The notes under the pieces were generated by a model. That model worked only from the letters and a program-made list of their open reading frames with translations, ran no database searches and had not been told where the DNA came from. From the NCBI RefSeq assembly GCF_007993045.1, contig NZ_VOOR01000030.1, positions 1 through 64,000 of the forward strand: a stretch of 64,000 nt of DNA, written 5' to 3'. Both the position numbers and the translations under genes were made by a program. The stretch is from Phaeodactylibacter luteus (GTDB taxonomy: Bacteria > Bacteroidota > Bacteroidia > Chitinophagales > Saprospiraceae). Below are positions 1-64,000 of the stretch, piece by piece. Within the stretch, counting starts at the first letter, position 1, and each line of letters begins with the position of its first letter.

Positions 1-211
1 GATTGATTTGCTCAAACATATTCATAAAATGAAAAACCGGGCCAATATGCCAACGTTTGTAGATAAAGGTCATTTGCCCATCGACATTTATCGCTGCAAA
101 CCCCTCTGCGTCTGACAGGCCGCTGCCAAGATCAATTGCAAATTTTTCTTGTGCCTGTATAGCTGAGGCTCCATATAGCAGCAGTATCCAAAAGAATAAG
201 TGCTTAATCAT
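1..211 (-). CDS. Secreted protein, N-terminal part (runs off the window)
   Basis: The minus strand from an ATG at 211 stays open to the window edge and encodes 70 residues. It begins MIKHLFFWILLLYGASAIQA and then QEKFAIDLG, which is a clear Sec signal peptide with a cleavage site near Ala-Gln. The mature part alternates polar and hydrophobic residues (INVDGQMTFIYKRWHIG), as in the first strands of a Bacteroidota outer-membrane beta-barrel. That family assignment is inference because only the first strands are visible. I called this frame by translating the minus strand directly. The region between it and the next gene (212-382) shows only a short palindrome, gtgcaaaaattttgcac, at 313-329. Confidence 0.6.
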   Translation of the reverse strand, partial: MIKHLFFWILLLYGASAIQAQEKFAIDLGSGLSDAEGFAAINVDGQMTFIYKRWHIGPVFHFMNMFEQIN

Positions 212-382
212 GTTTCTTCATTTGAAAAGTGAGCCCACCGCCTGTATCGTGGGTAAAATCAGGAGCATTGGCTATAGACGTGCTCTATAATCGTATAAAT
301 TTAAACTGCCTTTGTGCAAAAATTTTGCACTCTGCCGTTTTTACATCATTTTTTTTGAATTTTTTAACAAAAGCCTACTAAA

Positions 383-640
383 TCACTCCTCTGACCCCGC
401 TTCACCCGGATAAAGCAGCCCGTGCAGGTCTCCCGGCAATGGCGTTTCATAATAATAGGAGCGGCGTTGGTCACAGTAGCTGACCTTTGCCCCCAGTTCT
501 CTCAGCGTTTTCAGGTAGTTGTAGATGGTACGGCGGCTGCAGCCAAAGCGGGCGGCGAGCTGATCGGAGCAGCCTGTGGCTTTGCGCTGGATCAGGCGAT
601 CAAGGCGGTCTAAGTGTTGAAGTTGAGCGATGAGTTTCAT
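383..640 (-). CDS. Small helix-turn-helix protein (HTH_11-like)
   Basis: This encodes 85 residues from the ATG at 640 (MKLIAQLQHLDRLDRLIQ). The core QLAARFGCSRRTIYNYLKTL matches the winged-helix HTH_11 domain found at the N-terminus of DeoR/BirA-type regulators, followed by a short wing (SYCDQRRSYYYE). No effector domain follows, so it is a stand-alone DNA-binding unit, a form common in Bacteroidota. The frame is open further upstream to 769, but the extra 43 residues are low-complexity and do not resemble the family, so I chose the internal start. Target genes cannot be read from the sequence. Confidence 0.65.
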   Translation of the reverse strand: MKLIAQLQHLDRLDRLIQRKATGCSDQLAARFGCSRRTIYNYLKTLRELGAKVSYCDQRRSYYYETPLPGDLHGLLYPGEAGSEE

Positions 641-971
641 ATTAGGGGTTTTAGGTAGTGCTGCGGAATGTACTTGGGGCTGTACTTTTGCAGCCACAAA
701 AGCTAACTGCGGAGCTGCCGCAACGAACAGCGCCTGATGGAAGCCTGAACGGTTGATCCAAGGCTGCACAGGCCAACAGGACAGCAGCCGCCATCTTATT
801 GAACATTGCTCAATTTAGGGCATTTTCACCTCCCAGACAAGGCCACGAGCCCTGCCCTGATTTGGCCAGTGGATGGATCTGTAAATTTTGACAGTTAAAG
901 GCTACGAACCAGAGAAGGCTTAAGCGTGGAAATACGCTCTTAATCCGGTCTAGTCGCACTAGGGCTCCGGT

Positions 972-1290
972 GGGCACCAACCGTAATGCCGCAAACTTCA
1001 GTGCCATGATGATGCCGGCCTAGCGCTGCGGAGGGGTATAAGAGCTTCTTGGGGTTTTACCCTTTGGGCTGCTCTTGCCAAATTTTGTCCTGCTCTTCGT
1101 TGTTCTTCGGTCACGTAGCTAAGGCTATGTTCCCTCAGAACGCCTCGATCAGGGCAAAATTTGGCTACGTTCGCTCCAAAAGCAAAATCCCAAAAAGCTC
1201 TAAGCCCGTTAGGGCCGAGCGGGCAGCGAGCCCCGGAGCATAGCGGCACCTGCCGTTGGGCAGGGGCAGGCCCCATCTTGAGGCGAGGGC
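972..1290 (-). repeat. Family-A hairpin repeat, copy A1 (interrupted)
   Basis: The left end GGGCACCAACCGTAATGCCG resembles the family terminal inverted repeat. The conserved core follows (gcctagcgctgcg, then gggccgagcggg, cagcgagccccgg and agcatagcggcacctgcc). The right end is not recognisable. The core is split after ggggtataa by a 159-bp foreign insert (B1) and resumes with taagcccgttagggcc. Other copies read straight through this point. A 14-base stretch, CTTGAGGCGAGGGC, just past the core recurs inverted next to copy A3 near 18782-18797. Confidence 0.7.
1042..1200. mobile_element. Family-B MITE-like element B1, nested in A1
   Basis: This is a 159-bp insert with long imperfect inverted ends. 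The left end reads GAGCTTCTTGGGGTTTTACC. The right end, on the other strand, reads GAGCTTTTTGGGATTTTGCT. The similarity continues inward about 50 bp on each side (GCCAAATTTTG in both arms). It is flanked by TAA on both sides (1039-1041 and 1201-1203), which fits a 3-bp target-site duplication. Uninterrupted copies of the host repeat have a single TAAGCCCG at this site. It contains no coding capacity for a transposase. Confidence 0.75.
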
Positions 1291-1468
1291 ATCACTGCGC
1301 ATATTTAGGGTATACCACAGCTCGAGGCGCATTTGTTCAGATTCGGGCTGCCTGCCTGCCTAAACCTCGGCAAAAAGGATTAATTTTGCGGTCTTTCCAG
1401 GAGAACCCTGGGCACAGGAACCAAATTTATTGCCCAATCGTAGGGAGCAATAGCAAAACCTTTCAACC

Positions 1469-3394
1469 ATGATCAACATCACTTTCCCAGATGGGAACGT
1501 ACGGCAGTACGAAGCAGGCGTGACCGCTATGGACATTGCTAAATCCATAAGCCACGGGCTGGCCAAAAAAGTCCTCTCCGCCAAAGTCAACGGCGATGTG
1601 TGGGACGCTACCCGCCCTATCTCCTCAGACGCTACGGTACAGCTGCTCACCTGGGACGACAAAGACGGGAAAGCTACTTTTTGGCACTCCTCTGCCCACC
1701 TTATGGCGGAAGCCCTCGAAGCCCTCTACCCCGGAGTGAAATTTGGCACAGGCCCTGCAACAGACGGCGGCTTCTACTATGATGTCGACCCCGGGCAGCA
1801 TACCATCTCTAGTGACGACTTCCCCAAAATTGAGCAGAAGATGCTAGAGCTGGCCCGCCATAAAAATACTTTTGACCGCAAAGACATCTCTTTAGACGAG
1901 GCCGTCCGCTTTTTTGAGGAAAAAGGCGATGAATACAAACTCGAGCTCCTCGAAAAGCGCAGGGCAGAGCAGGCGGACATCACCCTCTATCAGCAGGGCG
2001 GCTTCATCGACCTGTGCCGTGGGCCCCACGTGCCTGATACCAGCTACATCAAGGCCATCAAAATCACTAAAGTGGCAGGGGCATACTGGCAGGGGGACGA
2101 AAACCGGCAGCAGATGACCCGGGTGTACGGCATCACTTTCCCCAAGCAGAAGGAACTGGCCGAGTACGAAAAAATGATGGAGGAAGCCCGGCAGCGCGAC
2201 CACCGCAAGCTCGGTGCTGAGCTGGAGCTCTTCATGTTCTCTGACCGCGTGGGCCAGGGCTTGCCGATGTGGCTGCCCAAGGGCAACCAACTGCGCGACC
2301 GGCTGATGAACTTCCTGCGTGTGGAACAGGAAAAACGCGGCTATCAGCTCGTCACTACCCCACATATCGGCAAGAAGGACCTCTATATCACTTCTGGCCA
2401 CTGGGCCAAATACGGGGAGGACAGTTTCCACCCCATCACTACGCCAAAGGAAGGGGAGGAGTTCTTGCTCAAGCCTATGAACTGCCCGCACCACTGTGAG
2501 ATATATGGCCACCGGCCTCACTCTTACAAAGAGCTGCCTCTGCGCATTGCCGAGTTCGGTACCGTATATCGGTATGAACAGAGCGGGGAGCTGCATGGCC
2601 TGTCTAGGGTCCGGGGCTTTACTCAAGACGACGCCCACATCTTCTGCATGCCGGAACAGCTCAAGGAGGAGTTCCTCAGTGTGCTTGACCTCACCAAAAC
2701 GGTCCTTGCGCGCATGGGGTTTGAAAACTTCACCGCTCAGATCTCTCTGCGCGACCCGGACAACCCGGACAAGTACATCGGCTCCGATGAAAATTGGCGC
2801 AATGCAGAACAGGCCATCATTGAGGCTACAAAAGAAGCAGGCCTGACTACAGTGACCGAGCTCGGGGAAGCAGCCTTCTACGGGCCCAAACTCGACTTTA
2901 TGGTCAAAGATGCACTTGGCCGTTCTTGGCAGCTGGGCACTATTCAGGTAGACTACAACTTGCCCGAGCGCTTTGGGCTGGAGTATATCGGGGCCGACAA
3001 TCAGCCGCACCGCCCTGTCATGATCCACCGTGCGCCTTTCGGCTCTATGGAGCGCTTCATCAGCATCCTCATTGAGCATACCGGAGGCAAGTTCCCGCTA
3101 TGGCTGGCACCGGAGCAGTTCGCTATCCTTCCTATCTCTGACCGCTTCAACGATTATGCTAAAGGGGTTCAGCAGCAGCTCGCAGAGCTCGATATCCGAG
3201 GTTTTGTGGATGAGCGTGGAGAAAAAGTAGGCCGGAAAATCCGCGACGCTGAAGTCCGTAAAGTGCCGTTTATGCTGATCGTGGGCGAGCAGGAGATGGA
3301 GGGGCAGCAGGTCGCTGTGCGCAAACAAGGAGAGGGCGACCTCGGCGCTATGTCTGTACCTGAATTTGCCAGCTTCTTCAAAGCGCAACTGTAA
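1469..3394 (+). CDS. thrS: Threonyl-tRNA synthetase
   Basis: This class II synthetase charges tRNA-Thr with threonine in the cytoplasm. Its 641 residues match the full bacterial length. A TGS domain spans about residues 1-61. The editing domain follows, with the HxxxH pair H73/H77 (FWHSSAH) and the Cys-His pair C183/H187 (DLCRGPH). The class II catalytic core carries the zinc-binding MNCPHHC segment, motif 2 ([12 protein letters not shown]) and a motif 3 region ([11 protein letters not shown]). A C-terminal anticodon-binding domain begins at about residue 540. It is followed by a strong terminator and appears monocistronic. A long antisense frame overlaps it but has no family resemblance. Confidence 0.98.
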
Positions 3395-3413
3395 TAAGGG
3401 CTGCGGACAGAAT

Positions 3414-3455
3414 AAAGCCGGGCACTGCCCCAATGGGTGCGCTGCCCGGCTTTTT
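3414..3455 (+). terminator. Rho-independent terminator of thrS
   Basis: A stem aagccgggca / tgcccggctt with a loop of about 20 nt is followed directly by a T run. It lies 20 nt after the thrS stop codon. Confidence 0.85.
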
Positions 3456-3741
3456 GCAGCCGTTCCTACATTATCCAGGATATATCCGCCTGTGGCCGAA
3501 CCCTTTAGGCGCCGTCTGAGTTCTTATAAATGGATGTGTTTGCCGCCATCTCTGCCAAAGTTTCAGCCCGGGTTTGGCACGCCTTTTGCTCTCAACACAT
3601 AGTAAAAATTAACATACTACTTGTGTTTCCGGTAGATTCCCCTTGTTTTAAGGAGGACATTGAAAACCTGATTGCCCATTTATTCGTAAACCCCATACTA
3701 GCCAGCCAAACAGCCGGCACTACATTGCAGAATCCCAATAT
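3456..3741. other. Gene-free stretch between thrS and the T9SS-tail gene
   Basis: I see no gene, repeat or recognisable RNA here. The open frames are short and lack family features. An AT-richer patch near 3600-3630 (aaaattaacatactacttg) may carry the promoter of the next gene, but no clear TAnnTTTG element is visible. Confidence 0.4.
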
Positions 3742-4077
3742 ATGAAGCACATTATACTCCTGTTATCCCTTCTCATCTGCAGCCTCAGCGTGCTCCCGGC
3801 TCAAACGAGCTTCCGGGGCAGCCCGCCAGCCACTGCAGCAAAAGTAGACCTCAAAGTCTACCCCAACCCTGCAATAGATTACATCAGCGTAAGCGATAAC
3901 GAAGCCGTCCGTCAGGTTGTTGTCTTCAGCCTTGTCGGCCAGCCCGTAAAATCCTTCAAGCCTTCTTTCAAGGAAGAGAAATTTTACGTGGGCGACTTGC
4001 CTAAGGGGATGTACCTCGTACAATTGAAAAACCAGAACGGCAAAGTCATTACCACACAACGCCTGCACAAACAGTGA
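3742..4077 (+). CDS. Short secreted protein with a T9SS type A sorting domain
   Basis: The 111 residues begin with a signal peptide (MKHIILLLSLLICSLSVLPAQ). Almost all of the rest is a type IX secretion C-terminal domain: KVYPNPAIDYISV, then VVVFSLVGQPVKSF, and PKGMYLVQLKNQNGKVITTQRL. In this domain family the YPNP motif, the G-x-P strand and the final K.V..L strand are diagnostic. There is almost no cargo between signal and sorting domain, so the protein may be a minimal surface protein or a remnant of a longer one. It is flanked by thrS and a shared terminator. Confidence 0.85.
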   Translation: MKHIILLLSLLICSLSVLPAQTSFRGSPPATAAKVDLKVYPNPAIDYISVSDNEAVRQVVVFSLVGQPVKSFKPSFKEEKFYVGDLPKGMYLVQLKNQNGKVITTQRLHKQ

Positions 4078-4095
4078 TCAACCTTCTAGCCGGCG

Positions 4096-4138
4096 GCTCA
4101 AAAAGGCGCAGCGGCTTTGCTGCTGCGCCTTTTTGAGC
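4096..4138. terminator. Bidirectional terminator
   Basis: A near-perfect palindrome, gctcaaaaaggcgcagc / gctgcgcctttttgagc, with a 9-nt loop has A and T runs on both sides of the stem. It sits between the convergent T9SS-tail gene and lpxD and could terminate both. Confidence 0.85.
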
Positions 4139-4170
4139 TACCGCTAAAGCTTATTCACCACCCGCGCCTC

Positions 4171-5106
4171 CTACTTCTCATAATAATTGGCATAAAACTC
4201 TGGCAAATGCCGCAACGCTGCCAGCTCACGGTAAGCCGTGCGGGCCTCCTTGGCCGGATAGCCAAAATAAACCTTCCCTCCTTCCAAGCTCTTAGACACG
4301 CCCGACTTGGCCAAGACCACCGCTTTCGCCCCTATCGTCAGGTTCTGTGCAATGCCCACCTGCCCATAAAGCACCACCTCATCTTCTACCACCGTGTTCC
4401 CGCCTATACCGACCTGAGCGGCAAACAGGCAGTTTTGGCCAATGGCCACATCGTGCCCGATGTGCACCTGACAATCGAGCTTAGTGCCCGCACCGATCAC
4501 GGTATCTCCAGATACCCCCTTATTGATGGTACAGGCAGCTCCTACCCGCACCCGGTCTTCCAAGATCACCCGGCCGCCAGAACGCCAAGGCTGATAGCCC
4601 TCCGCTGTGCGCTTGAAGTAAAAAGCATCCGAGCCAATAACGCTCCCAGACTGCACTTCCACCCCTTCACCTATCAGCGTGTGCTCCGCTATCGTTACAT
4701 TAGACTGTATGTAAGCCCCTGCGCCTATCTTTACATAATGCCCAATGATGACATTGGGCTCTAAAATAGCGGTAGGGTGCACCTCAGCAGTAGGGCTTAT
4801 GGCCACTGACTGTGGTGCAAAAGGGCGGTGCTGCAGTACAATCTGATTGTAAGCCTCGAAAGGGTCTTCGCACAAGATCAGCGCTTTGCCCGGTGGGCAG
4901 GCCGCACGCTCATTGAGCAGTATGATGCTCGCTGCGGAGCCTAGCGCCTTGCCAAAGTACTTTTTGACATCCACAAAGGTGATGTCCCCAGGCTGTACTT
5001 GATGGATTTCATTGATGCCAGTGGCTTCCAGTCCTGTGCCCCCAAGCACAGTCCCGCCAATTTGCCGGGCAAGGTCTTCCACAGGGATTGGGCTTTCAAA
5101 TTTCAT
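4171..5106 (-). CDS. lpxD: UDP-3-O-acylglucosamine N-acyltransferase LpxD
   Basis: LpxD adds the second acyl chain to UDP-3-O-acylglucosamine in lipid A synthesis on the cytoplasmic side of the inner membrane. The 311 residues start at MKFESPIPVEDLARQIGG. An N-terminal uridine-binding domain is followed from about residue 100 by left-handed beta-helix hexapeptide repeats (for example PTAILEPNVIIGHYVKIG and EDRVRVGAACTINKG). QVHIGHDVAIGQNC holds the expected catalytic His. I chose the start at 5106 because a TAnnTTTG -7 element lies about 27 nt upstream, which would exclude the longer frame opening at 5244. The gene stands alone rather than in the usual lpx/bam cluster. Confidence 0.93.
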   Translation of the reverse strand: MKFESPIPVEDLARQIGGTVLGGTGLEATGINEIHQVQPGDITFVDVKKYFGKALGSAASIILLNERAACPPGKALILCEDPFEAYNQIVLQHRPFAPQSVAISPTAEVHPTAILEPNVIIGHYVKIGAGAYIQSNVTIAEHTLIGEGVEVQSGSVIGSDAFYFKRTAEGYQPWRSGGRVILEDRVRVGAACTINKGVSGDTVIGAGTKLDCQVHIGHDVAIGQNCLFAAQVGIGGNTVVEDEVVLYGQVGIAQNLTIGAKAVVLAKSGVSKSLEGGKVYFGYPAKEARTAYRELAALRHLPEFYANYYEK

Positions 5107-5132
5107 AGCCGGTATTGTGATGGTGTATGCCG

Positions 5133-5140
5133 CAAAAATA
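5133..5140 (-). promoter_or_regulatory. Bacteroidota -7 element upstream of lpxD
   Basis: The minus strand reads TATTTTTG, which matches TAnnTTTG, 27 nt before the lpxD ATG. No TTG lies 19-20 nt further upstream, so only the -7 half is supported. Confidence 0.45.
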
Positions 5141-5285
5141 CCAATCTTAAGCAAGCGGCCAGGGGAAATAACACGATTTTTCCAACCCTCTTCCTCCCAC
5201 CGCTGTTCTAACCCCTGAAAACAAGCCCTGCCCCAACACCACAATGGGGGAGCTGCAGTCCGTCTAAACCCAAAACCTGCCTCCT

Positions 5286-5504
5286 ATGCCCAAGGGGATT
5301 GTACAGTTTTATATGCCCGAAAAGGGCTACGGCTACATCCGGGTGCCTGCTACCCGAGAGGAATTCTACGTGCACCGGCGCTACCTGCAACAGCCCATCG
5401 AAAAAGGGATGGCCGTCACCTTTGAGGTCCGCTCCGGCAAGCAAGGGCTGTACGCCGCCGAAGTCAAGGCCGCAGGGCCGCCCCGATACCACGAAAAAGC
5501 TTAG
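5286..5504 (+). CDS. Cold-shock-domain protein
   Basis: The 72 residues carry a single CspA-like OB fold. KGIVQFYMPEKGYGYIRV corresponds to the RNP-1 region (KGFGFI in classic CspA) and EEFYVHRR to RNP-2 (VFVH). The aromatic residues expected to stack on RNA are kept as Tyr rather than Phe. VTFEVRSGKQGLYAAEVKA matches the last two strands. Proteins of this family bind single-stranded RNA or DNA and act as RNA chaperones in the cytoplasm. The gene lies between divergent lpxD and the convergent ABC genes. The gap after its stop is filled by repeat A2. Confidence 0.85.
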   Translation: MPKGIVQFYMPEKGYGYIRVPATREEFYVHRRYLQQPIEKGMAVTFEVRSGKQGLYAAEVKAAGPPRYHEKA

Positions 5505-5524
5505 GGCCTAATGCCCAGCAAGAT

Positions 5525-5646
5525 GGGGGCCTGCCCCTGCCGCAAGGACGGGGCTCGCCCAACGGCAGGTGCCGCTATGCTCCGGGGCTCGCTGCCCGCT
5601 CGGCCCTACCGGGCTTGCCACCCCTGCGCAGCGCTAGGCCGGCACC
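5525..5646 (+). repeat. Family-A hairpin repeat, copy A2 (core only)
   Basis: Only the central core is present: ggggcctgcccctgccg, then gccgctatgctccggggctc, gctcggccctaccgggc and cgcagcgctaggcc. The second hairpin has a long variant loop (caaggacggggctcgcccaa). Neither terminal inverted repeat is recognisable, so this is a truncated copy. It lies in the gap between two convergent genes. Confidence 0.8.
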
Positions 5647-5687
5647 TCTTTTGCCCAATGGCAGCCGGCTCTCGCAGTACAGCCAAC

Positions 5688-6380
5688 CTACTGTGCAAAA
5701 TAAGCCTCCAGCTCTTGTAGTGCCCGCTCCGGCGCATCTTTGATGTCGCGCACCACCTGCCCCCTCTCCAAGAGCACAATTCGCTCACAGACCTCCGTAA
5801 CGTGAGCGAGGTCGTGGCTTGAGATCAGTACGGTAAGGCCGGCTGGCAAGTTGCGGATCAACTGCTTCAGGCGGATCTGAGAGCTCGGGTCCAAGTTCGC
5901 AAAAGGCTCGTCCAAAATGAGCACCTCGGGCCGGCCCAACAAGGCTGCAGCTATGCCCACCTTTTTCTTATTGCCCTTAGACATATTGCGGATGTACTTC
6001 CCGCTGTCCAGGATTTCCCCGTTAAAGAACTCAGCGAATGGCGCCAGAAAAGCCGATACATCAGAAGCATTCATCCCATAAAGCTCCCCTACAAAATGGA
6101 AGTACTCCTCGGGCGTCAGGTGCCCGATCAGGAAGCTGTCGTCAATGAAAGCCCCAGTATATGCTTTCCAAGCGTCGTGCCCAGCCACAGCCTCGCCTTT
6201 GGAGCGGACCTCGCCCGTATCTGCCCGGATCAGATCGAGCAGCAGGCTGAACAAGGTCGTCTTCCCCGCCCCGTTGTTGCCTACCAGCCCAAATCGCTCC
6301 CCGGCCGGGATGTCCAAATGCTCCAGCTGTAAAACCACCTGCTGCCCATAACGCTTGCTCAGGTTCTCGATTTGTATCAT
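5688..6380 (-). CDS. ABC transporter ATP-binding protein
   Basis: The 230 residues form a complete ATPase domain. The Walker A motif GNNGAGKTT is at about 34-42. The signature region is divergent (NMSKGNKKKVG), as in many export ATPases of the ABC-2 type. Walker B is VLILDEPFANLD and the H-loop is ISSHDL. It acts at the cytoplasmic face of the inner membrane as the motor of an exporter. Its start codon overlaps the stop of the upstream permease by one base (TGATG), so the two are translationally coupled and form one transporter. The substrate cannot be inferred. Confidence 0.93.
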   Translation of the reverse strand: MIQIENLSKRYGQQVVLQLEHLDIPAGERFGLVGNNGAGKTTLFSLLLDLIRADTGEVRSKGEAVAGHDAWKAYTGAFIDDSFLIGHLTPEEYFHFVGELYGMNASDVSAFLAPFAEFFNGEILDSGKYIRNMSKGNKKKVGIAAALLGRPEVLILDEPFANLDPSSQIRLKQLIRNLPAGLTVLISSHDLAHVTEVCERIVLLERGQVVRDIKDAPERALQELEAYFAQ

Positions 6381-7858
6381 CAGGTATCTTGTTTAAAATG
6401 ATCTGCTAAAATATATTTCCGGCTCGCCAGCTGCTGCGCTATACGCGCCATTAAAGGCGGCTGCAGCAGTATGCCTGCCAGCCCCAGCGCCCCGAGCACT
6501 GCTAGGCCCCAGCCCCAGCCCAATACCCACTGCAGCAGCAAATGAAGGACAACCGGCAGGAAAAAGGCAGGCAGGACCAGCAGGAACTGCGAAGCCCCTA
6601 CCCCTTCCCAATTCATAAACGCCCCTTTCTCCGGGTCTACTGCCCGGGTATTGTACGTGCTCAGGTAGAGGATGATATAAGCTGTTAGCCCTAAGTTGAC
6701 TAAAAAAGCCACGAGCACCAGAGGCAGCATCCGCCAGTCTACCAGCCCATACAGCAGGCACAATGCAAAAGTGACCGTATTGAACAGGACAAACAGGTAG
6801 TACTTGCCCTGTAGGTAGGCTTGCCAGGAAACCTTGCGCGACATCAGCAGGCCGAAGAAACTGCTCTCCCAGGCAATCAGGAACTGCCCATAAGTAGCCA
6901 TAGGGAAACAGGTGGCCATGAGGATGAACAAGAAGGCCATGCTCATGCTCCCCTTGTCCAAGTACTCTACCGCAAAAAATGGGTAGAACAAAATCGCGAT
7001 AGACATGAGGAGCATCGTCCGTGGCCGCCGGTTGCGCAGGATGTTCATCAGCTCCATTTCCAGGAACTGCCCTGCCGGGCCGAGCCGGCGCAGGGCAGCA
7101 ATGCCCGTACTGCTTTCCACCCGCTCCCGCCTGGCCTCTACCGTATCGAGGTAAGCATTCTTGCGTAATGCGGAGTACGTAAGCCCATAAGACAAAGCGA
7201 GAAGCCCTACTGTGCCCAACAGTGCTGCCGGCTGCTCTGCCAAGAGAGAGAAGTAGGCTTCAAAATAGCCCGAAACCGGCAGCACCTCTTTAAAATCCAG
7301 CCAGGCGAGGCTAGCCAGCAGCAGCAGCCCCACCAAAATGTACAACGGGCTGATGCTGAACTGCCGCTTCAGGTAGAAGGCCAGATAGTTGTTGGACAGT
7401 GCGAGCATCATCACCCCGGCTGACCATGCCAAAGCCGGCCCAGCACCGGGCAAAGTTTTGTACGCAAAGGGCAGCACAAAAACCAGGGGGAAGAGGTTGA
7501 ACACATTGAGCGCAGACCGCCCCAGCAGGTAGTGGAACAGGCGGCTGCGGGGCAGCGGCAACAATAAATAAGGTTTAATGTCTAGCACGGGGAAGCTCTG
7601 CATCAGGAAGCGCATGAGCAGACCGCCCGCCCAAGAGTAGAACAAAAGGCGGTTGAGCAGCCGGAAGGGGTCTTCATCCGGCATAGCTTCCGCCAAAATC
7701 ACATCTAGGAAATACCCTAGGGCGAGGAAGTTCAGCAGCAAATAGAGGGCAAACAGCCCTAGTATGATGTTGATCGCCAGCCCTCGCTCCCAAAACGGAG
7801 ACCGCAGCTGTGCCTTCCACCCCTGTAACCATAAAGACCGTATCATAAGCAGTTCCAT
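6380..7858 (-). CDS. DUF5687-type ABC transporter permease
   Basis: The 492 residues contain about 11-12 hydrophobic segments, starting after a short cytoplasmic N-terminus (MELLMIRSLWLQGWKAQLRS). Length, topology and pairing with a DUF5687-type ATPase match the Bacteroidota DUF5687 family, which I recognise by overall character and not by a single motif. It would form the membrane channel of the exporter encoded with the downstream ATPase (coupled by TGATG). The MELL/MIR double start leaves the first Met uncertain by five codons. The cargo is unknown. Confidence 0.8.
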   Translation of the reverse strand: MELLMIRSLWLQGWKAQLRSPFWERGLAINIILGLFALYLLLNFLALGYFLDVILAEAMPDEDPFRLLNRLLFYSWAGGLLMRFLMQSFPVLDIKPYLLLPLPRSRLFHYLLGRSALNVFNLFPLVFVLPFAYKTLPGAGPALAWSAGVMMLALSNNYLAFYLKRQFSISPLYILVGLLLLASLAWLDFKEVLPVSGYFEAYFSLLAEQPAALLGTVGLLALSYGLTYSALRKNAYLDTVEARRERVESSTGIAALRRLGPAGQFLEMELMNILRNRRPRTMLLMSIAILFYPFFAVEYLDKGSMSMAFLFILMATCFPMATYGQFLIAWESSFFGLLMSRKVSWQAYLQGKYYLFVLFNTVTFALCLLYGLVDWRMLPLVLVAFLVNLGLTAYIILYLSTYNTRAVDPEKGAFMNWEGVGASQFLLVLPAFFLPVVLHLLLQWVLGWGWGLAVLGALGLAGILLQPPLMARIAQQLASRKYILADHFKQDT

Positions 7859-7948
7859 TAATTTTTGACCTGCTTAAGATACGGCCTTTGCCTATTCTAA
7901 GTGTATGCACTCGATACAGCGCCCTGGTTTTTCGACTGAGCCCCGGGC

Positions 7949-9847
7949 CTAATACAACACCCGGAACCAAATGGTAGGCTCGATCAGCTTGAGCTCCTCG
8001 AGCAGCTCATCGTCATACGCCCGGTCTACATCTGTGATGACATAACCAATCTGCTCGTTGGTCTTCAGGTACTGACTGACGATGTTGATGTTGTGCTTGG
8101 CCAAAATCTGATTGATGCCCGCCAGCACATTCGGCACATTGCTGTGGATGTGGAGCAGGCGGTGGGCGCTCTGCACCGGCGGCAGCTGTACGTTCGGGAA
8201 GTTGACACTGCCCGTGGTGCTTCCGGTGTTGATATACTGTATGATCTTCCGTGGCACAAACTCGCCGATGTTCTCCTGAGCCTCTGCTGTAGAACCGCCG
8301 ATGTGAGGGGTCAGGATGGTGTTGGGCAGCCCCATTAGGGCAGACTCGAAGGGCTCGTTGTTGCTCTTGGGCTCTTTGGGGAATACGTCCACCGCACAAC
8401 CTTTCAGCTTTCCGGAAAGGATGGCTTCGCGCAGGGCGTCCACATCTACGACTTTGCCCCGGGCGAGGTTGATGAATATCGCCCCGTCCTTCATCATCGC
8501 AAATTCACGTGCACCGAAGATGCCGTTGTTCTCCGGCCGGCCGTCCATGTGCATAGAGAGGATATCCACCGTGCCCAACAGCTCCTCCAAGGTCTCGCAT
8601 TTGGTAGCATTGCCAAGGGCCAGCTTGTCCTCAAGGTCATAGTAGTACACATCCAGCCCTACGGCCTCGGCCAGCACAGAGAGCTGCGAGCCAATGTTGC
8701 CATAGCCCATGATGCCCAGCTTTTTGCCCCTCACTTCATGTGCGCCAGTGGCCGACTTTTCCCACTTGCCATTGTGCATAGCCCGGGCTTTATCCGGCAA
8801 GTTGCGCACCAGCATGATGATTTCAGCAATGGCCAGCTCTACCACCGAGCGCGTATTGCTGTAAGGCGCGTTGAAAACGGCTACTCCATGCCGGCTGCAC
8901 GCTTCCAGGTCAATTTGGTTGGTGCCAATACAAAAGGCCCCGATATTGATCAGGCGCTTGGCGCTCTGAATGACTTTTTCGGTCACCTTTGTCTTCGAGC
9001 GGATGCCTAATATGTTGACGTCAACAATTTTTTCGCACAGCTCTTCTTCAGTCAAGGCAGTGGTCAGGTACTCAACCTGATAGCCTTCCTTCTCGAAGAT
9101 GTCGACCGCCTGCGGGTGTACACCCTCCAGCAAAAGCACTTTGATGCGGTTTTTCGGATAAGATAGAGATCTGCTCATTTTCAATTCGTATAAGATTTCA
9201 TCGAGATTGGGGGCGATATGGTCGGCTTCCGCCTTCACTTTTTCGCGCTCAACATTCTCTGTGAAAAGGTAAAACTTGTTAGCATAGCCCGCTTTGCGGA
9301 TTTCAAGGTCATTGGCGCCATCGCCGATCACGTACACGTCGCCTTTCAGGTCCAGCTGCTTGATGACTTCCGATTTGCCCCCACTGCGGGAGAGGGGGTT
9401 GTCCCGGTTGAAGCCACAGACATAGCCCTCCTCATCGTACAGGAACTCATTGGCAATGACGCGCTCGGGGTCCAGCCCATAGTGGGCCACCACAGGGCGG
9501 ATAAAATCTGTGAAGCCATTGGAAACGATGTAGGTCGCTGCGCTTAGGGATGCGAAATACTCCTGATTGCGCAGAAAGGAACGGGAGATCTGCCCCTTCA
9601 GCACCTCGCCAAGCTTTTGGATATCATCGCGGTGGGCGCGCAGCAGCTCCAGGCGCTGTTCTAGGGAAGCCCGGAAATCGAGCGTGCCATCCATGCCCAA
9701 ATCGGTAATCTCCTGAATGCGCCTCAAGACCTGCTCCCGGCTGCTATCGCCTTCCAGCACAATCTCTGCCAGCACGTCCAAGGCTTCCACCCGGGTAAAT
9801 GTGCTGTCAAAATCAATGATAAGATTCAGCGTATTGCTCATGCGCAC
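7949..9847 (-). CDS. serA: SerB-like phosphatase fused to phosphoglycerate dehydrogenase
   Basis: This 632-residue protein joins two serine-pathway enzymes. Residues 1-225 are a HAD phosphatase of the phosphoserine phosphatase type: nucleophile motif IDFDST (D12, D14), motif II Ser109 (VSNGF), Lys158 (GGK) and GDGANDLE at 175-182. Residues 230-555 are a D-3-phosphoglycerate dehydrogenase with NAD motif GYGNIG (381-386) and a catalytic triad that looks intact: R463 (NLARG), E492 (PKEP) and H515 (TPHIGG). Residues 560-632 form an ACT domain, the usual serine-feedback site. It would catalyse the first and last steps of serine synthesis in the cytoplasm. Phosphoserine aminotransferase is not in this window. 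The start could be Met1 or Met3. Confidence 0.93.
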   Translation of the reverse strand: MRMSNTLNLIIDFDSTFTRVEALDVLAEIVLEGDSSREQVLRRIQEITDLGMDGTLDFRASLEQRLELLRAHRDDIQKLGEVLKGQISRSFLRNQEYFASLSAATYIVSNGFTDFIRPVVAHYGLDPERVIANEFLYDEEGYVCGFNRDNPLSRSGGKSEVIKQLDLKGDVYVIGDGANDLEIRKAGYANKFYLFTENVEREKVKAEADHIAPNLDEILYELKMSRSLSYPKNRIKVLLLEGVHPQAVDIFEKEGYQVEYLTTALTEEELCEKIVDVNILGIRSKTKVTEKVIQSAKRLINIGAFCIGTNQIDLEACSRHGVAVFNAPYSNTRSVVELAIAEIIMLVRNLPDKARAMHNGKWEKSATGAHEVRGKKLGIMGYGNIGSQLSVLAEAVGLDVYYYDLEDKLALGNATKCETLEELLGTVDILSMHMDGRPENNGIFGAREFAMMKDGAIFINLARGKVVDVDALREAILSGKLKGCAVDVFPKEPKSNNEPFESALMGLPNTILTPHIGGSTAEAQENIGEFVPRKIIQYINTGSTTGSVNFPNVQLPPVQSAHRLLHIHSNVPNVLAGINQILAKHNINIVSQYLKTNEQIGYVITDVDRAYDDELLEELKLIEPTIWFRVLY

Positions 9848-10001
9848 AAAGCTAATACCTGTGAGGCAGGGTTTACGTTACCGGGCTCACCAAACCGGGT
9901 TAAATTTTTATTAAGTCTACGATTTGTAAGGCCCTGCTAACTTTTTTTGAAAAAATAGCCGCCAAAATGAAAGAATACCCGCCCGGCTGCGTAGCACAGA
10001 G

Positions 10002-10031
10002 CAAAAGTATCCAATTTCATGGCGGCGGCAA
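10002..10031 (-). promoter_or_regulatory. Promoter of the serB-serA fusion
   Basis: On the minus strand a TTG is followed after exactly 19 nt by TACTTTTG, which fits the Bacteroidota sigma consensus (TTTG at -33, TAnnTTTG at -7). It faces the serB-serA gene, leaving a leader of about 150 nt. Confidence 0.6.
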
Positions 10032-10074
10032 CGCCCCGCCTCAACAGAAGCCCCGGCTTCCCAAAACAACAACC

Positions 10075-10794
10075 ATGAAAGCGCGAATCTCACAATGGGC
10101 TTTTTTAGCAGCCCTCCTTATCCCCGCCAGTTTGTTATTTACACAGTGCAGCACAGACCCCTCTGGCAGCGATATGTCAGACATCAATATCACTGCTAGC
10201 GGCACATCTTGTAGCAACCTGAACAGCACCCCTGTTACAGTGCCCCTGACGGAAGACGAGGCTGATGCTCTGATCTTTATGCGGGAAGAAGAAAAACTGG
10301 CCCGCGACATTTACCTCGCCTTGTCCGACAAGTGGGGCGTGCCTATATTTGCCAACATCGCTGCTTCCGAACAGCGCCATATGGATGCTGTCGGCTGCAT
10401 GATCAGCCGCTACCAATTGGTGGACCCCATTACAGATGACACCCCCGGCATCTTCAATAACGAAGTGCTTGCAGCCCTTTACCCTGCCCTGCTCAGCCAA
10501 GGGCTCGAAAGTTATGAACAGGCGCTTCAGGTAGGCGCTACTATTGAAGACCTTGACATCAACGACTTGAACAAAGAATTAGCATCCGCACAGCATACGG
10601 AAGTCATTGCTACCTTTGAAAACCTGGCCCGCGGCTCTCGCAACCACTTGCGGTCTTTTGTCGGCGAACTGGAAAAGCTCGGGGCCAATTATACGCCACA
10701 GTATATCAGCTCAGAAGAGTTTGAGGCCATTATCAGCAGCCCAATGGAAACAGGCACGGCTGGAGGCAAAGGGCAAGGACATGGCCATGGTTAA
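10075..10794 (+). CDS. DUF2202 ferritin-like secreted protein
   Basis: The 239 residues start at MKARISQWAFLAALLIP, followed by a hydrophobic stretch ending LLFTQCST. That is a possible lipoprotein signal, with Gln at -1, which is unusual. The DUF2202 domain spans about residues 60-215: ADALIFMREEEKLARDIYLAL, then ASEQRHMDAVGCMI. The E..K..D.Y and EQ.H pairs resemble the metal-binding helices of the ferritin-like fold. The C-terminus ends in a Gly/His-rich tail (GGKGQGHGHG). The family's biochemical role is not established. I chose the internal start at 10075 because the upstream codons do not form a signal peptide. Confidence 0.85.
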   Translation: MKARISQWAFLAALLIPASLLFTQCSTDPSGSDMSDINITASGTSCSNLNSTPVTVPLTEDEADALIFMREEEKLARDIYLALSDKWGVPIFANIAASEQRHMDAVGCMISRYQLVDPITDDTPGIFNNEVLAALYPALLSQGLESYEQALQVGATIEDLDINDLNKELASAQHTEVIATFENLARGSRNHLRSFVGELEKLGANYTPQYISSEEFEAIISSPMETGTAGGKGQGHGHG

Positions 10795-10810
10795 ACCTGT
10801 TTGCGGTTCA

Positions 10811-10846
10811 ATAGCGAGGCTGCTACTTTAGGTTCAGCCTCGCTAT
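10811..10846 (+). terminator. Hairpin after the DUF2202 gene
   Basis: A perfect 12-bp stem, atagcgaggctg / cagcctcgctat, with a 12-nt loop lies 16 nt after the stop codon. The following tail (atcccttatctt) is only moderately T-rich, so termination may be partial. Confidence 0.55.
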
Positions 10847-10936
10847 ATCCCTTATCTTTACAAAAACAGCATGCGCCAAACAGCAGGGCTGCCCTACTTT
10901 GCATCCTGCAAGCGCTCAATATGCCTGGCCAATAGT

Positions 10937-11524
10937 ATGGTGGTACCGGAAAAAATATGCGCTCCCCTTACCGATCAGCAGATCATCTGCAAGGCACGAG
11001 AAGAAGCCGACTTCTTCTCGTGCTTGTTTTCCCGTTATGAGGGAGCGCTGTTGCGGTACATTCACCGCCTGACAGCTGTGGAGCACGCTCAAGCAGAAGA
11101 TATACTACAGGAAGCCTTCATACAAATCTGGCGCAACATCAACGCCTATGATGAAGAGATGAAGTTCAGCAGTTGGGCCTACCGCATTGTGCACAACAAG
11201 GCGATCTCCAGCTGGCGGAAAAGCCGCTCGTTTGGAAAGAATAAACAACTCCCCCTGGCAGCGCTCCAAGAAAGTACGGCCTTTTTGCAAGAAGAGCTAC
11301 AGGTCTCCGCCCCAAACACTGAAACGGAACAAGCACTGCAGATGGCACTGGCCGAGCTATCGGAAAAATACCGATCCGTTATCACGCTGTACTACCTTGA
11401 AGAGAAAAACTACCAAGAAATATCTGATATCCTCCGCCTACCGGAAGGCACTGTCGCTACCCGGCTGAACCGGGCCCGGCAAAAGCTCCGCTTGGCACTG
11501 CAAGCCAGCCGGCACAACACATAG
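10937..11524 (+). CDS. ECF-type RNA polymerase sigma factor
   Basis: The 195 residues contain region 2 (YEGALLRYIHRL to AEDILQEAFIQIWRNI, with the conserved SSWAYRIVHNKA) and region 4 (ALAELSEKYRSVITLYYLEEKNYQEISDIL, then PEGTVATRLNRARQKLR). It directs core polymerase to a dedicated promoter set in the cytoplasm. The frame opens at 10871, but the extra 22 residues are not typical of the family, so I prefer the Met at 10937. The longer start remains possible. The next gene begins 4 nt later and encodes a membrane protein, the position usually held by an anti-sigma factor. Confidence 0.9.
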   Translation: MVVPEKICAPLTDQQIICKAREEADFFSCLFSRYEGALLRYIHRLTAVEHAQAEDILQEAFIQIWRNINAYDEEMKFSSWAYRIVHNKAISSWRKSRSFGKNKQLPLAALQESTAFLQEELQVSAPNTETEQALQMALAELSEKYRSVITLYYLEEKNYQEISDILRLPEGTVATRLNRARQKLRLALQASRHNT

Positions 11525-11528
11525 CATC

Positions 11529-12251
11529 ATGAGCAAAAATGCCCAACAACTAATGCAAACCCTACAGGAACGCGCAATAACTCCAAGGCCGGCCTGGCAG
11601 TTCAGGCTGTTACGTACATTTAAGTGGGCCATCTTCTCTCTTATCGTGCTGGGCGGGGGGCTTTCCTTCGCCGTCATCCTGTTTGCCGTACAGCAAACGG
11701 GGTTTGAGCTTTTGGAACATGCTCAGCATAGCACATTGGAGCTCACCCTTGCCATACTGCCTTTCACTTGGCTCCTTTTCCTTGCCCTATCGCTCACCCT
11801 GGGCATGTACAACCTTAGGTACACAGATAGAGGGTATAAATTTGGCCTGCCGCAGCTAGCATTCTACAATTGTGCGCTGAGCTTAGTGCTCGGCACCTTC
11901 TTTTTCTTGTTTGGCGGGGGGAAGCGCTTGGAAAATGCGTTTGCTGTGCATGTTTCCCTTTATGAAAGCATAGAAGAGCAGAAAACGCAGTTGTGGAGTA
12001 TGCCAGAAGCCGGCTACCTAGGTGGCACCATAGAGCAGGCCACACCAGATACCATTTGGCTGTCTGGCTTCGATGGCCAGCGCTGGGTAGTGCCCTGCCA
12101 AGGGGCGGATGTAGCCGAACGGGCACAAAAATCTCCTGGGGAGAAGATAAAAATCATAGGCCAACAGGCCGGGCAACAGCTGTTCCAAGCAACTGCTATA
12201 CGCCCTTGGGGCCAAGCCGGCAGCCGCCCTAGCCCCAAGCTGAGGGAATAA
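11529..12251 (+). CDS. Membrane protein in anti-sigma position
   Basis: The 240 residues have a cytoplasmic N-terminus of about 30 residues and three hydrophobic segments (about 34-56, 72-94 and 110-130). A soluble C-terminal part of about 105 residues ends in a basic Pro-rich tail. The gene starts 4 nt after the sigma-factor stop, so the two are surely cotranscribed. I do not recognise an anti-sigma domain (no zinc HxxxCxxC motif), so a regulatory role rests on position only. The C-terminal part (LGGTIEQATPDTIWLSGFDG) looks like a small beta domain. Confidence 0.7.
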   Translation: MSKNAQQLMQTLQERAITPRPAWQFRLLRTFKWAIFSLIVLGGGLSFAVILFAVQQTGFELLEHAQHSTLELTLAILPFTWLLFLALSLTLGMYNLRYTDRGYKFGLPQLAFYNCALSLVLGTFFFLFGGGKRLENAFAVHVSLYESIEEQKTQLWSMPEAGYLGGTIEQATPDTIWLSGFDGQRWVVPCQGADVAERAQKSPGEKIKIIGQQAGQQLFQATAIRPWGQAGSRPSPKLRE

Positions 12252-12323
12252 TGCCCCCTGGCTTCCACTTTTTTAATTACGATTCTTCAACACCCGATCC
12301 TTTTTTACTCGCCCTGCAGGTGT

Positions 12324-12331
12324 TATTTTTG
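12324..12331 (+). promoter_or_regulatory. -7 element that supports a GTG start for the helicase
   Basis: TATTTTTG matches TAnnTTTG and lies 29 nt before the GTG at 12361. The -33 region is a T run rather than TTG. The short leader it implies agrees with the GTG being the real start. Confidence 0.5.
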
Positions 12332-12360
12332 CAAAATTCGACACACCACAACACCAAACT

Positions 12361-15300
12361 GTGCCTGCACCATCCTACCAAGAACGCCAAGAAGCCATAT
12401 CAGATATCCCGCACGATGCCTATTGGGTCATAGGCACCTTAGCGGTCTATGGCTACCCGCTCTCCAGCTACACCGTAGAGAAGGTGCTCACGCAGCTCAA
12501 TATCCGCTGTGAAAGCCCCACTGGCTTTACCTACATCCACATACGCGAGCAGCTCCTGTGGCTACAGCGCAATGCCTTCATCGCATTTTACAATACCGAG
12601 CCTGTCGTCCGCATAGAATGGCGGGAAGCCATTGCCCGCCACTTTGTCACTCAGCTCGGCCCCAACCACAAACGCTTCTTCCGGGCGCTGAACAAGCACC
12701 TGCCCAACTTCCTGCTCAAGCGCTCTTATCTCAGCTACTCCTCTAGCAGCCAAGAGCTAGAACGCCGCATCCAACAAATGCGGCTGGCTTTTTTTGAAGG
12801 GAAGTACGCTGCTTTTCAAGAGCAAAAAGATGACCTGATCAGCGCAGCCTATTACTCCAACGAATTGTCCATACAGGTAGAAGAAGCCCTGCTCAGTTTG
12901 TTCTTCCCCTTCGACGAGGCTTTCCTCGAGCGCTGCCCCTTGGAAATCCGCGCAGAAGCCATTGGGCATTACCTCCAGCAGCCTCACCTTTGGGGCCACA
13001 GCTTGGCCCGCCCCTTGGGCAGGTTTTACCGAAAAACTTACCTGCAGCTCCCTACGGGGCTCTCCCTCGACGACGAAGCGTACGCTCAGCTCCTCATTTG
13101 GCAGGGCACCCCTTCTGATGAGCTGTCCCAAAGCTTCAACCTCGAAGGGAAGCTTACTTGGCAAGGGCTGCATGCTATCCGTATGCTCCAATACGGTGAA
13201 TGGGCCGCAGCAGTTGAGGCCTTCCTTGCCCTAAACCGTAGGACGACGAATGATGGCTTTTCCCACATCACCGGCATCTTTGCCTGGCTCTGCCTGCTCC
13301 ATACTGGCGAAACAGATGCCCTGCCGGCCCCTGAACACATAGAGCGGCTGGCAGAAGGGGGCCGCTACAAGGGGGCCGCCTACGCTATGGCACAGCTGTG
13401 CCGTTTCTTAGTACAGGGCGAAACGCAGCCGGTGCCGGATGACCTGCCCTTGTCTTACTATGCAGATTCCTCACCCCTCGACCTGCTGTTCATCCTTTGG
13501 GCGGCTTATTGGACAGACGCCCCCAGCCCGCTTGAGCCCGGACAGCTGGAGCGCCTCAATAAACGCCTCGTGCACTGGGAGCAGACCGGCCTGCCTTGGA
13601 TAGCAGGGGAAATGGCCAACTTGCTCTACCATGTTGCCCCTGAACACCCCAACCGGGAGGCATGGGCACTACAGGCTGAAACCTTGGCCAGCAAGTACGG
13701 TTTCCGCTACCTCCTTGGGCTATTCCAAAAACAGCCCCAATGGCGGAAAGTGCTGCAAACATTGGAAAGTATCGCCCAAGATAGCTTGCCGGGCGCCCCA
13801 AAACCCGTCGGCAGTACCCGCCTCGTCTGGTTCGTCAACTTTGAAGAGGAACACCTTCAGCCCAAAGAGCAGAAGCGCAGCAAAAGGGGAGGATGGTCTG
13901 CCGGCCGAAAGGTAGACTTGGCCGATATCGAACAAGAACGGGTGGACAGCCTTACCTCCGCCGATAAGAAAGTGCTTCAGGCTGTTGATGCGGAGTACTT
14001 CCGGTCTTACTACTATTCCTTCACGCCCAGCCTCCACTTTGCCCATGCCTTGTACCTCTTGGCCGGCCACCCTTATGTCTTCTTGGATATGAAGGGCGAT
14101 ATCCCTATCGAACTGGTACGCAGTACACCAGAGCTGCTGATCACCGAAGAGCCCGAAGGGCTGAAGGTCATCTTCCGGCCCTCCCACGCACAAGGGGAAT
14201 ATGTCTATGAAAAAGAAACGCCCACGCGCTACCGCGTTTACAACCTGAGCGATGCAGAGGTCAAAGCTGCCCGCTCAGTCGGCAAGGGCGCAATCCTCCC
14301 CCCCGACGCCCGTCCTCGCCTCGAGGCGATCACTCAAGTGCTCAAGCAGAGCCTGCACGTACAATCTCCAGCCGACCTGCTCAATGAGGAGCTGCCCCTT
14401 AGGCAGGGAGACCCTACGCCCTGCCTCCATCTCCTGCCTTTCGGAGAAGGGTACAAGCTGGAATTTTATGTCAAGCCTTTGGCTGGCGAGCCCCATTATT
14501 TCAAGCCCGGAGAAGGGGCCGGCACACGTACCTTGCTCACGCAGTCGGGCAAAGTGGCCTGCCAACGTGCCCTTGAAGAGGAGGCCGCTCAAGCCCAGGC
14601 CGTTATCATGGCTTGCCCTTCGCTGGCCGCCCACCCTGCCGAACACTACGAGTGGCAGATTGAAGATGTAGAGGCTTGCCTGCATATTCTGCTGGAGCTC
14701 CACCCCCTGAGGCAGGAAGGGCTCATTACCTTAGAGCACCCCAAAGGCGAAAAAGTACGGCTGGCCGGCATCTCAGGTATGAGCCAACTGACGATGCGCA
14801 TTGAAAAAGAACGCGATTGGTTTGCTGTAGATGGCAGCCTGCAGGTACATGAATCTGAAGTCATGGCTTTCCAACAGCTGCTGCAGCACGTGCGGCAGAG
14901 CGACTCTCCGTTCGTAGCCCTGAAAAACGGTGACTTTGTAGCCCTGACCGAAGCCTTCCGGGACCGCTTGCGCGAAATGGACGCCATGCTCAATCAGCGT
15001 GGAAAAAAACTAGAGCTCAATCCTTTGGCTGGGCTAAGGCTGGACGAGATTGCCGGAGAAATGGCTGAGCTTGATGCTGACCGCAGCTGGGCAGAAGCCA
15101 TGCAGCGCATCCAACAAGCACAACGGATACGGCCCAGAGTGCCTTCCCAATTTGATGCCAAGCTGCGCAGCTACCAAAAAGACGGTTTCCGCTGGATGAT
15201 GAGGCTGGCGGAATGGGGCGTAGGCGGCTGCCTGGCCGATGACATGGGCCTGGGCAAAACCGTGCAGGCCCTGGCTATGCTGACGGCCCGCCGGGAAGAA

Positions 15301-16521
15301 GGCCCTGCCCTCGTCATCGCTCCAGCCTCTGTGACGCGCAACTGGGTGAGGGAAACCAACAAGTTTGCTCCTACCCTGACCCCCTACCTCCTCGGTAGCA
15401 GCAAAGAAGCACCTCTGATACAAAGCGTGGGGCCCGGAGACCTCCTCATGGTCAGCTACGGGCTGCTGCCTTTTGTGGAGGCAGAACTCCTGGATAAAAC
15501 CTTCGGGACGATTGTACTGGACGAGGCACAGGCTATCAAAAATGCTTCCACCAAGCGGTCTCAGATCACCATGGAGCTGCAAGGCAAATTCCGGCTGGCC
15601 ACGACCGGCACACCGATAGAGAACCACCTCGGCGAACTGTGGAACCTGTTCCGCTTCCTGAACCCGGGCCTGTTGGGTTCCCAAAAACAGTTCAACGAAA
15701 AATATGCCAACCCGATTGGGCGGGGGGATGAAGCAAGGCGGGAGCAATTGCGCCGCCTGATACAGCCTTTCATCCTGAGGCGCCGTAAAAAAGAAGTGCT
15801 TACCGAACTGCCTGCCAAAACAGAAGTTGTGCTCAACGTCAGCCTCTCAGAAGCAGAGATGGCCTTTTATGAAGCCCTGCGCCGCAATGCCCTCGATGCG
15901 ATTGCCGCCGCAGACGATCAGTCGAAGCGCTTTGCTGTGCTCGCACAACTGACCAAGCTCCGGCAGGCAGCATGCCACCCCCGGCTGGCAGAAGCGGACA
16001 GCAGGCTGGGCAGCTCTAAACTAGAGCTCGTAGGCGACACCATACTCGAGCTCTTGGAAAACGGCCATAAGGCGCTTATTTTTAGCCAGTTTGTCAAACA
16101 CCTCCGCATTGTGGAGCAGTGGGTGAAAAACCAGGGCATCTCCTATCAGTACCTCGATGGGCAAACACCTGGCAAAAAGCGGGAAGCGGCCGTACAGGCT
16201 TTCCAAAACGGAGAGGGCGATGTTTTCCTCATCAGCCTAAAAGCAGGCGGCACGGGGCTCAACCTCACCGAAGCAGACTATGTGCTCCACCTCGACCCCT
16301 GGTGGAACCCCGCCGTAGAAGATCAGGCCAGCGACCGCGCACACCGGATTGGGCAGCAGCGCCCTGTCACCGTCTACCGGTTTGTGAGCGAAGCGACCAT
16401 AGAAGAAAAAATTGTACAACTGCACGCAGAAAAACGGGAGCTAGCCGATCAGCTGCTCTCTGGCACGGACGTGAGCGCCAAGCTATCTGTCAATGAAATG
16501 CTTGAGCTGCTCAAGGCCTGA
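12361..16521 (+). CDS. SNF2-family helicase with a large unknown N-terminal region
   Basis: The 1386 residues begin at a GTG codon. No in-frame ATG lies nearby, and a -7 promoter element ends 29 nt upstream. The SNF2 motor occupies the last third. Walker A (DDMGLGKT) is near 960-968, the DEAQ box (VLDEAQAIKN) near 1053, TGTPIEN near 1083, and the helicase C lobe runs from about 1220 to 1340 (IFSQFVKH, LKAGGTGLNLTEAD, QASDRAHRIGQ). Such proteins translocate on double-stranded DNA and remodel bound protein complexes. The first 900 residues match nothing I can name. I see no SWIM-type CxC...CxH zinc finger. The gene appears monocistronic. Confidence 0.9.
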   Translation: MPAPSYQERQEAISDIPHDAYWVIGTLAVYGYPLSSYTVEKVLTQLNIRCESPTGFTYIHIREQLLWLQRNAFIAFYNTEPVVRIEWREAIARHFVTQLGPNHKRFFRALNKHLPNFLLKRSYLSYSSSSQELERRIQQMRLAFFEGKYAAFQEQKDDLISAAYYSNELSIQVEEALLSLFFPFDEAFLERCPLEIRAEAIGHYLQQPHLWGHSLARPLGRFYRKTYLQLPTGLSLDDEAYAQLLIWQGTPSDELSQSFNLEGKLTWQGLHAIRMLQYGEWAAAVEAFLALNRRTTNDGFSHITGIFAWLCLLHTGETDALPAPEHIERLAEGGRYKGAAYAMAQLCRFLVQGETQPVPDDLPLSYYADSSPLDLLFILWAAYWTDAPSPLEPGQLERLNKRLVHWEQTGLPWIAGEMANLLYHVAPEHPNREAWALQAETLASKYGFRYLLGLFQKQPQWRKVLQTLESIAQDSLPGAPKPVGSTRLVWFVNFEEEHLQPKEQKRSKRGGWSAGRKVDLADIEQERVDSLTSADKKVLQAVDAEYFRSYYYSFTPSLHFAHALYLLAGHPYVFLDMKGDIPIELVRSTPELLITEEPEGLKVIFRPSHAQGEYVYEKETPTRYRVYNLSDAEVKAARSVGKGAILPPDARPRLEAITQVLKQSLHVQSPADLLNEELPLRQGDPTPCLHLLPFGEGYKLEFYVKPLAGEPHYFKPGEGAGTRTLLTQSGKVACQRALEEEAAQAQAVIMACPSLAAHPAEHYEWQIEDVEACLHILLELHPLRQEGLITLEHPKGEKVRLAGISGMSQLTMRIEKERDWFAVDGSLQVHESEVMAFQQLLQHVRQSDSPFVALKNGDFVALTEAFRDRLREMDAMLNQRGKKLELNPLAGLRLDEIAGEMAELDADRSWAEAMQRIQQAQRIRPRVPSQFDAKLRSYQKDGFRWMMRLAEWGVGGCLADDMGLGKTVQALAMLTARREEGPALVIAPASVTRNWVRETNKFAPTLTPYLLGSSKEAPLIQSVGPGDLLMVSYGLLPFVEAELLDKTFGTIVLDEAQAIKNASTKRSQITMELQGKFRLATTGTPIENHLGELWNLFRFLNPGLLGSQKQFNEKYANPIGRGDEARREQLRRLIQPFILRRRKKEVLTELPAKTEVVLNVSLSEAEMAFYEALRRNALDAIAAADDQSKRFAVLAQLTKLRQAACHPRLAEADSRLGSSKLELVGDTILELLENGHKALIFSQFVKHLRIVEQWVKNQGISYQYLDGQTPGKKREAAVQAFQNGEGDVFLISLKAGGTGLNLTEADYVLHLDPWWNPAVEDQASDRAHRIGQQRPVTVYRFVSEATIEEKIVQLHAEKRELADQLLSGTDVSAKLSVNEMLELLKA

Positions 16522-16607
16522 TGCATGGATTTATTCCAAACTGAGGGGAATGTTTCCTACCTCAGGCATTTTTTTGCAACTTGGCGTTAGACCTTACCAC
16601 ATGAACT

Positions 16608-17915
16608 ATGAAATACGAAGCCATCAACCCCGAGCTTTTTCAATACAACCGGCAGCGCTTTATGCGCAAGATGCAACCGGAATCTATCGCCATCTTCCAG
16701 TCCAATGACCTTATGCCACGTAGCGGGGACACTTTTTTCCCTTTCCGGCAAAACAGCAGCCTTTTCTACCTCAGCGGGCTAGACCAAGAAGAAACTGTTG
16801 TCGTGCTTTTTCCGGATTGCATCAAGGAGGGGTTCCAGGAAGTGGCTTTCATCCGGCGTACAGACGAGGCGACTGCTATATGGGAGGGCGAGAAACTGAC
16901 CCGGGAAAAAGCTAAGGAGATATCTGGGATAGACCGGGTTTATTGGCTAGATGAAATGGGCCCGATACTGCATGAGCTGATCCTCTTGTCCAAGCGCATT
17001 TACCTCAACCTCAATGAGCACGACCGCTTCCAAAGCGAGGTGCCCAGCCGCGACCTGCGCATGGCTCGTCAGCTGCAGGAGCGCTACCCCTTGCACAAGT
17101 ACCACCGGGCACAGCCTATCTTGCGTAAGCTCGCCATGATAAAATCCCCAGCTGAGGTAGGGCTGATCCAACAATCTGTAGATATCACGGGCAAAGCTTT
17201 TGAACGGGTGCTCCGTTTTGTGAAGCCAGGGGTGATGGAGTATGAAGTGGAAGCCGAAATCATTTATGAGTTCACCCGCAATGGCGCCAACGGCCATGCC
17301 TATGAGCCTATCGTAGCCAGTGGGAAAAATACTTGTGTGCTCCACTATGTACAGAACAATCAGCCTTGCAAAGCCGGCGACCTGCTCTTGCTGGATTTCG
17401 GCGCGGAGTATGCCAACTATGCAGCCGACCTTAGCCGCACCATCCCCGTAAGCGGGCAGTTTTCTGAGCGGCAGCTAAAGGTTTACAATGCCGTTTTGCG
17501 GTGTATGCGCGGCGCTGTACAGCTCCTCCTGCCCGGCACCACGCTTGAAGAATACCACCGGGAAGTGGGCCGCATGGTTGAACAGGAGCTGCTGGGGCTG
17601 GGGCTCTTGGACAAAACAGACCTTAAAAACCAAAACAGCCGTTACCCGGCCTACAAGCGTTTCTTCATGCATGGCACTTCCCATCACCTGGGCATGGATG
17701 TGCACGACCTCTCCAACCGCTACGACCCCATTCAGGCGGGCATGGTGTTTACCTGCGAGCCTGGTATTTATATCCGGGAAGAAAACCTGGGCATCCGGCT
17801 GGAGAACAATATCCTTGTCACTGACAACGGGCCGGTAGACCTCACCGCAGGCATCCCCGTAGAAGCGGAGGCGATAGAAGAGCTCATGCAGCCCGGTGTC
17901 TTGAGCCGTACCTGA
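16608..17915 (+). CDS. Xaa-Pro aminopeptidase (M24B)
   Basis: The 435 residues consist of an N-terminal creatinase-like domain (about 1-150; MRKMQPESIAIFQSND, FRQNSSLFYLSGLDQEE) and a pita-bread metallopeptidase domain. The five metal ligands are visible: Asp in LLLDFGAEYANY, Asp in AADLSRT, His in TSHHLGMDVHD, Glu in FTCEPGIY and Glu in GIRLENN. It removes N-terminal residues that precede proline, in the cytoplasm. An ATG at 16601 is in another frame. The LysE exporter gene follows after 18 nt and is probably cotranscribed. Confidence 0.94.
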   Translation: MKYEAINPELFQYNRQRFMRKMQPESIAIFQSNDLMPRSGDTFFPFRQNSSLFYLSGLDQEETVVVLFPDCIKEGFQEVAFIRRTDEATAIWEGEKLTREKAKEISGIDRVYWLDEMGPILHELILLSKRIYLNLNEHDRFQSEVPSRDLRMARQLQERYPLHKYHRAQPILRKLAMIKSPAEVGLIQQSVDITGKAFERVLRFVKPGVMEYEVEAEIIYEFTRNGANGHAYEPIVASGKNTCVLHYVQNNQPCKAGDLLLLDFGAEYANYAADLSRTIPVSGQFSERQLKVYNAVLRCMRGAVQLLLPGTTLEEYHREVGRMVEQELLGLGLLDKTDLKNQNSRYPAYKRFFMHGTSHHLGMDVHDLSNRYDPIQAGMVFTCEPGIYIREENLGIRLENNILVTDNGPVDLTAGIPVEAEAIEELMQPGVLSRT

Positions 17916-17933
17916 CCTTAACCCGCCCTAATC

Positions 17934-18572
17934 ATGAACTTAATACTGGAAGGGGTAAAGGTGGGGATGATACTGTGCTTCCTCATTGGGCCCATATTTT
18001 TTGCCATCGTGCAAGCCGGCGTGGAAGAAGGTTTCCGCGCAGGTGCTATGCTTGGGCTAGGCATTTGGGTTAGCGATTTCCTCTTTATCCTTTCTGTATA
18101 CCTCGGCCTGGCTTATATCAGCCAAGTGGTCTCGGGCCCCAACTTCACCCTCTACCTCGGCATAGGCGGCAGCATAACGCTTGCCGCATTCGGTGCAGGC
18201 GCTCTGCTCACTGCGCCTAGGACAGGAGCGCTGCCGGAATGGTCCCGGCAGACCCTGCGGACCTCCTCCTACCACAGCTTGTGGCTCAAAGGCTTCCTCA
18301 TCAATACCGTCAACCCTTTCACCTTCTTTTTCTGGATTGGCGTGGCCAGCTCTATGGTCGTGGAAGAAGGGCTGGCACCCCTAGATGCCCGCTTCTTCTT
18401 CGGCGGGGTACTGGGCACCATCATCGTTACCGATGTATTGAAAATCGTGCTCGCCAAGCGCATCCGCCAATGGCTGCGGCCAGTGCATTTGCTGTGGCTG
18501 CGCCGCATTTCAGGCGGCGCGCTCATCTTATTTGCCATCGTCTTGCTGGGGCGTACCTTATGGTCGCTTTGA
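17934..18572 (+). CDS. LysE-family amino-acid exporter
   Basis: The 212 residues have six hydrophobic segments. The LysE/RhtB hallmark is near the N-terminus (LCFLIGPIFFAIVQAGVEEGFRAG) and LKGFLINTVNPFTFFFW lies near the middle. Members export amino acids or small metabolites across the inner membrane. Cotranscription with the Xaa-Pro aminopeptidase suggests release of excess amino acids from peptide breakdown, which is inference. Repeat A3 begins within about 3 nt of the stop codon. Confidence 0.9.
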   Translation: MNLILEGVKVGMILCFLIGPIFFAIVQAGVEEGFRAGAMLGLGIWVSDFLFILSVYLGLAYISQVVSGPNFTLYLGIGGSITLAAFGAGALLTAPRTGALPEWSRQTLRTSSYHSLWLKGFLINTVNPFTFFFWIGVASSMVVEEGLAPLDARFFFGGVLGTIIVTDVLKIVLAKRIRQWLRPVHLLWLRRISGGALILFAIVLLGRTLWSL

Positions 18573-18574
18573 CC

Positions 18575-18715
18575 AAGCGCCAAAATGCAGCAGGCCTTAG
18601 CGCTATGATGGCAACGGCCTAGCGCTGCGAAGGGGTTTAAGCCCGATAGGGCCGAGCGGACAGCGAGCCCCGAAGCATAGCGGCACCTGCCGTTAGGCAG
18701 GGGCAGGCCCCATGC
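18575..18715 (-). repeat. Family-A hairpin repeat, copy A3
   Basis: The left end (aagcgccaaaatgcagcagg) is a decayed terminal repeat starting 2-3 nt after the lysE-type stop codon. The core is intact: ggcctagcgctgcgaagggg, aagcccgatagggccgagcg, agcggcacctgcc and ggcaggggcaggcccc. The expected right terminal repeat is absent. Instead, at 18755-18797, a GGGCGTTACAAGCC-like end and the 14-mer GCCCTCGCCTCAAG occur in the opposite orientation, suggesting a rearranged second copy. Confidence 0.75.
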
Positions 18716-18931
18716 CAATGCACCAAACGTAGCTTCCGCTAGAATGGGCGTTACAAGCCTGTAAATGGGAAGGTTGGGCTGGCCCTCGCCTCAAGCCGGC
18801 TTTTGACAAAAATCAGCCGCTGCTACTGACGATAATCACCTCAAGGCCCTTCAGGCTGCTGCAACTTTGGAATACCAAAAAGGCTTAAAGATCAGAGCCT
18901 TGTCGCATTAATCACGCCAAAATTCTAAATT
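18716..18931. other. Leader region of the CBS gene with repeat debris
   Basis: Together with A3 this makes a 359-bp gene-free stretch. Positions 18755-18797 look like an inverted fragment of a family-A element. The last 100 nt show no TAnnTTTG element that I can support, and no gene. Confidence 0.35.
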
Positions 18932-19390
18932 ATGAACATCCTGGATCCGGTCAAAAGCATCATGACAACCAACCTCCTAACCGTTACCACAGGCGATAAG
19001 CTGACTGCGGTCAAGGAAATCTTTGACAACCACCGCGTGCACCACATCCCTGTGGTCCGCTACAAGGAGCTGGTCGGCATCATCAGCAAAACCGATTTCC
19101 TGCATTTCCTGCGCGGCTTCAACCGCAACGCAGAAGATGAATTTGTCAATGAAGCCCGCATGAGAGCCTATAAGGTAGAGGATATCATGACAAAAGGCAT
19201 TGCCAAACTGGCACCGGAAGACCGGATCAATGTCGCGCTTGAGATTTTCCTGGAAAACCGCTTCCACGCCATCCCTGTCGTCAATGCCGCAGGAGAGCTG
19301 GAAGGCTTACTGACTACCTTCGACATCATCAAAACGCTGGCCCAGACGCCGGTTTCACCTGAGGATATCCTAGAGAGCCGTAAGCATTAA
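18932..19390 (+). CDS. CBS-domain pair protein
   Basis: The 152 residues are essentially two CBS domains in tandem. The first is about 5-62 (VKSIMTTNLLTVTTGDKL, VHHIPVVRYKELVGIISKTDFL). The second is about 82-142 (VEDIMTKGIAKLAPEDRI, FHAIPVVNAAGELEGLLTTFDII). Such pairs bind adenosine nucleotides and act as energy sensors in the cytoplasm. The stretch FLRGFNRNAEDEFVNEARM between them is typical of the Bacteroidota form. A universal stress protein gene follows, an association seen in other genomes, but a hairpin separates the two. Confidence 0.9.
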   Translation: MNILDPVKSIMTTNLLTVTTGDKLTAVKEIFDNHRVHHIPVVRYKELVGIISKTDFLHFLRGFNRNAEDEFVNEARMRAYKVEDIMTKGIAKLAPEDRINVALEIFLENRFHAIPVVNAAGELEGLLTTFDIIKTLAQTPVSPEDILESRKH

Positions 19391-19412
19391 AGACCTTCTT
19401 CAATATGTGCTC

Positions 19413-19482
19413 CCGGGGCAGTGGGCCAGTGCCGGTTGAACTGCCCGGCCAATTGTGCCCTGCTGCCCCGGTATTCTTTTTA
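19413..19482 (+). terminator. Terminator-like structure between CBS and Usp genes
   Basis: The outer arms ccggggcag / ctgccccgg enclose a further G+C-rich inner stem. The structure is followed by tattctttttaa. It could end CBS transcription or partly attenuate read-through into the Usp gene. Confidence 0.5.
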
Positions 19483-19545
19483 ACCAGGCAACGGCACCCT
19501 TGCTTCCCGATGAGGCGGTGCCATTCCTGCAAGAAAGCCCCAATC

Positions 19546-20370
19546 ATGAAAAAGATACTCGTCCCCACCGACTTCTCTGAGGTAGCTGCCAATGCCTACC
19601 GCTTTGCACAGGTCTTGAGCGAGCGCGTAGGGGCTCACACCGAACTCCTACACGCTTACCATCCTTCATTTGACTACGCCAACCCCTACTTGGATGTACC
19701 GGCCGTAGAGTTTGAACAAATCAAACAAGAACTCCTGCAGCAGTTTGCAGAAGCCTATACCGATGCACAAGGGGGAGTGGCTGTGCTGCCCAAGACCCGG
19801 CTCAACATTGGGTTTGCCGCAGAGGAGATTGTCCGGCTTTCAGAAGGCTATGACCTGATCGTCATGGGCACTACTGGCCAGGGCAACCTGCTAGAACGGG
19901 CCTTCGGCAGTGTCTCTACCCATGTAGCGCGTTTTGCCAAATGCCCGGTGCTCCTCGTGCCTCGGCAGTGCAAATGCCAGAGCATAGAACAGGTTGTTTT
20001 TGCCAGCAGCCACCCGGAAGCGGACGCTGCCCTGCTTGAGCCCGTGCTTGATATCGCAGGGGGCGATGTGAAAGATGTACACTTTGTGCATGTGGAAAAA
20101 CAAGCCCACCTGCCTTACCACATCGGAGAGGCCATGCATGAAAAAGCCTCCTACGCGGGCCACCCGAACTTGGGCATACACGCTATCGAAATTGAGTGCC
20201 CCGATGTACAGGAGGGGGTCATCCAATACGCCGACGAGGCCGGCGCGGATATGATTGTCACGGGTACCGTGCAGCGCAGCTTTTTAGACCGCCTTTTCCA
20301 CAAGAGCGTGACCCGCCAAATGGCGTTCCACACGGAAGTGCCCTTGTTGGTCATGAAGCTCGATGCTTGA
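19546..20370 (+). CDS. Tandem universal stress protein
   Basis: The 274 residues start at MKKILVPTDFSEVAANAYRFA. The first Usp domain (about 1-145) has the ATP-binding signature LIVMGTTGQGNLLERAFGSVSTHVARFAKCPVLLV, which follows the G2xG9xS/T pattern. The second domain (about 150-274) is shorter and ends DMIVTGTVQRSFLDRLFHKSVTRQM; its glycine motif is degraded. The first half probably binds nucleotide. The longer frame opening at 19405 runs through the hairpin between genes and is not used in this call. Confidence 0.9.
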   Translation: MKKILVPTDFSEVAANAYRFAQVLSERVGAHTELLHAYHPSFDYANPYLDVPAVEFEQIKQELLQQFAEAYTDAQGGVAVLPKTRLNIGFAAEEIVRLSEGYDLIVMGTTGQGNLLERAFGSVSTHVARFAKCPVLLVPRQCKCQSIEQVVFASSHPEADAALLEPVLDIAGGDVKDVHFVHVEKQAHLPYHIGEAMHEKASYAGHPNLGIHAIEIECPDVQEGVIQYADEAGADMIVTGTVQRSFLDRLFHKSVTRQMAFHTEVPLLVMKLDA

Positions 20371-20415
20371 GCCAATATCATACATCGTGCGCTAGCTCAT
20401 GTATAAGGCCTAAAG

Positions 20416-20600
20416 GGGCGCCAGCCAGATTGCCGTTTTTTTTTGGAGGGGCCTGCCCCTGCCCGATGGCAGGTGCCGCTATGCTACGGGGCTCGCTGTC
20501 CGCTCGGCCCTAACGGGCTCTTAAACCCCTTCGCAGCGCTAGGCCGATGCCAGCCTAAAGCCCGGATAGCATAAATGCCTGCCTGAAGTGAAGGCTGGGC
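20416..20600 (+). repeat. Family-A hairpin repeat, copy A4
   Basis: The left terminal repeat reads GGGCGCCAGCCAGATTGCCG and is followed by a long T run. The core is present (ggggcctgcccctgcc, ggcaggtgccgctatgctac, gctcggccctaacgggc, cgcagcgctaggccgatgcc). The right end is decayed, and no flanking duplication is visible. It fills the convergent gap between the Usp gene and the ComEA-like gene, leaving no other feature in the 317 bp. Confidence 0.8.
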
Positions 20601-20687
20601 GGAGCTACTGCCAGAAACTGTAGCGGATCACTGCACCGCGATTGCGGGCTTTTCACAGGTATTTAGTGCACTTCAGGCTGATGAGGG

Positions 20688-21842
20688 CTACCGTTTCTCG
20701 AAGTCCCAGTAAGGGGCCATCTTCTGCTTCGTTTCTAGCGGCAGTGCCAATATTTTCTCCACATCCTCTCCCGACTGGAAAGGGCCGTGCTGACTGCGGT
20801 AAGCCACGATAGCATTGGCTTCCTTCCAGCCTAGGTAGGGGTGTCGCTGTAGAGCTGCTGCATCGGCTGTATTGATACTGACCTTCCGGTAAATGGCAGA
20901 ATGCTTTAGCAAAGGGCGGATTTGTTCAAATGTGGAATCTGGCAGCCCGTAGGTTTCTTTTATTTGAGCTATGCTGGAAAAACCACCTAGTTTTTCCCGG
21001 AAACCGCAAATCCGGCGGGCGTAGGCAGGGCCTATCCCTGGCAGGGCTTGCCAAGCTTCCGGCCCGTCCTTGTTGATGTCTACGCCCATTGGGGCCGCAT
21101 CGGGCTGTGCCTTAGCGCTTTTGGCAGCACCCCCTTCGCCCTCTGAAGGCCTTGGCGCAATACGCACCCAAGGCAATAGCCGCTCCTTGTCCTCAGCTTC
21201 TAGCCCGTACAATTTCCCCAAATCTTCTGGAGAACGGAATTGGCCGCCTTTGCTGCGGTAGTTGACCAGCGTTTTAACCGCCCTCGGTGGCAGGCCCAGC
21301 AGATTGAGGCTGTCTTCTGGCAGCGTATTGGGATCGAATGGGAAAAGGGCCGGCTCAGGGCTTGTGGCGGCAATCTGCTCCGGCACTTTGCCTCGGGCAG
21401 GCGGCGTATGAATTGAGATATAAGGCTGGAGGCGCAGATAATCCTCTTCCGATAAGGTATACAGCTTTTTCAGCTCCTCGGCATGGCCAAATGGGCCGAC
21501 TTTTTCCCTGTAATTGATAAGGGTATAAGCAGTGCGCCTTGGCAAGCCCAAGAGCAATAGGCTATCCAAAGGCAGGGTATTGGGGTCGAAGTAAAATAAT
21601 TTGGCAGAAGGGGGCCGGCCAACTTCCGCTTCAATTTGGGGCGGCGCCTCAGCGTCCTGCAGGTTTTGCCGGAAGGCGTTGACTTCATCCTGAAACTGCC
21701 TAAGGCTTTCCGCCGAGCTCCGGCTGCTATTCTGGAAGGCAGAGGGGGCCAATAGCACAACGATGACCACCCCGGCAAGCAGCCCGGCGCCTACCCGTTC
21801 GGTTTTTGAAAAGTAGAGGGATTCGGTTAGCCATTTTTTCAT
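20688..21842 (-). CDS. ComEA-like helix-hairpin-helix protein
   Basis: The 384 residues have a short cytoplasmic N-terminus, one membrane anchor (about 17-35) and then four helix-hairpin-helix units: FDPNTLPLDSLLLLGLP, FDPNTLPEDSLNLLGLP, a central unit with WQALPGIGPAYARRICGFREKLGGF, and a final INTADAAALQRHPYLGWKEANAIVAYR. ComEA binds incoming double-stranded DNA during natural transformation. Its first four bases overlap the end of comEC (ATGA), so the two are coupled. It is longer than the classical ComEA, which has one HhH pair. Such long forms are usual in Bacteroidota. Confidence 0.85.
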   Translation of the reverse strand: MKKWLTESLYFSKTERVGAGLLAGVVIVVLLAPSAFQNSSRSSAESLRQFQDEVNAFRQNLQDAEAPPQIEAEVGRPPSAKLFYFDPNTLPLDSLLLLGLPRRTAYTLINYREKVGPFGHAEELKKLYTLSEEDYLRLQPYISIHTPPARGKVPEQIAATSPEPALFPFDPNTLPEDSLNLLGLPPRAVKTLVNYRSKGGQFRSPEDLGKLYGLEAEDKERLLPWVRIAPRPSEGEGGAAKSAKAQPDAAPMGVDINKDGPEAWQALPGIGPAYARRICGFREKLGGFSSIAQIKETYGLPDSTFEQIRPLLKHSAIYRKVSINTADAAALQRHPYLGWKEANAIVAYRSQHGPFQSGEDVEKILALPLETKQKMAPYWDFEKR

Positions 21843-23977
21843 ATCTCGGGGGTATTGAAGTGGGCTTCGACAAGCAGCTCAGGCTGCCAGGTTATGGTAG
21901 CAGCCCCGCTCTCGGAGGTGTACAAAAAAGGGACCTGGGCTTTTTTTGCAGCCGCTGCCCATTCCCGGGCAGCCCAAGGCGGGTTGCTGCCATCAGCTAT
22001 GATATAGCGGGGCTTGCACTGATTGATCAATTCCCTTAGGTCTACTTTAGGGTTATGGCTGAGCAGGACCAGGTCTGTGGCAGGCATTGGCCCCGCCTGG
22101 CTGGAAGGAAGCGTTTCGGGGGAACAGAGCAGCAGGCGCAGCCCGTTGAAGAACCAGAAACCGTCTTGGCCCCAGACGAAAGGGGGAACGTCGGCCCCTT
22201 GGGCAGGCAGAAAGCTTCCCATAGGCTCAGCCGACCGGGCCAGCCGGTGCCCTTCCACAGCAAACCCCAGTTTAGATAGCTCGAGCTGGCTATCATAAAT
22301 AGGCCAGGCTTCTGCCCCCCTGAAGTAATCCATGGCGCTATGCCTGTATATCTGATAGACCACTAGCGCTTCCTGCCCGGACGCCTCATACAACCGGTGC
22401 GCGCGTAGCGCGGAGGCCAGGAGCAGCGCCACGAGCGCAGCCATCGCCCAATGTGCTCGGCGCGAACGGGCGGCGGCAATACCCAACAGCAGGGCCAGGT
22501 AGAGCAGGGCAGCCCCGGCTGCACTCAAATGTATACCTCCCATAAGGCCGCCGGGCAGGCCCTGAACGAGGAAAACGCCTGAATTGGCCAGCCAGATCAG
22601 CCCGTAGAGCATTTTGCCAACCCCTGTGCCCAGCAAGGGGATGCTCTGCACCAGCAGCAACAGCAGGCCGCCCCCGAGGATAAAGCCAGCGGCTATGACG
22701 ACGATGATGCCAGATAAGATAAAGTATACAGGAAACTGATGGAAGTAGTATAAACTCAGGGGGAGTGTGCCCAGCTGTGCCGCCAGGGCAACGGCCGTAA
22801 GCTGCCAAAGGTAGTCGCCAGCCCTATTTTTGATCAACCACAGCCGGTATATCCGGGGCTGGAAATACACGATGCCGAGCACTGCCAGATAAGAAAGTTG
22901 GAACCCTACCTGGCTGATGAGATTAGGGTTGGCGCAGAGCAGTACAAAAGCAGAGGCTGCCAGTGTGTTGTATACACTTGAAGACCTGCGGGAGGCCTGC
23001 CCAACGGCTAGGAAGCTGAACATAGTCGCTGCCCTTAGGACAGACGGAGACGCGCCTGTAATCAAGGCAAAAGCCCAAATGCCGGCTATCACCAGCCCAG
23101 TCCGGGTTATTTCCCACTTGCGCCCGCTGAGGGGTATGCGTTTGAGCAGAAAAAAGAGCAGTAACTGTACAAGCCCGACATGCAAGCCGGAAACCGCTAG
23201 TACATGCATGGCACCGGTATCAGCATATGCATTTTTGACTTCATCGGTCAGTGCGGCTTTATGCCCCAGGATGAGTGCAGCGCCTACCGCCATTTCGTTG
23301 GGGGTAGGCAAGTGGTGCCGAAGCGTGGAAAGGGCCATATCCTGCCATTGGGCAGTGAGGGTAAGCAAGGTTTTCTGGTGGCCGAGCCACAGCCATTGCC
23401 CCTCCCCGATGAAGGCCTGATGGTAAATGCCTTGCCCCTCAAGGTAAGCCCGGTAGTCAAACTGATCGGGGTTGGCAGGCGGATTGGGCCGCCGGAGCTC
23501 GGTTTGGAAAAGCAGGAGGTCGCCAGGCCGGAGGCCTCGCGAGGCCGCATCGATATCGAGGTAAGCAAGGATGCCGCCCTCAGCTTGGCGGAGCAAGGTA
23601 TCGGTTTGGGGTTGCACCCCTTGACATTGAAGCTGTAGGCGGAGCTTGCGGCCGGTATCTTCAATCCGCTGAATGCGCCCGACGACCGTGGCAGATTGGG
23701 CAGCGGAGCCATAATGCAACAAGTGGCTGGGCTGGTACTTGGGCTGCTGGGCTATCGCCAGAAGGAAGCCCAAGGCAGAGAAGGAAGCTATGACAGCAAC
23801 CCCTGGCCAGATACGCTGATGGAACGGGGTTTTGCGGGTATTCATCCAAGCGAGGGCCGCAAGGCTTAGCGCCCCGGCTCCGGCAACCGCATACACGTTG
23901 ATATCCCAACGGCTAAGGCCGATGCCGGCTAGCAGTGCCAGTAATAGGCGGAGCATAGGTATTTCTCGCCAATTCAT
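21839..23977 (-). CDS. comEC: ComEC/Rec2-type DNA uptake channel
   Basis: The 712 residues start at MNWREIPMLRLLLALLAGIGL. An N-terminal DUF4131-like OB region (about 40-180) precedes the Competence domain with many membrane segments, including the conserved ALILGHKAALTDEVKNAYADTGAMHVLAVSGLHVGL region. The C-terminal part (about 540-712) occupies the place of the metallo-beta-lactamase-like domain but lacks any HxHxDH cluster, so a nuclease role is unlikely. ComEC forms the inner-membrane channel for single-stranded DNA uptake. The frame is open to 24037, but MNWREIP is the better start because the upstream residues are not hydrophobic. Confidence 0.88.
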   Translation of the reverse strand: MNWREIPMLRLLLALLAGIGLSRWDINVYAVAGAGALSLAALAWMNTRKTPFHQRIWPGVAVIASFSALGFLLAIAQQPKYQPSHLLHYGSAAQSATVVGRIQRIEDTGRKLRLQLQCQGVQPQTDTLLRQAEGGILAYLDIDAASRGLRPGDLLLFQTELRRPNPPANPDQFDYRAYLEGQGIYHQAFIGEGQWLWLGHQKTLLTLTAQWQDMALSTLRHHLPTPNEMAVGAALILGHKAALTDEVKNAYADTGAMHVLAVSGLHVGLVQLLLFFLLKRIPLSGRKWEITRTGLVIAGIWAFALITGASPSVLRAATMFSFLAVGQASRRSSSVYNTLAASAFVLLCANPNLISQVGFQLSYLAVLGIVYFQPRIYRLWLIKNRAGDYLWQLTAVALAAQLGTLPLSLYYFHQFPVYFILSGIIVVIAAGFILGGGLLLLLVQSIPLLGTGVGKMLYGLIWLANSGVFLVQGLPGGLMGGIHLSAAGAALLYLALLLGIAAARSRRAHWAMAALVALLLASALRAHRLYEASGQEALVVYQIYRHSAMDYFRGAEAWPIYDSQLELSKLGFAVEGHRLARSAEPMGSFLPAQGADVPPFVWGQDGFWFFNGLRLLLCSPETLPSSQAGPMPATDLVLLSHNPKVDLRELINQCKPRYIIADGSNPPWAAREWAAAAKKAQVPFLYTSESGAATITWQPELLVEAHFNTPEI

Positions 23978-24128
23978 AGGGTTCGGGGTGTGTAATACTT
24001 GCGGGGCAGCCCCTAATGTTGACCTTAAATTAACCATTTTCAGGAAAACCTGGAAGCGTAATGTAACCGATTTGCGCTACAGGGCATTATTAAAGCGTTA
24101 TTTTAGCTTCACAAATGATGTTTTCAAT

Positions 24129-24968
24129 ATGCCTGCTCGTATCCTTGCTGCCCCATTTATCATCGGCGCCCTGTTGTTTTTGTTCCTTACCTGGGAAGTA
24201 GATGGGAGGTACAGCTGGTGGATCATCCCTTGGGTAATTGCGCTGGCCGTGGTGTTCACCCTGAGCCCACAGATCAATTGGTGGTGGTATCAGCGTTACC
24301 CGCCAGATCTAAACACCGGCTTGCGGAAGATGCTGGAGCGCTTTTCGCCTTATTACCAGCGGTTGAGCAAGGAAGAGCAGCTGCGCTTCCGACAGCGCAT
24401 GGCTTTGTACCAAGAGGCCAATGACTTTATGGGGAAGGGCATAGAGGACGTGCCTGCCGATCTGAAAGCGGTGGCTGCGGCTTGTGCGGTACAGCTTACA
24501 TTCGGCAAGGAAGACTTCTTGTTGAGCCCTTTTGAGCACATCATCTTTTTCCCTCAGCCTTTCCCTTCTCCTCAATATCCAGAAAATTACCATGCTTCAG
24601 AGATTTATGAGGAAGACGGCGCAGTGCTTTTTTCTGCAGAACAATTGATGAAAGGTTTTCTGGAGCCCGGAGCCTACTACAATATTGGGCTGCACGAGTA
24701 TGCCAAAGCGTTTGAGCGGGTTGATGCTCAGCAAGAATTCCCACCTTTGGGCGAAGGCCACTGGGAAGAACTGGAGCAAATCAGTGGGTTTTCCTACCCG
24801 GCCATACAGCAGTGGATCAATCTTGACCCTATACCGCTCCGCCCGGTGAGCATTACGCTTTTTTTTACTTTCCCCGACCGTTTCCGGGAGGTATGCCCAA
24901 AATTGTACGCTGCTTATGCCCGTATTTTCAACCAATCGCCTGCAGTAGGGGAGGTGCTCAACGCTTAA
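24129..24968 (+). CDS. MtfA-like (M90) protein with degenerate zinc site
   Basis: The 279 residues start at MPARILAAPF. Two membrane segments lie at about 6-22 and 30-50, followed by a soluble domain related to MtfA zinc peptidases (DFLLSPFEHIIFFPQPF, VLFSAEQLMKGFLEPGAYYN). Where the family has HExxH, this protein has HEYAK (LHEYAKAFERVD), and the C-terminal E.FF ligand region reads ITLFFTFPDRF. At least one and probably two zinc ligands are missing, so it is likely not a working peptidase. Its stop codon overlaps the stop of the next, convergent gene within a TTAA. Confidence 0.8.
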   Translation: MPARILAAPFIIGALLFLFLTWEVDGRYSWWIIPWVIALAVVFTLSPQINWWWYQRYPPDLNTGLRKMLERFSPYYQRLSKEEQLRFRQRMALYQEANDFMGKGIEDVPADLKAVAAACAVQLTFGKEDFLLSPFEHIIFFPQPFPSPQYPENYHASEIYEEDGAVLFSAEQLMKGFLEPGAYYNIGLHEYAKAFERVDAQQEFPPLGEGHWEELEQISGFSYPAIQQWINLDPIPLRPVSITLFFTFPDRFREVCPKLYAAYARIFNQSPAVGEVLNA

Positions 24969-26038
24969 CTCATCATTTTGTTGGTGACCAAGACACGCTG
25001 TGCCAGTACACGGGCGAGGTTGCGCCAGAGCAGCGCCCGGTCTGACTCCAGCTGCAGCTGATCGATAGCAGACTCCCGGAACAAAACCACTTCCGTATCT
25101 GGGCTGGCTGCTACAAGCTGTGCCGTGCGGCGGGTATTGAGCACAAAAGCGATCTCTCCCAAAATGTCACCTTCCCCGAGCATGACAATAGGCTGCCCGC
25201 CTATGAGCACCCGGACGAGCCCGTTGCGCACATAGCCAAAGGATTTGCCGCCATCGTTCTCTGCGAGCACCACTTCGCCTTCCCGGCAATTGATGATGAG
25301 GGCGTCTCGCAGCAAGGTTTCCCGGCCTTGGTCGCTCAGCCCGTCGGTAATCAGGTGGTGCTGTTTGAACTCTTGGTCGTTTTCAGGATAAAATGCGGCT
25401 CCGGTCTGCAGCTCTTTATTTTCCCGGACGAGGTTGTAGTACCATTCACAGATGGCCTGGTAGCGCTCAAAGCGGATGCCCCTCAGCATAGGCATAAGTG
25501 GAGAATTGATGATGGAGAGGTAGTCCATGTCGGGCAGGCAGATCATAGGGATGCGGAAGTCGCCATGAGCCCCTTTTTGCAACGGCCCGATCGGCCGCAT
25601 GCCCAGCCGCTTGTGAATGGAATAATGGCCGGGGTCGGAAGACATCAGCAGTGCAAGCCCGCCCGCCTTGAGCACCTCTACAAAGCAGTGGCTCAGCAGC
25701 ACAGGTATGGCTGGGGTGTTGAGGTAAGTGTTGTGGAATGAAAAATGAGAAAGCACGGCCAGCTGGGGAAGGTCGTGCCGCCGTACATGAGAGAAGGCTG
25801 TCTCCGGGCCAGCAAGGCTAGGGGCTGCGTTCCGCAGCAGCACGCAGGCGACCACTTCGCCAGAGCGGGTATCTTGGCAGGCCACAAGCTGCCCCTTTTC
25901 AAGGGTGTCGTGGAGCTGCCCGTGGCTAGGCAACAGCCGTATACAAGCTTCCCGGTCCTGCGTTTCGGTTACAAAAAACGCCCGGTATTTGCCTATCCAA
26001 AGGTCCCATTCTAATGCTATGCTGTCTATTAAGCCCAT
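24965..26038 (-). CDS. Acyltransferase-like domain fused to a cNMP-binding domain
   Basis: The 357 residues have an N-terminal half with the look of an N-acyl amino acid synthase/GNAT fold (AVLSHFSFHNTY, LLMSSDPGHYSIHKRLGMRPIGP). The C-terminal cyclic-nucleotide-binding domain spans about 235-345 (INCREGEVVLAENDGGKSFGYVRNGLVRVLI, then MLGEGDILGEIAFVLNTRRTAQLVA). In the phosphate-binding cassette, GEIAFVLNTRRTA keeps Gly-Glu and Arg. No HTH follows, so it is not a CRP-type regulator. Nucleotide-controlled acyl transfer is a reasonable inference. It overlaps the convergent MtfA-like gene by 4 nt. Confidence 0.75.
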   Translation of the reverse strand: MGLIDSIALEWDLWIGKYRAFFVTETQDREACIRLLPSHGQLHDTLEKGQLVACQDTRSGEVVACVLLRNAAPSLAGPETAFSHVRRHDLPQLAVLSHFSFHNTYLNTPAIPVLLSHCFVEVLKAGGLALLMSSDPGHYSIHKRLGMRPIGPLQKGAHGDFRIPMICLPDMDYLSIINSPLMPMLRGIRFERYQAICEWYYNLVRENKELQTGAAFYPENDQEFKQHHLITDGLSDQGRETLLRDALIINCREGEVVLAENDGGKSFGYVRNGLVRVLIGGQPIVMLGEGDILGEIAFVLNTRRTAQLVAASPDTEVVLFRESAIDQLQLESDRALLWRNLARVLAQRVLVTNKMMS

Positions 26039-26073
26039 GCGCTGAAGATAGGGACTTCATACAGGATGAGGAA

Positions 26074-26105
26074 GCCCGGGCACCGAATAATTACAATGCC
26101 CGGGC
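26074..26105 (-). terminator. Hairpin after the lpoB-type operon
   Basis: A perfect 9-bp stem, gcccgggca / tgcccgggc, with a 14-nt loop lies 18 nt beyond the stop codon of the outer-membrane protein gene. The minus-strand tail (ttcctc) is weakly T-rich. Confidence 0.5.
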
Positions 26106-26122
26106 CAGGTGTAGCGGGAGGT

Positions 26123-26830
26123 TTAAAATTTCAGCCCTACGCTAAGCTGCAGGAAGTGGGCATCGAGGTCGAGCGCGCCCAGGCTGTTCTCTTGGAAGCG
26201 GTAGCCCAAGGAAGCGGTATAGGCAAAATTGCTGTTGACGGATTTCTGTACGCCTCCGCCTAAGCCTAGCATCAGGCCGCCGTCTGCATTATCATCGAGG
26301 AAGCCCAGCCCATAGCCTGCGTTGCCAAAAAAGAAAGGGGCCCACTCGGTCAATGAAGGGTAAAGGCGCACATCGGCATAAAGAGGGACTAGTTCGTACC
26401 CATCGTGCCACTCGATGCCAAGGCCTGCTCCGAGGCTTACTTTACGGCTGATGTGGTAGCCATTGATGGTATGTATGGCAAAGTACCCGCCGTCGTTGTC
26501 CACACCCCCTTCGGCGCCCAACGTGCCAATGCCAAAGCCATAGCCGAGGGTAGTGATATTGGTGAAGCCAGTACCGTCGTGCACCATGATTTTATTGCTC
26601 AAATTCTCGTGGCGGAAAGACTCTCGGCCCACCCGGCGCACCTCATCTACAGAAAAGGTATAGACATCGCTCTCGGTTGTCATAATTTGTATGCCGTCGG
26701 CATCTAGCGGTTTGATGATCGAGCCCTTGATGACTCTTCCGTCTTTGAGGTAGACGACGTCCATTTTGTCTTGTGCGAAGCCGGCAAGGGCCATCAGGCA
26801 CATTGTGAGTGTGAGCAGAATTTTTTTCAT
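26123..26830 (-). CDS. Outer-membrane beta-barrel-like protein
   Basis: The 235 residues start with a signal peptide (MKKILLTLTMCLMALAGFAQ). Residues 22-70 form a small domain seen before barrels in Bacteroidota (DVVYLKDGRVIKGSIIK, TFSVDEVRRVGRE). The rest alternates in barrel fashion, with aromatic strand ends (GYHISRKVSLGAGLGIEW, FFFGNAGYGLGF) and a C-terminal strand ending LSVGLKF, a typical BAM signal with terminal Phe. The start overlaps the preceding gene by 4 nt (ATGA), so it belongs to the COG3014/LpoB group. Confidence 0.8.
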   Translation of the reverse strand: MKKILLTLTMCLMALAGFAQDKMDVVYLKDGRVIKGSIIKPLDADGIQIMTTESDVYTFSVDEVRRVGRESFRHENLSNKIMVHDGTGFTNITTLGYGFGIGTLGAEGGVDNDGGYFAIHTINGYHISRKVSLGAGLGIEWHDGYELVPLYADVRLYPSLTEWAPFFFGNAGYGLGFLDDNADGGLMLGLGGGVQKSVNSNFAYTASLGYRFQENSLGALDLDAHFLQLSVGLKF

Positions 26831-28356
26831 GGCTGTATAGGTTTGGTTGTAGGATGGGCAGACGGAGACAGTGCATGCAGGCCCGGTGTAGCCAGGCTGC
26901 TGACCTGCAGCCTTCCGTTACCGTTAAGGCGCAGGTTGGCCTCTTCCATCCGTTGGTTGTATTGATTAAAAAACGTTATGCTAATGTTGTTGAAGCCCTT
27001 TTTGAGGGGTATCCGCTGATAGTGGATTTGAGCGGGGAGCGACTGCCAGGAGCGGATATCTGCCCGTTCGGTTGCTGCGTTGACGATGCTCATGGCCCCA
27101 CTCAGGACAATGCCGAGGGTTTCATCATATTCTTCCTCCTTTTCTTCGCTTTTTTTCTTTTCCGCCCCATCTTCTCCGTCCGCTTCTTCGCTGTCCTGTT
27201 TTTTGGTTTTGATGGTGCGCAGGCCTGCTTCAACAGCCTTTTTTGCCGCCAGGCGCAGCAGGGCACTGCCAAGCTCCCGCACGAATCGGTCGCGCAGAGA
27301 CTGCTCGGCTATGACGTTGAAGTCTTCTACCGGCTCCATCTTGCTCAGCCCCCCGTGGTATTTGACCTGAGCCCACTGCAAGGGCGTGTTGCGGCGCTGA
27401 AAATAAGGCAAGGCTACGCTGATGTTGCTCAGCCCCGCAAAACCGTTGAACTCGTCGTAGACCTCCTGTCCATAGTCATATTCCAGCCCGCTCTTTTGAT
27501 TGACAAAGCGCACTTGATGGGCATCGCCCTGCCGGAAAATATTAAAACCAATAATCTGCTCTTCTTTGATTGGCCCCTGCCCGTTTTCCCAAAACAGGAC
27601 GAGGCTGCCGCCTTCCCCTTCCTGCTCTCGGCAGCGGGGCTTAAGGGCTTTGCGGTAGCGCTCTGCCTCCCCTTTAAAGCCATTGGCCTCCGCCATCCGG
27701 ATGAGGTCGCACTTCAGTTGTTCGGGCATTGGAGTGCCCATATAAGGCCCAAGCTTCCCATCTTGCAGGAATAGGTTGGCAGCATTGCGGTAAGCAATAA
27801 AAGCATTGTTCCACTCTCCGTTCATTTCGTAGCTAAGGCCCATCATGAGGTGGCCCAGGACATCGTCCCGGTATTTGAGCGGTTTGTCTGGCACCGCATC
27901 GTTGAGCGCCTGCAACCGGATATTCATACGGCGGGCTTCCACGCGTGCCCCTTCCAGGTTGTTGAGCTGAAGGTAGTTGAGGCTCTTTTGGTAGTGTACA
28001 GCCACATTCTCAAAATACTCCGTCTGATAGGGCAGTACCCTAGGATTGCTGACTACTGCCAAGCCCTGCGCACCGACAGAAGCCCGGCGGTCTTCGATGA
28101 GAAGGTCAGCCTGATTGAGGTGCTCATTGCTCTGTTGCAAATCGCCCTGCAAGCGGGCAAGGGCCCCTAGCTCGAGGTAGTACAAGACCTGGTTGCGGTC
28201 CTTTTTATAAAACTTCTTTTTTTCAATCAGGCGGGAGGCGCCCTCAAGGTCAGCCTGCCCAAGCATGTCATGGTACAACCCTCTATACTTTTCAAAAGAG
28301 CTGCAAGAAGACAAGCTCAGGAGCAGCGCCAAGAGCCATAGGTAGGAGTGCTTCAT
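26827..28356 (-). CDS. COG3014-type lipoprotein
   Basis: The 509 residues begin with a lipoprotein signal (LLALLLSLSSCSS, Cys at about 18). A helical TPR-like region (about 25-240) contains LEGASRLIEKKKFYKKDRN and ARVEARRMNIRLQALND. The second half contains AVEAGLRTIKTKKQDSEE and an acidic Lys/Glu-rich linker, then a beta-rich C-terminus. This architecture and the position next to an LpoB homologue match the COG3014 lipoproteins that occur with LpoB in other bacteria. It probably sits in the periplasm on the outer membrane and takes part in cell-wall synthesis control. The molecular role is not established. Confidence 0.75.
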   Translation of the reverse strand: MKHSYLWLLALLLSLSSCSSFEKYRGLYHDMLGQADLEGASRLIEKKKFYKKDRNQVLYYLELGALARLQGDLQQSNEHLNQADLLIEDRRASVGAQGLAVVSNPRVLPYQTEYFENVAVHYQKSLNYLQLNNLEGARVEARRMNIRLQALNDAVPDKPLKYRDDVLGHLMMGLSYEMNGEWNNAFIAYRNAANLFLQDGKLGPYMGTPMPEQLKCDLIRMAEANGFKGEAERYRKALKPRCREQEGEGGSLVLFWENGQGPIKEEQIIGFNIFRQGDAHQVRFVNQKSGLEYDYGQEVYDEFNGFAGLSNISVALPYFQRRNTPLQWAQVKYHGGLSKMEPVEDFNVIAEQSLRDRFVRELGSALLRLAAKKAVEAGLRTIKTKKQDSEEADGEDGAEKKKSEEKEEEYDETLGIVLSGAMSIVNAATERADIRSWQSLPAQIHYQRIPLKKGFNNISITFFNQYNQRMEEANLRLNGNGRLQVSSLATPGLHALSPSAHPTTKPIQP

Positions 28357-28388
28357 CGGGGTGCGGGTTAGTCAGCGGAGGTGAGTGC

Positions 28389-28416
28389 GCACCGTACGCG
28401 GAGCGGCGTACGGTGC
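28389..28416. other. Perfect hairpin upstream of the COG3014 gene
   Basis: The arms gcaccgtacgc / gcgtacggtgc are exact 11-bp complements with a 6-nt loop, 33 nt upstream of the COG3014-type start codon. There is no T run on the minus strand, so it is more likely a processing or attenuation structure between lpoB and this gene than a standard terminator. Confidence 0.5.
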
Positions 28417-28470
28417 ACTGAGCAAAAACAGTAGGCGGCAGCAGGAAGGCAGCCATCGCCAATGCTTTTA

Positions 28471-28662
28471 GAGCGTGTTGGGACTTTAGCAATCGGTCTA
28501 TCCCGCTAGACAGCGGGACACTTTTTCGCTTATACTTCGCCCCGAAAATCCTTCCCGCTTTTGTGCATCAAAAGCGGGACTTGGCTAAACTCCGGTTTTC
28601 GGGTCTCGTCTAATCAAAAAATTACTAGTTTTCGACTAGAAGGCCAAAATCCCAACACGCTC
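28471..28662. mobile_element. Family-B MITE-like element B2 at the lpoB stop codon
   Basis: This 192-bp element has inverted ends GAGCGTGTTGGGACTTTAGC and, on the other strand, GAGCGTGTTGGGATTTTGGC (17 of 20 identical). TTA flanks it on both sides (28468-28470 and 28663-28665). The right TTA is the lpoB stop codon (TAA on the minus strand). Inside are nested hairpins: tcccgctaga/cagcggga at 28501-28518, tcccgctttt...aaaagcggga at 28553-28579, and the longer-range pair cccgaaaa / ttttcggg. No coding capacity. It separates lpoB from the COG3014-type gene. Confidence 0.75.
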
Positions 28663-29244
28663 TTAGTTTTTGACGAACTTTTTGATTTTCTTATCGCCAA
28701 TCCAGACTACTTCATTGGTCTCCATGTGAGTGAGGGTCATATCGATCTGGTAGTAAATGACTTTCTCCCTTTTGTAGGCATCCATAATGGAATTGATGGA
28801 GCCCTGCAGCATGTAATCGGCTCCGACTTCGAGGCCCCATTTTTTCATGGTAGATTGAGAGGCATTGGTTTGTTGGTCGGCCCTTTCCCGGCGCACCTGT
28901 TCCCTCTTGGCACCGCCTTGCACCAGCCTTACCCTTCCACTTTTGACAAAAGCTTTTTCCAGCTCTTTGGTAAAGACCTCCGACTCGATATGTTCATGGG
29001 ATTTGTTTTCGACCATGCCTACGATGACGACAGGCTCTTCGCCGTTGTTTTCACGGGTGTGCCTGCCGAGCCATGGCTGCCCCATAATTTCAGTGACGAG
29101 CTCTGCAGCGGTAAGGCGGGCGTCTGTATCGTTCCAGCGCCCGCTCAGGTCTACGGTAGTATCGGTATCGATGCGCTGAATTTTGCGGTTGCAGGAGGTG
29201 CCCAGCAGCAGGGCGAGGAACAATAATGGGAAAAGAGGCTTCAT
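28663..29244 (-). CDS. lpoB: Penicillin-binding protein activator LpoB-like lipoprotein
   Basis: The 193 residues have a lipoprotein signal (LFLALLLGTSCNR, Cys18). The LpoB-type domain follows (GRWNDTDARLTAAELVTEIMGQPWL, PVVIVGMVENKSHEHI, EVGADYMLQGSI, YYQIDMTLTHMETNEVVW). LpoB homologues anchor in the outer membrane and stimulate bifunctional peptidoglycan synthases. No penicillin-binding protein gene is in the window. The stop codon coincides with the 3-bp duplication that borders element B2. The COG3014-type lipoprotein and the barrel protein downstream probably formed one operon with it before B2 inserted. Confidence 0.88.
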   Translation of the reverse strand: MKPLFPLLFLALLLGTSCNRKIQRIDTDTTVDLSGRWNDTDARLTAAELVTEIMGQPWLGRHTRENNGEEPVVIVGMVENKSHEHIESEVFTKELEKAFVKSGRVRLVQGGAKREQVRRERADQQTNASQSTMKKWGLEVGADYMLQGSINSIMDAYKREKVIYYQIDMTLTHMETNEVVWIGDKKIKKFVKN

Positions 29245-29426
29245 GTGAGTATTTTTATGGTTTTCCGGCCAGCTCCGGCTGGCAAAAGTGAGTAGTTGAA
29301 AAAGAGGGGTGCAGCCCCGTGGCCCAAGGTTTGAGGTATGCTGTCAACGTTTTTAAGCGCAGGGAGGCAGAAAAAGGGAAAGCCAGCAACTACAGGCCTT
29401 GGGCTGATGGGCCGCATAGCAGTATT

Positions 29427-29738
29427 TTACCAGCCCCAGTAGTAATAGCCATAGGGGCCCATCGGCTGTAAGAACCTACGGTTGCGTACCCGCTCCAGGC
29501 GCAGTTCCTGCCGGAATTCCCGGCGCTGCTGCCTGCGCATCTCTTTGATGAGCATAGGGTCATAAGCTTCGTAGGTCTGATCTGAGGTAGCGCCCATAGA
29601 TTGTGCGTGGCCGCTCCCAGTTTGCCCGGCGTAGGCCTGATACGCTTCTTTGGCACGCGGGTTTTGGCCGGCCGCTTGTGCGTGTACGGCTGTAGCTAGT
29701 GCAAGTAGGGCAAGGATGGAAAACAGGTGCTTTTTCAT
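29427..29738 (-). CDS. Small secreted Arg-rich protein
   Basis: The 103 residues start at MKKHLFSILALLALATAVHA, a clear signal peptide with cleavage before Gln. The mature part is polar, then strongly basic (EMRRQQRREFRQELRLERVRNRR). It ends in an aromatic, Gly-rich tail (MGPYGYYYWGW). I recognise no family. The basic stretch suggests a helical surface or nucleic-acid or lipid contact in the periplasm, but this is only a description. The longer frame starting at 29780 adds no signal-like residues, so the internal start is preferred. Confidence 0.6.
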   Translation of the reverse strand: MKKHLFSILALLALATAVHAQAAGQNPRAKEAYQAYAGQTGSGHAQSMGATSDQTYEAYDPMLIKEMRRQQRREFRQELRLERVRNRRFLQPMGPYGYYYWGW

Positions 29739-29892
29739 AATCGAACGTTTTATAAGTTCAAATATAGGCGTAATCTCCATGTGATGCCGGCTTTTAACGG
29801 GGGGTTAACGCCATAAGCTGGGCTTTAATAATTGGTTAACGGTTCTTTTCGTACAATGAGCCTGGCGGCTGTAAAGTTTGTAATTTTCGGCT

Positions 29893-31119
29893 ATGAATCT
29901 CATAAGACCACTCCCCTCTCCACCAGTCAAGCGGCTGGCCATACAAGTGAAGCCTGCGGCCGAGCGTGCCCTTAGGCAGGGCCACCCTTGGATATTTGAA
30001 GAAGCTATTACCCGCCAACAAGCCGAAGGGGAAGCCGGTAGCCTGGCCGTAGTTTTTGACCGCAAGAAAGACAAATTCCTGGCCGTGGGGCTGTACGACC
30101 CGTATTCCCCCATCCGGATAAAGGTGCTGCAGGCTGGGCGGCCTGCCCACATCGGCCAAAGCTTTTTCGCTGCTCGGATAGCGGAGGCGTACGCCCGGAG
30201 GAGGCCCCTGCTTGAAACCGACACCGACAGCTACCGCCTGATCTATGGGGAGAACGACGGGCTGCCTGGCCTGGTAGCCGATGTATATGGGCAAGTGCTG
30301 GTGCTCAAGCTTTACAGCCTGATATGGCTGCCCTACCTGCCGTCGGTCCTTCCCGCCCTCCTTCAATCGAGCGGCTCCGCCACAGCCGTCCTCCGCCTGA
30401 GCCGCAACCTCCAATCCCGCCCGGCCCTCCTACATGGCCTATCCGACGGACAAGTCCTCACAGGTGCCCTGCCCGAAGAAGAAATCATCTTCCGCGAGCA
30501 TGGGCTGCGCTTCTCGGCCAATGTAGTCAAGGGGCATAAAACAGGCTATTTCCTCGACCACCGCCACAACCGCAAACGCATCGGGGAGCTGTCAAAGGGC
30601 AAGCGGGTGCTTGATGTCTTCGCTTATGCCGGGGGGTTCTCCGTACATGCCCTGGCCGGGGGCGCCTCCGAAGTGGTTAGCTTGGACATCAGTGCTCAAG
30701 CCCTCGGAATGGCCCGTAAAAATGCGGCCCTCAACGGGCTTTCTGGCCGGCATCATACCTTAGCCGGTGATGCCTTCCAGGCTATGCGGCAGCTTTGCCA
30801 AGACGGCGAGGTATTCGACATCGTTATTGTAGACCCCCCTTCTTTTGCCAAACAGGCTACTGAGCACAGCCGGGCGATTGAGGCCTATCAGCAGCTGGCT
30901 GAACTGGCGGCTGCGCTGGTAGCGGAAGGCGGGCTCCTGCTATTGGCTTCCTGTTCCAGCCGGGTGCCTGCCGAGGACTTCTTTGAGGCCATATCCGCTG
31001 CCCTGGGCCAGTTGCCCCGGCATTTCCGCGAAGTAGCCCGGACCTTTCACGATGTAGACCACCCCATCGGTTTCCCGCAGGGGGCCTACCTCAAAGCGGT
31101 ATACCTTGAGGCGACATAA
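29893..31119 (+). CDS. RlmI-like class I rRNA methyltransferase
   Basis: The 408 residues comprise a PUA domain (about 15-90; KPAAERALRQGHPWIFEEAI), a central domain (about 100-190; TDSYRLIYGENDGLPGLVADVYG) and a SAM-dependent methyltransferase domain. The SAM-binding motif is VLDVFAYAGGFSVHAL near 237-252 and the catalytic region is IVIVDPPSFAK. Members of this family make 5-methylcytosine in 23S rRNA. The enzyme acts in the cytoplasm. The exact target base cannot be assigned from sequence alone. Confidence 0.9.
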   Translation: MNLIRPLPSPPVKRLAIQVKPAAERALRQGHPWIFEEAITRQQAEGEAGSLAVVFDRKKDKFLAVGLYDPYSPIRIKVLQAGRPAHIGQSFFAARIAEAYARRRPLLETDTDSYRLIYGENDGLPGLVADVYGQVLVLKLYSLIWLPYLPSVLPALLQSSGSATAVLRLSRNLQSRPALLHGLSDGQVLTGALPEEEIIFREHGLRFSANVVKGHKTGYFLDHRHNRKRIGELSKGKRVLDVFAYAGGFSVHALAGGASEVVSLDISAQALGMARKNAALNGLSGRHHTLAGDAFQAMRQLCQDGEVFDIVIVDPPSFAKQATEHSRAIEAYQQLAELAAALVAEGGLLLLASCSSRVPAEDFFEAISAALGQLPRHFREVARTFHDVDHPIGFPQGAYLKAVYLEAT

Positions 31120-31195
31120 CAACAAAGCGGCAGGTTCGGGGGTTACCCCGTTGCAGCAGCTGCGCTTACTGCCAAGTTTAATAAAACCACCAACT

Positions 31196-32776
31196 ATGCG
31201 ATACCTACCTTTTCTTTTTCTCCTTGCGATTGTAAGCTTGGGCAGCTGTGCGCAGCCTGAAGCGGAGGAGGCTCTATCCGGCAGCATAGCCGAGGAAAGC
31301 CTTTTAGAAATATCCATACCCGAGCTGGGGAAACAGTACCGGGATGGCAGCCTGACGGTGCTGCAGGCCGTGCAGTATTACCTAGCTCGTATTGAAGCAA
31401 TAGACCAAAATGGGCCAGGGCTACGGGCTGTCCTGGCGGTCAACCCCGAGGCAGAAGACATCGCCCGGGCGCTCGATGCAGAGCTGAAATCCGGCAAAGA
31501 CCGTGGCCCGCTACATGGCGTGCCAGTACTGCTAAAGGACAATATTGATACAGGCGACAAGCAGCCTACTACAGCAGGCAGCCGCGCCTTATTGGGCAAT
31601 TTTGCAGCCGAAGATGCCCCCATCGTGGCGCGGTTGCGCGAGGCAGGGGCCATAATCCTCGGCAAAACCAACCTAAGCGAATGGGCTAATTTCCGCAGTA
31701 CCCACTCTAGCAGCGGATGGAGCGGAGCTGGTGGGCAGACCCATAACCCCTACCATTTGTCATGCAACCCCTGTGGCTCGAGCTCCGGCTCTGGCGTAGC
31801 CGTTTCGGCCAACCTCTGCGCTTTTGCGATTGGGACAGAGACCAATGGCTCCATCGTCTGCCCGTCCTCTGCCAACGGTATCGTAGGCATAAAGCCGACA
31901 GTGGGGCTGCTGAGCCGAACAGGCATCATTCCAATTTCTTTCACCCAGGATACTCCTGGCCCTATGGCCCGGACAGTAACGGATGCAGCGATCGCACTGG
32001 GCGCTATGGTAGGCGAAGACCCTAAGGACCCCAAAACGGAGGGCAGTAGTGCGTTTGCAAAAAAAGATTACACCCCTTTCCTGGACAGCACCGCGCTGAA
32101 AGGCAAGCGCCTAGGCTATTATACGGCGGTAAAAGGCCAGCACTACAAGGTAGATGCCGTTATGGGGCAAGCCATAGCCCAGCTGAAGGAGCAAGGGGCA
32201 GAGGTAGTTGAAATAAACGCCCGCGTCCCTTCGAAGGCAGGCGGGCTAAGCTATCAGATCATGCTATACGAGTTTAAGGATGGGCTGAACGCTTACCTTG
32301 GCAAGCTTGGCGAAGATGCCCCGGTGCAGGACATCGATGCGCTCATCGCTTTCAATAAGGCAGATGGGGTAGAGCTTCAGCATTTCCATCAGGATATTCT
32401 GGAGCAGGCTGCTGCTATGGGCGGCTTGGAAAGCGAGGGCTATACTACTGCCCTAGAAGAGATGCTGCGCCTGTCGAGAGAAGAGGGTATAGATAAAATC
32501 ATGGAGGAGCATCAGTTGGATGCCCTGATCGCGCCGACGGGCGGCCCGGCCTGGAAAACAGACCACGCCAATGGAGACCACTACACCTTAGGCAGTTCTT
32601 CGCCTGCTGCGCGGGCCGGCTACCCCAATATCACGGTGCCCATGGGTATGGTAGATGGGCTCCCAGTTGGCATTTCGTTTTTTGGGCGGGCCTGGAGCGA
32701 GCCGCTGTTGATTGGGCTGGCGTATGATTTTGAACAAGCTGCACAAGCAAGAGCCGTGCCCACGTTTGAGCCCTAA
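31196..32776 (+). CDS. Amidase-signature lipoprotein
   Basis: The 526 residues start at MRYLPFLFLLAIVSLGSC, a lipoprotein signal with Cys18. The amidase signature triad is visible: Lys in VLLKDNIDTGDKQPTTAGS, and the Ser residues of PCGSSSGSGVAVSANLCAFAIGTETNGSI. Such enzymes hydrolyse amides outside the cytoplasm. Here the lipoprotein signal places it in the periplasm. The following genes encode an M14 peptidase, a Na+/solute symporter and a DUF3089 lipoprotein on the same strand, which suggests a scavenging operon. The longer frame from 31106 lacks a signal peptide at its start, so 31196 is chosen. Confidence 0.92.
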   Translation: MRYLPFLFLLAIVSLGSCAQPEAEEALSGSIAEESLLEISIPELGKQYRDGSLTVLQAVQYYLARIEAIDQNGPGLRAVLAVNPEAEDIARALDAELKSGKDRGPLHGVPVLLKDNIDTGDKQPTTAGSRALLGNFAAEDAPIVARLREAGAIILGKTNLSEWANFRSTHSSSGWSGAGGQTHNPYHLSCNPCGSSSGSGVAVSANLCAFAIGTETNGSIVCPSSANGIVGIKPTVGLLSRTGIIPISFTQDTPGPMARTVTDAAIALGAMVGEDPKDPKTEGSSAFAKKDYTPFLDSTALKGKRLGYYTAVKGQHYKVDAVMGQAIAQLKEQGAEVVEINARVPSKAGGLSYQIMLYEFKDGLNAYLGKLGEDAPVQDIDALIAFNKADGVELQHFHQDILEQAAAMGGLESEGYTTALEEMLRLSREEGIDKIMEEHQLDALIAPTGGPAWKTDHANGDHYTLGSSSPAARAGYPNITVPMGMVDGLPVGISFFGRAWSEPLLIGLAYDFEQAAQARAVPTFEP

Positions 32777-32838
32777 GGGCAGCATAAGGGCTAGCCCCCC
32801 CTGTGTGCCAGGCTGAAATGATTATTTTGCGAGCTTTG

Positions 32839-32871
32839 GCCCCTGTGGCTGGCTTTTAAGCTATCAGGGGC
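32839..32871 (+). terminator. Hairpin after the amidase gene
   Basis: The arms gcccctgtggct / agctatcaggggc pair with a small bulge and an 8-nt loop. There is no strong T run, so termination would be partial at best and the next gene may be read through. Confidence 0.35.
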
Positions 32872-32896
32872 TGCTTTCACCCTATACACCCTGAAG

Positions 32897-34669
32897 ATGA
32901 GATACTGTTTTACGCTTTTAGCACTGTTGGCTGCCGGCTACTTGTGTGCACAAGGGCAAAGCGCCCTCTCCCTCCCTTTTGAAGCCGACAGCAATACGAC
33001 AGCGGCTTATCAGGAGGCGATACGTTTTTACGAGGATTTGGCCGTTGCTTACCCCGAGCTGCGCCTGCAGGCGCATGGCCAGACAGATGCCGGCTATCCG
33101 CTCCACTTGGCTGTGGTAGCCAAAGACGGAGCGTGGACGCCAGAACAAGCCCGGGCACAGGGCAAGATGGTCCTTTTTGTGAATAATGCCATCCACCCCG
33201 GTGAGCCTTGTGGGGTAGAGGCCACTATGCTGCTGTTGCGCAACCTGCTTCAGGGCCCCGATAAAAATGCTGTGCTCGAACGGCTCACCCTGGTTGCTAT
33301 CCCCTTTTACAATATCGGGGGCGGCCTCAACCGGGGGGCGCACAGCCGTGCCAATCAAAACGGGCCTGCTGCTTATGGCTTTCGCGGCAACGCTAAAAAC
33401 TTGGACCTAAACCGGGATTTTATTAAGTGTGACTCCCGCAATGCCCAGACCTTCAACCAATTATTTGCGTACTGGCAGCCCGATGTATTTGTAGACAACC
33501 ATACTTCCAATGGGGCCGACTACCCCTATACCATGACCCTCATCCCCACTCAAAGCGACAAGCTGCACCCCAGCCTGGCGGGCTACCTTGATGAGCAGCT
33601 TGTGCCTCAGCTTTTTGCAGGCATGCAGGCTGACGGATGGGAGATGACGCCTTATGTATACGCCCGTACTACGCCGGACGAAGGGATCGCGGCCTTCCTT
33701 GACCTGCCGCGTTACTCCACAGGCTACGCCGCTCTGCACAATACGATTGGCTTTATGCCCGAAGCACATATGCTGAAGCCTTTCCGAGACCGGGTAGCGA
33801 GCACCTATGCTTTTATGGACAACCTCATCCGGATCATGTTGCAGGACCAGGCCGATATTCAGCATGCCCGGTCGGAGGCCATAGCTGATGTGGCCTCCCG
33901 TGATAGTTTTGCCCTCAACTGGGCATTAGACCCCGCCCGCTCTATGCCATTGCTGTTTAAGGGGTACGAGGCCAAATACAAAACGAGCGAGGTATCAGGC
34001 TTGCCGCGGCTCTATTACGACCGCACAGCCCCTTACGAAAAGGAAATCCCCCACTTTCGGTTTTACAATACCGTGAGCAAAGTAAGCCGGCCGGCAGCTT
34101 ATGTTATCCCGCAGGCATACCAAGATGTTATCGACCGGTTGCGCTGGAACGGCGTGGAGCTGTACCGGCTAACGGAAGATGTAGTGTTGGACTGTGAGCA
34201 ATACCGCATTGCCGGCTACAAAACAGTGAACGCGCCATACGAGGGCCACTATCTGCACCGGGAGGTGGAAGTAGAACGGCTGCAACAGCCTTGGGCTTAC
34301 CGAAAAGGCGACTATGTGGTGCTGGCCAATCAAGCAGCCAACCGCTACATTGTGGAAACCTTGGAGCCCCAAGGGGCAGACTCCTTCTTCGCGTGGAATT
34401 TTTTTGACGGCATTCTGATGCAGAAGGAGCATTTTTCTGCCTATGTGTTTGAAGATAAAGCTGCTGCCATGCTAGCAGAAGACCCGTTGCTCAGGCAGGC
34501 TTTAGAAGAAAAAAGGGCAACAGATACCACCTTCGCCCAATCTGAACGGGCACAGCTCAACTTTGTTTACGAGCGTTCCCCCCACTATGAACCCACCTTC
34601 CGGCTTTATCCTGTGGCAAGGTTGAATACTGCAGAGGGGCTTCCGCTGGAGAAAAGCAGCGCAGAGTAA
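32897..34669 (+). CDS. Secreted M14-family carboxypeptidase-like metallopeptidase
   Basis: The 590 residues have a signal peptide (MRYCFTLLALLAAGYLCAQ). The zinc-binding HxxE is in NNAIHPGEPCGVEA and the third ligand His in DVFVDNHTSNGADYP. A candidate general-base Glu lies in GFMPEAHMLKPF. The C-terminal 250 residues carry an extra domain. The M14 family removes C-terminal residues from peptides; this one would act in the periplasm or outside. Its stop codon overlaps the start of the symporter gene by one base (TAATG), which implies translational coupling of peptidase and transporter. Confidence 0.88.
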   Translation: MRYCFTLLALLAAGYLCAQGQSALSLPFEADSNTTAAYQEAIRFYEDLAVAYPELRLQAHGQTDAGYPLHLAVVAKDGAWTPEQARAQGKMVLFVNNAIHPGEPCGVEATMLLLRNLLQGPDKNAVLERLTLVAIPFYNIGGGLNRGAHSRANQNGPAAYGFRGNAKNLDLNRDFIKCDSRNAQTFNQLFAYWQPDVFVDNHTSNGADYPYTMTLIPTQSDKLHPSLAGYLDEQLVPQLFAGMQADGWEMTPYVYARTTPDEGIAAFLDLPRYSTGYAALHNTIGFMPEAHMLKPFRDRVASTYAFMDNLIRIMLQDQADIQHARSEAIADVASRDSFALNWALDPARSMPLLFKGYEAKYKTSEVSGLPRLYYDRTAPYEKEIPHFRFYNTVSKVSRPAAYVIPQAYQDVIDRLRWNGVELYRLTEDVVLDCEQYRIAGYKTVNAPYEGHYLHREVEVERLQQPWAYRKGDYVVLANQAANRYIVETLEPQGADSFFAWNFFDGILMQKEHFSAYVFEDKAAAMLAEDPLLRQALEEKRATDTTFAQSERAQLNFVYERSPHYEPTFRLYPVARLNTAEGLPLEKSSAE

Positions 34670-36117
34670 TGCTGCCCGGGTTTGTAGTGGCCTACCTTGG
34701 CGCCACCCTGCTCATTGGCTGGTGGGCATCCCGGCGGGTGAAGAGTACACGCGACTTTGTCGTTGCAGGGCGCAACCTGCCAATGGTTGTGGCAGCCTCC
34801 GCCCTTTTCGCTACTTGGTTTGGCTCGGAGACCATATTAGGGGCAAGCGCGGAGTTTGTCGAGCACGGGCTGATCGGTGTGATAGAGGACCCTTTTGGCG
34901 CAGCTCTGTGCCTTTTTTTAGTTGGTGCATTGTATGCCCGCCCTCTGTACCGCTTGCAGGTACTTACCTTTAACGACTTTTTCCGCATCCGGTTCAGCCG
35001 TAGGGCAGAGCTTATCTCTGCGGTGTTCATGATACCGTCCTATTTTGGCTGGGTTGCAGCACAGCTGGTCGCTATGGCCATTTTGCTCAACGCCATCGCT
35101 GGGCTCACCTTGCTGCAAGGCATTGGTTTGTGCACGCTGATCGTGGTCTGTTATACCTATATTGGAGGGATGTGGGCGGTGTCGGTGACAGATTTTGTGC
35201 AAGCTATAATGATTGTAGCAGGCTTGTTGCTGCTGGCGTATCAGCTAGGGGCAGCAGCTGGCGGCCCAGCCCGGGTATTGGCCAGTGTGCCGGATGGGTT
35301 TTACCGGTTTTGGCCGAAAGGCGGCTGGCACAGCACCTTGCACTATATTGCGGCCTGGATAACGATAGGGCTGGGCTCCATCCCCCAGCAAGATGTATTT
35401 CAGCGAGTGATGGCAGCCCGGTCTGCACCTACGGCAGTACGCGCATCCTATCTTTCTGCCGTCCTTTATCTGACGATAGGCTTGATCCCTTTATTTATCG
35501 GGCTTTGTGCACGGTTGTTGTACCCGGAGGCCAGTACCCTTGAAGACAAGCAGTTGGTTTTGCCCTCCGTAGTGCTAGCCCACAGCAGTTTGTGGCTACA
35601 GGTATTGTTTTTTGGGGCACTGTTGTCGGCCATTCTGAGTACGACTTCAGGTGGCATGTTAGCGCCTGCAACAGTGATAGGGGAAAACTTGATAAAACCC
35701 TACTACCCGGGCATGAGCGACCGCCGGCTCTTGTACGCGATGCGGCTTTCGGTTGTAGGGGTTGCCCTTTGCTCAGCTGCATTGGCTGCAACAAGCCAGA
35801 ACATCTACGAGCTGGTGGGCCAATCTTCTGCCCTGAGCCTGGTCAGCTTATTTGTCCCTCTGACAGCAGGCCTGTATTGGAAGAGGGCATCAAATGTAGG
35901 GGCACTCAGCGCTATCGTATTCGGCATGCTCACTTGGCTGTTCTGCGAATGGCAAGCTACCGCAGTGCCCAGCCTTATATATGGCGGCCTGGCGAGCACG
36001 GCTGCTATGATGGCTGGCAGCTGGTTTTTCCCAGACCGCAGTTTCGTTGCTTACCAATTAGCTGTTGGCGAGGCCAACTCCGTGGCGGGGCGGGCGTTAA
36101 ACAATCAAAAGACCTAG
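34669..36117 (+). CDS. Sodium:solute symporter (SSS family)
   Basis: The 482 residues have about 13 membrane segments. Family features include VVAGRNLPMVVAASALFATWFGSETILGA near the N-terminus, YTYIGGMWAVSVTDFVQ in the middle, and a later LLSAILSTTSGGMLAPATVIGENL. It should import a small organic solute with Na+ across the inner membrane. Coupling by a 1-nt overlap to the secreted M14 peptidase suggests the solute is a peptide-breakdown product such as proline or another amino acid. The specific substrate is inference. Confidence 0.92.
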   Translation: MLPGFVVAYLGATLLIGWWASRRVKSTRDFVVAGRNLPMVVAASALFATWFGSETILGASAEFVEHGLIGVIEDPFGAALCLFLVGALYARPLYRLQVLTFNDFFRIRFSRRAELISAVFMIPSYFGWVAAQLVAMAILLNAIAGLTLLQGIGLCTLIVVCYTYIGGMWAVSVTDFVQAIMIVAGLLLLAYQLGAAAGGPARVLASVPDGFYRFWPKGGWHSTLHYIAAWITIGLGSIPQQDVFQRVMAARSAPTAVRASYLSAVLYLTIGLIPLFIGLCARLLYPEASTLEDKQLVLPSVVLAHSSLWLQVLFFGALLSAILSTTSGGMLAPATVIGENLIKPYYPGMSDRRLLYAMRLSVVGVALCSAALAATSQNIYELVGQSSALSLVSLFVPLTAGLYWKRASNVGALSAIVFGMLTWLFCEWQATAVPSLIYGGLASTAAMMAGSWFFPDRSFVAYQLAVGEANSVAGRALNNQKT

Positions 36118-36120
36118 GTT

Positions 36121-37131
36121 ATGAGAGGGCATGTCTACTTTTTCCTCGCCATGGTGCTGTTGAGCGCTGGCTGTGCCAAACGCTTCAGCAGCCCCTTTGT
36201 GCAGCGCATGGTGCCGCCTGCACCTGACTACAGCCAAAGCCAGAGCTGGGCTGCCCTGCCATGGACGGACGATGCTGCCGACAACTGCCCGGATGGGCTC
36301 GAAGACAGACAGTCAGAGGCGCCGGCCGATGTCTTCTACATCCATCCTACCACCTATACTGGGCGTACGGCCGATGGGCGCTGGAACGGAGATGTGCAGG
36401 ATGTGCAGCTCCGGCAAAAGACTTCAGAGCGCCCTATCCGCTTTCAGGCCAGTATTTTCAATGCTGCAGGCCGGGTATTTGCGCCTTTTTACCGCCAAGC
36501 CCATTTGCAGGCCTATTTTACGGAAGATACAGTCAGTGCGCGCCGGGCCTTTGCGCTAGCGTATGAAGACGTAGCCCGGTCATTTGAGTACTACCTGGAG
36601 TATTACAACGAAGGGCGGCCCATCATTATCGCTGCCCATAGCCAAGGGGCCACGCATGGTGAGCGCCTATTGAAAAACTTCTTTGATGGCAAGCCCCTGC
36701 AACAGCAGCTGATTGCGGCTTACCTGGTGGGCATGCCCATCAGAAGGACAGCCTTCGAAGTGCTGCAGCCTTGTGTAGATGAGCAGCAGACGGGCTGCTA
36801 TGTAAGCTGGCGCACCTTCCGGAAAGGGGCTGCCCCAAGGCAGCAGGACACTACGGTTGTGGTGGTCAACCCTTTGACCTGGACTATGGGGGACACCCTG
36901 GCTCCGGCCTCAGCCAACCGGGGAGCTGTGCTCCGGCCGTTTGAAAAGGTACGCCCCGGGAATGTCAGCGCACAAGTACATGGGCCAGTTCTGTGGAGCA
37001 GCAAGCCTTCCTTTCCCGGCAGTTTCCTGCTCCGCCGCAAGAACTACCACATTGGAGATTACAATCTTTTCTATCTGGATGTCCGGGAAAATGCGGTGGT
37101 ACGGTCCCGCGCTTTTTTCCAGCGGCGTTGA
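36121..37131 (+). CDS. DUF3089 lipoprotein with alpha/beta-hydrolase features
   Basis: The 336 residues have a lipoprotein signal (FFLAMVLLSAGCAKR, Cys18). The DUF3089 region contains ADVFYIHPTTYTG, FQASIFNAAGRVFAPFYRQAH, and the nucleophile-elbow-like IIIAAHSQGATHGERLL, where HSQGA stands for GxSxG. It starts 3 nt after the symporter stop, so it closes the scavenging operon. A hydrolase role at the outer membrane is likely, with unknown substrate. The promoter of the next unit overlaps its stop codon. Confidence 0.88.
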   Translation: MRGHVYFFLAMVLLSAGCAKRFSSPFVQRMVPPAPDYSQSQSWAALPWTDDAADNCPDGLEDRQSEAPADVFYIHPTTYTGRTADGRWNGDVQDVQLRQKTSERPIRFQASIFNAAGRVFAPFYRQAHLQAYFTEDTVSARRAFALAYEDVARSFEYYLEYYNEGRPIIIAAHSQGATHGERLLKNFFDGKPLQQQLIAAYLVGMPIRRTAFEVLQPCVDEQQTGCYVSWRTFRKGAAPRQQDTTVVVVNPLTWTMGDTLAPASANRGAVLRPFEKVRPGNVSAQVHGPVLWSSKPSFPGSFLLRRKNYHIGDYNLFYLDVRENAVVRSRAFFQRR

Positions 37132-37157
37132 AGAAATCGTAAAAATGCGTAACTTTG
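37128..37157 (+). promoter_or_regulatory. Promoter overlapping the DUF3089 stop codon
   Basis: TTG (sharing bases with the TGA stop) is followed after exactly 19 nt by TAACTTTG, a full match to the Bacteroidota promoter pattern. It points toward the response-regulator gene, giving a leader of about 450 nt. Confidence 0.55.
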
Positions 37158-37610
37158 ATTTTCAGGCCAGCCAAAGGCAGAACAGTGCCCTGTCCTGACT
37201 ACTGCATGTAAAGAGCTGTTATCAAGCTCATTTTCATTCCCCTTTATCAGCTGAAAGCTTAAGTTCATCCTCCAATGCCCACACCTCTACAAAACGGAGG
37301 TATGTGGCAATTGAGGCTTATTGTTCGTTGCTCCTTGTTTTGATAAATACGATTGGTGTGGACAAAGGCTGCTCTGGTTTACGAGCAGGGCAGCCGGTAT
37401 TTGAACAGGATTGAAATACCTATTCAGGCCAACGCTTTGCGGATGAGCGCCCAAGCCGGGCGTTTAGGGCAAGCTCCTGAGCAATGACCACTAGCGCCTT
37501 AAAAGCTTGAACCTGCCAACCGGCTGTATAGCCGTATCTACCGGGGTTCGTACACGTTAGTGTTTGCAGCTTAATAATTGCCTCCCGCCGAAGCGTGATA
37601 AACACAAACT
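37132..37610 (+). other. 479-bp gene-free stretch, possible long leader
   Basis: No convincing gene is present. The longest plus-strand frames after the promoter are about 20 codons. If the promoter at 37128-37157 is used, most of this stretch is the 5' leader of the response-regulator mRNA. I see no known riboswitch fold. Confidence 0.4.
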
Positions 37611-38282
37611 ATGACAACATTAAACACCATTCAAGTTGCCGTGATCGATGATCATGAGGCTTTATTGGAGCAAATGTGCCGCACGCTCAAAGCGGAAGGG
37701 ATCAACTGTGTACTTACCGCTCCAAGTGTGCCCTCTTTTTTTGAAAAATATGTGATGCTACAGCCCCAGCTCGACGTAATACTGCTCGATCTCGACCTGG
37801 GCGGCGTAGTGGACATATCCCACATACAGCAGTTGAAGCAGATGACCAGCGCGCCCAAAATTGTTATCGTGACTGGCTACAATGATGCCAGCCTTCTGGC
37901 GGAAGCCATCCGCATGGGGGCAGATGGCTACTTCGTCAAGCGCCCATCTCCCCAGCCTACTTTGCCAGAAGTAATCCGCCTGACCCACAAAGGCGGTGCT
38001 TACCTCGAGCCAGGAATTGCCTCACAGGTGTTGCAACAGCTGCGCTCACAGACTTCGATCGTCTCTATAGACCTGGCATCAATAGCCAGGCAATTGGGGC
38101 TGACGTTCTCCAAACGAGAGATAGAAGTATTGCACGGGCTTCTAGAAGAGCTCACCTACCAAGAAATAGGCGATAGCAATCATATATCCATCAACACGGT
38201 AAGGCATTATGTAAAGTCGCTTTACCAAAAGCTAGGGGTCAACAGCAGGGAGGAGCTCACCCTAAAATTACAGGGGTTTTAG
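37611..38282 (+). CDS. NarL/LuxR-type response regulator
   Basis: The 223 residues contain a receiver domain (about 8-130) with acidic pocket VIDDHE, phosphoacceptor D60 in VILLDLD, conserved Thr in IVTGYND and Lys in YFVKRPS. A LuxR-type HTH follows at about 160-220 (FSKREIEVLHGLLEELTYQEIG, then ISINTVRHYVKSLYQKLGV). It binds DNA when phosphorylated. The convergent gene on the other side of two repeats encodes a giant sensor kinase, the likely partner. The stop codon is TAG, with its G contributed by the first base of element B3. The sequence outside the duplication shows the original stop was TAA. Confidence 0.92.
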   Translation: MTTLNTIQVAVIDDHEALLEQMCRTLKAEGINCVLTAPSVPSFFEKYVMLQPQLDVILLDLDLGGVVDISHIQQLKQMTSAPKIVIVTGYNDASLLAEAIRMGADGYFVKRPSPQPTLPEVIRLTHKGGAYLEPGIASQVLQQLRSQTSIVSIDLASIARQLGLTFSKREIEVLHGLLEELTYQEIGDSNHISINTVRHYVKSLYQKLGVNSREELTLKLQGF

Positions 38283-38398
38283 ATAATACTGGGATTTCGC
38301 CCTTCGGGCTGTATTTGCCAACGCCCATCCTGCCGTCATTTATGGTGGGCAAGCTGTTCCGCACAAAGTTCAAATAGGTTCGCTCCAAAAGTAGATCC
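38282..38398. mobile_element. Decayed family-B element B3 at the response-regulator stop
   Basis: The left end, gatactgggatttcgccctt with one small indel, aligns with the B1 left end over about 40 bp (27 of 40 identical, including gggctg and tttgccaa). The right end shares gttcgctccaaaag with B1. TTA borders it on both sides (38279-38281 and 38399-38401). Removing the element and one TTA restores ttt taa ccc, so the gene would end at the same codon. The right inverted end is shortened. Confidence 0.55.
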
Positions 38399-38403
38399 TT
38401 AAC

Positions 38404-38583
38404 CCGGACATAACCCAGATTTTCGTTTTTGGGGCCTGCTCCTGCCAGCGGGCAGGAGCCGCTATGCTACGGGGCTCGCTATCCGCTCGGCCCTATCGGG
38501 CTTGCCACCCCTTCGCAGCGCTAGTCCGATCCCATCCTATAGCCGATACAGCCTGAACGCTTTCGGCATTTCACATTACGCCC
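38404..38583 (+). repeat. Family-A hairpin repeat, copy A5
   Basis: The left end (cggacataacccagattttc) and right end (cacattacgcccc) are decayed terminal repeats. The core is complete. Its second hairpin is the perfect form gctcctgcc / ggcaggagc, where other copies have one mismatch. It starts 5 nt after B3 and ends 10 nt before the kinase stop codon. No matching 8-bp flanks are visible. Together, B3 and A5 account for nearly all of the 311-bp convergent gap. Confidence 0.8.
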
Positions 38584-38593
38584 CAACATAGCT

Positions 38594-41500
38594 TTAAAAA
38601 GGCGCTTCTCTTTTGGTGGTGGAGGGCAGCCACAGGGTGACACTTACGCCCTTTCCTTCAAAGCTATCGATATGGAGGGCGCCACCTTGCCTACTGATGA
38701 GCTCATGAGCAAAGGTGAGCCCAAGGCCAGTGCCCGGCTCTCCCAATGTACCTGGCTGGGAGAAGTTTTTGCCCGGCTGCCGTATGGCTGCCAGCTCCTG
38801 TTCAGAGAGCCCTTTTCCTGAGTTGAAAATACGGATGGCACTGCGGCTTTGCTCCACGAAGTAGCTTATTTCAATTTTGCCTTTCACCGGCGTGAATTTC
38901 AGGGCATTGACCAAGATGTTCTGAAGCGCAATGGCCAGGCTGGGAAGATCGGCCGTGATCACAAGAGGCTTGGCAGGAGGCGGTTCTATTTTCAGCACAA
39001 TCTGCTTAGCCTTAGCTGCCCCCTTGAGGATGGGCAGCAGCTGTGCTGCAAACTCAGGCAGGTCAACTGTCGAAGCGGCTGGCACGCCTTGTTTGCCGTG
39101 GCTGAGGTAATCGGTTTTCAAATCTTCCAAAGTACTGAAGAGAAGAAGGGTGCTTTGCTGTATGTGCTGTGCGAGCTTAGCAGCTCCCTCCCACTGGCCC
39201 GATTCGAGCGTTTTCACCAAGTGCGCGGTGGCTTGGTCGATCAGGAAGAGGTTGCCCCTGACCTCATGCCCAAGAATAGACATCATGCGGTCTTTTTCTT
39301 GGTTGAGCACCTGCAGGGCTTGGTTTTGTGAGAGTATGGTCTGTTGTTTAAGCTGGATTTCCGCAGTGCGCCGGGCCACTTCTTGCAGCAACATCTGCCG
39401 TTGTTTGCTCATGTGCTTTATCCTCAGCCTGGAAAAGCCATAGCCGAGCCCGGTCAGGGCAAGCGGCACGGCTATCCAAAACCAGATCATGAGGTAGAAT
39501 GGTTTCCTGACCCGTACCGGTATGGCTAGGTGGCTGCTCTCAAACCAGGTTTCATTGAGCCGCCCTCTGACTTGCAGCGTATAGCTGCCATAGGGCAAGC
39601 CGCTGAGCACCACCTTGGGCCCGGCAATCGGCTGCCAGTCTTCAGATAGCCCTTCAAGGCGGTAGTCGTACTGGTAGGAGGTTTTTGGCAAATAGCTGGC
39701 CATACTGAAAGTGACGTGAGCGGCAGTTGAGGTACCATTGGAAAGCTCAATTTCGCCTGAGGAAACAAAGTCGGCTGTCGCATCCGTTATTTCCCCCCGG
39801 GCGTCGGGCCTGCCCAAAAAAGCAACAGACAGCTTTACTTCGCTTGAGGTAGGGAGAAAAGGGTATTCCCCAGGCTGGAAACTGCATGCACCATTGACGC
39901 CCCCTAAGAAAAGCTGGCCGTCTTGGGCTTTATAGGAGGAGGCAAAGTTGAACTCGTCTGCAGGCAGCCCGCTGACTTTTGAAAAGCTGCCTTTGTCCAT
40001 ATTGGTTGTAGACAGCCAGCCTAAGCCCAAGTTGGTAGGGAGCCAAAGCCTGCCCTGTTGGTCTTCATAAACGGCGTAGATGGTATTGTCCGGCAAGCCT
40101 GTTTTCTCTCGGGTATAAGCCGTTGTTTTGCTTTGCTGAGGCAGCCAAAGCAACAGCCCTTCTTCCTTAGTAGAAACCCAACAGCTGTCGGGCGAGCTCC
40201 AAAAGCTATGATTGACAGTGGCATGGATAGCTGGCTGGCTGCCGGTCTTGGGCTGCCCATCGATTGTGGCAGCGTATAGCCCTTTGGTAGTCCCTATCCA
40301 CAAGGCACCTTGGAATTCTGAGATATGGCGCACTTGTTCGTTGTGCAGTTGGAAGGCCTCGTTGATAGCCGTACAGGGGCGCAGTTCACCGCATTGGGGG
40401 TCATAATAGTGCAGCCCATTGTGCGCGCCTGCCCAAATGGTGCCATTGGAGCTCTTGAAAAGGGAAAGGCAGGCAATGGGGCCTTGGCTTGTCGCCGGCA
40501 TGTCGTATTGGCGGAGCAGCCGGAGCTTTTGGTCGAAGACCAAGATTTTCTCATAATGCCCGCCCACCCATATTTCGCCATCCTTCCCCCTACAGGTGCT
40601 GAGGAAAGGGGCATCGAGGCTGTCGGGAAAAGGGCTTGGGCTGATGCCTTGGGTGGCCATATTGCCGGTGTAAGAGCTCGCAATCAGCTCCCCGTCCGGC
40701 AGTTCCAAAAAAGCCCGCATGCTTTTGCCCAAGGTCGTTTTGTAAATGGTGAACGGGCTGGGCTGCACCAACAGCACATTGACCCGCGAATGGAAGTTGG
40801 CGTAGGCGACGCCATAGCCATCAAAAAAGATCTCCCCCTTGTGGGCGGTAGGCAGTATGTCATGTTGTTGGCCAGGAAAAAACGTTTTCCAGGAAAAGGC
40901 CTGCTCGCCTTTTGCTGTATAAACGAGCCAGTCATCTGGAGTGATGAGGTGGAGGCCGCCATTGGGTGAAATACCAAGCTTTATACCTTGGTGCACAGGG
41001 ATTACAGCCCCTGAACCCAGCTGCAATGCATGAGATAGGCCGCCGCCTGCTTTGGCGATCAGCTGATGTACGTTTTCGCCCATGTAGGTGATGCTGTATG
41101 GAAATTGCACTGCGAGCTGCCCGCCAGGCAGAGGCTGCAGGGCAATAGCAGGGCAAGGGACAGGGATAGAATCAAGCGTATGGCCGTCAGGGCCCAGCCT
41201 CAGCAGTGCTGTTTTAGATTGTACCCAGAAGGACCGGCCAGGGCCAGGCACTACAATAGAGCGATTGCTTTGCCCAAATTGCCCATTCAGAATTTGCCGG
41301 AAGCCCTCTTCGGAGCTATAAGCATGAACCTCACCATTGCTTAGCAGCAGGTAAATGATATGCTCGCGTGCATACAGGTGGCGGATCTCTGCCGCCGTAT
41401 GCCCCAGTTTAGGTGCGAGAAGGCTGTCGAAATCAACAACCTGCCCAGTTTGGGGCGAGTAGAGAAAGATTTCAGTTTGGCTATAAGAGCGCTGTGCCCC

Positions 41501-41830
41501 TGCAATCGTTTTATAGACGAACCGGCCCGCCCAAATCCGCCCGGCACCGTCTTCTGCAAGTATACCGTTAATTTGTGCGGGGTCCTGTTTAGGCGGCAGG
41601 GAAATGGGCTGAAAGCGGTCACCGTTGTAGCGGTTCAGTGCTGCATCTGTATAAATCCAAAGGCTGCCATTTTGGGCAAGCAGGCTTTGCTGAGGGTAAG
41701 CCCCATACAACCCGTCTTTGTAGCTCAAGGAATGCTGTATGCTATAGTGTGTCTGTGCCGACAGTGCCAGATAGCCTAAAGCTGAGGTAAGGAGGGCTAG
41801 TAGCAGCCTAATGTAGCGGGAGCCTTTCAT
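38594..41830 (-). CDS. Beta-propeller sensor histidine kinase
   Basis: The 1078 residues start with a signal peptide (LLLALLTSALGYLALSAQ). The periplasmic sensor consists of two-component-regulator propeller repeats (for example DGLYGAYPQQSLLAQNGSLW, EDQQGRLWLPTNLGLGW) and a Y_Y_Y domain (about 680-765). One membrane segment lies near 773-795. A coiled coil leads to the H-box (MMSILGHEVRGN, near 853), then the N-box ILVNALKFTP near 980, G1 (IFNSGKGLSEQE) and G2 (GTGLGLTFAHELISRQGG). No receiver domain follows, so it is not a hybrid. The convergent LuxR-type regulator is the likely partner. Homologues often sense polysaccharide fragments. Confidence 0.92.
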   Translation of the reverse strand: MKGSRYIRLLLALLTSALGYLALSAQTHYSIQHSLSYKDGLYGAYPQQSLLAQNGSLWIYTDAALNRYNGDRFQPISLPPKQDPAQINGILAEDGAGRIWAGRFVYKTIAGAQRSYSQTEIFLYSPQTGQVVDFDSLLAPKLGHTAAEIRHLYAREHIIYLLLSNGEVHAYSSEEGFRQILNGQFGQSNRSIVVPGPGRSFWVQSKTALLRLGPDGHTLDSIPVPCPAIALQPLPGGQLAVQFPYSITYMGENVHQLIAKAGGGLSHALQLGSGAVIPVHQGIKLGISPNGGLHLITPDDWLVYTAKGEQAFSWKTFFPGQQHDILPTAHKGEIFFDGYGVAYANFHSRVNVLLVQPSPFTIYKTTLGKSMRAFLELPDGELIASSYTGNMATQGISPSPFPDSLDAPFLSTCRGKDGEIWVGGHYEKILVFDQKLRLLRQYDMPATSQGPIACLSLFKSSNGTIWAGAHNGLHYYDPQCGELRPCTAINEAFQLHNEQVRHISEFQGALWIGTTKGLYAATIDGQPKTGSQPAIHATVNHSFWSSPDSCWVSTKEEGLLLWLPQQSKTTAYTREKTGLPDNTIYAVYEDQQGRLWLPTNLGLGWLSTTNMDKGSFSKVSGLPADEFNFASSYKAQDGQLFLGGVNGACSFQPGEYPFLPTSSEVKLSVAFLGRPDARGEITDATADFVSSGEIELSNGTSTAAHVTFSMASYLPKTSYQYDYRLEGLSEDWQPIAGPKVVLSGLPYGSYTLQVRGRLNETWFESSHLAIPVRVRKPFYLMIWFWIAVPLALTGLGYGFSRLRIKHMSKQRQMLLQEVARRTAEIQLKQQTILSQNQALQVLNQEKDRMMSILGHEVRGNLFLIDQATAHLVKTLESGQWEGAAKLAQHIQQSTLLLFSTLEDLKTDYLSHGKQGVPAASTVDLPEFAAQLLPILKGAAKAKQIVLKIEPPPAKPLVITADLPSLAIALQNILVNALKFTPVKGKIEISYFVEQSRSAIRIFNSGKGLSEQELAAIRQPGKNFSQPGTLGEPGTGLGLTFAHELISRQGGALHIDSFEGKGVSVTLWLPSTTKREAPF

Positions 41831-41868
41831 TTTTATAGCTTAAGCAGAAGCAAACCCGGCAAGAGCTG

Positions 41869-42426
41869 CTACTTTGGCCGATTGGGCCTATTGATGAGCA
41901 AGGCTATGCCCAGAAGGCTCAAAGCCAATATCCCAGCGGTCAGGGCTGGGTGCCCCCACGCCTGCTGCCAAAGCACAGCAAGCGTGTCTGAAAAAAAATA
42001 GCCCACATTGCCCACAACGATGACCCATAGGGAAGTACTGATGAAACTGAGTAGGGCAAAGCGCTGTAAAGGGATGCGCACTATGCCAAACAAGGTAGGC
42101 AAAACGACCCTAAACCCATACATGAACCGGTAGCCCAGAAGGAGAAGCGTGCCCCGTTCTTCTACCATACCGGCCATTTGTGCAAAACGTGGCGCCAGCT
42201 TGGGGCGGCGCTCAAGGGCGGCCCTGCCGCCCTTCCTTCCGCTGAGGTAGAGCGACCAATCAACGGCTTGGGCGCCCAAGAAAACAGCTGCAAGGACGTA
42301 GTAAAAGTTGAGGTGGCCGCTACGTGTGGCTTGTACTGCAGTGACAAAAGCGACTTCGCCTTCTACCACAGCCCCCAGAAAAGCGCCTAAATATCCGATG
42401 GATTCCATTCCTTCAGGCATAACCAA
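41869..42426 (-). CDS. DedA-family membrane protein
   Basis: The 185 residues have four to five hydrophobic segments and the family features GAFLGAVVEGEVAF, AVDWSLYLSGRKGG and GYRFMYGFRVVLPTLFGIVRIP, in which the conserved Gly-Arg-Phe and Arg are kept. DedA proteins are now linked to lipid-carrier scrambling in the inner membrane. The start is uncertain among Met1, Met3 and Met7 (MESIGYLGAF aligns best with the family). A possible -7 element, CACCTTTG, lies just upstream on the minus strand. Confidence 0.85.
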   Translation of the reverse strand: MVMPEGMESIGYLGAFLGAVVEGEVAFVTAVQATRSGHLNFYYVLAAVFLGAQAVDWSLYLSGRKGGRAALERRPKLAPRFAQMAGMVEERGTLLLLGYRFMYGFRVVLPTLFGIVRIPLQRFALLSFISTSLWVIVVGNVGYFFSDTLAVLWQQAWGHPALTAGILALSLLGIALLINRPNRPK

Positions 42427-42519
42427 TTGATTTGTAGTGCAAAGGTGGCCATATTTACAGCCCTTTGCCAGTTTTGGGCGTTAAGTTTTAGTTATGCGGG
42501 GGAAGGTCGTCGTTGAAGC

Positions 42520-42729
42520 CTAGAGAGGGGTGATATCAAAACCCGCATCTTCTACAGCCTCTACGATAGCTTCCGGCCGGAGCTGCGCCCCTTTTACGGT
42601 CAGGGTCTTGTCCGGGCTGCTGGTGTCGACTTCCCATTGCTCTACCTCCTCCACATCGTTGAGGAAGCCCGTCACGGCACGGACACAGTTGCCGCAGTTG
42701 ATGTTGGTCTTGAAAGTCAGTTGATCCAT
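42520..42729 (-). CDS. Heavy-metal-associated (HMA) domain protein
   Basis: The 69 residues form a single ferredoxin-like HMA domain. The metal site is INCGNCVRAV with Cys12 and Cys15, followed by LNDVEEVEQWEVDTS and VEAVEDAGFDI. Such small proteins carry Cu+ or similar soft metals in the cytoplasm. The usual MxCxxC form is replaced by NCGNC, typical of Bacteroidota versions. No copper-exporting ATPase gene is nearby, so the partner is unknown. Confidence 0.9.
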   Translation of the reverse strand: MDQLTFKTNINCGNCVRAVTGFLNDVEEVEQWEVDTSSPDKTLTVKGAQLRPEAIVEAVEDAGFDITPL

Positions 42730-42871
42730 AAATCCGGTTGTTTGTGTAAGTGCTTCAATACATGGAGAACACCCGCTCTGCAGGCTTGGTTTTGCTTTTT
42801 GCCAGCGTAAGTTTTGCTTTTATGCCCGAAAGTTTTGACCTTCAGGCTGCTTATTACCAAACTGTTTTCTA

Positions 42872-43714
42872 ATGGATGCCCCTTCCCCCGAAGCCCGCTA
42901 CTATTTTGACGAAGCCATCCGTTATGAGGAGGCCGGGGATTTTTATCATGCGGTCAAATTGTACAAACGCACTATACGGGAAGCACCGGGCTGGGCGGCG
43001 CCCTGCCTTCGGCTCGGGCATTTCTATAAGTACCGGCAGGAGTGGAAGCCGAGCCTCTACTACAGCAAAAAAGGGATTGCAGCAGATGCTGGCAACCAAC
43101 AAGCCTGGTGGGATGTGGGCATAGCTGCCACAGCCCTTGGCAAAGGCAAACTGGCCCGCCGCGTGTGGGATAAGTTTGGCGGAAGCGCCCGGTTGCAAGG
43201 GCTTGTTTCTGCAAGGATCAAGCAAGGCCGCAGCTGGGAGATTGTCGGGGTACAGCGCAGGGGGCCTGCTTCCGGGGTGGTACGGAGCGTGCCCCATCCT
43301 AAGAGCCAACGACGCTATGGCGACCTCATCTTGCTGGACAATATTGTGCAGGGGCATCATATTTCAGGAGCGTACCGCCTGCCGGTATACGAAGAGCTGG
43401 GCTTGCTCAAACGCTCACATTTTGTGGCTTTTTCCTGTCAATTATTGCTGGCTTCCACAGAAGATGTTAATTTACTGCACCAACTGTGCGCAGATAAGCT
43501 GCTGGGCTTTGAAGTGTGGGGCAATGCTTCCCGTACGCTGAGCTGGGCCTCTCCGGAGGGACAGGCTACTTTTTATCATCAGCCGCTAACCGAGCAACCG
43601 CCTGCTTTGCTGGTTGCTATAGCGGCACGCAGGGAGTCACAAGCCCAACGTGTACTACAGGATTGGTCTGTGATCACACTTAAGTCCTTTGACGGTTTTC
43701 AAGCGCACCACTAA
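42872..43714 (+). CDS. TPR-containing protein of unknown function
   Basis: The 280 residues have tetratricopeptide repeats in the first 115 (YFDEAIRYEEAGDFYHAVKLYKRTIREAPGWA, CLRLGHFYKYRQEWKPSLYYSKKGIAADAGN, AWWDVGIAATALGKGKLARRVWDKFG). The remaining part resembles nothing I know and contains RRYGDLILLDNIVQGHH and RLPVYEELGLLKRSHF. There is no signal peptide, so it is cytoplasmic and probably a scaffold. It stands alone between divergent and unrelated genes. Confidence 0.75.
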   Translation: MDAPSPEARYYFDEAIRYEEAGDFYHAVKLYKRTIREAPGWAAPCLRLGHFYKYRQEWKPSLYYSKKGIAADAGNQQAWWDVGIAATALGKGKLARRVWDKFGGSARLQGLVSARIKQGRSWEIVGVQRRGPASGVVRSVPHPKSQRRYGDLILLDNIVQGHHISGAYRLPVYEELGLLKRSHFVAFSCQLLLASTEDVNLLHQLCADKLLGFEVWGNASRTLSWASPEGQATFYHQPLTEQPPALLVAIAARRESQAQRVLQDWSVITLKSFDGFQAHH

Positions 43715-43912
43715 GAATACACTTGGATCTCGTTATTATTGTAAATCAATGTTTTATAAACCTGGCTTCCTCACTAGATTTCCATTTAGCCCGCTAAGCT
43801 CAAATTTAGTGACTCCGCCAGGGCCCTGCCGGCCACCCCGGCACTACAGGTGGGTATAAATCCTTCATTTTCGGATAAAAGCTACTCCCAACAAGCGCTA
43901 AAAATTAACCTT

Positions 43913-43932
43913 GCCGGGCCTTCTTGCCCGGC
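43913..43932 (+). promoter_or_regulatory. Hairpin just before a start codon
   Basis: gccgggc / gcccggc form a perfect 7-bp stem with a 6-nt loop. It ends 15 nt before the ATG at 43948. It could mask the translation start or be the terminator of an upstream transcript. Neither can be decided from sequence. Confidence 0.4.
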
Positions 43933-43947
43933 TTATTGGAAAACCTT

Positions 43948-44607
43948 ATGATTAAAATGCTTTCTGTGCTTTTCGGCACCCTTATGATGACGCTTCTGGC
44001 GTTCTCCTGCTCTCCTTCATCGAGCCAGGCACAACAACAGGGGGCGCCCCCTGCTGCAGCCAAGCCTTCCCCTGCTGACCCCGATTTTCAGATGGTGGCA
44101 GGTGAAAGGGCTGGAGCAGTATTCCCGCGCAGTACGCTGGCCAGCTTGAGGGAAACCTATGGTGCGGAGAACGTGATCGAGCAAACGGTGTACGTAGGCG
44201 AGGGCGAGGAGCGGGAAGGGCTGGCCTTATTCCCCGGGACCCCCAATGAACTGGAGATCGGGCTGCTCAATGGCCACCCGGAGTTCGTAAGGGCTTCGAA
44301 AACAGAAGGGCAGTGGTCGGCTGCAGGTATTAAGCCGGGCATGCCCCTTGCTGCGCTTGAGGCGCTCAATGGAGGCCCCTTCATGCTGTTTGGTTTTGAG
44401 TGGGACTACGGCGGCACTGTGATCAGCTGGGAAGGGGGCAATATACCAGCTGGTGTAATGGCCCGATTGGAGCACAGCAGTACGGGCGCCCTGCCTTCCG
44501 AGCTGTCTGGCAACAAGGAAATCCTTTCTCACCACCCCATGCTCAAAGAAATAGCGCCCACGGTACAGTCTGTGACGGTCCTTTTCAACCTGAGCCCGCT
44601 GCAATAG
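43948..44607 (+). CDS. Lipoprotein of unknown function
   Basis: The 219 residues have a lipoprotein signal (MMTLLAFSCSPSS). An Ala/Gln/Pro linker follows, then a compact domain (about 55-219) with FQMVAGERAGAVF, LRETYGAENVIEQTVYVGEGEEREGLALFP and IKPGMPLAALEALNGGPFMLFGFEWDYGG. The last stretch occurs in secreted Bacteroidota proteins of unknown role. It is probably located on the periplasmic face of the inner or outer membrane. A hairpin lies just upstream of the start. Confidence 0.7.
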   Translation: MIKMLSVLFGTLMMTLLAFSCSPSSSQAQQQGAPPAAAKPSPADPDFQMVAGERAGAVFPRSTLASLRETYGAENVIEQTVYVGEGEEREGLALFPGTPNELEIGLLNGHPEFVRASKTEGQWSAAGIKPGMPLAALEALNGGPFMLFGFEWDYGGTVISWEGGNIPAGVMARLEHSSTGALPSELSGNKEILSHHPMLKEIAPTVQSVTVLFNLSPLQ

Positions 44608-44664
44608 GGGCGGGGCTGCAGTTGCAATTTCTCACCACAATTGATAAAACCCTAATTTTCCATT

Positions 44665-45441
44665 ATGATGACAGACCAACAACAACGACGCTTACAGGAG
44701 GTCATAGACCAAGGCTATTCTTTTGAAATCGGGCACCACATAGGCCGGGGCTTTGACTTTTTCAAGCGCAACATGGGCAGTTTTATCGGTTACATCGTAG
44801 TAGCCGGCCTGATTACTATAGTAGCCAGCCTGATCCCTTTTTTAGGGCAGCTGCTTGTCAGCCTGATCTTAACCCCTGCACTATTGTTAGGCGGCTATCT
44901 GGCAGCCCACCGCTCAGCGGAGGGCGAGCGCCTGGCTTTCGGCGATTTTTTCAAGGGCTTTGATTTTATCAGCCCGCTTATTCTGGCCACCTTGGCCAGC
45001 AACCTAATTATGGTGGCCAGCTTGATCCCATTCTTTCTTGTTGTCGGATCGGGAATTTTTGAATTTTACAGCATGGCTAGTGACCCGATTGGCATGGAGG
45101 CGGAGCTGCCGGACTTCCCTTGGTGGTCTTTTATCTTGGCACTGCCAGCCGTCTATTTCAGCGTGGCTTATAGTTGGGCTACCATGTTTATTGGCTTTTA
45201 TGGGATGAGCTTTTGGGACGCCTTGGAGATGAGCCGGAAAATCATCACCAAGCGGTGGTTCCTTTACTTTGTATTTACGGTCATCCTAGGCTTTATGGTA
45301 GCCTTTAGCTTTTTGCTGTTGCTGGTAGGCGCCCTATTCGCCCTGCCCGTTCTGATTTGTGCACAGTACAGTGTGTTTGCAGAAGTGACGCAGCTCAATG
45401 CTAGCCAGGAGCAAGACATAACCGATCACTTGGTGGGCTAG
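44665..45441 (+). CDS. Multi-pass membrane protein of unknown function
   Basis: The 258 residues have a cytoplasmic amphipathic N-terminus (QGYSFEIGHHIGRGFDFFKRNMG) and five to six membrane segments in pairs. GQLLVSLILTPALLLGGYLAAH and SFWDALEMSRKIITKRWFLYF resemble uncharacterised Bacteroidota inner-membrane proteins. I assign no function. It follows the lipoprotein gene after 57 nt and could be cotranscribed with it. Downstream, ggggcgc...gggcccct with a T-rich tail at about 45470-45508 may terminate transcription. Confidence 0.7.
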   Translation: MMTDQQQRRLQEVIDQGYSFEIGHHIGRGFDFFKRNMGSFIGYIVVAGLITIVASLIPFLGQLLVSLILTPALLLGGYLAAHRSAEGERLAFGDFFKGFDFISPLILATLASNLIMVASLIPFFLVVGSGIFEFYSMASDPIGMEAELPDFPWWSFILALPAVYFSVAYSWATMFIGFYGMSFWDALEMSRKIITKRWFLYFVFTVILGFMVAFSFLLLLVGALFALPVLICAQYSVFAEVTQLNASQEQDITDHLVG

Positions 45442-45518
45442 GTTTTCCCAAAAAGGGATAAAGAGAAATATGGGGGCGCTGGCAAAGCTGGGGCCCCTAT
45501 TGTTTTTCAAGGCTTGAT

Positions 45519-45744
45519 AGGTGTAAAACAAAATGCCGCAGGCTTTCAAGCTTTTCGGGCTATAGCCCCAGGCATTGGCCTAGCGCTGCGCAGGGGTGGC
45601 CGAAGGCCAGACCCGACGCCTGTAGGGCGAGGGGCCGAGCGGACAGCGAGCCCCGTAGCATAGCGGCACCTGCCCTTCTGGCAGGGGCAGGCCCCTCTTC
45701 AGAGTAGGGGGCAGGCCTAAAGACGGCAATCTGATTTTCAACCC
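45519..45744 (-). repeat. Family-A hairpin repeat, copy A6, entering the VWA gene
   Basis: The left end reads AGGTGTAAAACAAAATGCCG and the right end, on the other strand, GGGTTGAAAATCAGATTGCC. Core and three hairpins are present, including the longer third-hairpin variant ccgacgcctgtagggcg. The right end overlaps the last two codons of the VWA gene (GGT TGA), so the element supplies the Gly codon and the stop. No matching 8-bp flanks are visible. Confidence 0.8.
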
Positions 45745-46916
45745 GCAAGGTGGATGCCCTTCTGTGCTGCCCATTCTGGTATCGGCTGCCCGCTCAGTGC
45801 TGCGGCCATGAGAGGAGGGAACTGCTCTGGCGTGCAGGCGAAACTGGGGATGCCCAAGGCAGCGAACTTTTCAGCCATGCCTTTGCTGAACGCGGGAGCG
45901 CCCTGATCATTGAGGGCAAGAAGCGCCACAAGGGTGGCGCCGTCCGATTTGAGCTGTGCTGCCCTGCGCAGGAGGTCTGCTTCCCGCCCGCCTTCGTACA
46001 AGTCTGAGATCAGTACGATGACGGTGTCCCGGGGCTGCCGTATGAGCTGTTGGGCATAGGCTATGGCCCGTGCGATATCGGTGCCGCCGCCCAACTGTGT
46101 GGCAAAGAGCAGGTCTACGGGGTCTTGGAGGTAGCTGCTCAGGTCTGCCACGCTAGTGTCGAAAGCGACGAAGTGAGTACGTATACTGCCGATGCTGGCC
46201 ATGATGCAGCTTAGGATGCCGGCGTACACCACAGAGCTGGCCATAGACCCGCTTTGGTCAGAAAGGATGATGACCTCTTTGAGCTGATGGCGTTTGCGGC
46301 CGTAGCCCTGCAGCTGTTCCGGTATGATGGTTTTGTACTCGGGCTGGTAGTGCTTCAGGTTCGACAGGATGGTCCGGTTCCAATTGATTTCCTGCAGGCG
46401 TGGGCGCGGGTTGCGCGTAGCGCGGTTGAGGCTGCCCCTGATAGCCTGCTTGAGCGGGAACTCCAAGCGCTTTTCGAGCTGCTCGGCCACTTTCCTGACC
46501 ACCATTCGCGCTGTGGATTTTGTTTTATCAGGGATGGCTTTGCTAAGGCTGAGCAGTGTGATGGCCAGCTCCACATCGGGCTCGAGGGTTTCGAGGAGCT
46601 CCGGCTCCATGAGCATACGCTCAAGGCCAAGACGGTGGAGGGCGTCCCGCTGCATGAGCTGTACCACAGGGGTAGGGAAATAAGTACGGATATCGCCAAG
46701 CCAGCGGTTGATATTGGGAGACGAGCTGCCAAGCCCACCGCTGCGGTCGCTATCGTAAAGCGCTTCCAAGACTTTGTCCATGCCACGGGCATCCCCTTTG
46801 AGCGGCACCCCGTTTTCGGGGTCTGCCTGCTTGCCGAGTATAAGGCGCCACCTTTCTATCCGTTCCTTATCCATGCGCTGAGGTTGAGAGGCCCCAATCA
46901 TCAGCTGATGAGGCAT
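45738..46916 (-). CDS. VWA-domain protein
   Basis: The 392 residues have a helical N-terminal half (about 1-205) and a von Willebrand A domain (about 212-380). The metal-ion-dependent adhesion site is ILSDQSGSM (DxSGS), with Thr in GGGTDIARAI and Asp in VLISDLYEGG. Cytoplasmic VWA proteins of this kind usually work with a MoxR-type AAA+ ATPase in complex assembly, but none is next to it. The final codon and stop lie inside repeat A6, so the original C-terminus may have been slightly different. Confidence 0.87.
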   Translation of the reverse strand: MPHQLMIGASQPQRMDKERIERWRLILGKQADPENGVPLKGDARGMDKVLEALYDSDRSGGLGSSSPNINRWLGDIRTYFPTPVVQLMQRDALHRLGLERMLMEPELLETLEPDVELAITLLSLSKAIPDKTKSTARMVVRKVAEQLEKRLEFPLKQAIRGSLNRATRNPRPRLQEINWNRTILSNLKHYQPEYKTIIPEQLQGYGRKRHQLKEVIILSDQSGSMASSVVYAGILSCIMASIGSIRTHFVAFDTSVADLSSYLQDPVDLLFATQLGGGTDIARAIAYAQQLIRQPRDTVIVLISDLYEGGREADLLRRAAQLKSDGATLVALLALNDQGAPAFSKGMAEKFAALGIPSFACTPEQFPPLMAAALSGQPIPEWAAQKGIHLAG

Positions 46917-46934
46917 TGTGTATCCGCAGAGTGT

Positions 46935-46942
46935 TAATTTTG
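46935..46942 (+). promoter_or_regulatory. -7 element facing the BASS transporter gene
   Basis: TAATTTTG matches TAnnTTTG. A TTG lies 16 nt upstream, shorter than the usual 19-20. It lies in the divergent gap between the VWA and transporter genes. Confidence 0.35.
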
Positions 46943-47051
46943 GGGTATATCACCGAAAAACGGTAGCCCGGCTTGGGGGCTAACAAAGCCTTGTGCATTT
47001 TTGGCCTGCCAGGTGATATGCCGGGTTAAACATAACGATAGCCACCTATAT

Positions 47052-47939
47052 ATGCAAACTGTTGACCTGCTCATCCCAATTGTACTGGCACTGACCATGT
47101 TTGGCGTAGGCACTTCCTTGGATGTGGCCGACTTCAAGGCCATTTTTGCGCAGCCCCGCACGATAGCGCTCGGGCTAGTGCTGCAGATGGCTTTCCTCCC
47201 TGCTGTTGCTTTGGGGGCAGCGCTGTCCTTGCCCATTAGCCCAGCTTGGAAAATGGGGCTTTTTATCCTTGCCCTCTGCCCAGGCGGGGCTACTTCCAAC
47301 TTTATTTCTTACCTGTTGGACCTGAAAACAGCCCTTTCGATAGCACTGACCTCCATCAACAGCCTGCTCATCCTTATCACCATCCCTCTCGGGGTGGAGC
47401 TTGGCAGCCGTTTGTTCCTGGAGGGGGGCACTGCCGTTAGCTTGTCCGTTGGGGATACCCTGGCCAATGTTTTGATGATGGTCTTGCTGCCGGTAGGGGC
47501 TGGCCTTTCCGTCAACCATTTTTTCAAGCGCATGACCACTCAGCTCAGGCAGCCCATCAAGGTGATCAGTACACTCCTGCTGGCAGCGGTGTTTGGCATT
47601 AAGTTTTTTGGAGGGCAGCAGAGCGGTGGCAGCGGGATACAGTGGGCAGACATTCAGGTCTTGGGGCCCGTCATGCTGGCTTTCCATGGGCTCACTATGG
47701 GCGGGAGCTATTGGCTGGCCGGCCGCCTGCGGACAGCGCCCCTCAATGGCGTCACTATTGCGATTGAAGTAGGGCTGCAGAATACCACCCTGGCACTGTT
47801 GGTCACTACTGTGATGCTGGGCAGCAATGAAATGGGAGAGCCGACACTGGTATATGCCATTTTCTCATTTTTCACCACCCTGCTTTTCGGCTACCTGGCT
47901 AAACGTTCGGCCGTGCGATCTTCCCAAAAACCACGGTAG
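47052..47939 (+). CDS. Bile acid:sodium symporter family (BASS) transporter
   Basis: The 295 residues start at MQTVDLLIPIVLALTMFGVG and have nine to ten membrane segments. The family's crossover motifs are visible in LCPGGATSNFISYLLDL and IEVGLQNTTLALLV. BASS members use Na+ to import organic anions such as pyruvate, pantothenate precursors or sterol acids. The substrate cannot be assigned here. The frame opens at 47001, but the extra 17 residues are not hydrophobic, so the Met at 47052 is chosen. Confidence 0.9.
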   Translation: MQTVDLLIPIVLALTMFGVGTSLDVADFKAIFAQPRTIALGLVLQMAFLPAVALGAALSLPISPAWKMGLFILALCPGGATSNFISYLLDLKTALSIALTSINSLLILITIPLGVELGSRLFLEGGTAVSLSVGDTLANVLMMVLLPVGAGLSVNHFFKRMTTQLRQPIKVISTLLLAAVFGIKFFGGQQSGGSGIQWADIQVLGPVMLAFHGLTMGGSYWLAGRLRTAPLNGVTIAIEVGLQNTTLALLVTTVMLGSNEMGEPTLVYAIFSFFTTLLFGYLAKRSAVRSSQKPR

Positions 47940-48300
47940 TTCCCAAAATGGGAATAAAGATGTATAAAAATATTCATAATAATCAGGTAATCAGTTTTTT
48001 ATGTTTTTGGCACAGGTTGTGCAATGGGATAGATGTTGGCAAACGTGCCACACGCCAAAGCTGTAAGATGACAACAAGCCCGCAAAACGCGGCTCACGAG
48101 ATATATTGGTTTTTACAGCCTATTCAAGAAACAGGATAATGGGTTTTTAGGTGTTAGTCGGGAGAGTCCGGTCAATGGAATGATTCTTTACTGTTCAACT
48201 ACACAAAGCTTAGCCACTTAGGTGAAGCCTTAATGAGAACGTTAACTTCCTTAAGGAAGACATCAGTAAGAAGATTTTCTTGGCATAGGCTCTCCCTTTT
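47940..48300. other. 361-bp AT-richer gene-free stretch
   Basis: No gene is supported. It starts with a small hairpin, ttccca-aaa-tgggaa (47940-47954), right after the transporter stop, possibly a weak terminator. A perfect 14-bp palindrome, cttccttaaggaag, lies at 48246-48259, about 42 nt beyond the Hpt stop codon on the minus strand. Nothing else is recognised. Confidence 0.4.
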
Positions 48301-48675
48301 TTATTGCAGAATGCCAGATTGCTGTATAGCGCCTATGGTCTCTTTTGTCCGCTCCTCTAAGGCTCTGGCCAGCGCTCGGATTTTACCGACCGCCCGCTCC
48401 TCTGGCTTTTTCGCTTCTTCCTCTGTTTGCAGTGCCAATTGGAGTGCTGCTTCTGCTTTCAGTAGCTTCAGGCTTGACTTGAGCTTGTGTGCGGCTTGGT
48501 ACATTGCGGCGTAATCTTCCTGTTCAATAGCTGCATTCAGGTAGCGCAAGGTCTGCGGCGTTTCTTGCAAGAACAAAGCCAAGATCTCTCTGATCATATC
48601 GGTGTCGCCGCCTACTAGTTCAGCCAAATCTTCGAGGTTGAACAACACATTTTTCTTGTGTTCAAAATCAGACAT
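48301..48675 (-). CDS. Histidine phosphotransfer (Hpt) protein
   Basis: The 124 residues start at MSDFEHKKNVLFNLEDLAEL. The Hpt motif is AAHKLKSSLKLL with His63 as phosphorylation site, within a four-helix bundle (FLQETPQTLRYLNAAIEQEDY before, ALQTEEEAKKPEE after). It would relay phosphate between a hybrid kinase and a response regulator. The upstream gene on the same strand is an NtrC-type regulator. The two are separated by repeat A7, so a former shorter spacing is likely. The longer frame to 48891 overlaps the repeat border and is not used. Confidence 0.87.
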   Translation of the reverse strand: MSDFEHKKNVLFNLEDLAELVGGDTDMIREILALFLQETPQTLRYLNAAIEQEDYAAMYQAAHKLKSSLKLLKAEAALQLALQTEEEAKKPEERAVGKIRALARALEERTKETIGAIQQSGILQ

Positions 48676-48883
48676 TTTAGGTTTATTTGCGCCCTTTTTA
48701 GGGGGCCAGGTTATATTGCCGTTGCAGTTTGCGGGCAGAGGTTTCAGCCGCTTTGCCGCTGGCATAGCTAAGTTATTAGTCAATAGGGCTGTTTCCGTAC
48801 TGTCCCGAAAACCACCGCATACTTCAAGCTGAAATCCGCTACGGAGTACACGGAGTTTCACCCGAGAACCACAGTATTCTCCA

Positions 48884-49105
48884 AGGCACAAACCTCATTG
48901 TCGTTTTTCCACTGCCCCCTCCGTAAGGATAGGGGCCTGCCCCTGCCAGCGGGCAGGTGCCGCTATGCTCCGGGGCTCGCTATCCGCTCGGCCCCTCGCC
49001 CTACAGGCGTCGGGTCTGGCCTTCGGCCACCCCTGCGCAGCGCTAGGCCAATGCCAGGCTAACGCCCGGAAAGCATAACCACCTGCGACATTTTGGTTCA
49101 CGCCC
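48884..49105 (+). repeat. Family-A hairpin repeat, copy A7 (8-bp duplication)
   Basis: This is a complete 222-bp element. The left end is AGGCACAAACCTCATTGTCG and the right end, on the other strand, GGGCGTGAACCAAAATGTCG. Three hairpins are present: cccctccgtaaggatagggg, then gcccctgcc/ggcaggtgc, then the long third form with cgccctacaggcg and ggccttcggcc. ATTCTCCA occurs immediately on both sides (48876-48883 and 49106-49113), a perfect 8-bp direct repeat. It lies between the NtrC-type gene and the Hpt gene. Confidence 0.9.
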
Positions 49106-49140
49106 ATTCTCCAAGCTTAAGCAGATTGTGCCCGACAGCT

Positions 49141-50496
49141 TTAAATCTGCTCCTTCTCTTCCTTCAACATCCGGTAGATGGTCGATTTCCCAATGTCGAG
49201 CTTGTCAGCCACCAATAAAACATCCTGATCGTACTTGTTCAGGAAATGCTGTATGATGCGCTTTTTGTATTCCTCTAGGGTAAGCTCTTTGGTCAGGAAG
49301 GCCTCCTCTTTTCTGATGCTCCGGAACTGAATATCCTCAGCGTTGATTTCATCCTCGCTCGCCATGACTGCAGCGAGCTCCATGATGGCCTTCAGCTCCC
49401 TGACGTTGCCTGGGAAATTGTAGCCCAATAATTTATTTTTAGCCTCTTTGGCCAGCTTCAGCGGGGGCAGGTGGTTTTGCTCCAGGAAGCTTTTCAAAAA
49501 GAAATGAGCCAAGAGTATGATATCGTGCCCGCGCTCCCTCAGAGGGGGCAGCTCTATGGTCAGCCCTAAAAGGCGGTAGTACAAGTCTTCCCTGAACCTC
49601 CCCTCTTTGACCTCCTGCGCGAGGTCACGGTGAGTTGCAATGATGATGCGCGCATCAAAAGGGATAGGCTCCTCCCCGCCTACTCGCGTGACCTCGCGCT
49701 CCTGAATAGCCCTGAGCAGTTTGGCCTGTAAGTTGAGGTCTACTTCCGCTATTTCGTCCAGGAAAAGCGTGCCGCCGTCCGAAAGCTCAAACTGCCCTTT
49801 CTTCCGGGCTATGGCTCCGGTGAAGGCGCCTTTCTCGTACCCAAAAAGCTCGCTTTCGAGGAGGTCTTTGGGGATCGCCCCCATATTCACCGCTACGAAA
49901 GGGGCATTCCTGCGTGGCGAATTGTAATGAATGCTTTTGGCGATCACTTCTTTGCCCGTGCCCGTTTCTCCATAAACAGAGACGGTGATGTTGGTCCGTA
50001 CTGCTTTTTCCAGCAACCGGAAAACCCTTTGCATAGCTGGGCTGCCCCCGATCACGGAGCGGGTGAAATCGTACTTTGCCACCACCTCCTGCCGGAGCTG
50101 GTCCACTTCCTCTTCGAGGTCCAGCTTATTTTTGATATTCTGTATATGGCTTTCCAGCCGGGCGCGGAAATCTTTTTCCTTGGTAATGTAATCATAGGCC
50201 CCTTTGCGTGCCACCAAGTCTACAGCGATGTCAATATCCCGTTGGCCGGAAAGGATGACCACGTTGATGTGCTCGTCAAAAGCCTTGATGCGCATGAGCA
50301 CCTCCTCCCCGGTCATATCTGGCAGGGAGTAATCCAAGGAAACGAAGTGGGGGCGGAGGTTGAGGTTATCGAGGCATTCCTGCCCTGTCGCAAAAGTATG
50401 GACTTCGTGGTCGGGGTTGAGCTCTAGGAAGTACCGGACCATCCGCTGATAGGTCGGGTCGTCTTCCACGATAAAAATTCTGAATGCAGTATTCAT
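49141..50496 (-). CDS. NtrC-family sigma-54-dependent response regulator
   Basis: The 451 residues contain a receiver domain (about 5-120; IVEDDPTY, phosphoacceptor D55 in VSLDYSLPD) and an AAA+ domain. Walker A is GETGTGKE, the sigma-54 contact loop GAFTGA is intact in YEKGAFTGAIARKK, and Walker B is GGTLFLDEIAEVD. A Fis-type HTH lies at the end (DVLLVADKLDIGKSTIYRMLKE). When phosphorylated it should activate sigma-54 promoters. Neither a sigma-54 gene nor a kinase lies beside it. The Hpt protein downstream is the likely phosphate donor, which implies an unlinked hybrid kinase. Confidence 0.95.
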   Translation of the reverse strand: MNTAFRIFIVEDDPTYQRMVRYFLELNPDHEVHTFATGQECLDNLNLRPHFVSLDYSLPDMTGEEVLMRIKAFDEHINVVILSGQRDIDIAVDLVARKGAYDYITKEKDFRARLESHIQNIKNKLDLEEEVDQLRQEVVAKYDFTRSVIGGSPAMQRVFRLLEKAVRTNITVSVYGETGTGKEVIAKSIHYNSPRRNAPFVAVNMGAIPKDLLESELFGYEKGAFTGAIARKKGQFELSDGGTLFLDEIAEVDLNLQAKLLRAIQEREVTRVGGEEPIPFDARIIIATHRDLAQEVKEGRFREDLYYRLLGLTIELPPLRERGHDIILLAHFFLKSFLEQNHLPPLKLAKEAKNKLLGYNFPGNVRELKAIMELAAVMASEDEINAEDIQFRSIRKEEAFLTKELTLEEYKKRIIQHFLNKYDQDVLLVADKLDIGKSTIYRMLKEEKEQI

Positions 50497-50908
50497 GGGT
50501 TGTGCACGACATTGTCCGCACTGTAGTAGATGTTAGACAAAGGTTATCCACGTACAGTTGGTGAGATGTAGTCAGGGGCAGCCCCCCGGGGTTTAGTTGA
50601 GATAGTACATCAGGTGCAATAAATACCTAGCCCTGATCAGCTTCAAATATACAGCTTCCCACCTTGAAATCATAGCGATAGCGCGTTTGGCCGCATGCAA
50701 GGCCAGCCCTTGGCCGAGTTTGGCACAGTTGTTGGAGTATACCTTTTGAAAATGTCCCTGCCGCTCTATAGCGGCAATACAGCCGGGGTGCCCCCCACAA
50801 GTCCCCGGGCCGGAATCATAAACCATCACTCCCAACCGATGAGGTGCAAAGGTGCAGGTACGCCCTGCCTTTGCCCCTACACCGTATTGCAAAAAAAATT
50901 AATTAACC
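50497..50908. other. 412-bp divergent intergenic region
   Basis: The NtrC-type gene (minus) and the giant surface-protein gene (plus) diverge from here. No gene is supported. A small hairpin, gccgct-ctat-agcggc, lies near 50761-50776. The giant gene is preceded by an A/T-rich leader (aaaaaaaattaattaacc) without a Shine-Dalgarno sequence, which is common in this phylum. No exact TAnnTTTG element is visible for either gene. A GG-N10-GC sigma-54 site was not found by eye. Confidence 0.4.
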
Positions 50909-53900
50909 ATGCACACGCAATCCGACATCAGAACAACAACAGGCAGGTGGGGCCTCCTGCTCAGCACCATTTGGGCACTGCTGGCTTTAGGCCATGCCGA
51001 GCTGTTCGGGCAATGTGCCCAGCCTACCCTCTATCCGGCTACTTACAATTGTGACGGCTCGGTTACTGTGCGATGGTCGCCTTCTGCCGACGCAATATCC
51101 TACACGCTCGACCTCGAAGACATGAGCAATCCAGCCGTGGACGCGGTCAACATTACCGACACCATGGTCACAATTGCGCCAGGCTCCTTGCTGCCGGGTA
51201 CAGACTACCCCTTCGCCCTTACCGCTAACTGCGGCAACAGCCTGGTCTCTTCTGTGCGGGATACCGTAATGGGCAGCCTAATACAAGACCTGCCGCCGGT
51301 ACTGACGGTCTCCAACATTATGGGCACAAGCTGCCCCGATAGCTTTGATGGGCAATTTGACGTTACCGTAACGGATGCCGGTTGTGGGGCTTCCTATATT
51401 GTAGCTGTGGATGGCCAGGCGCAGACGGTGGCAGGCGGTGCCACAGCTACATTCTCCAGCTTGGGCGTAGGGGCATACAATATATCTTTAGCATTATCAA
51501 CGGCCGGTGCTTGCCAGTACCGATCCGATTGTGTGGAAGCGGTTGCGGCTTCCGCCGAAATAGTATCCACCGATGCCACCCCTCCCACTATCGATGTGTT
51601 TACCAACCTGGCGGTAGCCCCGCCGGCTATGCAGTCCATCACACCGCCGGAAGGCGAATGTGGGTATCAGTTTGTTTGGCTGGTATTTACCGATGACAAC
51701 TGCGCACCCCCCGCACTAGAGGTGAACGTAGCTACTTTTAGCGAAAATGCATCGGTATTTCCGGGAGGGAACGCCAACCTGACCTTTACAGGGAGCAATT
51801 ACGTGCTCGAAGGGCATGCCGCGGTAGGGACCAATGTCATAGACTTGATCGCGACAGATGCCGATGGCAACCGTACGGATATCACTTATACCATAGAAGT
51901 GGTGGACAACCGGCCGCCTGTCATTCAAGGCCCGGTGGACATGCTGGTAGAAACCCCATCTTGCGACAATGATGTGCCCGTCAATTGGACGGTCTTCGCT
52001 ATTGACAACTGTGATGCAGATCCACAACTGACACAGACGCAGGGCCCGGCATCCGGCTCTTACCTCACACCAGGCACCTATACCGTAGCCTATGAGGCTG
52101 CCGACGACTACGGCAATACAGCTACTTATGAGTTCGACCTCACCGTGGCACAGGGCGATAGCCCCGCGCCCGTAGTCGACATCAGTGGCAATACCAGTTT
52201 TAACATCCCATCTTGTGATTCTGAGGCTTTTGCCCTCTTTGCCGGTACGATCATCGATTGCAATATTTCGCCTACAGCCAACGTAGCCCAGGATATCAGC
52301 ATTTCCGGTGCGCCCCTGTCTGTAGGGTATGTCAATGTACAAAGCGGCTTCGCTTACTTTGAGTGCTCAGGCGTGCTCACGCCCGGAGTTTACGGGCTGA
52401 CCATCGATTACAAAGGGGTTACTGTTCAGAATGCCCTGATTGAAGTAACCCAAGAAGCGGATCAAGCCCCGGTGGTACAACTGCCCGGCAACCTTACCTA
52501 TACGCTACCCGTTTGCCAGAGCGAGCTCCATGTCAATGCCAATATTTTAGTCTCCGATGATTGTGATCAGCCCGTAGACCCCGACCGCCTCACGGTGGCC
52601 TTCAATGGGCAGGAGATCCAACCCAACGGTACAGGCTCCGGAGCGGGCTTCTTTAGCTACACCCTCCTGCTCACCCCAGCTCTTGTAGGCAACGCCGAGC
52701 TATCTGCGACCTACACGGATGCTGCTGGGCAGGCTACTACGGTATCTGCAGATTTGGCTATCAATGCGGTCCGTGACGAGGAAGCTCCTGCCATCAGTTT
52801 CCCCAACCTCGATATTGTCCGCCACCTCAATGCTTGCGCAGACCCGGTACAGGAAATTTGTTTCCAGGCTTATGCCCAAGACAATTGCGATGGCAGCGTG
52901 CCGGTCTTGCTCCAAGTACAGCACGAAAACGGCAGCCTTTACCCTGTGACCAATACAGTAGGGAACACCTATTGTACGACCTTGCCCGTTGGTTCATTTG
53001 ATGTGCTGGCCCGTGCCTCTGACAATCAAGGCAACCTCTCGGTTGGCGAGTTTGGCATTCAGATCACCCAAGATACCATGACGACGGTCAATCTGGCCTG
53101 CAACGATCAGATCAATGTCGTATTGGATGGCAATTGCAACCGGGCTATTACGCCCGATATGCTGCTGGAAGGCACTTTTGGCTGCCTGACGGCCGCAGAC
53201 TTCCTCATCACCATCAACGATGAGCTGCCGGAAAATGGCCGCTTGGTCGATGGGCACGGCTTGTTCGAATACCATATCGCTCTGGTGCCTGGCACCAATG
53301 CCGGCCCGGGCTTCCTGCCCTGCTGGGGCAACATCCGCGCAACGGACAACCGTGCACCGGAAGTAGAAGCTCCTGCCAATACCAGCACTGGCCTTGTTGG
53401 CGGCTCAGGCGCTGTGATGACTGGGCTGTTCGGAGCAGAGAGCGCTGCATTTAACCCCTCTTTGCACGCCTGCCTCTCCGCAGATTTCCCCGGCAATGCT
53501 GTACGCCCGTATGAAGTTTACCCTTTTGAAGTGACTGCCGATGGCTATTATACCTTCCTGCTAGAGCCGGGTTTGGCTACAGGCGGGGTTGGTATGGCCC
53601 TCGTTCAGGGCGAAACCCTCAATATGAACCTACTTTGTGCCAGTGTCATGGCCCAGGCAGGCCCTGCCGATACCACAGTGCTGGCTTCTGGAGCCCGGGC
53701 CACTCAGCTTACCCTCCCGCTGGAAAGCGGCAAGGCATACCATCTGCTGGTCATTGGAGAACAGGCAGGGGCATCTGGACATTTCAGCTCCCATGTCTTA
53801 AGCCACGGGGGCGGCCAAATATCCACTACAGGCAACGGGGCAGAGGCACAAGCCTGGGCGCCAGAGGCAGTGGCTTTCGAAGTCCCCCTCTTTTGTACCG

Positions 53901-56900
53901 ATCTGGATGCCCTCATAGATAACCCTGAAAGCCTTGACCTCACCGGAGCTCCACTGATTATTGACAATTGTGAGGAAGTAAGTATAGCCTTTGAAGATCA
54001 GGTAGCAGAGGGCAACGATTGTTCCAACACCACAATCACCCGCACCTTTGAAATTACGGATATGGCAGGCAATCAGGCTACTGCTGTACAAGCCATTACG
54101 CTTAGCCCATCGGATGATCTTGGGCTGGTGAATAGGCCCCCGAATAATATAGAAATCTCTTGTGACGAAGTTGTGGAAACCCTGCCAAATGGCTACCCTA
54201 CACCTTTGGTGACCGGCTACCCTTTCATCAATACGGTATCAGGGATAGTGACGCTGCAGCAGGCGCAATGCAACTTGGCTGCCACTTATCAGGATGGCCC
54301 GCGCATCGACGTCTGCTCCGGCACGTACAAGTTCACACGCACCTGGCAAGTATTTGACTGGTGCACGCCTGGAGCGCAGGTTGCCTTTCAACAGTGGGTC
54401 AAGGTCGGCGACTTTTCGCCGCCCGCTATCAGTGCCCCTGAGATAGATTACAACAACGATGGGCAAGCTGATACGCCAGTCTTTTCTGCCAGCCCTTTCA
54501 GCTGTGCAGCCACCTTCAGCGCCCCCCTCCCGGTAGTAGGGGAAACCTGCTCTGATTTCACCGTTTTCACGGAAGTGATGGTAGCACAGTCAGACAGCCT
54601 TTTCGACCTGAACGGGCAGTTCACAGGCATTAATACAGACACGGTCGTTGTCAAAACCATTCCTGCCAATGCGAGCAGCCGTATTGTTTCCTCCCTGCCC
54701 CTAGGCCATTATTTCTTCCGCTACCGGGTAGATGACGACTGCGGCAATTCGGCGACTGCGCTCTTCCCTTTTGAGGTGGTAGACGATGTTGCTCCCGTTG
54801 CGGTATGCGACCAAGGCTTAGTGGTGAGCATAGGCGGCAATAATTTCGGCCGGCTATTTGCTGCAGATGTAGACAATGGATCTTCTGATAACTGCGGGAT
54901 TGAAAATATCGCGATCCGCAGGGATAACTTCAACAGCGAGACAGGAGAATGCGGCAGCCAATGGTCCAATTTTGGCCCCTATGTAGACTTTCACTGTTGT
55001 GACGTAGGCGAGCCCGTCATGGTAGAGATACGCGTAGTGGATGAAGCAGGCCATGCGAACACCTGCATGGTGCAAATTGTAGCAGAAGAAAAAATCAAAC
55101 CGACCTGCGTGGCGCCCGAAAACAAAGCCATTGATTGTACCAGCCTGCCATTTGGGTTCGACCCCGAAAACCAAGCTCAACTGCAAGCCTTGTTCGGTTT
55201 GCCCTCTGCTCAGGACAACTGTGGCGCTAAGGCTTCGGAGCTGCAGCCAACGGCCAATATCGCCTGTGACACTGGATTTATCATCCGGCGGTTCGAAGCG
55301 GTGGACAATTATGGCAACATCAGTGAGAATACCTGCCAGCAGACAGTGACCATCAATGCAGTGCACAATTACGAAATCCGCTTCCCAGCAGACAGCGAAG
55401 CCGTTTGTGGCGTTGCGCAGGCAGACACCGTCACAACCAACAACATCGGCTGCGATGTGCTGGCGGTGAGCTTTGAAGACGAAATATTTGAGCCGGCCAA
55501 TGGAGAATGTTACCGCATCTACCGTACTTGGCGCGTCATCAACTGGTGCCAGTACGATGGCATCAGCGAGCCCTTCTTGGTCAGCCGGGATACCGATTGC
55601 GACACCCAAATGGGCGAAGAGCCTGTCTATGTCTTGCACCGCCCTGACGGGTTCACCTACATCGACCGGGATACGGACGAGACAGAGGGCAATAACAACC
55701 CGCTGGCCAGCGAAAACCTCTGCCAAGGTTTTGATGACTATTGGCAAAGGGCTGATTACAACGGTGGTTTTTACCAGTACACTCAGGTCATTGCTGTAAA
55801 CGATGAAGGGGCGCCAACCATTTCCGCCCAGCCAGCCAGCCCATTCTGTAGCCTAGACAACGAGTCTTGCGAAGGGCAGGTCAATGTGGCGTTCTCTGTA
55901 TCAGACGACTGCATTGCAGCAGGCAGCAGCGTAGTGGAAGTGCGGGTTTTTTACGATGCTTTCAATGACGGCTTGATCGACACAGAGCTGACTATGACCG
56001 GTGCCATAGCTGGCACTTACCCTGATTTCACCATCACGGGAGCTTTCCCGGTGGGGGCGCACCGGTTTGAGGTGAGGGCAAGCGATGGCTGCGGAAATAC
56101 TGCAGTGGAGAATATCCCCTTTGAAGTAGAAGACTGCGTCGTCCCCTCCGTGCCCTGCCTCAATGGGCTGGTGGTAGAGCTCAGCCCATTTGACAGCAAT
56201 GGCGATGGCGTGCCAGACGCTGGCATGGGGCAGATCTTTGCTCAAACGTTTGTGGTAGGGATGGTCGATGATTGTTCTGGGCCAGTATCCTTTTCCATCA
56301 ACCGCCTGGGCGAACAGCCTTCTCCAAACCATGCTTCCCTCCTGTTCAACTGCCAAGATACAGGGCTGGTGGAAGTAGAAATCCATGCTTATGACCTGGC
56401 CGGCAACAGCAACAACTGTGAGACCTTCCTGTTTGTGCAGGACAACCTTGGGCTATGTGACGATGGCTTTGGTGCCCCCACAGCAGCGGCGGCAGGGGCC
56501 ATCACCACAGAAGCCGGGGCGCACGTTGAGGAGGTGGAAGTCAATCTGAGCGGTCAGAATGGCGGGTGGCTCGTAACTGGCGCAGATGGCAGCTTTGCTT
56601 TCGAAGGGCTGGTGCCAGGGCAGGATTATACCCTCACGCCACAGCGCGATGGGGATGACCTCAACGGCGTATCCACCTTTGACCTTCTGCTCATCCACAA
56701 GCACATCTTGGGCGTACAGCCGTTCAGCACCCCTTATCAGCGCATTGCAGCGGATGTCAATAACTCGGGCGGCATTACTACGCTTGACCTGATCACCTTG
56801 CGCAAGCTCATCCTTGGCAACGACCTAGAACTGTCGAACAACAGCAGTTGGCGTTTTGTAGAAGCAGATTATGTATTCCCCAACCCCGCTGACCCTTGGC

Positions 56901-57730
56901 AGGAGGTGTTCCCCGAAGTATACAACATCAATGACATTCCGGCATCCGGTATTGGCGGTGCCAACTTTGTAGCTATCAAAATAGGGGATGTCTCAGGGGA
57001 TGTACAGGCCAACAACCTCTTGGGGCTGGAACAGCGCAGTACCGCCGGGCTTTTTGCCCTCGAAGTGCAAGATCAGCTGTTGGAGCGCGGGGCCGTTTAT
57101 ACCCTGCCCGTTTATGCCACAGATTTGGCAACGGTAAGTGGCTTCCAGGGCACGCTCTCCTTTGTGCGGGCTAAGGCCGAGCTGCTCGATATTCAGCCAG
57201 GGCGCCTAAGCCTTGACCACCTGGGCACTGCTTTCCTCGGCCAGGGCATGCTCACGATGAGCTGGAATGAGGAAAACACAAGCTGGGCCGCTTCCTCAGA
57301 GGAGGGCGTACTGTTTGAGCTCACCTTCCGCGCCCGGGAAGATATATGGACAAGCGAACTGCTGAGGGTCAGCTCGAGGGTGACACTGGCTGAGGCTTAT
57401 GCAAAAGCCGGCGGGCTGCTCGATCTTGACCTCCGCTTCTCTGGCCAGACAGCCCCTCAATCCGCAGGGCGCTTTGAGCTGCACCAAAACCAGCCCAACC
57501 CATTCCGGGACGAGACGCAGATCAACTTCGAGCTGCCTGAGCCTGGGCCTGTACAGCTCATTATCAGCGACGTAGCCGGCAGGGTAGTCAAAGTGCTCGA
57601 ACAAGATGGGCAGCAGGGTATGAATACGCTGACCCTCAGCTACATGGGGCTTCCTGCAGGCGTACTCCAATACAGCCTGCGCTCCGGCAGCCACTTTGCC
57701 ACTCGCCGAATGATGATTTTGGCAGACTAG
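50909..57730 (+). CDS. Giant T9SS-secreted surface protein with dockerin and cohesin-like domains
   Basis: The 2273 residues have a signal region (LLLSTIWALLALGHAELFG). A fibronectin-III-like domain spans about 38-130. A long series of HYR/Ig-like modules follows (about 140-1840), each with a DNC or DDCGN turn (for example VVDNRPPVIQGPVD, VDDDCGNSAT, DNCGIEN). Residues about 830-990 form a different insert (AVRPYEVYPFEVTADGYYTFLLEPG). Then come a carboxypeptidase-regulatory-like module (about 1870-1915), a dockerin-type calcium repeat (DVNNSGGITTLDLITLRKLILGND, about 1948-1971), a cohesin-like domain (about 2045-2180; YTLPVYATDLATVSGFQGTLSF) and a T9SS sorting domain (about 2188-2273; NQPNPFRDETQINFELP, ending MMILAD). 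It is an outer-surface or matrix protein, probably adhesive. Confidence 0.9.
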   Translation: MHTQSDIRTTTGRWGLLLSTIWALLALGHAELFGQCAQPTLYPATYNCDGSVTVRWSPSADAISYTLDLEDMSNPAVDAVNITDTMVTIAPGSLLPGTDYPFALTANCGNSLVSSVRDTVMGSLIQDLPPVLTVSNIMGTSCPDSFDGQFDVTVTDAGCGASYIVAVDGQAQTVAGGATATFSSLGVGAYNISLALSTAGACQYRSDCVEAVAASAEIVSTDATPPTIDVFTNLAVAPPAMQSITPPEGECGYQFVWLVFTDDNCAPPALEVNVATFSENASVFPGGNANLTFTGSNYVLEGHAAVGTNVIDLIATDADGNRTDITYTIEVVDNRPPVIQGPVDMLVETPSCDNDVPVNWTVFAIDNCDADPQLTQTQGPASGSYLTPGTYTVAYEAADDYGNTATYEFDLTVAQGDSPAPVVDISGNTSFNIPSCDSEAFALFAGTIIDCNISPTANVAQDISISGAPLSVGYVNVQSGFAYFECSGVLTPGVYGLTIDYKGVTVQNALIEVTQEADQAPVVQLPGNLTYTLPVCQSELHVNANILVSDDCDQPVDPDRLTVAFNGQEIQPNGTGSGAGFFSYTLLLTPALVGNAELSATYTDAAGQATTVSADLAINAVRDEEAPAISFPNLDIVRHLNACADPVQEICFQAYAQDNCDGSVPVLLQVQHENGSLYPVTNTVGNTYCTTLPVGSFDVLARASDNQGNLSVGEFGIQITQDTMTTVNLACNDQINVVLDGNCNRAITPDMLLEGTFGCLTAADFLITINDELPENGRLVDGHGLFEYHIALVPGTNAGPGFLPCWGNIRATDNRAPEVEAPANTSTGLVGGSGAVMTGLFGAESAAFNPSLHACLSADFPGNAVRPYEVYPFEVTADGYYTFLLEPGLATGGVGMALVQGETLNMNLLCASVMAQAGPADTTVLASGARATQLTLPLESGKAYHLLVIGEQAGASGHFSSHVLSHGGGQISTTGNGAEAQAWAPEAVAFEVPLFCTDLDALIDNPESLDLTGAPLIIDNCEEVSIAFEDQVAEGNDCSNTTITRTFEITDMAGNQATAVQAITLSPSDDLGLVNRPPNNIEISCDEVVETLPNGYPTPLVTGYPFINTVSGIVTLQQAQCNLAATYQDGPRIDVCSGTYKFTRTWQVFDWCTPGAQVAFQQWVKVGDFSPPAISAPEIDYNNDGQADTPVFSASPFSCAATFSAPLPVVGETCSDFTVFTEVMVAQSDSLFDLNGQFTGINTDTVVVKTIPANASSRIVSSLPLGHYFFRYRVDDDCGNSATALFPFEVVDDVAPVAVCDQGLVVSIGGNNFGRLFAADVDNGSSDNCGIENIAIRRDNFNSETGECGSQWSNFGPYVDFHCCDVGEPVMVEIRVVDEAGHANTCMVQIVAEEKIKPTCVAPENKAIDCTSLPFGFDPENQAQLQALFGLPSAQDNCGAKASELQPTANIACDTGFIIRRFEAVDNYGNISENTCQQTVTINAVHNYEIRFPADSEAVCGVAQADTVTTNNIGCDVLAVSFEDEIFEPANGECYRIYRTWRVINWCQYDGISEPFLVSRDTDCDTQMGEEPVYVLHRPDGFTYIDRDTDETEGNNNPLASENLCQGFDDYWQRADYNGGFYQYTQVIAVNDEGAPTISAQPASPFCSLDNESCEGQVNVAFSVSDDCIAAGSSVVEVRVFYDAFNDGLIDTELTMTGAIAGTYPDFTITGAFPVGAHRFEVRASDGCGNTAVENIPFEVEDCVVPSVPCLNGLVVELSPFDSNGDGVPDAGMGQIFAQTFVVGMVDDCSGPVSFSINRLGEQPSPNHASLLFNCQDTGLVEVEIHAYDLAGNSNNCETFLFVQDNLGLCDDGFGAPTAAAAGAITTEAGAHVEEVEVNLSGQNGGWLVTGADGSFAFEGLVPGQDYTLTPQRDGDDLNGVSTFDLLLIHKHILGVQPFSTPYQRIAADVNNSGGITTLDLITLRKLILGNDLELSNNSSWRFVEADYVFPNPADPWQEVFPEVYNINDIPASGIGGANFVAIKIGDVSGDVQANNLLGLEQRSTAGLFALEVQDQLLERGAVYTLPVYATDLATVSGFQGTLSFVRAKAELLDIQPGRLSLDHLGTAFLGQGMLTMSWNEENTSWAASSEEGVLFELTFRAREDIWTSELLRVSSRVTLAEAYAKAGGLLDLDLRFSGQTAPQSAGRFELHQNQPNPFRDETQINFELPEPGPVQLIISDVAGRVVKVLEQDGQQGMNTLTLSYMGLPAGVLQYSLRSGSHFATRRMMILAD

Positions 57731-57766
57731 ACCGTCTGTTTACGATATAAAGTGTTTCATGATGAT

Positions 57767-57800
57767 GCCCCGGAAGGTTTTTCGCCTCCGGGGCTTTTTA
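57767..57800 (+). terminator. Terminator of the giant surface-protein gene
   Basis: The stem gccccgga...tccggggc, with ggtttttcgcc in the loop region, is followed by a T run. It lies 37 nt after the stop codon. Confidence 0.85.
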
Positions 57801-57844
57801 TTGCCCAGCAACCGCTCTCCGCCTTTTGGCAGCCTAAGCTAAAG

Positions 57845-58061
57845 GGGGCGTAAACCCAAATGGCGCAGGGCTTTATGCTCTTGGGCTTTACAGCATGGCA
57901 TCGGCCTAGCGCTGCGAAGGGGGGTAAGCCCGATAGGGCCGAGCGGATAGCGAGCCCCGCAGCATAGCGGCACCTGCCCGCAAGCCCCGTCCTTGCGGCA
58001 GGGGCAGGCCCCTATCCTTATGGAGGGGGCAAGCAAAAAAACGACAATTTGGTTTGCGCCC
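57845..58061 (-). repeat. Family-A hairpin repeat, copy A8 (8-bp duplication, 7/8)
   Basis: This is a complete 217-bp element. The left end is GGGGCGTAAACCCAAATGGC and the right end, on the other strand, GGGCGCAAACCAAATTGTCG. The three hairpins are present, with a long second loop (ccgcaaggacggggcttgcgg on the other strand, split here as ccgcaagg and ggcttgcgg). AGCTAAAG precedes it (57837-57844) and AGCTAGAG follows it (58062-58069), seven of eight identical. Together with the terminator at 57767-57800 it accounts for the gene-free stretch 57731-58138. Confidence 0.88.
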
Positions 58062-58138
58062 AGCTAGAGATGCGGAAACGCCCCTGCAGCACAAGTCCGG
58101 CAGAGGCGTTTTGTCTTTACGTTTAGGGCAGGAATAGC

Positions 58139-58465
58139 TCAGCACTCCTCAATGACTGCAGAAAGCCCCCTGTCGATCAGCGCATCCTTTTTAGGCTTGA
58201 GCACATTTTTAGGAGCTGTCTTAACGATGGCTTTCCCCTTGAAATGGATCATGAGGGCAAGCTGCTCAGATTGCTCGCTGCTGTACCCCAGCACTTCCAT
58301 GAAACACTGAATGACCCAGTCGAAGGTGTTATGGTCATCATTGTAGACCACCAGCTGGGCCTTATGGCCTGTATCGGTTTCATCTTCAACGAGTACCTCT
58401 TCGAGTTCTTCCCAAGCAGGGTTCGTATTGAGCAATTCTTGGATCATAATATTTATCGGATTCAT
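58139..58465 (-). CDS. clpS: ClpS adaptor protein
   Basis: The 108 residues comprise a flexible N-terminal tail (about 1-28; ELLNTNPAWEELEEV) and a ClpS fold. QLVVYNDDHNTFDWVIQC matches the family's LxNDDxxTxxFV signature with Asp-Asp-His intact for N-degron binding. MIHFKGKAIVKTAPK follows, where the canonical His-x-x-Gly is partly kept. ClpS delivers proteins with destabilising N-termini to ClpAP/ClpCP in the cytoplasm. No clpA gene is adjacent. Starts at Met1 or Met7 are both possible. Confidence 0.93.
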   Translation of the reverse strand: MNPINIMIQELLNTNPAWEELEEVLVEDETDTGHKAQLVVYNDDHNTFDWVIQCFMEVLGYSSEQSEQLALMIHFKGKAIVKTAPKNVLKPKKDALIDRGLSAVIEEC

Positions 58466-58766
58466 GTATTTGGCCGGCTATAGCCCAACAACTCAGGATT
58501 CCGCTCCGCGTCTACTGCGTGGTGTGAAATTATAGCGAAGCCACTCTTTTAGCTCGCAAGGCGAAAAACGCAGGCGATGCCGACACGAAACGTGGGGAAA
58601 AGAGGCCCTACGATGAAGTCGGCGAGGCTTTTCAACCTGCCTGCGGGGCGCATGCAGGCGCACCGCAGGTGGAGAAAGAGCAAGTCAGAAACCACAAATT
58701 TTGGGCTGGCTGACTATAATTAGCGGCCAGGCAGGGTGCTTTAAGCAGCTACAACTGCTTTTTCAA
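58466..58766. other. 301-bp stretch with strong hairpins, function unknown
   Basis: No known gene or RNA is recognised. The part from about 58550 to 58690 is structured and G+C-rich, with a strong hairpin cctgcgg...ccgcagg at 58640-58669. A plus-strand frame without stop runs from about 58560 to 58710, but it has no start codon near its beginning and no family resemblance. It lies between the peroxiredoxin gene and clpS, both on the minus strand. Confidence 0.35.
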
Positions 58767-59237
58767 CTAAGCCAGACCGCTCAAAGTTTCCTTGACTGCC
58801 TCAAAATTAGGAAGATTTCCGGCATTATCCAGCACTTCAGCGTATCGTACAACCCCTTCTTTGTCAATGACGAAAGCAGCACGCTTGGAAACGCCTTTCA
58901 TGCCGAACACGAAGTCCTCGTACAGCGCACCGTAGGCCTGAGATGCAGACTTGTTGAAGTCTGAAAGCAGTGGGAAATTGAGTTGCTGGTCTGCTTTGAA
59001 TTTTTCCAGTGTGAAAGGGGAGTCGACCGAAACCGCCAGGATTTCGGCATTCAGCCCTGAGTAGGTTGCGATATTGTCCCGCATGTGGCAAAGCTCGTCT
59101 GTGCAGACACTGGTAAAAGCAAGCGGGAAAAACAGCAGCACAACGTTTTTGCCTTTGTAATCAGATAGGGAGACCTCTTCTTTTTCACTGTTGTGCAGCG
59201 TGAACGCAGGAGCGGGAGAACCGACTTGGATGGACAT
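58767..59237 (-). CDS. Peroxiredoxin (AhpE/Bcp type)
   Basis: The 156 residues start at MSIQVGSPAPAFTLHNSEKEEVSL. The thioredoxin fold carries the peroxidatic Cys in PLAFTSVCTDELC (the PxxxTxxC signature) and the conserved Arg region in GVSKRAAFVIDKEGVVRY. A second Cys four residues after the first suggests either a 1-Cys mechanism or an unusual resolving pair. It reduces peroxides in the cytoplasm. The frame extends upstream to 59321, but the added residues do not match the family, so the Met at 59237 is chosen. Confidence 0.93.
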   Translation of the reverse strand: MSIQVGSPAPAFTLHNSEKEEVSLSDYKGKNVVLLFFPLAFTSVCTDELCHMRDNIATYSGLNAEILAVSVDSPFTLEKFKADQQLNFPLLSDFNKSASQAYGALYEDFVFGMKGVSKRAAFVIDKEGVVRYAEVLDNAGNLPNFEAVKETLSGLA

Positions 59238-59479
59238 AGTTTGTTTTTTATTTAGGTACAAAGAATGCGTACCGGCATCCATTAGCCGGTATTGTCGCAG
59301 GTAATAACACGGAAAGGGCAATTGCGTTTAGGCGTGCATGCGCAAAAAACAAGCCTGTAAGCCATACCAAGGGCTGCTCTTAAAATTTTGTTAAAAAAAG
59401 AGGCGCAGTATATGCGATTGCCTTTCAGGATTGCGTTAAGGGGGCATTGAAACCAACTAACTCTACTAACAACTAACTT

Positions 59480-60391
59480 ATGGACCAGAAGAAAGGATTG
59501 ATCGCCGCTGTTGTTGTGCTTGCACTTTTACTCCTTGGGGTAGGCATATGGGGCTTTCAGCAAAATAATGCCCGCAAAGACCTAGAAGGTGTACGCGACA
59601 AACTTGAGGGTACCGTAGAGGAGCTAGAAGTACTGCGCGAGGATCTCATCGGTGAAGTGGATAGTTTGCAGGGAGAGTACAATATGCTGGCAGAGCAGAA
59701 CGGCGAGCTGCAGGGCAACCTGGCCCAGGCTCAGGAGGCTATCGCCAAGAAGGAGGCGGCTATCCGCAACATCAAAGCCAGTACATCTTCCGAAATCAAT
59801 AGCCTGAGGGCAGAAATACAAGAGCTCATCGCGCTGAAGGACGAGCTGCAGGGCAACATACAAGCGCTTGTCGCCGAAAATGAATCCCTCAAGGAAGCCA
59901 TGGGCATCCTGGAAGCAGACCTTACTGCTTCTAAAGAGGAAGTGGAGCAGCTCAACAACATCCGCCGTACCATAGAAGAGGAAAACGAACGGCTGACCTT
60001 GGCCAACTTCAAGGCTACGGCATTCCAGGTGGAGCTGGAGCGCGGCAATGAGAAAGTCACTTCCAAAGCCCGCCGGGTGCGCACCATCCGCGTGAGCTTC
60101 GACCTGACCAATGTGCCGGATAACTTGCAGGGGCTGCGGACACTCTACCTGACCATCAACGACGACAAGGGGACGCCCATCGCTGCGGCCAACCCGGTCA
60201 AAGCCCAGACTGTGGTAAACAACCAGAAAATGGACATCATTGCTGTAAAAGCCAAAGATGTCGACATTTCGGCCAATCAGCGGCTTTCCTTTGTGTATGA
60301 TCTTGAGGACAAACTGGACCCGGGCTATTACCGCGTTTCCATCTTTACAGAAATTGGAATGCTGGGCTCTTCCAGCCTGCGCTTGCGCTAA
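59480..60391 (+). CDS. Membrane-anchored coiled-coil protein
   Basis: The 303 residues have one N-terminal membrane anchor (about 7-27). A long heptad-rich coiled coil follows (about 30-175; LEGTVEELEVLREDLIGEVDSLQGEY, LVAENESLKEAMGILEADL). The C-terminal beta domain (about 178-303; VRTIRVSFDLTNVPDNLQGLRTLYLTINDDKG) is found in a Bacteroidota-specific family of unknown function. The protein would project into the periplasm. Repeat A9 begins 9 nt after the stop codon, with its left target duplication starting at the first base after the stop. Confidence 0.85.
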   Translation: MDQKKGLIAAVVVLALLLLGVGIWGFQQNNARKDLEGVRDKLEGTVEELEVLREDLIGEVDSLQGEYNMLAEQNGELQGNLAQAQEAIAKKEAAIRNIKASTSSEINSLRAEIQELIALKDELQGNIQALVAENESLKEAMGILEADLTASKEEVEQLNNIRRTIEEENERLTLANFKATAFQVELERGNEKVTSKARRVRTIRVSFDLTNVPDNLQGLRTLYLTINDDKGTPIAAANPVKAQTVVNNQKMDIIAVKAKDVDISANQRLSFVYDLEDKLDPGYYRVSIFTEIGMLGSSSLRLR

Positions 60392-60399
60392 AGGTTAAC

Positions 60400-60577
60400 G
60401 GGCGAAATCCAGATTATCGTTTTGGGGCCTGCCCCTGCCAGCGGGCAGGTGCCGCTATGCTCCGGGGCTCGCTGTCCGCTCGGCCCTATCGGGCTTACAC
60501 CCCTTCGCAGCGCTAGGCCAATGCCAGGCTGTAAAGCCCGAAAAGCATAACCGCCTGCGATATTTTGGTTTGCGCCC
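60400..60577 (+). repeat. Family-A hairpin repeat, copy A9 (reference copy, perfect duplication)
   Basis: This 178-bp element has ends GGGCGAAATCCAGATTATCG and, on the other strand, GGGCGCAAACCAAAATATCG. AGGTTAAC occurs immediately on both sides (60392-60399 and 60578-60585), a perfect 8-bp direct repeat. The core is typical: ggggcctgcccctgcc, ggcaggtgccgctatgctcc, gctcggccctatcgggc and cgcagcgctaggccaatgcc. It contains no coding capacity for a transposase. With the following terminator it accounts for the gap 60392-60724. Confidence 0.93.
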
Positions 60578-60620
60578 AGGTTAACCGCGCTTTTTGCTTT
60601 TGGCTTTGCCAAAAGTATTC

Positions 60621-60662
60621 AGGAGGAAGCAGCCGAAAACGGCTGCTTCCTCCTATTTTTTT
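60621..60662 (+). terminator. Strong terminator between the coiled-coil and OmpA genes
   Basis: A perfect 15-bp stem, aggaggaagcagccg / cggctgcttcctcct, with an aaaa loop is followed by a run of seven T. A9 lies between this terminator and the gene it probably served, so A9 would be transcribed with the coiled-coil gene. Confidence 0.9.
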
Positions 60663-60694
60663 GAAGGGCACCTTTATTTGGCAGTGGACTCTTT

Positions 60695-60702
60695 TATCTT
60701 TG
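60695..60702 (+). promoter_or_regulatory. -7 element of the OmpA lipoprotein gene
   Basis: TATCTTTG matches TAnnTTTG. It lies 5 nt before the ATG at 60707 but 22 nt before the ATG at 60725, so it favours the second Met as the translation start. Confidence 0.5.
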
Positions 60703-60724
60703 CAAAATGACCAGCTGTACCGTT

Positions 60725-61594
60725 ATGTCCCGTCTTGCCCTCTTTATTTTCTTGGCCTTATCGCTGAGTGCCTGTGTGAGCAAAAAGAAATACTTGGCAG
60801 GGCAGGCGGCCGCTGCTTTTATAGCCGATAGCTTAAGCACGAGGCTGAAGGCTGCAGAAGCCCTCGTCTATCAATTGCGGTTGGACACTGCCGAGCGCAG
60901 GGGAGAAAATACGGCCTTGCTGCAGTCGCAAGCCAATTATCAGGAGCGGATCATCCGTTTGGATGATGAAGTGGAGCGTTTGCAGCAGGAGCTCCGGAAA
61001 GAAGTCAAGGGCCTAGATGCCAACATACAGGCACGCGATGCAATAATTGAAGCCCAGAAAGCACGCCTGTCTAAAATAGAAGCTTTGCTCAACCTACAGG
61101 ACAGTGTGCTGGGAGAAATGGCCAGGCAGCTGCAAGATACGCTGCCCAAGCTGGATTCCACCGCCTTCACTATAGAGGTCAGCAATCATCAGCTAGTCCT
61201 AGGGGTATTCGCCGATTACCTCTTTGCCCCCGGCAGTACGAGCAAGCTACAGCCCGAAGCCGACTCTTTTCTGCAGGTCATTTGCCCCATACTACAGCTG
61301 CAGCCCGGGCTCGATATAGAAGTCTTAGGGCATACCAACAATGAGCCCCTACGCCGCAGCAGCATTGACAGCAAGTGGGAGTACAGCGCTATGCGCGCCG
61401 CTACCCTGGCCAACCGTATGGCCCGGGACTATGAGGTGAGCAGCAGCCGGATAAAAGCTGCCGGAAAGGGGGATTTTGCCCCTAAGGCTTCCAATGCAAC
61501 CCCTGAAGGCCGCCGGCTCAACCACCGCATCGAATGGGTGGTAGGACAAGGGCACGCCCGCTTTCTGAGAGACCTCCGCCGGCTGCTGGAGTAG
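60725..61594 (+). CDS. OmpA-like peptidoglycan-binding lipoprotein
   Basis: The 289 residues start at MSRLALFIFLALSLSACVSKK, a lipoprotein signal with Cys at about 17. A coiled-coil region (about 40-140) is followed by an OmpA C-terminal domain (about 155-270; DYLFAPGSTSKLQPEADSFL, IEVLGHTNNEPL, RIKAAGKGDFAPKASNATPEGRRLNHRIE). The final NxxxGRRLNxRIE motif binds diaminopimelate in peptidoglycan. It probably links the outer membrane to the wall. An ATG at 60707 is in frame but would give a short pre-sequence and lies 5 nt from a promoter element, so I prefer 60725. Confidence 0.9.
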   Translation: MSRLALFIFLALSLSACVSKKKYLAGQAAAAFIADSLSTRLKAAEALVYQLRLDTAERRGENTALLQSQANYQERIIRLDDEVERLQQELRKEVKGLDANIQARDAIIEAQKARLSKIEALLNLQDSVLGEMARQLQDTLPKLDSTAFTIEVSNHQLVLGVFADYLFAPGSTSKLQPEADSFLQVICPILQLQPGLDIEVLGHTNNEPLRRSSIDSKWEYSAMRAATLANRMARDYEVSSSRIKAAGKGDFAPKASNATPEGRRLNHRIEWVVGQGHARFLRDLRRLLE

Positions 61595-61875
61595 CAGGCC
61601 TTGCGTCTGAGAAGTGTAAAAAGCCAGAAAAATGTTGGCAGCAGGTATGAAATCTGGCTTATCTTTCCGTTAATACCTATAGCGAATCATAAAACCCGGA
61701 GCGCTGAACGGCGGCTTCCCGTAAGATGTCTTCATGCGGCGCTCCTGCTACTACGTTTATGTTTGGAGCAAAATCAAAGGGATACAGCCAAACTACACCT
61801 CCAATCATACGCCTGGGTATTAACGATGGCAGCCTTTAGCCCTTAGCGGCTGTGCTGCCGGATAAACTATGAACA

Positions 61876-62769
61876 ATGCAAAAAACAGTTTGCCTGGTTA
61901 CCGGCGCAGGGTCGGGGCTGGGGTATGCAGTAGCCCGGGGCGCCGCCCGGGAAGGCGCAGCGGTGATTATGATGTGCTCCAACGAGCGCAGAGCCAAGAA
62001 AGCCCGTGTGAAACTAATCGCAGAAAGCCAGAACCCAGACATCGACCTGGTCCTCGTCGACTGGTCATCACAACAGGACATCCGGCGGGCTGCAGAAACC
62101 ATCCAAGACCGGTATCCTTGTATCGACCTCCTCTTCAATTTAGCGGAAGCTTACTTCCCTTTGCGCAAACTTACCGAAGACGGCATAGAGCGCAACTTCG
62201 CTTACAACGTCCTTGCCCCTTTTCTGCTGGTCAATGAGCTCAGTGACACACTGATAGCAGCTGACGGGGCCCGCATCTTCAACCTCACTCATGAATCGCA
62301 CCGCATTGGTTCGGTCAATTTCCGCAGCCCGGGGCTAAAGCATAGTTTCAACCTCAGAGATGCGCAGCGGCAGGTTGCACTGGCCCGCGTAAGCTGGACC
62401 TACGAGCTCGACTACCGGCTGGCGGGCACAGGCGTGGTAACTCATGCTTTTGCCACAGGCGCGGTGCATCCGGCTGCCCTACAGCAAGTGCCGCGTTTTA
62501 TGCGCTGGTCTGTACGCCTTGCTACCCGTTTGTGGGAACGGCAGGAACCTGGCACAACAGATACGCTTATGCGCATGGCATTCTCAGCAGATTATGCAGA
62601 AGTGACCGGAAAGTACCTTTACCAAGGCCAAATGGTCAAGTCTTCCCCCATAACTTATAATGACTCCTACAACAACCGTTTGTGGGAGCTGTGCGAAAAG
62701 CACACCTACAGCACCCTCACTACAGCTATGGACCTACAGGAAATGCTGGCCACTATCGACCTCGAATAA
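61876..62769 (+). CDS. Short-chain dehydrogenase-like protein with lost catalytic residues
   Basis: The 297 residues have a Rossmann fold with cofactor loop TGAGSGLG (about 9-16). The NNAG motif is replaced by FNLAEAY. Where retinol-dehydrogenase-type SDRs have YxxSK, the aligned segment reads AQRQVALARVSW, so both catalytic Tyr and Lys are missing. The preceding Ser region reads FNLTHESH. The fold and cofactor site may work as a binding unit, but oxidoreductase activity of the usual kind is unlikely. The end overlaps the next, convergent gene by 17 nt. Confidence 0.8.
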   Translation: MQKTVCLVTGAGSGLGYAVARGAAREGAAVIMMCSNERRAKKARVKLIAESQNPDIDLVLVDWSSQQDIRRAAETIQDRYPCIDLLFNLAEAYFPLRKLTEDGIERNFAYNVLAPFLLVNELSDTLIAADGARIFNLTHESHRIGSVNFRSPGLKHSFNLRDAQRQVALARVSWTYELDYRLAGTGVVTHAFATGAVHPAALQQVPRFMRWSVRLATRLWERQEPGTTDTLMRMAFSADYAEVTGKYLYQGQMVKSSPITYNDSYNNRLWELCEKHTYSTLTTAMDLQEMLATIDLE

Positions 62770-64000
62770 GCCGCTTTTTTCTAGGCATCACCAGCCAGCC
62801 TATAGCGATAAGCAGGGCTATAGCGAGCAGAATCCAACGGATCAGGGGCTGCCCGTCTACTGGCTCAGGAGCGGTTGCCCCTGGAGCACCGATTAAGGAA
62901 AAGCTATGCCCATCCACTATTTGCAATGCAGTGGCAAGAGGGGTGCCAGACTGTACTTCGGACAAGAGTGCGAGATCGGCCTGAGAGCTGGGGCACTGCG
63001 CTGTGCTGTAAGCGATTTGAGAGTAGCCCTCATCCCATGCCTGTAGCAATTCCGCTGGCGCTGTAAAAGGCATGAGCAGGCTGGCCTTTTTGGTCTGGCC
63101 GCCCAGCCGCTGCAGTAGGGAGTCTGTGGCAGCGGGGCTGGTTATGATGGTCTGAGCGGTTTGGCCGGCAGTGGTCAAGGGCTGAGCTGCTGCTGCACCT
63201 GACGCCATCCATTCCGGGCAGGCTGTGTACATCCGGGCGGAGGAAGTTGGCAGTGCCCTTGGGGCCTGGGCATCAGGCAGGAAATAATAAAAACATGGCA
63301 TGCTCTTATCCTTTGCTGGCTTTGGCCTGCGAACGGCAGCGATAAAATCCTCGGCAGAAAAGTGGGTGTATATCCCGATCTGTGTGGCCGCTCCGTTCTG
63401 CCCATCTGCCAACAACTGCTTAAATGGGAAGTGCCATAGCCCTTGATCAGGCAGCAGCCAAATGTTTTGCTGAAGAGCAGAAGTGTCCCAGCCGGGCAGC
63501 AGCAGAGCAGCCTGTCCGGCTGATAGCTCTTTCTCCCCCCGGCTCAGCTTATGGACAAACAATGATGGCTGTTCGGAAAAATGGACAACGCTCAGCGCTT
63601 TCCCATCGGACCAGTAGCCATACCCCCAGGCATGGTTGGCGGAAAGGCTTTCCAAGAAAGTTTTGAGAGCTGGCAATGGCTGGCCAAGGTGCTCTTGCTG
63701 CCATTGCCCCCATTTTTCTGTGATTTCTCTACTCGCCCGAAAGCCAGGATACTGAAGCTGGCCCGCCAGCCATTGGTAAGCAACAGGAGGCAGCGCCCGT
63801 TCCTGCCTCATTAAGGTAGCCATTATCCACTTTCCCCTTATCATCCATTCTGCGGCGATCTCCTCGCTCTCTGTGCGCTGCGTTTGTTGCCGTTGAAGGG
63901 CCATTGCCGCAAAAGCGGCCTGCAGCAGGCCCGGCAATTCGCGTTTGAGCCAGTGCCTTTGGTCTGGCTGAACGGGATACTGAAGCCATTGCAGTGCGGT
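62753..64000 (-). CDS. CHAT-like membrane-anchored protein, catalytic residues absent (runs off the window)
   Basis: The frame is open from the window edge, so the N-terminus is missing. The visible 415 residues resemble Bacteroidota CHAT-domain proteins: LPALKTFLESLSANHAWGYGYWSDGKAL corresponds to the strand-rich entry region, IWLLPDQGLWHFPFKQLL to the IPDGxLxxLPFxxL motif, and AATDSLLQRLGGQ to the ATxxxFL helix. A C-terminal anchor (PLIRWILLAIALLIAIGWL) ends the chain, as in that family. The catalytic His region reads LLMPFTAP instead of LHxATHA, and no Ser/Ala-Cys-x-T motif follows. It may be an inactive CHAT relative. Upstream TPR repeats are expected outside the window. Confidence 0.55.
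   Translation of the reverse strand, partial: TALQWLQYPVQPDQRHWLKRELPGLLQAAFAAMALQRQQTQRTESEEIAAEWMIRGKWIMATLMRQERALPPVAYQWLAGQLQYPGFRASREITEKWGQWQQEHLGQPLPALKTFLESLSANHAWGYGYWSDGKALSVVHFSEQPSLFVHKLSRGEKELSAGQAALLLPGWDTSALQQNIWLLPDQGLWHFPFKQLLADGQNGAATQIGIYTHFSAEDFIAAVRRPKPAKDKSMPCFYYFLPDAQAPRALPTSSARMYTACPEWMASGAAAAQPLTTAGQTAQTIITSPAATDSLLQRLGGQTKKASLLMPFTAPAELLQAWDEGYSQIAYSTAQCPSSQADLALLSEVQSGTPLATALQIVDGHSFSLIGAPGATAPEPVDGQPLIRWILLAIALLIAIGWLVMPRKKRLIRGR

Follow-up and report, generated by a model that had tools for sequence, protein, structure and literature searches.

A MITE is normally worn-out transposon DNA. The window analyzed here, a stretch of 64,000 nucleotides of the Phaeodactylibacter luteus draft genome, holds a family of short repeats, A1 to A9, that an earlier note had described as a MITE-like family dependent on a DDE transposase acting in trans, the parent of which could not be named. 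The locus of A9 raises two questions: which transposase moved the element, and what is the DNA that lies between its ends.

The A9 family in the window and in the P. luteus genome

A covariance model of the repeat interior, hereafter the core, finds nine copies in the window, the number given earlier (Table 1). Both features ascribed to A9 are present, namely inverted ends (left, GGGCGAAATCC; right, as its reverse complement, GGGCGCAAACC) and a perfect 8-bp duplication, AGGTTAAC, on both sides, the left copy of which begins one base past the stop codon of an upstream ORF (59480-60391). A7 does lie between two copies of ATTCTCCA (48876-48883 and 49106-49113), and the 7/8 pair attributed to A8, CTCTAGCT/CTTTAGCT, is recovered if one extra C is allowed past the right end, the ungapped register giving 2/8. 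The core of A1 is probably split by another small repeat.

Table 1. Features of the A9 family in the window.
Feature	Position	Strand	Remark
A1 core	1142-1273	-	covariance model; weak match, 37 bits
A2 core, without recognizable ends	5527-5639	+	covariance model
A3 core, without recognizable ends	18617-18710	-	covariance model
A4 core	20449-20544	+	covariance model
A5 core	38432-38526	+	covariance model
A6 core	45578-45694	-	101.3 bits, top covariance-model match in the P. luteus genome
A7, 222 bp	48884-49105	+	core 48933-49048
A8, 216 bp	57846-58061	-	core 57904-58011
A9 left target duplication, AGGTTAAC	60392-60399	.	
A9, MITE copy, 178 bp	60400-60577	+	
A9 left terminal inverted repeat, GGGCGAAATCCAGATTATCG	60400-60419	+	family consensus GGGCGCAAACCAGATTGTCG
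A9 short T run, left end to core	60420-60423	+	
A9 folded core	60425-60518	+	covariance-model match, 63.4 bits
A9 right terminal inverted repeat	60558-60577	-	reverse complement GGGCGCAAACCAAAATATCG
A9 right target duplication, AGGTTAAC	60578-60585	.	

In 61 stretches of the genome (1,263,425 of 6,011,527 bases, or 21% of the 6.01-Mb draft), BLASTN gave 176 places related to A9 and the covariance model 155 matches, which extrapolate to approximately 840 and 740 copies genome-wide, respectively. The consensus of 45 full copies is 202 bp long, with inverted ends of approximately 20 bp. Both ends were recognized at 80 of the 176 places, although one element accounts for two of these 80 rows, and the ends assigned at low scores are probably wrong in some cases; at the other 96 places, one end or both could not be recognized. 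Among the 80 two-ended copies, the flanking 8-bp repeat was perfect in 26 and matched at 7 positions or more in 40, whereas a proportion of only 0.0009 reached 7/8 when left and right flanks were re-paired among different copies, which excludes chance. Duplication lengths of 4 to 7, 9 and 10 yielded 0 or 1 perfect match each.

To look for empty sites, the flanks (60 bp) of 31 copies whose duplication is 7/8 or 8/8 were joined over one 8-bp copy. For five of them (C1:20053, C247:7077, C269:38151, C280:42392 and C280:121082), the joined sequence aligns across intact copies of a different interspersed repeat, with no gap at the junction; these empty sites are paralogous, their displayed alignments having 76 to 84% identity. 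For the remaining 26, no spanning match was obtained in the sampled P. luteus sequence. A member of this second repeat family, whose uninterrupted copies provide the five empty sites, is found in the window at 43729-43888. Among 59 relatives, five of them of the same genus, no match to the family was obtained at an E value of 1e-5 except in two genomes of other genera.

The earlier proposal of transposition was to be judged by the 8-bp repeats of full copies genome-wide and by empty alleles in sister strains. On the first count it holds, as half of the two-ended copies in 1.263 Mb have the duplication; on the second, the 5 of 31 empty sites are paralogous ones, not sister-strain alleles. The elements are short and non-coding, have terminal inverted repeats, duplicate 8 bp and no other length, have empty sites, and share their ends with autonomous elements described below. 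This confirmed that the A9 family are MITEs, and the same features bear out movement in trans by a DDE transposase.

The copies are largely extragenic. By a simple home-made, approximate gene caller, 2 of 132 P. luteus copies lie in called genes, though 84% of the bases are coding, and intergenic copies occupy 67 tandem, 35 convergent and 27 divergent gaps, compared with 451, 139 and 150 among all gaps. Some MITE copies contain small, CTAG-flanked inverted-repeat elements, giving rise to forms of 350 to 560 bp (G000:C291:919, C280:140121, C2:115859 and C280:65810). A pair of sequences in the window, 1155-1182 and 38364-38391 (D9), resembles part of such a nested element.

Candidate parents of the MITE

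The pattern of the A9 ends was searched for in 248 genomes of the family Saprospiraceae and was present in 26, the reversed control giving 0 among the matches listed. Also among the matches listed, three genomes have pairs of ends at the distance expected of an IS, 1294 bp (G216), 1383 bp (G248) and 1247 bp (G233) apart. The transposases encoded by these elements all have their best NCBIfam match in the ISKra4 family (NF033572), with 182.5, 171.6 and 169.8 bits (E values of 1.5e-53, 2.9e-50 and 1e-49), below the curated cut-off of 205. The score of the G233 protein stayed the same when ORF A was joined to ORF B, and a Pfam search with two of the three proteins gave no match. By eye, a run of eight A (CGTCGAAAAAAAA) links two ORF frames by a -1 shift in the elements of G216 and G233; for that of G248, another frame change is required. 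One of five full-length IS copies is flanked by a duplication (G233, L254; 10 identical bases on both sides), and the other four are not.

According to published work, elements of the ISKra4-related superfamily have inverted repeats of 18 to 39 bp and duplicate 8 or 9 bp, the ISMich2 group has two ORFs with a -1 frameshift, and IS256 is a cousin within the same Mutator-like superfamily (PMC3942029). The MITE resembles the ISKra4-related IS (p-MULT 4, comprising the ISAzba1, ISMich2 and ISKra4 groups) in its ends and 8-bp duplications, but it codes for nothing, and its same-ended relatives score below the ISKra4 cut-off. The two-ORF organization of the ISMich2 group fits the G216 and G233 elements but not that of G248. 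Judged from these sequences, the parent, which the earlier note had declared unnameable, can be named as a probable ISKra4-related element, most like the ISMich2 group.

Transposases of the IS1595, IS256, IS6 and ISL3 families also duplicate approximately 8 bp. The first three had been offered as examples earlier, and an ISL3-type gene is present in P. luteus; the longer of its two matches (L238, G000:C35:86306-87010) has an open frame of 413 aa. IS1595 falls away as parent with 0 matches to PF12762 in the P. luteus genome, and ISL3 with the lack of GGGCG-type ends in the flanks of L238; IS256 and IS6 were set aside because the same-ended full-length elements, in three genomes, code for another, ISKra4-related transposase. 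We regard it as scarcely credible that any of these four families moved the MITE.

P. luteus itself has a single piece that matches NF033572 (C247:9062-9349; 72.1 bits, E value of 1.5e-19). It corresponds to the C-terminal part alone, is 72% identical to the G216 protein over 101 aa, ends in a perfect end (GGGCGCAAACCAAATTGTCG) at 8981 and is interrupted at 9332 by a MITE end. The profile search of the draft revealed no intact ISKra4-related parent besides this fragment, and among long elements with ends and an 8-bp repeat in the 1.263 Mb, the credible pairs were 529 to 556 bp apart, the remainder looking like chance. With a stated completeness of 99.85%, the assembly is split into 301 contigs, and an intact copy may possibly lie in a gap. 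The IS982-derived MITE reported from a Cardinium endosymbiont is a similarly short, gene-less, IS-derived element spread in a Bacteroidota genome (PMC9769881); in contrast, no intact parent was found here, and the interior is structured, is not IS sequence and exists without the ends.

NF033572 matched 10 of 17 genomes tested, 3 of them above the cut-off. It had no match in the two Saprospira grandis genomes, G002, G003, G004, G020 and G027, and no transposase was found in G002, G004, G020 or G027, which have same-ended sequences. In another genome (G018), an ISKra4-type gene (C207:427-1425, L253) lies within identical ends, GTGTGTATAACAAATTGCAC, 1309 bp apart, which resemble the ends of the G027 MITEs and differ from the A9-type ends.

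Fold and covariation of the core

The fold of the core was read by eye from 18 sequences, 16 of S. grandis strain Lewin and 2 of the window (alignment A1), and then tested. It comprises an outer stem, an inner stem and three hairpins, with an imperfect helix between. Tests were run on alignment A1, on A3 (130 Lewin copies), on A2 (150 of the 155 P. luteus matches) and on A5 (39 sequences, mostly of other genera), alignments A2 to A6 being fitted to the covariance model. In alignments A1, A3, A2 and A5, respectively, 88.5, 87.8, 85.1 and 86.9% of the cells at model pairs are paired, compared with at most 56.1% for slid partners. The covariation scores of 0.320, 0.474, 0.051 and 0.460 exceed the shuffled scores of 0.119, 0.140, 0.018 and 0.135, and none of 500 shuffles reached the observed value; in alignment A3 slid partners gave at most 0.154, and 29 of 32 pairs are doubly changed. 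Doubly changed cells likewise outnumber those of shuffles (72 versus 25.1, 878 versus 313.4, 74 versus 12.1 and 246 versus 73.1).

Counting against the fold, further pair types were not above shuffles in two of the four alignments (A1, 412/500; A3, 497/500), some model pairs are mostly unpaired (e.g., 110 of 129 in alignment A3), and alignments A2 to A6 are model-fitted. When 71 S. grandis copies were simply aligned with MAFFT, RNAalifold returned a poor fold (-16.6, with a covariance term of 3.1). The outer stem occurs as GGCCT/AGGCC, GGCCC/GGGCC, GGCTG/CAGCC, GGCATC/GATGC or GGCGT/ACGC, and the inner stem as GGGG/CCCC, GCAG/CTGC, AGGG/CCCT, GCCG/CGGC or GTGG/CCAC. The fold is preserved across 16 genera, with letters that differ in nearly every stem.

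In Rfam 15, the window and 60 kb of S. grandis sequence (124 kb) gave 0 matches above the gathering score. The core shares with the structured bacterial RNA classes a multi-helix consensus with covariation, but differs in the absence of an Rfam match in these 124 kb, in its very high copy number and in its few G-T pairs. No described family was found to which the core could be assigned, and a survey of the open-access literature by title or abstract start brought up no paper describing the MITE or the core.

Separability of ends and core

The same type of end encloses unrelated interiors in MITEs of G004 (same genus; 409 bp, L167), G020 (160 bp, L178) and G027 (157 bp, L156), which are flanked by duplications of 8, 9 and 8 bp, respectively, and the core is present in MITEs of 173 to 174 bp with 8-bp duplications in G018. 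This indicates that ends and core are separable.

The decay of the two parts was compared in 132 P. luteus copies that had complete flanks and a core aligned over 80 bases or more. One or the other arm exceeded the 99% null in 106 (left, 93; right, 74), and in 17 neither exceeded the 95% null. The identity of the core (approximately 97 bp) was 90.7% in the best quintile of arm score and still 86.8% in the lowest, where the arms are at background. Thus, the core is conserved beyond the ends. Its identity does fall weakly with arm decay (rank correlation rho of 0.27, p = 0.002, n = 132), which counts against the view that the core outlasts the ends. As these copies had been found by way of their cores, the search was also run in reverse from the arms. 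A left arm of at least 19/25 was found at 95 places, where the core scores 30 or more in 94 cases, 20 to 30 in none and below 20 in one; for a right arm of 24/36, 90 places gave 88, 1 and 1. Half-decayed cores are thus nearly absent in both arm-based searches. The end-less P. luteus copies look like old MITEs, because arm traces are visible by eye in many of them. What lies between the ends is an older element in its own right, conserved in structure, which the earlier note had not seen.

The core in Saprospira grandis and other genomes

Exact matches to a 22-mer of the core occur in the S. grandis strains Lewin and DSM 2844 (at least 17 stretches), and with the covariance model, 400 kb of Lewin yielded 130 copies and 400 kb of DSM 2844 yielded 123, which extrapolates to approximately 1,400 genome-wide, in addition to plasmid copies. 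On three Saprospira plasmids that are close relatives of one another, 63 copies were found, approximately 20 in the 50 kb analyzed of each. The approximate gene caller places 4 of 81 Lewin copies in called genes, though 78% of the bases are coding. End-like sequence at 16/20 or more was found beside 0 of 131 Lewin cores, and mean scores equaled the null. Both flanks of 55 of the 131 Lewin copies map to DSM 2844, where the element is present in all 55; no empty site was seen among them, which argues that the mapped copies are old.

The core model matches at least 18 of 149 genomes of the family (at least 16 of 112 genera) and at least 1 of 296 genomes across the phylum, that one being P. luteus itself. 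The family set includes Saprospira, since G087 has the same coordinates as Lewin, and NCBI assigns Saprospira to the Saprospiraceae. These counts are lower bounds, as strict filters were applied and scoring was limited to 24 (family) or the best 12 (phylum) candidates per genome; in the phylum scan, where the filters were stricter, distant forms may be missed. A link to phages was dropped, as one IMG/VR contig with a 20-base core motif (L382, 10668-10687) has no model match. In several Saprospira loci (L272 to L291, L383 and L385), a small insert that starts with GTTACTCCC and ends with TTGTTGTCG lies inside core loops, and in one case it stands in for a portion of the core.

Block exchange among the copies

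At 54 orthologous sites of Lewin and DSM 2844, 1430 pair cells are the same, 169 are doubly changed and still paired, 10 are singly changed and paired, 80 have lost or gained the pair and 3 are unpaired in both. The 53 plasmid pairs gave 1489 same, 119 doubly changed, 10 singly changed and 52 lost or gained; in two further mapped plasmid comparisons, both to one QB6 site, the model had no match there. Paired stems thus show 12 to 17 double changes per single change between strains, i.e., concerted stem replacement. Median identity between Lewin and DSM 2844 is 84% for the elements and 93.6% for their flanks; the flanks of plasmid orthologs are 95.2% identical at the median over 300 bp. In the purQ-purH gap, the hairpin GCCAGC-AAA-GCTGGC of plasmid WH stands opposite GCCAGC-TTT-GCTGGC of QB6, its reverse complement. 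Thirteen of 130 Lewin interiors are identical to another, 8 of them in unlike flanks and 5 with a shared flank, and for 51 of 130 S. grandis interiors a second copy with 95% identity or more exists. As double changes dominate, a hairpin is flipped and identical interiors sit in unlike flanks, whole stem-loop blocks are exchanged among copies, likely through conversion between them.

Such exchange could homogenize the cores without selection, which counts against a selected fold. The A9 family might then be an ordinary MITE, with the core a functionless, passive filler whose copies resemble each other owing to recent amplification and gene conversion, as the visible exchange and the many alike or identical interiors would suggest. 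However, copies whose ends are at background still have the core, the fold persists across 16 genera despite changed letters in nearly every stem, and S. grandis has approximately 130 cores per 400 kb without such ends or an ISKra4-type gene. We consider a passive filler unlikely. Selection on the fold, beyond gene conversion alone, would then hold the core. The three related Saprospira plasmids make selection, gene conversion and template switching directly testable as sources of the compensatory pairs.

A proposed origin of the A9 family

Taken together, the best explanation, and one that we hold with good confidence, is a MITE family moved by an ISKra4-related transposase and carrying a separate, older Saprospiraceae core selected for its fold. 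According to this model, a transposase of the ISKra4-related, Mutator-like type would have recognized the ends of approximately 20 bp in trans, and the element would have inserted at random-looking extragenic places with duplication of 8 bp of target. The autonomous parent would by now be reduced, in the searched assembly, to the C-terminal fragment with its perfect end. The cargo would be an older Saprospiraceae element with a core of approximately 95 to 130 bp, in which an outer stem encloses several inner stems and hairpins, and it probably did not arise within the transposon ends but was captured by them. Selection would keep the fold, which block exchange among copies would refresh, and the ends, of use for jumping alone, would decay. 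In this family, then, the transposon part wears out while the cargo stays, a shape conserved across a bacterial family and with no Rfam match in the 124 kb scanned.

Possible modes of action of the core

G-T and A-C cells were counted at the model pairs, leaving out four weak ones. G-T cells amount to 43/3180 in P. luteus, 16/3542 in Lewin, 17/3384 in DSM 2844 and 6/960 in alignment A5 (0.5 to 1.4%), and A-C cells to 11, 5, 13 and 6. A small control, eight tRNAs from the same sequences, had 9 G-U pairs in 169 (5.3%). The scarcity of G-T pairs and the nearly equal A-C counts in two sets hint at folded DNA rather than RNA. A hairpin or cruciform, serving as a putative extragenic site for a host protein, may be the working form. 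Tentatively, and at somewhat below an even chance, the core could represent an extragenic element of a new class, active as folded DNA, in which Watson-Crick stems rather than letters are selected and stem-loop blocks are traded, and which has filled Saprospiraceae genomes and been captured at least once by transposon ends. If so, the MITE family of the window is a vehicle for the core. This reading is weakened because G-T exceeds A-C approximately fourfold in P. luteus and threefold in Lewin, and by the block exchange.

The core may, just as tentatively, work as RNA, i.e., as a transcribed 3'-end or intergenic structure involved in stability, termination or regulation. Covariation as strong as this usually marks a structured RNA, the excess of G-T over A-C in two of four sets leans to RNA of the given strand, and in S. 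grandis a stop codon is found within 60 bp of 39 copies, compared with 17 for a start codon (approximate gene caller), several copies following terminator-like T runs (seen, uncounted). Yet G-T pairs are rare next to the tRNA control, no Rfam family matches the window or the 60 kb of S. grandis, and copies in tandem gaps show no sense bias (26 in the same and 41 in the opposite orientation in P. luteus; 22 and 28 in S. grandis, by the approximate gene caller).

As extragenic, hairpin-rich repeats in many hundreds of copies, the cores also recall the REP/BIME palindromes associated with RAYT genes, from which they differ in being larger, multi-helix and covarying, and in lacking a consistent link to a Y1 gene. 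Mobilization of the core by a Y1 (RAYT) transposase could draw on the one Y1 gene in P. luteus and in each S. grandis genome, and on the cores that lie on either side of the P. luteus gene within a 3.3-kb locus. The link is not supported, as the core-bearing G018 has no Y1 match, while other core genomes have one or more; moreover, the Lewin Y1 locus is devoid of a core, that of DSM 2844 has one more than 1 kb away, and these Y1 genes are adjoined by other palindromic repeats. We consider this origin very improbable. The P. luteus locus L349 (1392-1950; G000:C236:103147-103491) contains a Y1/RAYT-type transposase gene with palindromic repeats of its own.
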